NCBI GenBank assembly: GCA_021780415.1
Contig: JAJXYW010000178.1
Location: forward strand, 1 to 20,128
From: Acidobacteriota bacterium
GTDB lineage: Bacteria; Acidobacteriota; Terriglobia; Terriglobales; Acidobacteriaceae
Direction: 5' to 3'
Length of the DNA: 20,128 nucleotides
The notes beneath the pieces were generated by a model. It searched no databases. It was not told where the DNA came from and was given only the letters and a program-made list of their open reading frames with translations. Shown one piece after another: positions 1 to 20,128 of the stretch. The position numbers were made by a program, and so were the translations under genes. Each line of letters begins with the position of its first letter. Positions within the stretch are counted from its first letter, which is position 1.

Positions 1-1559
1 TGGCCTCCGCTCTGCTTCTTGTGACGGCCGTGGCCGGTGGCGGTGGTGCGGACGGTCTCGCGGTAGGGGACTTTGGGAGATTTGAGGGTGACTTCGGTGT
101 GGTAGCGGCGGCGGAGTTTGGAGACGATGGACTCGATGTGGAGCTGGCCGGCACCGGCGAGGAGGAAGTCGTTGGTCTGGGGGTCGCGGTAGAAGCGGAG
201 GAGGAGATCCTCTTCCATGAGCTTGTGGAGGGCGGGGGCGAGCTTGTCTTCGTCGGCGCGGGATTTGGGCTCGATGGCGTAGGTCATGGCGGGCTCGGGG
301 GTGGGGAGGGGGTCGATGCGGAGGTCCTGGCCGCGCGCGCCGAGGGTGTCGCCGGTTTGCGTGACGCGGAGCTTGGCGACGACGCCGAGGTCGCCGGCGT
401 GAAGCTCGGGGACCTCGACGAGCTTGCGGCCCTGCATGATGCCGATGTGGCTGAGGCGCTCGGATTCGCCGCGGGCGTAGTTTTCGAGCGTGGCGTCGTT
501 GCGGATGCAGCCGCTGATGACTTTGAAGAAAGAGATGCGGCCGGCGAAGGGGTCAACGAGGGTTTTGTAGACGTAGATGGTGGCGGGCTCGGTGTCGGTG
601 ACGGGGCGGAGGATGGTGTCGTCGGCGGGAGCGTCGGTGGTGATGCAGCCGTTGCCGTTGCCGGTGGATTTGGGGGCGCGGAGCGGGCTGTGGGCGGGGA
701 CCGGCGGGCGCTCGTGCGGGGAGGGGATGTAGTCCTTGATGAAGTCGAGGAGGTGATCGGTGCCGACGTTGCCGAGGCTGTTGGTGTAGAGGACGGGGAA
801 GATTTTGTCTTCGCGGATGGCTTCGTGGATGGCCTGGATGAGGTGGTCGAGGGGGATGGTGCCGACGTTGAAGAACTCTTCCATGAGCTCGTCCTTGCCT
901 TCGGCGACGAGTTCGACGAGGGCCTCGTGCGCGGCCCTGGCTTCGGCTTCGAGGGCGGCGGGGATGGGGCCGCGGGTGCCGGTGCCGTCGCCGTGCGGGG
1001 TGTAGAGGAAGGCCTCCATGGTGACGAGATCGATGACGCCGTGGAAGCCGTTGGCGTCGATGATGGGGAGCTGGACGGGGATGACATGGCGGCCCCAGCG
1101 GTCGCGCATGGCCTCGATCATTTCAAGGCGGCTGGTGGCGGAGTCGGCCTTGGGATGGTCGGCCTGGTTGATGACGAGGATGCGCGGGAGATTGAGCTCG
1201 GCGGCGAAGTTCCAGACGGTCTGGGTGACGGATTCGATGCCGGTCTGGGCGTTGATGAGGACGACGGCGGCTTCGGCGGGGAGCATGGCGGAGCGGGCTT
1301 CGTGGACGAACATGTGGAAGCCGGGAGTGTCGATGAAGTTGATCTTGATGCCGCTCCACTCGGCGAAGGCGACGGCGTTGGACATGGTCATGCCGCGGGC
1401 GATCTCTTCTTCGTCGTAGGCGGTGACGGGGGAGCCGTTGTCGGTGACGGCGGGCATCTTTGCGGTGCTGAGCATCGCCGAGATGAGGGAGGTTTTGCCG
1501 CTGTGCGAGTGGCCAAGGATGGCAATGTTGCGAAGTTCGGTGTTCGCGTAGGTCTTCAT
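1..1559 (-). CDS. Elongation factor G-like GTPase (EF-G-like/EF-G2 type), 3' end cut off by window
   Basis: Translational GTPase of the EF-G superfamily. About 519 of the usual roughly 690-700 residues are visible; the frame runs off the left edge in domain IV, at a GRHKKQSGG stretch that matches the EF-G domain IV entry. Visible motifs are the P-loop GHSHSGKT (residues 16-23), switch I RGMTMS (about 55-60), DTPG (77-80) and a G4 motif NQAD (131-134) where canonical EF-G has NKxD. The P-loop GHSxxGKT rather than AHIDAGKT marks the EF-G-like paralogue found in Acidobacteria and Actinobacteria, not the main fusA product. The start is supported by AGGAG seven bases upstream of ATG. The gene lies 184 bp downstream of the sulfur operon and is probably a separate unit. 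Its cellular role is not well established: it may act in ribosome rescue or stress, but that is family-level guesswork. Confidence 0.88.
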   Translation of the reverse strand, partial: MKTYANTELRNIAILGHSHSGKTSLISAMLSTAKMPAVTDNGSPVTAYDEEEIARGMTMSNAVAFAEWSGIKINFIDTPGFHMFVHEARSAMLPAEAAVVLINAQTGIESVTQTVWNFAAELNLPRILVINQADHPKADSATSRLEMIEAMRDRWGRHVIPVQLPIIDANGFHGVIDLVTMEAFLYTPHGDGTGTRGPIPAALEAEARAAHEALVELVAEGKDELMEEFFNVGTIPLDHLIQAIHEAIREDKIFPVLYTNSLGNVGTDHLLDFIKDYIPSPHERPPVPAHSPLRAPKSTGNGNGCITTDAPADDTILRPVTDTEPATIYVYKTLVDPFAGRISFFKVISGCIRNDATLENYARGESERLSHIGIMQGRKLVEVPELHAGDLGVVAKLRVTQTGDTLGARGQDLRIDPLPTPEPAMTYAIEPKSRADEDKLAPALHKLMEEDLLLRFYRDPQTNDFLLAGAGQLHIESIVSKLRRRYHTEVTLKSPKVPYRETVRTTATGHGRHKKQSGG

Positions 1560-1620
1560 GTGCGTCTCCTGCTCAGTGATCTCGATGGCGCTTCGGCTGC
1601 TTCCCGATGAAGCGAATCGC

Positions 1621-1639
1621 GCAGCAGGGACTCTGCTGC
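1621..1639 (-). terminator. Short hairpin downstream of the sulfur operon
   Basis: Perfect 7-bp inverted repeat, GCAGCAG and CTGCTGC, around a 5-nt loop. It lies about 105 bp past the last operon stop codon and about 60 bp before the EF-G-like start. No T-tract follows on the minus strand, so it may be a weak or Rho-assisted terminator, or only a chance stem. The rest of the 184-bp gap shows nothing else convincing. Confidence 0.3.
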
Positions 1640-1743
1640 CGACAGCGACAGAAGGCCTGTCTTCAACGACGCCATTCTAGACCGCAATGTGGATCGTCGC
1701 AGTGAGAATTTGCAGGGTGGGGGTGGAGGGGATGCGAGTTGCG

Positions 1744-3426
1744 CTATTTCCCGTCCTGGGCGGCCTTCCAGGTGCGATAGGAGCCGGTGAGGTTGCGAAC
1801 GCGGAAGCCGTGCTGGAGGAGGATTCTGGAGGTGAAGTAGGAGCGCTGGCCGGACTGGCAGTAGGCAATGATCTCGCGGTCGCTCGGAAGTTCGTGCATG
1901 CGGGAACGGATCTGGTCGAGGGGAATGTGCGTGGAGCCGGGGATGAAGCCCTTGGCGCGCTCGTCGGGGCGGCGGACATCGAGCAGGAAGGTCTGCGCGG
2001 GGTCGAGGGTGGCGATCTCACTCCACTGCGCAAGCTGCACATCGCCGTGCAGGACGTCCTGCGCGATCATGCCGGCCATGTTGATGGGGTCCTTGGCCGA
2101 ACCGAAGGGAGGGGCGTAGGCGAGCTCGAGTTCTGCGATATCGTCCATGGTTCTGCCGGCCTGGAGCGCGGTGGCGAGGACGTCGATGCGCTTGTCGATG
2201 CCGTCCTGGCCGACGGCCTGGGCTCCGAGGAGCTTGCCGGTGTCGGGCGCGAAGAGGATCTTCATCGCGATTAACTGCGCGCCGGGATAGTAGCCGGCGT
2301 GCGAGCCGGGATGAAGGTAGACGGTTTGGAAGGGGATGCCAGCTTTGCGGAGCGACTTCTCGTTGGCGCCGGTGCAGCCGGCGGAGAGCGTGAAGAGACG
2401 CAGGATCGCGGTGCCCCAGGTGCCATCGTAGCGTGATGAGCGGCCGCAGATGTTGTCGGCGGCGATGCGGCCCTGGCGGTTGGCGGGGCCGGCGAGCGGG
2501 ATGTGGCTCCATGCGCCGGTGACGGCGTCTTTGACTTCGATGGCGTCGCCGACGGCCCAGATGTGTGGGTCGCTGGTCTGCATGTGGTCGTTGACGCGGA
2601 TGCCGCCGAGGGCGCCGAGTTCGAGGCCGGCAGTTTTCGCGAGCAATGTTTCGGGACGGACGCCGAGCCCGAGGATGACGAGGTCGGCCTCGACGCGCTT
2701 GCCGCTCTTGAGGACTACGACGGAGGCGCGCGCGGTCTCGCCGGCTGCGGGGGCCTCAAAGGCTGCGACGGGATCGTTGAGGTGGAGCTCGATGCCGTTG
2801 GCGACGAGTTCGAGATGGAGCCATGCGGCCATCTCGGGATCGAGCGGGGTCATGACCTGGGGCATGGCCTCAAGCAAGGTGACGGAGAGGCCGCGCTCCT
2901 TGAGTTGCTCGGCCATCTCGAGGCCGATGTAGCCGCCACCGACGACGACGGCGCGGCACTCGTCGCAGTCGTTGAGCCAGCTTGCGATGTACTCGACGTC
3001 GGGAATGTTGCGGACGCTGAAGTGGCCGGGGCGCTCGATGCCGGGGATGGGCGGACGCAGCGGCGAGGCGCCGGGAGAGAGAACGAGCGCGTCGTAGGGT
3101 AACTCGTACTCACGGCCGGTGGCTACTTCGCGGACGGTGAGGACCTGCTGTTTCGCGTCGATGGAGAGGACTTCGGAGTTGACGCGGACGTCGAGATTGA
3201 ACTGCGCACGCAGCGTCGCGGGGGTTTGCAGGAGCAGGGCGTTGCGCTGGATGATTTCGCCGCCGATGAAATATGGCAGGCCGCAGTTGGCGAAGGAGAC
3301 GTAGGGCCCGCGCTCCAGCACGATGATTTCGCAGTCTTCACAGAGACGCCGTGCGCGGGTGGCCGCACCTGCTCCTCCGGCGACTCCGCCGACGATGACG
3401 ATGCGTTTCCCAGCAAGATTGTTCAT
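1744..3426 (-). CDS. CoA-disulfide reductase-like FAD/NAD(P)H oxidoreductase with C-terminal rhodanese domain (CoADR-RHD)
   Basis: A 560-residue fusion. Residues 1-450 are a pyridine nucleotide-disulfide oxidoreductase: FAD-binding GGVAGGAGAATRARR (13-27), a single redox cysteine C48 in SFANCGLPYFIGG, and an NAD(P)H Rossmann motif VVGGGYIGLE near residue 165. C48 with no second CxxxxC cysteine is the mark of the CoA-disulfide/CoA-persulfide reductase and NADH oxidase group. Residues about 465-557 are a rhodanese domain with active-site loop CQSGQRS (C523). Characterised CoADR-RHD fusions reduce CoA persulfide or polysulfide, releasing sulfide. It is the last gene of the operon, 136 bp after the DsrE gene, with a perfect hairpin in the gap. 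A GAGGAAAG sequence lies a rather long 15 nt upstream of ATG. Persulfide reduction fits the context but the direction in vivo is not fixed by sequence. Confidence 0.9.
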   Translation of the reverse strand: MNNLAGKRIVIVGGVAGGAGAATRARRLCEDCEIIVLERGPYVSFANCGLPYFIGGEIIQRNALLLQTPATLRAQFNLDVRVNSEVLSIDAKQQVLTVREVATGREYELPYDALVLSPGASPLRPPIPGIERPGHFSVRNIPDVEYIASWLNDCDECRAVVVGGGYIGLEMAEQLKERGLSVTLLEAMPQVMTPLDPEMAAWLHLELVANGIELHLNDPVAAFEAPAAGETARASVVVLKSGKRVEADLVILGLGVRPETLLAKTAGLELGALGGIRVNDHMQTSDPHIWAVGDAIEVKDAVTGAWSHIPLAGPANRQGRIAADNICGRSSRYDGTWGTAILRLFTLSAGCTGANEKSLRKAGIPFQTVYLHPGSHAGYYPGAQLIAMKILFAPDTGKLLGAQAVGQDGIDKRIDVLATALQAGRTMDDIAELELAYAPPFGSAKDPINMAGMIAQDVLHGDVQLAQWSEIATLDPAQTFLLDVRRPDERAKGFIPGSTHIPLDQIRSRMHELPSDREIIAYCQSGQRSYFTSRILLQHGFRVRNLTGSYRTWKAAQDGK

Positions 3427-3471
3427 AGTGATGTGATACGGCTTTCCTCAGCGATGGTCGAGAGACGACGA

Positions 3472-3494
3472 ATGGGCAGTGACTCACTGCCCAT
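3472..3494 (-). terminator. Perfect 10-bp hairpin between dsrE-like and CoADR-rhodanese genes
   Basis: Inverted repeat ATGGGCAGTG / CACTGCCCAT with a 3-nt loop, in the only wide gap (136 bp) of the distal operon. No run of T follows on the minus strand. It could be a partial terminator, an mRNA stabiliser for the upstream transcript, or an operator. A 12-bp palindrome, ACCAGCGCTGGT, lies closer to the dsrE-like stop at 3540-3551. Confidence 0.45.
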
Positions 3495-3562
3495 CCCAGG
3501 ATTGGGTTTCATCGGCTGATGCGTCTCTTTGATTATTTCACCAGCGCTGGTTTGGCAGTTAT

Positions 3563-4150
3563 TTATAAGAAGAATGCCTGCTTGGATTCGCCGATGAGCT
3601 GGATGAAGGTGCCGGCGCCGACGTAATCGAGGTGCGGGTAGTCGATCATCTCTTCGGCCTTGAAGCCCATGAGGTCCATCGACATCTCGCAGATGTGGAT
3701 CTCGACGCCGTACTCGCCGGCCTCTTTCATAAGCTGCTCGAGAGACTTGACGCCGTGCTGCTGCATGATCGAGCGGATCATTTTGGGGCCGATGCCGGCC
3801 ATCTGCATCTTGGAGAGGGGAAGAGCCTGGGAGCCGCGGGGCAGCATCCAGCCGAACATCTTCTCCATGAACTTTTTGGGTGGGGCCTTCTTTGGATCGC
3901 GCAAGGCGGCCACGGCCCAGAAGGTGAAGAACATATCGACCTTGATGTCATAAGCGGTGGCCGCGAGGGCGATGATGAAGGCGGCGATGGTGGTGTCGAG
4001 ATTTCCGGTCATCACTCCAATGGAGAGGTGGTCGTTGCCGGCGGTTTGCTCGATGGCCTCGACGCGGGCGGTGAGTGCTTCCAGCGCGTCTTTGAAATTG
4101 GCTTGATTGAGATTGACTTGCGTGAGATCGACTTCGGTGGCTGTGGGCAT
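3563..4150 (-). CDS. DsrE-family (DsrE2/DsrE3-like) sulfur-transfer protein
   Basis: A 195-residue cytoplasmic protein of the DsrE/DsrF/DrsH-like superfamily. Residues about 9-37 form a polar helix, followed by a DsrE fold with the family signatures MFFTFWAVAALR (73-84), LPLSKMQMAGIGPKM (110-124) and CEMSMDLMG (154-162). C154 is the only cysteine and sits where this family carries its conserved, presumably persulfide-bearing, cysteine. No clear membrane anchor is seen. In sulfur oxidisers, DsrE-type proteins pass sulfane sulfur between rhodanese and TusA; here all three partners are in one operon. A strong AAGGAG ribosome site precedes ATG. It follows the QmoC-like gene by 27 bp. Confidence 0.88.
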   Translation of the reverse strand: MPTATEVDLTQVNLNQANFKDALEALTARVEAIEQTAGNDHLSIGVMTGNLDTTIAAFIIALAATAYDIKVDMFFTFWAVAALRDPKKAPPKKFMEKMFGWMLPRGSQALPLSKMQMAGIGPKMIRSIMQQHGVKSLEQLMKEAGEYGVEIHICEMSMDLMGFKAEEMIDYPHLDYVGAGTFIQLIGESKQAFFL

Positions 4151-4177
4151 GACGGGCGCTCCTTTGCGGGTATGAGG

Positions 4178-5389
4178 TTAGGCGTTGCTGGCTGCAGCCG
4201 TGGCTTTTTGCGGTGCCGGGGCCAGCGCCCACTCGTGCAGGGCGAGGGCGAGGGTCCGGTAGACGACGTGCGCGAATTTGGTGAGCGGCATGAGGATGAG
4301 AATGTCCATGGCCAGAACGATGTGCGTGAGGAAGATTGCGTAGCCGAAGAGGGTCGGGTGCGGGAGGTAGACGACGACCTCGGTGAGCAGGCCGGTGAGG
4401 ACGGTGCCGGTGAGCAACAGGAGGAAGAACCAATCAGAGAAGGCGCTCTTGTCGTAGGGCGTTTCCTTTGCGCTGATCCTGCGCGAGATGGCGATGGCCA
4501 GGCCGTAGAGGCAGACGAGGCCGCCGACCAGGCCGAGCAGACGCATGGAATACCAGGGAGGAACGGGCGAGCCGATGGGCTTGAAGAGATAGTCCACCGT
4601 GGTGGCGATGAGCATGGCGATGAAGCCCCACATGATGGAGGCGTGGACGAACCAGGCGCGCAGATAGATGGGCTCGTTGGTGGGTTGCTCGGTCGCGTCG
4701 CAGTTGCGGAAGCGGCGATGATTGAGTGCGTCCATGACGGCGGACACGATGGAGGGAATGAGCGCGGAGATCGGAAACGCTGGCCGCTCACCGGAGAGAT
4801 TCTTCTTGCTCATGACTTTGTAGATCATGGAGAAGATGCCGAAGGCGAGGCTGACGCCGATCACGGTAAAGAGTGCGATGCCGATGCCGTGGACCCACTC
4901 GCCGGGGATGAACTGGAAGAGGCGCGTGGAGCCGATGCCGCTGAAGAGCGCGCCGTTACTGCCCATTTCGAGGCCTCCTTTGTGCGAGAGCAGAAGGAGA
5001 ACGAAGAATGCGGAGAGCAGAAGGAAGACCAGAATGTTGACGGTCACGGAGCGGTACATGAGGCCGGACAATCCGGTGGCGTCGTAGCGGGAGATGGCGT
5101 AGCTGCGCGCCGCTGCCATGAACTGCATGGGGTCGGCCTGGCGTGGGCAGGTCTTGGTGCACTCGCCGCAGGCGTAGCAGCGCCAGATGTCTTCGTCGGC
5201 GAGGAGTTCCTTCTCCATGCCGACTTGCGCCATGCGGATGACGCGGCGGGGAAATCCGGAGGAGTCCTCTGCCAGCGGGCAGACAGCGGTGCAGTTTCCG
5301 CAGTTGAAACAGGCACTCACATCCAGCGTGCCGCCGGGGCCGTGCTTCTTGATCTTGTCCATCAGTGCAACATCGATTGCGTGTGCCAT
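4178..5389 (-). CDS. QmoC-like membrane subunit: HdrC-type 4Fe-4S domain fused to cytochrome b (HdrE/NarI-like)
   Basis: A 403-residue protein. The N-terminal HdrC module holds two CxxCxxCxxxCP clusters (C27, C30, C33, C37 and C71, C74, C77, C81). The rest is a membrane domain of about six hydrophobic segments (around 114-135, 167-190, 245-265, 283-302, 320-340, 350-370). Histidines within or at the ends of segments (H167, H249, H356, H374) are candidate heme b ligands. This HdrC-HdrE fusion is the architecture of QmoC, which links cytoplasmic HdrA-like flavoproteins to menaquinone in sulfate reducers. No CCG (HdrB) domain is present, so heterodisulfide chemistry of the methanogen kind is unlikely. 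The start has a GAGGGA ribosome site. It would anchor the two HdrA-like proteins encoded just upstream and exchange electrons with the quinone pool. Confidence 0.85.
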   Translation of the reverse strand: MAHAIDVALMDKIKKHGPGGTLDVSACFNCGNCTAVCPLAEDSSGFPRRVIRMAQVGMEKELLADEDIWRCYACGECTKTCPRQADPMQFMAAARSYAISRYDATGLSGLMYRSVTVNILVFLLLSAFFVLLLLSHKGGLEMGSNGALFSGIGSTRLFQFIPGEWVHGIGIALFTVIGVSLAFGIFSMIYKVMSKKNLSGERPAFPISALIPSIVSAVMDALNHRRFRNCDATEQPTNEPIYLRAWFVHASIMWGFIAMLIATTVDYLFKPIGSPVPPWYSMRLLGLVGGLVCLYGLAIAISRRISAKETPYDKSAFSDWFFLLLLTGTVLTGLLTEVVVYLPHPTLFGYAIFLTHIVLAMDILILMPLTKFAHVVYRTLALALHEWALAPAPQKATAAASNA

Positions 5390-5410
5390 TGCGATCCCTC
5401 GTACTACGTA

Positions 5411-5728
5411 TTAGTGAGCTGTTGCGGCCGCTTCTTCGGTGGCGACGAGCGCATAGAGGAGGTACTCGCCCTCTTCGCCGGCTTCGGTGACATGTCCGTA
5501 TTTGCGCATGCCGGTGAGGTGCCAGAGGGCCTCGTCGCTGGGCATGTTGAGGGCTGCGGCGATCTCGGGAGCCGTGGCCGGCTTCTGGGTGAGCAGTTGG
5601 ACGATCGCCTTGCGCGCAGCCTTTAGTTGTTTGGCGTGCTGCTTCTTTTCTTCGCTGACCCCGCCTATGCGTTCGCGCATGGTGGCGAGAGCCTGTTTCT
5701 GCTGGGCCGTTAGTGTCTTCATTGCCAT
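5411..5728 (-). CDS. Small winged-helix-like protein embedded in the Qmo-like operon
   Basis: A 105-residue protein. Residues 1-40 are a charged, Lys/Gln-rich helix. Residues about 41-95 look like a winged helix: a first helix AIVQLLTQ, a turn, APEIAAALNMPSDEALWHLTGMRKYG as the helix-turn-helix, and a hydrophobic hairpin EGEYLLYALV as the wing. It has no cysteines. The gene is tightly packed, 29 bp after the QmoB-like gene and 21 bp before the QmoC-like gene, so co-expression is near certain. I do not recognise a characterised family. It may be a local regulator, or a winged-helix fold reused as an assembly or docking factor for the complex. Two in-frame ATGs lie six bases apart; the first has an AAGGGAGAG site upstream and is preferred. 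Confidence 0.75.
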   Translation of the reverse strand: MAMKTLTAQQKQALATMRERIGGVSEEKKQHAKQLKAARKAIVQLLTQKPATAPEIAAALNMPSDEALWHLTGMRKYGHVTEAGEEGEYLLYALVATEEAAATAH

Positions 5729-5757
5729 TGTCGATCTCTCCCTTCAGGTGCTCTGGG

Positions 5758-7776
5758 TCAGCCCAGGTGCACCAGTTCTGGTACGCCGCATTGTGCGCTG
5801 GGGGCTTCGGTGACGAGGCCGTCCACCATCGCGTTGTATTGGTCGAGGCGCCAGCCATCGACGTCGAGGGCGCGGGTGGGGCAGACGGGGACGCAGGCTC
5901 CACAGCCGGAACAGAGACCGGCGTTGACCTCGGCGCGTTGCACCATGCGTCCGTCGACTTCCACCTCGACCATCTTGAGTGCGCCTTCGTAGTCGCATTG
6001 CGTGACGCAGATGGCCTCGCCGGTGCAACGTGATGCGTCGACGACAGCGACGAAGGGATTGAGTTCGACGACGTCCTTGGCGAACATGGAGGCGGCTTTG
6101 ACGGCTGCGGCTGCGGCGGCGTTGAGCGTCTCCTGAATGTTCATGGGGCCCTGCGCTGTGCCTGCGAGGAGAACGCCGTTGACGGCAACTTCGACCGGGC
6201 GCAGCTTGGGGTGAACCTCCTGCAGAAAGTGGTCTTCGCCGGTGGAGAGCTTGATGCTCTCGACCAGATCCTCGATGTGGCTGGGCATCATGCCGACGCC
6301 GAGGACGACCATGTCGACGGGGACTTCCAACTCTTCACCCCAGGTGAGCGCGTCCTTGACGGTGACGGTGAGTGGCGCGGATTTCTTGCCATTGGATTTG
6401 GTGTTGCGCTCGACCTTGATGGGGTCTTCGCCGTTGAAGCGGAAGAAGACGACGCCGGCTTTGGAGGCGTTGATGTAGTAGTCCTCTTCGCCGCGGCCGT
6501 AGGTGCGGATGTCACGATGGAAGTCGTAGACGCGGACTTTGGGGAAGCGCTCGCGGACGGCGAGGGCCTGCTGAAGAATGGTGCTGCAACAGACGCGCGA
6601 GCAGTAGGTGTTGAGGGTGCCGTCGGGTTGCGGCTCGTGGACGCCGTCGAGTTGGCGGCTGCCGACGCAGTGCAGAAACGCGATGCTGCGGATGGTGCGA
6701 CCGCGATAGACCATGTCCCGGGTGCGGTCATCGATGCTCTGGGAAAACTGGATGAACTCCGGCGTGGTGAGAACGCAGGGATCTTCGCGATAGAGGAACT
6801 CGCCGTCGCGCGGAACGTACGGGCGGTAGCCGGTGGCCATGACGATCGCGCCTACGAGTTGGTCGGTGGATGCTGTCGCACCAGCGGGTCCGAAGGGGCC
6901 GGTGATGACGGTGCGGAAGTTTCCGATGAAGCCGTTGACGGAGGTGACGTTGCTGTTGAGCAGGACTTCGATGTTCTTGTTCGCGCGCACGTTCTGGATC
7001 AGTTCGGTCACAAACTCACTGGCCATCTTCTCGGAGGGATAGACGCGGCCACGCTCGTTGAGGCGGCCGCCGAGGCGATCGGACTGTTCGACGAGCATGA
7101 CGAGAATGCCGCGGCCTGCCATGTCGACGGCTGCTTTCATGCCGCCGATGCCGCCGCCAATGACGAGAGCTTTGCGATGGTTGGGGAGCTTGATCTGGTC
7201 GAGAGGCGTGGAGTAGCGCAACTTGCCGACGGCAGCGGTGATCATCTGGATGGCCAGATGCGTGGCCCCTTCGGGATCGTGACGATGCGCCCAGGAACCC
7301 TGCTCGCGGATGTTCACCTGCTCATAGAGATACGGGTTCATGTTGGCGCGGGAGACAGCGCCGCGGAAGGTCTGCTCGTGCAGGGAGGGCGAGCACGAGG
7401 CGACCACAACGCGATCGAGATTCTGCTCGAGGATGTCGGAGGTGATGGTCTGTTGACCGGGGTCCGAACAGCAGAAGGTGTTGACCTTCGCGGTGACGAC
7501 TCCGGGAATCAGGCCGACGACTTTCGCTACGCGCTCGACGTCGACGACGTCGGAGATGTTGCCGCCGCAGCGGCAGATGTAGACGCCGACGCGCACCTCG
7601 GGAGGCAGATCAGAGCGCTGCAGGCGGACTTGCTCCAAGTGCTGCTGCACGGCCGCGCGCTGTTTTAGATAGGTTGGATCGGCTTCGAGCAGCGCCTCTT
7701 CTTCTTCAGGAGTCGCGCATGCGAGATCGAGGTCTTCGGTGCCCGGCTGCTTGGTGGAATCGTTCTTGTCGCTCAT
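5758..7776 (-). CDS. HdrA/QmoB-like FAD iron-sulfur protein (large subunit)
   Basis: A 672-residue full-length HdrA-type protein. The N-terminal cysteine-rich domain has CRCGGNI (68-74), CC (102-103) and ASCSPSLHEQTF (126-137). The FAD-binding motif is GGGIGGMKAA (207-216), and the HdrA signatures C370 and YCSRVCC (391-397) follow. A C-terminal ferredoxin domain spans about 575-640. Its second cluster is canonical (C622, C625, C628, C632). Its first keeps only three cysteines (C584, C590, C594), with E587 in place of the usual second cysteine. Unlike sulfate-reducer QmoB, it carries no fused MvhD domain; a separate MvhD-like gene lies upstream. It would bind FAD, possibly bifurcate or relay electrons, and pair with the QmoA-like and QmoC-like subunits. 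A GAGGAC ribosome site precedes ATG; the gap to the upstream gene is 38 bp. Confidence 0.88.
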   Translation of the reverse strand: MSDKNDSTKQPGTEDLDLACATPEEEEALLEADPTYLKQRAAVQQHLEQVRLQRSDLPPEVRVGVYICRCGGNISDVVDVERVAKVVGLIPGVVTAKVNTFCCSDPGQQTITSDILEQNLDRVVVASCSPSLHEQTFRGAVSRANMNPYLYEQVNIREQGSWAHRHDPEGATHLAIQMITAAVGKLRYSTPLDQIKLPNHRKALVIGGGIGGMKAAVDMAGRGILVMLVEQSDRLGGRLNERGRVYPSEKMASEFVTELIQNVRANKNIEVLLNSNVTSVNGFIGNFRTVITGPFGPAGATASTDQLVGAIVMATGYRPYVPRDGEFLYREDPCVLTTPEFIQFSQSIDDRTRDMVYRGRTIRSIAFLHCVGSRQLDGVHEPQPDGTLNTYCSRVCCSTILQQALAVRERFPKVRVYDFHRDIRTYGRGEEDYYINASKAGVVFFRFNGEDPIKVERNTKSNGKKSAPLTVTVKDALTWGEELEVPVDMVVLGVGMMPSHIEDLVESIKLSTGEDHFLQEVHPKLRPVEVAVNGVLLAGTAQGPMNIQETLNAAAAAAVKAASMFAKDVVELNPFVAVVDASRCTGEAICVTQCDYEGALKMVEVEVDGRMVQRAEVNAGLCSGCGACVPVCPTRALDVDGWRLDQYNAMVDGLVTEAPSAQCGVPELVHLG

Positions 7777-7814
7777 ACTTTTGTCCTCGAGGTTCTACTG
7801 GTGTCCTTCGTTCC

Positions 7815-9158
7815 TTATCCGACCAGGACGGCTGACTGCGATTCGGTTACGTTGGCAGACCGCTTCTGATAGAGGTATTGGCTGACCTGCATGGCGGCTG
7901 CACCTGCTTCGGCGATGGTGTCGACGATGTCCTTGGGGCCGGCTGCGACGCCGGCGACGAAGATGCCGGGCGCGGTGGTGACGGTTGGTGAGGTGAGCAT
8001 CGGGGTGGCGACGAAGCCATCGGCTGCGCGCTGCACGGGCGTGGTTCCGGACATGTCCCACTCGGGCAGCATGCCCTGGGCAAGCACGACGAGATCGTGA
8101 CGACGCTCCTGCAGGAAGTTCTCCGGGTCTTCGGTGGTCTCGACGTGCAGGGAGAGATCGCCGTCGTCGACGGGATCGATGCGCGCGACCTTGCCGCGCA
8201 CGAAGTTGACGCCCATGGCTTTGGCGTTCTGGTAGAACTGCTCGTAGCCTTTGCCGAAGGCGCGGATGTCCATGTAGTAGATGGTGATGTCGGCGATGGG
8301 AAGGGCGCCGGAGAGCAGCATGGCCTGCTTGATGGCGTACATGCAGCAGACGCGCGAGCAGTAGGAGACACCGATGGATGCGTCGCGCGAGCCTGCGCAC
8401 TGAACGAAGGCGACGGACGATGGAATTTTGCCGTCGGAGGGACGGAGCACGCGGCCATAGGGGCCGTGCGGAGCGAGCAGACGTTCCATCGTGAGCGCGG
8501 AGACGATGTTCCTGCTGCGCGCTGCGTTGTACTGTGGCTTGACGTTGAGCGAGTTGAGCGCGAAGCCGGAGGCAACGATGACGGCGTCGGTCTGGACGAT
8601 CACTGTTTCGGACTGCTGATCGAACTCGATGGCGTCGGTGGGGCAGACGCGAGCGCAGGTTCCGCAGGTGGCGCAGAGTTCGGGATTGAGCACAGCCTTC
8701 TGCGGGATGGCGTTGGTGAAGGCGACGCCGATGGCTCGCCTGGCACCGAGGCCCTCTTCGAGAGGATCGGGGTACTCGGCGTCGCAGGCGTACTCGCAGA
8801 GACGGCAGCCGATGCACTTGTCGAAGTTGACGTAGGTTGCTTTCTTGAGCAGCTTCACGTGGTGCACGCCGCCGATAGTCTGGATGCCTTGCACCTCGGT
8901 GTTGACGAGGATCTTGATGTTGTCGTGGTGCGAGGACGCGGACATCTTGGGAGCGGTGATGCAACTGGCGCAGTCCAGCGTGGGAAAGACTTTGGCGAGG
9001 GAGATCATGTGGCCACCGATGCTGGGGCCACGCTCGACGAGCATCACCTTGAGCCCCTGTTCGGCGAGATCGAGGGCTGATTGCATGCCGGCGATGCCTC
9101 CTCCAACGACGAGTGCGTCGGGGCGATATGCGTTGCTTTGTTCCGTGGCCGGTGTCAT
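7815..9158 (-). CDS. HdrA/QmoA-like FAD iron-sulfur protein (short subunit)
   Basis: A 447-residue HdrA homologue lacking the N-terminal cysteine-rich domain, close to QmoA in size and layout. The dinucleotide-binding motif VVGGGIAGMQSA (17-28) and the HdrA signature FPTLDCASCITAPKM (58-72) come first. Two full ferredoxin motifs are inserted: C115, C118, C121, C125 and C162, C165, C168, C172P. C254 and YCSRVCC (266-272) complete the family set. The ATG overlaps the stop of the MvhD-like gene as ATGA, which suggests translational coupling and 1:1 production. It probably forms the catalytic or electron-relay core with the larger HdrA-like protein. The paralogy of adjacent HdrA-like genes, plus HdrC/E, is the main reason for preferring Qmo over a soluble Hdr complex. 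Confidence 0.88.
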   Translation of the reverse strand: MTPATEQSNAYRPDALVVGGGIAGMQSALDLAEQGLKVMLVERGPSIGGHMISLAKVFPTLDCASCITAPKMSASSHHDNIKILVNTEVQGIQTIGGVHHVKLLKKATYVNFDKCIGCRLCEYACDAEYPDPLEEGLGARRAIGVAFTNAIPQKAVLNPELCATCGTCARVCPTDAIEFDQQSETVIVQTDAVIVASGFALNSLNVKPQYNAARSRNIVSALTMERLLAPHGPYGRVLRPSDGKIPSSVAFVQCAGSRDASIGVSYCSRVCCMYAIKQAMLLSGALPIADITIYYMDIRAFGKGYEQFYQNAKAMGVNFVRGKVARIDPVDDGDLSLHVETTEDPENFLQERRHDLVVLAQGMLPEWDMSGTTPVQRAADGFVATPMLTSPTVTTAPGIFVAGVAAGPKDIVDTIAEAGAAAMQVSQYLYQKRSANVTESQSAVLVG

Positions 9159-9661
9159 AGCGAGACCCTTTCTGACGTGGAGTGGTTGCCAAGCAGCGCG
9201 GGGTTGACGGAGGATTGCAGGCGCTGCAGCGATTCCTCGTAGAGCTTGCCGGCGCGCGCGCGGTCCACCGGTCCGAGACGGATGAGGTTGTCGGTCATCT
9301 GCGCGATCTCCTTGAGAAAGGCCTTGATGCAGACCGTGCAGATGGCTGTGAGGCGAATGCGCTCGATGTCCAGGCCGCCGTCCTTCATGACGGTAGTGAG
9401 CGTGTCGATGCGCGCGGCGAGACGTTCATAGGCACCGTGGTAGGGGCAGTCCGAACCGCAGGCGGCGATGATGATGCCGTCGATGCCCTTGCTGTAGGTG
9501 CGCAGAAAGAAGTCTTCAGGGAAGAGCACTGGAGAGAGCACGCGCAAAATGTAGACGCTGGAGGGATATTCCAGGTGGGCCTTGCCTACCGCATCGGCAC
9601 CGGGATAGGCGCACTTTTCAGTGGCCAGCACAAGTATCTTAGGAACGAAAACGTCAGCCAT
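9155..9661 (-). CDS. MvhD/FlpD-like hydrogenase iron-sulfur subunit (stand-alone)
   Basis: A 168-residue protein resembling the MvhD/FrhD delta-subunit family (FlpD), which carries a [2Fe-2S] centre and links HdrA to a partner electron donor. Family-like segments are ILVLATEKCAYPGADAVG (C17), the ILRVLSP strand, and GIDGIIIAACGSDCPYHGAYER (C68, C72). S43 stands where MvhD has a cysteine in its MCxGRV stretch. An extra CxxC (C108, C111) is present. No hydrogenase gene is nearby, so the electron partner is unknown. In QmoB this domain is usually fused; here it is separate. I start at ATG 9661, with AAGAGGTG correctly spaced, rather than the in-frame GTG at 9682, whose extra codons contain that ribosome site. 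Confidence 0.78.
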   Translation of the reverse strand: MADVFVPKILVLATEKCAYPGADAVGKAHLEYPSSVYILRVLSPVLFPEDFFLRTYSKGIDGIIIAACGSDCPYHGAYERLAARIDTLTTVMKDGGLDIERIRLTAICTVCIKAFLKEIAQMTDNLIRLGPVDRARAGKLYEESLQRLQSSVNPALLGNHSTSERVSL

Positions 9662-9717
9662 ACCGCACCTCTTACTGACCACGGGCTTCGGCTCGCGGTC
9701 TTGATCGTTGCTCTGGA

Positions 9718-9762
9718 CTACAGGGGCCGGCAGGATGGATGATCCGTGCCGGGACCCTGTAG
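9718..9762 (-). other. Long hairpin just after the tusA stop codon
   Basis: Imperfect inverted repeat of 45 nt. The outer arms CTACAGGG / CCCTGTAG are followed, after small bulges, by CCGGCA / TGCCGG and an inner GGAT / ATCC. On the transcript it begins about five nucleotides after the tusA stop and ends about 55 nt before the MvhD-like ATG. There is no T-tract, so full termination is unlikely. An RNA processing or stabilising stem, or an attenuator, that sets different levels of arsR-tusA and the Qmo-like genes would fit. Confidence 0.5.
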
Positions 9763-9766
9763 GTGG

Positions 9767-10021
9767 TTACTTCTTCCTCAACACAAACAGACGGTCGTGG
9801 CCATCGGCTTCGATGAGGCCGAGATACTCATGGCCGACCTTGGTTGCCCATGTGGATAGATCCTTGCGGGAACCTTTGTCGTTGGACTTTACTTCGATGA
9901 CCTGGCCTACCTTGACGGCGCCGATGCCTTTTTTGGCTTCGAGCAGTGGGCCGGGGCAGGCTGTGCCACGGGCATCGATTACTTTGTCGGCGGTGAGAGT
10001 TGTAAGGTCCTGTGTGTTCAT
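9767..10021 (-). CDS. tusA: TusA-family sulfur carrier protein
   Basis: An 84-residue protein with the TusA signature ARGTACPGPLLEAKK; C22 in the CPGP motif is the persulfide-carrying cysteine. The rest shows the expected small two-layer fold (VIEVKSNDKGSRKDLSTWATKVGH). TusA accepts sulfane sulfur from rhodanese or DsrE proteins and passes it on; in sulfur oxidisers it feeds Dsr or sHdr enzymes. It lies 12 bp after the ArsR-type gene, with a strong AAGGAG site, and leads the sulfur genes. Because the same operon carries DsrE and rhodanese partners, energy metabolism is a likelier role than tRNA thiolation. Confidence 0.93.
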   Translation of the reverse strand: MNTQDLTTLTADKVIDARGTACPGPLLEAKKGIGAVKVGQVIEVKSNDKGSRKDLSTWATKVGHEYLGLIEADGHDRLFVLRKK

Positions 10022-10033
10022 AAACGTCTCCTT

Positions 10034-10453
10034 CTAGTGGGTTATGGGCTGGTGGATGCTTTCAATGGAATGAGCTTCATCTGTTTGATCTGCTTCAGTA
10101 AGTGCTTGCGTGCATACTGCGAATCGGCTGCATTCGGTGACGCTGTTGCGGTCATCGAGCGCCTCGCGAATCAGATTGGCTGCCTGGAAAAACCGTTGAT
10201 CGGCTATGCCATAGGAGACGGTCTGACCTTGCCGTTCGGAGATAACTGCGCCACGGTCGCGCATGAGGCGCAGATGCTGTGAGGCGTTGGAGACCGAGAT
10301 CTCGGCTTCTTCGGCGATCCGGGTCACGCTCCTGGGTCCGTTCTGAAGGGCACAGAAGATGCGCATCCTTGTGGAGTGGGCGAGGATCATGAAGAAGTCG
10401 CCCATGCGTATGCAGTCCAGATGCCGGTCCTGATGCGTAGTTTTCGTGGACAT
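10034..10453 (-). CDS. ArsR/SmtB-family transcriptional regulator (possible persulfide sensor)
   Basis: A 139-residue winged-helix repressor. The core at about residues 20-95 has the ArsR pattern FMILAHSTRMRIFCAL (helix 2), SVTRIAEEAEISVSNASQHLRLMRDRGAV (recognition helix), then the wing ISERQGQTVSYGI. Cysteines are C14, C34, C108 and C114. C34 in MRIFCAL lines up with the first sensing cysteine of SqrR/BigR-type persulfide sensors. C108 or C114 lies after the last core helix, further along than the second SqrR cysteine, so the match is partial. No typical ArsR metal-binding CxCxxC is seen. It is the first gene of the operon, with GAGGAGG before ATG, and probably autoregulates. Sensing persulfide or sulfide is an inference from the cysteines and the gene context. 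Confidence 0.88.
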   Translation of the reverse strand: MSTKTTHQDRHLDCIRMGDFFMILAHSTRMRIFCALQNGPRSVTRIAEEAEISVSNASQHLRLMRDRGAVISERQGQTVSYGIADQRFFQAANLIREALDDRNSVTECSRFAVCTQALTEADQTDEAHSIESIHQPITH

Positions 10454-10491
10454 CTGGCCTCCTCGTGGCTGTAGCTGCTTGCCTGATTACT

Positions 10492-10513
10492 TAGTTGCGT
10501 ACTTACTGAACTA
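10492..10513 (-). promoter_or_regulatory. Candidate ArsR operator (weak)
   Basis: TAGTT and AACTA form a perfect 5-bp inverted repeat around 12 bp, 39 bp upstream of the arsR-type ATG. The region is AT-rich and the repeat would lie just after the proposed transcription start, a normal repressor position. The arms are short, so chance is possible. Confidence 0.3.
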
Positions 10514-10522
10514 CTAACAATA

Positions 10523-10565
10523 AATGTAAGAAATATTGCTATATTTTTCCGTGATTTCCATCACG
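10523..10565 (-). promoter_or_regulatory. CRP/FNR-type palindrome with spaced -10 element upstream of the sulfur operon
   Basis: Positions 10550-10565 read CGTGAT-N4-ATCACG, a perfect palindrome with the GTGA-N6-TCAC core of the CRP/FNR superfamily. On the minus strand, the hexamer TACATT (10528-10523, four of six matches to TATAAT) starts 29.5 bp from the palindrome centre. That is the spacing expected for a class II activator site centred at -41.5, with a start near 10516 and a leader of about 62 nt to the arsR-type ATG. Which family member binds (CRP, FNR, or a nitric-oxide-responsive type) cannot be told from the site. Confidence 0.5.
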
Positions 10566-10670
10566 TATAAGTTGCAAATTAATCAGTGTTGTAGAGATAT
10601 TTGTTGTAGTTACATGAGGTGAAAATGTTGTAAGTTGTCGAAGCATTTTGTTAGTTGTGTAAGGATATAT

Positions 10671-10699
10671 CCAGCCATCCTTCGAGGAAGGATGGCTGG
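10671..10699 (-). terminator. Terminator hairpin downstream of the fadL-like gene
   Basis: Perfect 13-bp stem (CCAGCCATCCTTC and its complement) with a 3-nt GAG loop, starting nine bases after the fadL-like stop codon. The tail on the minus strand is ATATATCC rather than a T-run, so it is an imperfect intrinsic terminator. It separates the FadL/DUF302 unit from the sulfur operon promoter. Confidence 0.65.
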
Positions 10700-10708
10700 A
10701 GACGATGG

Positions 10709-11992
10709 CTAGAAGTAATATCCGATCTGGAAGCCGGCGGAGTTTTCTGACATAGCGGACTGTAATGGAGCCAGGCCGGTAATTCCGAATAATGTCCCGT
10801 CGGTGACTGTATTTTTGAAGGTGTGCATGAAGGCTTCGGTAACACTCCAGCGCATGGGCAGCTTCTGAGTAGCGCCAAAGGTCACGGCCGTGGTTACGAC
10901 TGCGGGCATAATCAGGTTGGCTTGCAGATCCTGCGTCTTGATGGGGTTATTGCCATAGTTGAAGCCCGCACGCACCTGCCAGCTCTTGCTTAGGTCGTAC
11001 TGGGTTCCGATGCTGCCCACCCATTGGTTCTGCCAGTTCATGGGAAGGGCCACCTGGTTGGTTCCGACCCAGGGGCCGAAGACTTTGAACTGATTCATGG
11101 TGCTATGCCAGTTGATCCACTGGCCTTCGACGCTGACCAGCCACTTGGATACGGGATAGAAGGCGGCACCGAGGGCTAGTTGCTGGGGATAGTTGAGGCG
11201 GGCCTCATAAGTGCCTGCTCCACCGGAGATGCCGACCGGGCCGGACTCGCCGACGCCTGTGGGGACAAACTCCTCATCTTCCTGCCAGTAGAGATGGGTG
11301 AACTTCATGACGGTTTTGTAGGAGCCGCCGAGAGTTACTTTATTGTTCACCTTATAGAGGCCGCCGATGGTGGCACCGACGCCGTAGGCCCAGGTGGGAG
11401 AGGTGAGGTCGAGGCCCTGCTCGCCGAAGGTTTCGTCGAAGGAGACCTGTTCTGCGGCGACATTGACGGCGAGTCCGACGCTGAGTCTGTTGGTCAGCTT
11501 GAGGGCAATGGCTGGGGCCATCTGCATGAAGTTGATACTGCTATAGGCCTGAATGGCTCCCATGGGAGTATTCGACTGCATGTAGTTCACGCCCAGACCG
11601 GAGGTACCGAAGATGCCGCCGCCGAAGTAGACGTTGGATCCGGCAGGGGCTGACCAGCCGAGAGCCGGGATGGCGTAAACATTGGTGTGGCTGCCGGTGT
11701 CGCCGAAGCCGAAGTTCGTGCTGCGGACGGGGTTGAAGATCTCGCCGGAGAAGGCGGTTTGCGCGGGGATCCACGCGAGGCCGGCGGGATTGCTGAGAGC
11801 GGTCATGGGATCGCAGGGAGCGGCGACGACGGCACCTCCCATGCCCATGGAACACTGGCCGAAGCCGATTAATTGATAGCCATTGGTGGCCCGTGAAGGA
11901 ACTGCGCAGGCCAATAGGGAAAGGGCAATCAGTGTTGCTCGCAAGTATGTACTCCAGGAGGGTTTGTCCTGGGCCTTCTCATAGGTCGTCAT
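10709..11992 (-). CDS. FadL/OmpP1/TodX-family outer-membrane transport protein
   Basis: A 427-residue exported beta-barrel. The signal peptide has its hydrophobic core at LIALSLLACAVP and likely cleavage after SRA (residue 35). The mature N-terminus TNGYQLIGFGQCSMGMGGAVVAAPCDPMTALSNPAGLA is the FadL hatch signature (NG, G-G, GMGGA, NPAGL). Alternating strands follow, and the protein ends in Phe, as outer-membrane barrels do. FadL proteins let hydrophobic compounds such as fatty acids or aromatic hydrocarbons cross the outer membrane by lateral diffusion; some authors propose a role in sulfur uptake in sulfur oxidisers. It lies 130 bp after the DUF302-like gene and is probably co-transcribed. 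The ribosome site before ATG is poor; an in-frame TTG 48 bases inside, with GGAG upstream, is a less likely start. Confidence 0.87.
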   Translation of the reverse strand: MTTYEKAQDKPSWSTYLRATLIALSLLACAVPSRATNGYQLIGFGQCSMGMGGAVVAAPCDPMTALSNPAGLAWIPAQTAFSGEIFNPVRSTNFGFGDTGSHTNVYAIPALGWSAPAGSNVYFGGGIFGTSGLGVNYMQSNTPMGAIQAYSSINFMQMAPAIALKLTNRLSVGLAVNVAAEQVSFDETFGEQGLDLTSPTWAYGVGATIGGLYKVNNKVTLGGSYKTVMKFTHLYWQEDEEFVPTGVGESGPVGISGGAGTYEARLNYPQQLALGAAFYPVSKWLVSVEGQWINWHSTMNQFKVFGPWVGTNQVALPMNWQNQWVGSIGTQYDLSKSWQVRAGFNYGNNPIKTQDLQANLIMPAVVTTAVTFGATQKLPMRWSVTEAFMHTFKNTVTDGTLFGITGLAPLQSAMSENSAGFQIGYYF

Positions 11993-12122
11993 GAGGTTTT
12001 CTTTCTTTCTTCGTTCGCATGGTGTTTCGTTGTGGGAGAAGAGTGTATTGGCTATTCAGTTCAGGAGTTACAGGAAGCGTGGGCTGATCGATGATGGGAT
12101 CCATCGTGTGGCTTGAGCAGCC

Positions 12123-13073
12123 TTAGTTGGAGGCATCCTTGAGCGCAGCCTGAATTGCGCCTGGGGCACAGCGGATGGCCATAAATCCATTGGGGCCCAT
12201 CATGCTCAGGTCGGGAAAGTTTATGGCGATGCGAAATTTCGCGGGCAGGGCGTAGACGGTTCCGCCGGAGACCAGGATTTCGTAAGACAGGTGGCCTGTG
12301 GACTTCTGCTGACTGCCATCGATGATGCTCATGATGTGGCTATCGGCACTGCACTCCTGACCCTGAGTGCCGGAGAGTGCGACGCCAAAGAGCGCCTGCT
12401 CTTTGCCCGGAATGGATACCTGATAGACCTTGGCCGTGCCGCCTTTGTGGGCTGCGAGGCCAGCATTCACTGCATCGAGAGCCTTCTGATAGCTGGGGTA
12501 TTGCGCGAGCGTATCGAGGTCAGTGAAGTACGGCATCATCATCTTGTAGTGGTAGTTTTGCAGGTTGGAAGCGCTCAGGCCGTTCTTCGATCCAAAGGCC
12601 GCCTGGGCTCCGATAGCTTTGCCCAACTGCGTGTCCACGGCTGCGAGATCGCTCTTCAGGCGATAGGCATTGGCCATGTAGGTGGGGTTGGTGTAGGCTA
12701 CCTCGATCTGGTCGTTCACCTTGGTGATGGTCACGCGCTGGACGGCCGCGAAGCCACCGAATGGGGTTTGAGCTGCGGCCTGTTTGAGCGCTGAGTTGGT
12801 GACGCCGATGACCTCGGCTGATACGGTCTCGCCGTTGGAGAACTTCAGGTTGGTGTAGGGAGCGTAGGTTCCCACTACCTCAAAGCCGTTGGCAGCAAGC
12901 TTCTGCTCCAGCTGGGTTACGACCGGGGCGATGTCGCCGGTGGAATTAAAGGCCATTTCAAAAGGCTTGAGGTTATCCGCAGCGGAGGCGGTCATTGAAA
13001 GAGAGATTAATACAATTGCGAGTGACCCTAGTTTGCAGCCAGTCGTGGAGGCGTGTTTCGTGTAGTTGGACAT
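12123..13073 (-). CDS. Exported DUF302-like protein
   Basis: A 316-residue protein with a signal peptide (hydrophobic core LGSLAIVLISLSMTASA, cleavage likely after residue 31). The mature part starts with a DUF302-like pattern: MAFNSTGDIAPVVTQLEQKLAANGFEVVGTYAPYTN, followed by ALKQAAAQTPFGGFAAVQRVTITKVNDQIEVAYTNPTYMANAY. The C-terminal half ends in a second compact region with two cysteines (AIRCAPG and GQECSAD) that could form a disulfide in the periplasm. DUF302 has no settled function; it occurs in several redox and sulfur-related neighbourhoods. The gene is directly downstream of a sigma-54-type promoter region and upstream of the fadL-like gene. The GGGAG site is about 12 nt from the ATG. 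The family call is by pattern and moderately sure. Confidence 0.7.
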   Translation of the reverse strand: MSNYTKHASTTGCKLGSLAIVLISLSMTASAADNLKPFEMAFNSTGDIAPVVTQLEQKLAANGFEVVGTYAPYTNLKFSNGETVSAEVIGVTNSALKQAAAQTPFGGFAAVQRVTITKVNDQIEVAYTNPTYMANAYRLKSDLAAVDTQLGKAIGAQAAFGSKNGLSASNLQNYHYKMMMPYFTDLDTLAQYPSYQKALDAVNAGLAAHKGGTAKVYQVSIPGKEQALFGVALSGTQGQECSADSHIMSIIDGSQQKSTGHLSYEILVSGGTVYALPAKFRIAINFPDLSMMGPNGFMAIRCAPGAIQAALKDASN

Positions 13074-13192
13074 GTGCGGTACTTACTCCCTTTCATTTCC
13101 GCATGGCGTATATATGCACCATGGTGAGGGCTGCAGGGAGCGGCATGGGTGATGGATTGCCGGTCCGTGTAACTACTCAATGAAAGTAAGAA

Positions 13193-13207
13193 GCACGTTA
13201 TATTCCA
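13193..13207 (-). promoter_or_regulatory. Candidate sigma-54 (-24/-12) promoter for the DUF302/fadL unit
   Basis: On the minus strand the sequence reads TGGAATATAACGTGC: invariant GG and GC separated by exactly 10 bp, with TTGG-type -24 and GTGCT -12 boxes (consensus TTGGCACG-N4-TTGCW). The start would fall near 13181, leaving a leader of about 108 nt. An IHF-like site, AATCAA-N4-ATG at 13216-13228, matches WATCAANNNNTTR at all but one defined position and lies between this promoter and the upstream palindromes. Confidence 0.55.
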
Positions 13208-13267
13208 AAATGCGCAATCAATGAAATGAAGGCTTTATTGGAAATATGGATTGGGAGTGAGACGTTA

Positions 13268-13290
13268 TGTTGCAACAGGGCGTTGCAACA
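13268..13290 (-). promoter_or_regulatory. Tandem palindromes: candidate enhancer (UAS) for the sigma-54 activator
   Basis: TGTTGCAACA (13268-13277), itself a perfect 10-bp palindrome, is followed by CGTTGCAACA (13281-13290), with centres 13 bp apart. Together they also make a perfect 9-bp inverted repeat with a 5-nt spacer. The block lies just after the stop codon of the sigma-54 activator gene and about 98 bp upstream of the predicted start, within the usual enhancer range. A terminator role is less likely, as no T-tract follows on the minus strand. Confidence 0.6.
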
Positions 13291-13305
13291 CTGAAACAAA
13301 CCGTG

Positions 13306-14748
<1,443 letters not shown>

Positions 14749-15214
14749 GGGAATTCCTTGCTTGCGCCGCTCCGCGTGTTGCGGGGGAGCGGGCGACGGG
14801 GTGGTCGAGGGCAAGCGTTGCGAACGTTCAGGGTGAACGGATGGACGAGGCCGGGTGCGGTAGCTGAAGATGCCCGGCCCGCGTCCAGTGCATTGAGTTC
14901 CAGCATAAATCGTTACCTGTCCGAGGTCGTCTTCAGTGTGCCTGAATCTTCCATTGGGATAAAGGACATGGATCACAAATTGTTACAGGCAATTTTGAGG
15001 GGGTCTGCGATCTGCGTAGGCGCCCGGGAGGGTGAGGCGGTGGAAGTGGATGGAGCGATGGACTGGAAAACGCATGGAATTGCGGCAAAAACGCAGGACT
15101 GGCCGCCGTGGAGACGGTTCAGACGGTTGGGTGCAGGGGTAATGAAAGCGCTGGCTGGAGAGCGTGGTGGCGGGGCGATTAGCGGTGATGGCCGTGCTGC
15201 CGGAGGGCGGCAGG
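14749..15214. other. 466-bp intergenic region without a convincing gene
   Basis: Between the sigma-54 activator and the 59-residue membrane protein, both on the minus strand. It must contain the activator's promoter, but I see no strong -35/-10 pair. Two small inverted repeats are visible. AAATTG / CAATTT with a 7-bp spacer lies at 14977-14995, in an AT-richer patch, and may be an operator. CTGCCG / CGGCAG with a 5-nt loop lies at 15197-15213, directly after the next gene's stop codon, and may be a weak terminator. Open frames here on either strand have no ribosome site and no recognisable protein. Confidence 0.5.
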
Positions 15215-15394
15215 TTAATGCAGGATGCCGTAGTGGTCGAGGAGGAGGATGGTTAGAAGCGCGGCGAACATCAGACCGAAGGCCACACGATTTCCGATTC
15301 GGCGCTGCCTTGGGGTGGCGGGACCGGTCTGGTCCCCCAGAATGTTTGCGAGACGTTTGCGGCTGATCCAGCGTGTATCGGGAGATACAGTCAT
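15215..15394 (-). CDS. Small single-pass membrane protein (59 residues), function unknown
   Basis: Starts at ATG 15394 with GGAGG five bases upstream, which is the main reason to call it. The first 36 residues are polar and basic (RKRLANILG, PRQRRIGNR). They are followed by one hydrophobic segment, VAFGLMFAALLTILLL (37-52), and a short tail DHYGILH. By the positive-inside rule the N-terminus would be cytoplasmic. A possible promoter is CTGTCA (15447-15442) and TATGCT (15423-15418) with an 18-bp spacer. I do not recognise a family. Confidence 0.65.
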   Translation of the reverse strand: MTVSPDTRWISRKRLANILGDQTGPATPRQRRIGNRVAFGLMFAALLTILLLDHYGILH

Positions 15395-15494
15395 CGCTGC
15401 CTCCGAAAGTTTGCCTAAGCATACTCCCGGGTGGGTAGAGTTGACAGCTGTTTTGTGAAAGGAAGGAAGAATATTTTTGTGGCGGTGACTGGGT

Positions 15495-15911
15495 TCAGGC
15501 GCAGAGATCGGCTTCGAATTGCTGGAGGGTGGCGTCGTCCCAGGCGTGGGAGGATTTGCGCCAGGTGTCGGCGGGGGATTCGAGGTAGTTGGGGAAGTTG
15601 GTGCGGCAAAAGCTGGTGTGGGTGGCGAAGTCGAGGAAGGCCTGGGGGCTGCCGTCGAGGTAGAGGACGCACTGGAGGCCGGAGCGGGACCACTGGATGG
15701 AGGCAAGGCGGGGGGAGTCGGGGTCGGCGAGGGCGGTGCGGTTGTAGATGAGCATGGCGTCGAGGATGCAGTGGTCGTGGGTCTGCTGGGAACGGTCGCA
15801 GGCGTAAAAATAGCCGGCGGAACCTTCGTCCTCGAAGACCGCGGTCCAGGGGACGGCGGGGGAGTCAGAGGAGAGGAAGGCGAGGCCGGGAGTGAAGGTG
15901 AGGGAGTCCAT
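15495..15911 (-). CDS. DUF2251 family protein
   Basis: A 138-residue soluble protein. The stretch PWTAVFEDEGSAGYFYACD (residues 21-39) and the later blocks ILDAMLIYN, IQWSRSGLQCVLYLDGSPQAFLDFA and FCRTNFPN match the DUF2251 pattern as I know it. Function is unknown. The start at ATG 15911 is set by where this conserved pattern begins, as there is no clear ribosome site. The frame stays open upstream but gives only Pro/Gln/Arg-rich sequence overlapping the divergent gene. It is transcribed away from the membrane-protein gene at 16017. Confidence 0.72.
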   Translation of the reverse strand: MDSLTFTPGLAFLSSDSPAVPWTAVFEDEGSAGYFYACDRSQQTHDHCILDAMLIYNRTALADPDSPRLASIQWSRSGLQCVLYLDGSPQAFLDFATHTSFCRTNFPNYLESPADTWRKSSHAWDDATLQQFEADLCA

Positions 15912-15915
15912 TAGT

Positions 15916-15990
15916 ACAGAGTGTAGAGGATAGGGAGTAGGGGATAGAGGCTGGCGCGGAAGCGTCGGGGGTCTGGCGTCTACACTTTGT
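15916..15990. repeat. Inverted repeat in the divergent intergenic region
   Basis: ACAGAGTGTAGA (15916-15927) and TCTACACTTTGT (15979-15990) are complementary at 11 of 12 positions, around a 51-bp spacer rich in GGGAGTAGGGGATAG. They lie between two divergent genes (starts at 15911 and 16017). This could be a shared operator, or a remnant of a small dispersed repeat. Confidence 0.4.
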
Positions 15991-16016
15991 TCTCTGTTCG
16001 ATACACTTGAGCTTGG

Positions 16017-17216
16017 ATGAGATTGCGTGGGTTTTCTATTGGACGGGCGCAGCGGGTGGCGGGACTGCTGCTGCTGATGCTGCTGGGCGAGTGCCTGTGG
16101 ACGATCGGGCATCAGCCGCTGGATGCGAATGACTACCGGTATGCGCATTGCGGACGCGAGATGTGGGAGGCGCCGTCGGTGCTGCAGGGATACTTTACGA
16201 CGTGCGGGAATTTGAATGGCGATGGCACGCTGGCGTATCGGCTGGCAGGGTTTCCGCTGACCGCGCAGAGGGTGGTGCTGCTGTCGGTGGACCACTTTCG
16301 CAAGCCGGAGAATCGGGTGTTTGCCAATGGCAGCCTGAATGGAACGACGTGGGAGGCGCGGCACGAGCTGGGGTTTGTGAAGTACCTGCTGCGGCTGCCG
16401 TTTGTGCTGTTTGCGGTCTGGCTGGGGGGCGGGCTTTGGTGGGTGTCGAAGCGGCTGTTTGGGCCGGAGGGTGGAGCGCTGGCGCTGGCGCTGTACTGCT
16501 TTTGCCCGGCGATTGTGAGATATGCGACCCGGCCAAATAATGAGATTTTAGCCATGTGGGGGCTGTATGGGCTGACCTATACGGCCATGGGCGTGGCGCA
16601 TGCGCTGCAAGGGCCGCGGCGGAAGTGGAAGCCGCGGATTGTGCTGTTGACCGTGGCGCTGGGCATGACGGCGATGGCGCATCTGCTGGCGGCGATTGTG
16701 GGTTTCATTGCGGGTGCCGGGTTCTTCCTCTATTTGGCGGAGCGGCGGCGGGCGTATGTGTCGCAGATCATGATTTATGCGGCGCTGGGTGCGATGGTGA
16801 TGGTGTTTGCCGGCTTCAGCTTCAAGGTGAGCGCGTTTTTGTATGTGTTCAGCGGCGGCAGCGCGCGGAGCTGGTTCTCGCTGAATGCTGCGCGGCGGTT
16901 CGTGATGACGCCGGCCAATGCGGGGATCGTGGTGGCGGCGGCGGTGGCGGCGGTGGTGTATGGACGGAATAAGGCCAGCCGTTACTTTGGCAATACGGCT
17001 CCGCTGCTGATGGTGCTGATGCTGCTTCCGCTGTATACGACGCAGGTGGTGAGCGCTCCGTGGGTGTGGGCGCTGCCGTTCCTGTTTACGTTTGTGGGCG
17101 GGGTGTTTGCCGATGCGCTGGAGAGCCGGGAGCGGAAGATGTTTGTGGTGCTGTCGGCGGGTGTGGTGGTGACGCAGGCGGCGCTGTGCTGGGTGTCGAT
17201 GGCTGGAGTGTTGTGA
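16017..17216 (+). CDS. Polytopic membrane protein, GT-C glycosyltransferase-like, substrate unknown
   Basis: A 399-residue protein. It opens with a basic N-terminus and a first membrane helix (AGLLLLMLLGECLW, about 15-28). A large non-membrane loop follows, about residues 30-118, likely periplasmic, with DANDYRYAHCGREMW. Eight or so hydrophobic segments come next (around 122-142, 151-168, 176-196, 207-240, 250-280, 300-315, 328-345, 350-365, 376-397). One early loop plus many helices, and a PNNEILAMW motif after a helix, recalls lipid-sugar-dependent GT-C enzymes (PMT/ArnT type). I cannot identify the catalytic acidic residue with certainty, so treat this as a fold-level suggestion. The ribosome site is weak. 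The next gene, a cell-wall enzyme, follows after 95 bp on the same strand. Confidence 0.7.
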   Translation: MRLRGFSIGRAQRVAGLLLLMLLGECLWTIGHQPLDANDYRYAHCGREMWEAPSVLQGYFTTCGNLNGDGTLAYRLAGFPLTAQRVVLLSVDHFRKPENRVFANGSLNGTTWEARHELGFVKYLLRLPFVLFAVWLGGGLWWVSKRLFGPEGGALALALYCFCPAIVRYATRPNNEILAMWGLYGLTYTAMGVAHALQGPRRKWKPRIVLLTVALGMTAMAHLLAAIVGFIAGAGFFLYLAERRRAYVSQIMIYAALGAMVMVFAGFSFKVSAFLYVFSGGSARSWFSLNAARRFVMTPANAGIVVAAAVAAVVYGRNKASRYFGNTAPLLMVLMLLPLYTTQVVSAPWVWALPFLFTFVGGVFADALESRERKMFVVLSAGVVVTQAALCWVSMAGVL

Positions 17217-17311
17217 GGGGGAAGTAGAGCGTGAGGAGCCGAGGGAATGGGTGGGGCGGCTGGGATTGCGTATAGGCTTTAGAGAACTGTACTTTGAGGC
17301 GTCGCTGCATC

Positions 17312-19171
17312 ATGAAGTTTCGCGCAACCGCTGTTGGCTCCGCTGTGTCTGTTGTGGTGATCTCCTGCGCGTTGCTGGGGATGAGTGGGTGCAAGGGCGG
17401 TGTGAGGGGGCTAAGAGCGCGGTTTCATCCTCGCAAGGCGAAGTCACCGCCGAATACGACGGACTTTGCGGGGAATGTGGAGCGGCTGGTTGCGGCTCCG
17501 ACGCTGACGGGGTTGCGCTGGGAGAACTATGCCGAGGACCGGGCGGCGGTGGTGAAGTTCTATGACGACCGCGATGATGAACTGGCGTGGACGCGGGACG
17601 GACGGCCAACCGGGGCGGCGATGGCGCTGCTGCAGTTATTTCAGGATGCGGCGAAGAAGGGGTTGAACCCGGAGGACTACGACGCCGATGACGCGGGTGT
17701 GGGACGATGGACAGGGCGGCTGAAGCGGCTGGATACGATTGCGCGGACGAAGGATGATTCGGAAGCGGCGCAGGATGCGGTGGCACGGTTCGATGTCGCG
17801 GTGACGATCTCGGCGATGCGGTATGTGGAGGACCTGCATGTGGGGCGGATCAATCCGCAGTCGCTGAACTTCGATATCGATACGCCGGAGAAGCGTGCGG
17901 CGTTCGATGTGCCGGCGCTGCTGAACGATCAGGTGGTGGACGCGGTGGATGTGCCGTCGGTGATCGAGAGTATCGAGCCGCAGAGTCCGATCTACAAGGC
18001 GGCGGAGCAGTCGTTGGCGACCTATCGCGTGCTGGCGATGGAGCAGAGTGCGGCACCGCTGCCTGCGCTACCAGCGCTGCCGAGTGGGACCAAGCCTGTT
18101 GGAGTGGGGGGATGGTATGCGGCGGTGCCGCAGCTTTGGGCGCGGTTGCAGTTTGAGGGCGATGCGCCGGCCACGGTGGTGGGAGATGGCACGGCGAAGG
18201 CTACGGTGAGCTATGACGCGGGGGTGGCTGCGGCGGTGAAGCGGTATCAGACGCGGCATGGGCTGCAGCCGGATGGACGACTGGGACAGGCGACGATCGA
18301 CAGCCTGAATGTGCCGATGAGTGTGCGCGTGCAGCAACTGGATGATGCGCTGGAACGATGGCGCTGGCTGCCGGACAACTATGTCCAGCCACGGGTGCTG
18401 GTGAATCTGCCGGAGTTCATGCTGAGAGCGTATGAGCCGGACCATACGCTGGCGTTCAAGATGGAGGTGGTCGATGGGCAGGCCAAGGGGAATCATGCGA
18501 CGCCGATGTTTGTGCGGCTGATGCGGTATGTGGTGTTTCGGCCGTATTGGAATCTGCCGCCATCGATTATCAAGAAGGAGATTGTGCCGCATGTGATGCG
18601 CAAGGGGCTGGGGTATCTCGCGGCCAATGATTATCAGGTGTACAAGGCGGATGGCACGGTGGTGACGAACTTTACGGTGCATGACCTGGAGCATCTGCGC
18701 TACAACGTGCGGCAGATGCCGGGCGATAAGAATGCGCTGGGGCTGGTGAAGTTTCTGTTTCCGAACGAGTATGACGTGTATATGCACTCGACGCCGGAGC
18801 TGATGCTGTTTGGGTTGACGCGGCGGGATAAGTCGCATGGCTGCATACGGCTGCAGCATGCGGACCAGATGGCGCTGTGGGTGCTGCATGGCGACCAGAG
18901 CGATCCGGATGCGGAGAATGGCTGGGACGCGGACAAGGTGGACGTGGCGATGAATGGCGACCTGAATAATCGCACCGTGAACCTGAAGACGCCGCTGCCG
19001 GTGGTGGTTGGCTACTTTACCGCGATGCCGGATGAGGATGGCACGACCCACTTCTTCGATGATCTCTATGGGTATGACAAGGATCTGGAGGCGGCGCTGG
19101 CCAAGGGCAGGCCGTATGAGCGCGCGGAGATGAAGGTCAATCCGACGCTGGTGCCGGGTGAGACGGAGTAG
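17312..19171 (+). CDS. L,D-transpeptidase (YcbB/LdtD-like) lipoprotein with peptidoglycan-binding domain
   Basis: A 619-residue cell-wall enzyme. The signal peptide ends in a lipobox GMSGC (C27), so the protein is probably a lipoprotein. Residues about 45-280 match the scaffold domain of YcbB-type enzymes. A peptidoglycan-binding repeat follows at about 298-334 (AVKRYQTRHGLQPDGRLGQATIDSLN). The YkuD catalytic domain spans about 363-530, with YMHSTPELMLFG and the active site SHGCIRL (C511, H509). Such enzymes form 3-3 cross-links in peptidoglycan or attach proteins to it, in the periplasm. I choose ATG 17312; a TTG 18 bases upstream is in frame, but GAGG overlaps that region and serves the ATG better (12-nt spacing). 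Confidence 0.9.
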   Translation: MKFRATAVGSAVSVVVISCALLGMSGCKGGVRGLRARFHPRKAKSPPNTTDFAGNVERLVAAPTLTGLRWENYAEDRAAVVKFYDDRDDELAWTRDGRPTGAAMALLQLFQDAAKKGLNPEDYDADDAGVGRWTGRLKRLDTIARTKDDSEAAQDAVARFDVAVTISAMRYVEDLHVGRINPQSLNFDIDTPEKRAAFDVPALLNDQVVDAVDVPSVIESIEPQSPIYKAAEQSLATYRVLAMEQSAAPLPALPALPSGTKPVGVGGWYAAVPQLWARLQFEGDAPATVVGDGTAKATVSYDAGVAAAVKRYQTRHGLQPDGRLGQATIDSLNVPMSVRVQQLDDALERWRWLPDNYVQPRVLVNLPEFMLRAYEPDHTLAFKMEVVDGQAKGNHATPMFVRLMRYVVFRPYWNLPPSIIKKEIVPHVMRKGLGYLAANDYQVYKADGTVVTNFTVHDLEHLRYNVRQMPGDKNALGLVKFLFPNEYDVYMHSTPELMLFGLTRRDKSHGCIRLQHADQMALWVLHGDQSDPDAENGWDADKVDVAMNGDLNNRTVNLKTPLPVVVGYFTAMPDEDGTTHFFDDLYGYDKDLEAALAKGRPYERAEMKVNPTLVPGETE

Positions 19172-19210
19172 TTGAATTTCCCATTTGTGTGTAGTGTGCC
19201 AGCGCGAGCA

Positions 19211-19273
19211 AACTGCAGGTCTCTCCACTACGCCAAACGATAAAGCCGATTGGCTCCGGTCGAGATGACAGTT
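19211..19273. repeat. REP-like imperfect palindrome between convergent genes
   Basis: A 63-bp element with outer arms AACTG / CAGTT, inner arms GCCAA / TTGGC, and TCTC / GAGA between them. It reads GGTCTCTCCACT on one side and GGTCGAGATGACAG on the other, a style common in dispersed intergenic repeats of Acidobacteriaceae as I recall them. It sits in the 127-bp gap between the convergent transpeptidase and dnaB genes and may act as a two-way terminator. Copy number cannot be judged from one window. Confidence 0.45.
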
Positions 19274-19298
19274 TATGGGTGGGGCAGTGAGGTCATGG

Positions 19299-20128
19299 TT
19301 AGTAGGCGTCGCCGCCGGAGTTGCCGCCGTGCGCCATGTCGAGGTTTTCAAAGCGGGTGTAGTCGGCGAGGTAGGCTAGCTTGACTGTTCCGGTGGGGCC
19401 GTTGCGTTGCTTGGCGATGATGATCTCGGCCTGGCCTTTGACGTCTTCGTTTTCGCGATCGTAGTATTCCTCGCGGTGGATGAAGGCGACTACGTCGGCG
19501 TCCTGCTCGATGGAGCCGGACTCGCGGAGGTCAGAGAGCAGAGGCTTCTTGTCGCCGGTGCGCTGCTCAGAGCCGCGTGAGAGTTGCGAGAGAGCTACGA
19601 CGGGGACGCCGAGCTCTTTGGCGAGAGCCTTGAGGCCGCGGGAGATGCTGCTGACTTCCTGGGTGCGGTTCTCGAATTTCTTTTGGGAGCTGCCGGAGGA
19701 GCCGGTCATGAGCTGGAGATAGTCGATGACGATGAGGTCGAGTTGACCGTTCTCCTGCTGACGCAGGCGGCGGGCTTTGGCGCGCATTTCGGCGAGGGTG
19801 ATGCCGGGGGTGTCGTCGATGAACATCTTGGAGTTCATGAGGCGGTCGAGCGCGGCGATGAGCTTGCCCTTGTCTTCGCGAGGGATGAAGCCGGTCTGGA
19901 GCTTGCGGCTGCTGACGGTGGCTTCGCTGGCGAGCATGCGGCGGAGGAGGGATTCCTTGCTCATTTCGAGCGAGAAGATGGCAACGACTTTGGCGTCTTG
20001 TACGGCGCAGTTCTGGGCGATGTTGATGGCCCAGGCGGTCTTTCCCATGGAGGGGCGGGCGGCGATGATGATGAGCTCGGAGTTTTGCAGGCCGCTGGTC
20101 ATCTTGTCGAACTCGATGTAGTGGGTGG
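19299..20128 (-). CDS. dnaB: Replicative DNA helicase DnaB, C-terminal part (5' end cut off by window)
   Basis: The frame is open to the right edge, giving the last 276 or so residues of a protein normally of about 450-480. It opens with [20 protein letters not shown], and continues with Walker [25 protein letters not shown], Walker [13 protein letters not shown], and [14 protein letters not shown]. The C-terminal helix includes RDN-type arginine-finger and DNA-loop segments ([15 protein letters not shown]). It unwinds DNA ahead of the replisome as a hexamer. No intein or insertion is visible in this part. It is convergent with the transpeptidase gene. The gene ends normally at TAG with a Gly-rich tail. 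Confidence 0.95.

Follow-up and report, generated by a model that had tools for sequence, protein, structure and literature searches.

The canonical (type I) QmoABC complex of sulfate reducers consists of two HdrA-like flavoproteins and the Fe-S/cytochrome b subunit QmoC. In the sHdr system, TusA and DsrE carriers accompany an HdrA-type flavoprotein. The cst/yrk-type persulfide operons of Firmicutes, which are controlled by a persulfide sensor, encode TusA, DsrE2 and proteins resembling CoADR-rhodanese. Biosynthetic sulfur supply is another role of TusA and DsrE-fold proteins. Type II Qmo genes occur with or without Apr and Dsr, and their function is left open in PMC10504309. According to excerpts of other papers, DsrEFH type II is reported to accompany QmoAB and further genes of sulfate reduction in archaea (PMC12998232, PMC13293266), and the targets of sulfane-responsive ArsR regulators are genes of oxidation, of detoxification or of both (PMC12423496).

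The window, which is the whole stretch of 20,128 nucleotides analysed here, comes from a Granulicella-like acidobacterial MAG (89% complete). Like type I QmoABC, its module has two HdrA-like flavoproteins and a QmoC-like protein, in which both [4Fe-4S] motifs and the predicted haem-ligand histidines are kept. However, the module is not beside aprA, FlpD is a separate gene, sulfur carriers are in the operon, QmoC scored below the cut-off of the qmoC model NF038018 (214 against 300 bits), and QmoA and QmoB lie across a 100%-supported branch from the apr-linked rows. Membership in canonical Qmo was rejected on the QmoC score, the aprA-free neighbourhood and the QmoA/QmoB trees. By its description, type II QmoABC, with reference sequences from Vulcanisaeta and Ammonifex, also has HdrA-like QmoAB and QmoC, and the window QmoAB gives HdrA-like scores; no link to TusA or DsrE2 is described in the excerpt of PMC10504309.

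The HdrA-type flavoprotein, the TusA and DsrE carriers and the ArsR regulation resemble sHdr (for the regulator, excerpt of PMC12423496), but the window module has a NarI-type membrane subunit instead of HdrB. PF02754 (HdrB-type CCG) had no match on the window contig (C18), on which ground sHdr membership was rejected, in agreement with the absence of HdrB from the cluster in the initial annotation. The catalytic HdrB subunit of HdrABC-type complexes is likewise missing from the module. The YTD cluster and DsrEFH type II have TusA and DsrE-family carriers in common with the module (excerpts of PMC12998232 and PMC13293266), whereas the module loci are defined by the Qmo core and no YeeE/YedE was identified at the window module. 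The PF04143 (YeeE-like) matches of the window genome (36.5 and 27.5 bits, cut-off 27) were on another contig, C28, and YTD membership was rejected as well. In contrast to cst/yrk-type operons, the window operon shows no SQR or persulfide dioxygenase, and a Qmo-like complex is in their place. No literature was found under the name TsoR.

Organization of the locus

Nine minus-strand ORFs occupy positions 1744-10453 (Table 1). Profile searches found all of their stated domains, confirming the combination of sulfur carriers, two HdrA-like flavoproteins, an MvhD-like protein and an HdrC/cytochrome b subunit described in the initial annotation. The intergenic distances in the order of transcription were 12, 84, an overlap of 4, 38, 29, 21, 27 and 136 bp, so that six of the eight gaps were below 40 bp or overlapping and the described same-strand array is mostly tight. 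The nine-gene list stood in part: the 105-aa gene that had been left unnamed is a winged-helix gene, and CoADR-rhodanese falls outside the conserved core.

Table 1. Features of the window; the nine module genes are in order of transcription, followed by the flank.
Feature	Position	Strand	Basis
ArsR-family repressor	10034..10453	-	Cys14, Cys34; top PDB relative SqrR
TusA sulfur carrier	9767..10021	-	PF01206, 66 bits; CPGP motif (Cys22)
FlpD/MvhD	9155..9682	-	PF02662, 74 bits; iron-sulfur electron-entry subunit, separate gene
QmoA-like	7815..9158	-	HdrA core, FAD site, inserted ferredoxin
QmoB-like	5758..7776	-	HdrA N-terminal cluster domain, FAD domain, C-terminal ferredoxin; without fused FlpD
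Winged-helix protein	5411..5728	-	105 aa; ArsR-like fold, acidic wing, no cysteine
QmoC-like	4178..5389	-	HdrC-type two [4Fe-4S] domain and NarI-type cytochrome b
DsrE2 sulfurtransferase/carrier	3563..4150	-	PF13686, 156 bits; Cys154
CoA-disulfide/persulfide reductase-rhodanese fusion	1744..3426	-	TIGR03385, 480 bits (cut-off 579); PF00581
FadL/TodX-type outer membrane channel	10709..11992	-	PF03349, 92 bits
Protein between FadL and regulator	12123..13073	-	No Pfam family; secreted by eye (unscored)
Sigma-54-dependent activator	13306..14976	-	PF00158, 222 bits; upstream of FadL gene

Recurrence of the gene set

Loci were picked by QmoB similarity alone. The best 80 of 172 relatives were surveyed, 54 of which had enough flank (full loci); all 80 came from MAGs or uncultured bins, judging from record titles, and they spanned about nine named phyla. 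Three genes, those for TusA, FlpD and the winged-helix protein, were each present in 53 of the 54 full loci, and true QmoC in 51, the raw QmoC count of 53 including two loci (L128 and L131) where the match was the HdrC part of an HdrB-motif protein. QmoA was found in 50 of the 54 by tblastn with a strict filter and in 73 of the 80 at ORF level, and a DsrE-family gene was nearby in 62 of 62 loci among the 80. CoADR was less frequent, with 13 of the 54 having it within 7 kb.

In the class of the window genome, TusA, FlpD, QmoA, QmoB, the winged-helix protein, QmoC and DsrE2 occurred together in at least seven of 299 genomes, including one divergent member (G183). This recurrence, together with the loci in about nine named phyla, indicates a gene grouping beyond chance, and the locus survey rules out an over-reading of a single contig. 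The proposed co-occurrence of all nine genes as one unit was not borne out: a seven-gene core recurs across phyla, and CoADR-rhodanese is an accessory in this lineage and optional in the module.

Subunits of the electron-transfer complex

The QmoA-like and QmoB-like proteins scored 446 and 463 bits against the HdrA2 model NF040770, below its cut-off of 1100. By alignment to HdrA of 8rvu, the HdrA-type cluster cysteines of QmoA are residues 254, 267, 271 and 272, and they were kept in all 70 module rows. One of the scan patterns includes C70 of QmoB, so that its conservation is in part a product of the selection. Cys79, Cys115 and Cys118 of FlpD were invariant in five aligned proteins.

PF02665 (NarI-type) matched QmoC above cut-off, and 13 of 55 genomes had a QmoC exceeding the NF038018 cut-off (two of the 55, G299 and G151, show the same positions and are apparently one genome counted twice, here and in the YeeE search). 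Eight Fe-S cysteines, His249 and His374 were kept in 73/73 module rows and 13/13 apr rows, and His356 in 67/73 and 13/13; judging from these patterns, His249, His356 and His374 are likely haem ligands. His167, nearly invariant among 32 mostly close rows, was kept in 42/73 module rows and 2/13 apr rows. The predicted structure of QmoC (pLDDT 82) gave no Foldseek match in the PDB at E<=0.001, the top-ranked chains being HdrC (E 0.004) and NarI (E 0.2).

The model of the winged-helix protein (pLDDT 87) has an ArsR-like fold, with two fold-search matches at E<=0.001. The mean charge of the wing was -1.76 in 51 winged-helix proteins versus +1.73 in 40 ArsR proteins, and the protein is probably a subunit of the complex rather than a DNA-binding protein. 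Homologue searches yielded 283 relatives for the winged-helix protein and 1216 for QmoC; the 120 listed from each set served for alignments only.

Trees were built from subsets of rows by a quick method without bootstrap, and two HdrB-motif rows were left out of the QmoC tree. In both the QmoA and the QmoB tree, 12 apr rows were on one side of a branch with SH-aLRT 100 and the window proteins on the other, and the branches parting the two were long. Hydrogenase-type rows (L044-L046) nested among the module rows in the QmoA tree. Two related clusters have other partners where the module has its sulfur carriers: L046 has homologues of the large and small subunits of NiFe hydrogenase, and L050 has Fe-S and NAD-binding proteins (an FlxAB-like module).

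Apr, Dsr and HdrB in the loci and genomes

Neither aprA nor dsrA was found in any of the 80 loci (best 80 of 172). Fifty genomes, all MAGs of completeness not given, were chosen among these loci for phylum spread; 31 had neither AprA nor DsrA, 16 had AprA, and 16 had DsrA above cut-off. The window genome (89% complete) gave no AprA match, no DsrA above cut-off and no HdrA-like match outside the module locus at E<=1e-20. These results uphold the earlier view of a Qmo-like complex that comes with TusA and DsrE2 and does not rely on AprAB or DsrAB. Of 32 genomes lacking Apr and Dsr above cut-off, 21 had no HdrA-like locus other than the module at the same threshold, with 22 candidates scored per genome of up to 56.

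An HdrB-type CCG motif was found in three of the 80 loci (best 80 of 172), each time in a protein occupying the QmoC slot, so the quinone link would not be universal; homologous clusters were thus not always beside aprAB or hdrB. The ten CCG matches of the window genome comprised eight in four proteins, which by eye resemble GlcF, LutA and two membrane Fe-S oxidoreductases, and two weaker ones.

The genomes with AprA or DsrA and the HdrB-motif proteins would agree with a variant of canonical Qmo or sHdr whose true partner, AprAB or HdrB with a lipoate-binding protein, is encoded elsewhere. We consider such a variant very unlikely in view of the 31 genomes with neither enzyme, the 21 in which the module is the sole HdrA-like locus, and the branch of SH-aLRT 100 between module and apr-linked QmoA and QmoB. 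Moreover, four genomes with the module (G183, G051, G096 and G166) carry aprA and a second QmoC-like gene at a site away from it.

No siroheme or APS enzyme and no recognisable catalytic sulfur site were found at the module, and none of its genes was identified as the lipoate-binding protein LbpA. A SoxY search of 32 genomes gave no match, and its control was equally silent. PF04143 had no match in 41 of the 55 genomes searched.

Regulators and FadL channel

The best PDB relative of the ArsR protein is SqrR (name from the entry titles), a sulfide-responsive repressor and persulfide sensor. Cys34 aligns with one SqrR cysteine, and the second SqrR cysteine has no counterpart at the homologous place; the other frequently kept cysteine is Cys14, which is not C-terminal. 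Across the loci, 27 of 40 ArsR proteins kept Cys14 and 33 kept Cys34, and the pair was missing in 13. Relatives of the sigma-54-dependent activator were within 7 kb of the module in 17 of the 54 full loci (best 80 of 172).

FadL was beside the module in 21 of the 80 loci (best 80 of 172) and was not found in the other 59, some of which are short contigs. The FadL at the locus is the only PF03349 match in the window genome, and module FadL was the only one in 13 of 27 genomes picked for this search; in three of the 27 (G307, G315 and G317), FadL at the locus had already been established. No literature was found joining FadL with elemental sulfur, the outer membrane and TusA.

Sulfur carriers and CoADR-rhodanese

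The CPGP motif of TusA was invariant in six aligned proteins. DsrE2 scored only 60 bits against the NCBIfam DsrE2 model (cut-off 210); its Cys154 was invariant in seven aligned proteins and is also kept in the PDB relative 3pnx. TusA matched the YedF selenium-protein model weakly (28 bits, cut-off 110). This match, and the roles of TusA/DsrE-fold families in biosynthesis, would fit a supply of sulfur for cofactor or RNA thiolation or selenium metabolism, with the redox complex freeing sulfide from persulfide. FadL linkage and a sulfane-sensor-like regulator are, however, ill-suited to a general need, and so is the patchy distribution (seven confirmed among 299 class genomes), which makes biosynthetic supply improbable.

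The closest PDB entry to CoADR-rhodanese was 3nta (625 bits), with both active-site cysteines aligned, and the named CoA-persulfide reductase 8a56 gave 536 bits. Persulfide-reductase structures this near, the SqrR-like regulator and the action of sulfane-responsive ArsR proteins on oxidation and/or detoxification genes (excerpt of PMC12423496) raise the alternative of an ArsR-controlled stress operon for persulfide homeostasis. Removal of reactive sulfur would then fall to TusA, DsrE2 and CoADR-rhodanese, and the Qmo-like complex would do no more than discharge or provide electrons, without energy conservation. We regard this as unlikely, because CoADR is infrequent near the module, sigma-54 activator relatives occur near it, and a multi-subunit membrane complex would be costly for detoxification.

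Proposed function

Across phyla, the genes of an HdrA-type pair, FlpD, QmoC and the winged-helix protein are linked to those of TusA and a DsrE-family carrier, and in many genomes this linkage persists without Apr or Dsr. We propose, with a probability of roughly 60%, that the locus encodes a persulfide redox module coupled to quinone, which works without HdrB and does not depend on Apr or Dsr. This proposal is supported by the conservation of the gene set in QmoB-picked loci and the invariant TusA/DsrE2 cysteines; by the absence of AprA and DsrA from the loci and from 31 genomes, and of other HdrA-like matches from the window genome; by the QmoC cysteines and histidines and the partner exchange in L046 and L050; and by the SqrR-like regulator, the FadL linkage and the similarity of CoADR to persulfide-reductase structures. 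Counting against it are the lack of a recognisable catalytic sulfur site, the many loci in which FadL was not found, the ArsR without the second SqrR cysteine, AprA in 16 of 50 genomes, the HdrB-motif proteins in the QmoC slot, the MAG-only loci, the variable QmoC His167 and the YeeE-like matches in the window genome.

In such a module, sulfane sulfur might cross the outer membrane through the neighbouring FadL channel in some lineages and be loaded as persulfide onto TusA and DsrE2. These carriers would fill the partner position held by NiFe hydrogenase, an FlxAB-like module or AprAB in related complexes, so that electrons would pass between carrier-bound persulfide and FlpD/QmoAB, and between these and the menaquinone pool through QmoC. 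Induction of the operon would fall to a persulfide-sensing ArsR, and the CoADR-rhodanese of this lineage may reduce or recycle low-molecular-weight persulfides. From the persulfide- or CoA-persulfide-linked route to menaquinone suggested initially, the packaging of a Qmo-like complex with TusA and DsrE2 is retained; the CoA-persulfide part lacks support because of the low frequency of CoADR.

Given a persulfide redox function, we lean towards net oxidation of sulfane or sulfide to quinone, and persulfide reduction keeps appreciable weight. More tentatively, at somewhat less than even odds, the module could represent a distinct sulfur-respiratory pathway with entry of hydrophobic sulfane sulfur by a dedicated FadL channel, TusA/DsrE2 persulfide and direct HdrA-FlpD-QmoC/quinone exchange, without Apr, Dsr or HdrB, on a chassis that accepts a hydrogenase or an NAD-linked module.

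The same carrier and complex genes in unrelated bacterial groups, often without sulfate-respiring enzymes, point to an unstudied use of sulfur, and the sulfur-carrier partner set offers, for at least this branch, a testable answer on what type II Qmo does. If the proposal is true, Acidobacteriota, Planctomycetota, Armatimonadota, Elusimicrobiota and others would have an extra sulfur-to-quinone route that dsr/apr screens would overlook, with a hint at how hydrophobic sulfur could cross the outer membrane.

Additional observations

Plasmid records contained two distant HdrA-like matches. The initial annotation mentioned neither the FadL channel nor the SqrR-like nature of the regulator, nor the related clusters of hydrogenase-like and FlxAB-like type. 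The protein encoded between FadL and the sigma-54 activator was found near the module in three of the 80 loci (best 80 of 172).

Gene content and recurrence of the module

All nine same-strand genes described in the initial annotation were present as ORFs, and their close packing was borne out, with six of the eight gaps below 40 bp or overlapping. The contig (C18) belongs to a 3.77 Mb assembly of 79 contigs, and among named records of the locus scan the closest was a Granulicella MAG (L102), whose QmoB is 94% identical to that of the window.

Coordinates of the module and of neighbouring or internal features
Feature	Location	Strand	Description
Module	window 1744-10453	-	ArsR, TusA, FlpD, QmoA-like, QmoB-like, 105-aa winged-helix, QmoC-like, DsrE2, CoADR-rhodanese
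Protein without Pfam match	window 12123-13073		between FadL gene and sigma-54 activator; three close relatives only
235-aa cysteine-containing protein without Pfam match	L114:14724-15431		near the module of this locus
First C-terminal ferredoxin motif	window QmoB residues 584-594		without second cysteine in window and many module QmoB

An alignment built from six QmoB proteins served as the query against a one-genome-per-species collection, neighbour genes not being used, and the best 80 of 172 QmoB relatives formed the locus set. The phyla named in the record titles of these best 80 were Acidobacteriota, Planctomycetota, Verrucomicrobiota, Desulfobacterota and other 'Deltaproteobacteria', Armatimonadota, Elusimicrobiota, Spirochaetota, Fibrobacterota and Bdellovibrionota. 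Full loci, i.e. those with at least 3.5 kb on either side of qmoB, numbered 54, and 53 of them had TusA, FlpD and the winged-helix gene alike; the sole exception was L081, where QmoB and DsrE2 alone were seen. QmoC was matched in 53/54, or in 51 after removal of L128 and L131, whose matches were to the HdrC part of a HdrB-motif protein. QmoA was found in 50/54 by a strict tblastn filter, and in 73 of the 80 loci at the ORF level. A DsrE-family gene was nearby in all 62 loci having downstream flank, ArsR or a sigma-54 activator in 54 of 65, and CoADR in 13 of the 54 full loci. In the class of the window, at least 7 of 299 genomes were confirmed with all seven core genes, a lower bound, with QmoC matches lower on the list partly examined; one of the seven (G183) was divergent, with a longer QmoA-like ORF. 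The module is real and conserved, and is of the HdrA/Qmo kind.

No description of a TusA-Qmo-DsrE2 module was found in the accessible portions of the open-access literature searched. DsrEFH type II is noted to occur with QmoAB genes in archaea in PMC13293266, and PMC6018796 reports tusA and dsrE2 as absent from its peat Acidobacteria.

Apr, Dsr, HdrB and YeeE in module-bearing genomes

Independence from aprAB and dsrAB at the locus, as proposed initially, was supported: neither AprA nor DsrA was found in any of the 80 loci. In 50 of the genomes, picked for phylum spread, AprA was over the cut-off in 16 and DsrA in 16, with three further DsrA-like matches of 333-363 bits; when these were counted as DsrA, 31/50 had neither (genome completeness not stated). 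Elsewhere in the window's own genome (89% complete), and likewise in a 100% complete congener (G151), AprA had no match and DsrA none over the cut-off. The reported lack of HdrB at the locus also held, since none of the own genome's ten CCG matches was on C18; eight were in four proteins resembling, by eye, GlcF, LutA and two membrane oxidoreductases, and the other two were weaker matches.

Among 32 genomes with neither Apr nor Dsr over the cut-off, 21, the window's own included, had no HdrA-like match (E<=1e-20) other than module genes, with 22 candidates scored per genome. Four relatives (G183, G051, G096 and G166) have, besides the module, both aprA and dsrA and another QmoC-like gene at other sites in the genome. 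Of 55 genomes searched for YeeE/YedE importers, one of them entered twice, 41 were without a match, and the window's own genome had two matches barely over the cut-off, on another contig.

Relation to canonical Qmo

The 12 QmoA and 12 QmoB sequences linked to AprA were each placed beyond a long branch with SH-aLRT 100. Module sequences were not strictly one clade, because hydrogenase-type loci (L044-L046) nest among them in the QmoA tree. Cys63 of QmoA was present in 70/70 module rows and 0/14 apr rows, and the HdrA-type cluster cysteines of QmoB (e.g. Cys396) in 77/77 and 9/15, respectively. FlpD is a gene of its own in the module, while apr-linked QmoB carries four further cysteines at its C-terminus, missing from module QmoB, that fit a fused FlpD. 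The second cysteine of the first C-terminal ferredoxin motif was missing in 0/15 apr-linked QmoB rows. PMC10504309 names a type II Qmo that is HdrA-like, occurs whether or not Apr and Dsr are present, and has no clear function; judged by this description, the module may belong to that type.

Separation was even less clean in the QmoC tree: ten apr-linked QmoC were set apart at 100, but QmoC of L049, L057 and L193 nested among those of the module. These three loci are Apr-linked Qmo operons with a module-type QmoC, so that membrane subunits seem, judging from this tree, to have been swapped between complexes. The eight Fe-S cysteines, His249 and His374 of QmoC were kept in 73/73 module rows and His356 in 67/73; His167 was found in 42/73 module rows and 2/13 apr rows. 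The predicted QmoC model (pLDDT 82) had no PDB match at E<=0.001, HdrC and NarI chains being top-ranked.

In three loci (L126, L128 and L131), the QmoC slot was occupied by an HdrCB-like 380-aa protein with HdrC and HdrB (CCG) parts, and therefore this branch may not be linked to quinone. One of the three is titled Desulfarculaceae, and in L126 and L131 a 210-214 aa protein follows.

Proposed exchange of the redox partner

Related operons were found in three class relatives (L044, L045 and L046, from G169, G080 and G125). L046 has the order QmoB, FlpD, NiFe-hydrogenase homologues (small, large), QmoA, winged-helix, QmoC; this type is possibly a hydrogen-to-quinone complex. In L050, FlpD and Fe-S and NAD-binding proteins, read as FlxAB-like, are followed by QmoA-, QmoC- and QmoB-like genes, and at apr loci AprA takes the partner place. 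These arrangements indicate that the partner position varies while the electron-transfer part is constant. TusA and DsrE2 fill this position in the window, and this is our main argument that a carrier-bound persulfide would be the redox partner of the module. Quinone-linked persulfide redox is the best-supported proposal for the function, with a probability of about 0.6.

ArsR, winged-helix and CoADR-rhodanese proteins

Two-cysteine ArsR repressors are described as sulfane sensors in PMC12423496. The best PDB relative of the window ArsR was SqrR; Cys34 aligned with one SqrR cysteine, and the second had no counterpart in the alignment. The loci yielded 40 ArsR proteins, a few encoded away from the operon; Cys34 was kept in 33 and Cys14 in 27. 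The closest PDB relative of CoADR-rhodanese was 3nta, with 8a56, named CoA-persulfide reductase, also near.

The winged-helix protein folds like ArsR, with a mildly basic recognition helix (+1.31) similar to that of ArsR (+1.73), and it may still be a regulator. Its wing, however, is acidic (mean -1.76, 51 proteins), in contrast to the basic wing of ArsR (+1.73, 40 proteins), and its gene keeps a constant place after qmoB, mostly immediately before qmoC. From the acidic wing and this constant place, we infer that the winged-helix protein is probably a structural subunit.

FadL channel and other neighbours

A FadL-family channel was encoded upstream, downstream or within the operon in 21/80 loci, from Acidobacteriota, Planctomycetota, Armatimonadota and Elusimicrobiota. 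Among 27 genomes searched, three of which were picked with prior knowledge of their FadL, 21 had a match and 6 had none. In 16 genomes, a FadL match lay no more than about 10 kb from the module on its contig, being the genome's sole FadL match in 13; by our rough estimate, well under one would be expected by chance. FadL would take up a hydrophobic sulfur compound as its putative substrate.

Relatives of the 235-aa protein of L114 were found in L097, L099, L103, L109 and L133, making six deltaproteobacterial loci altogether.
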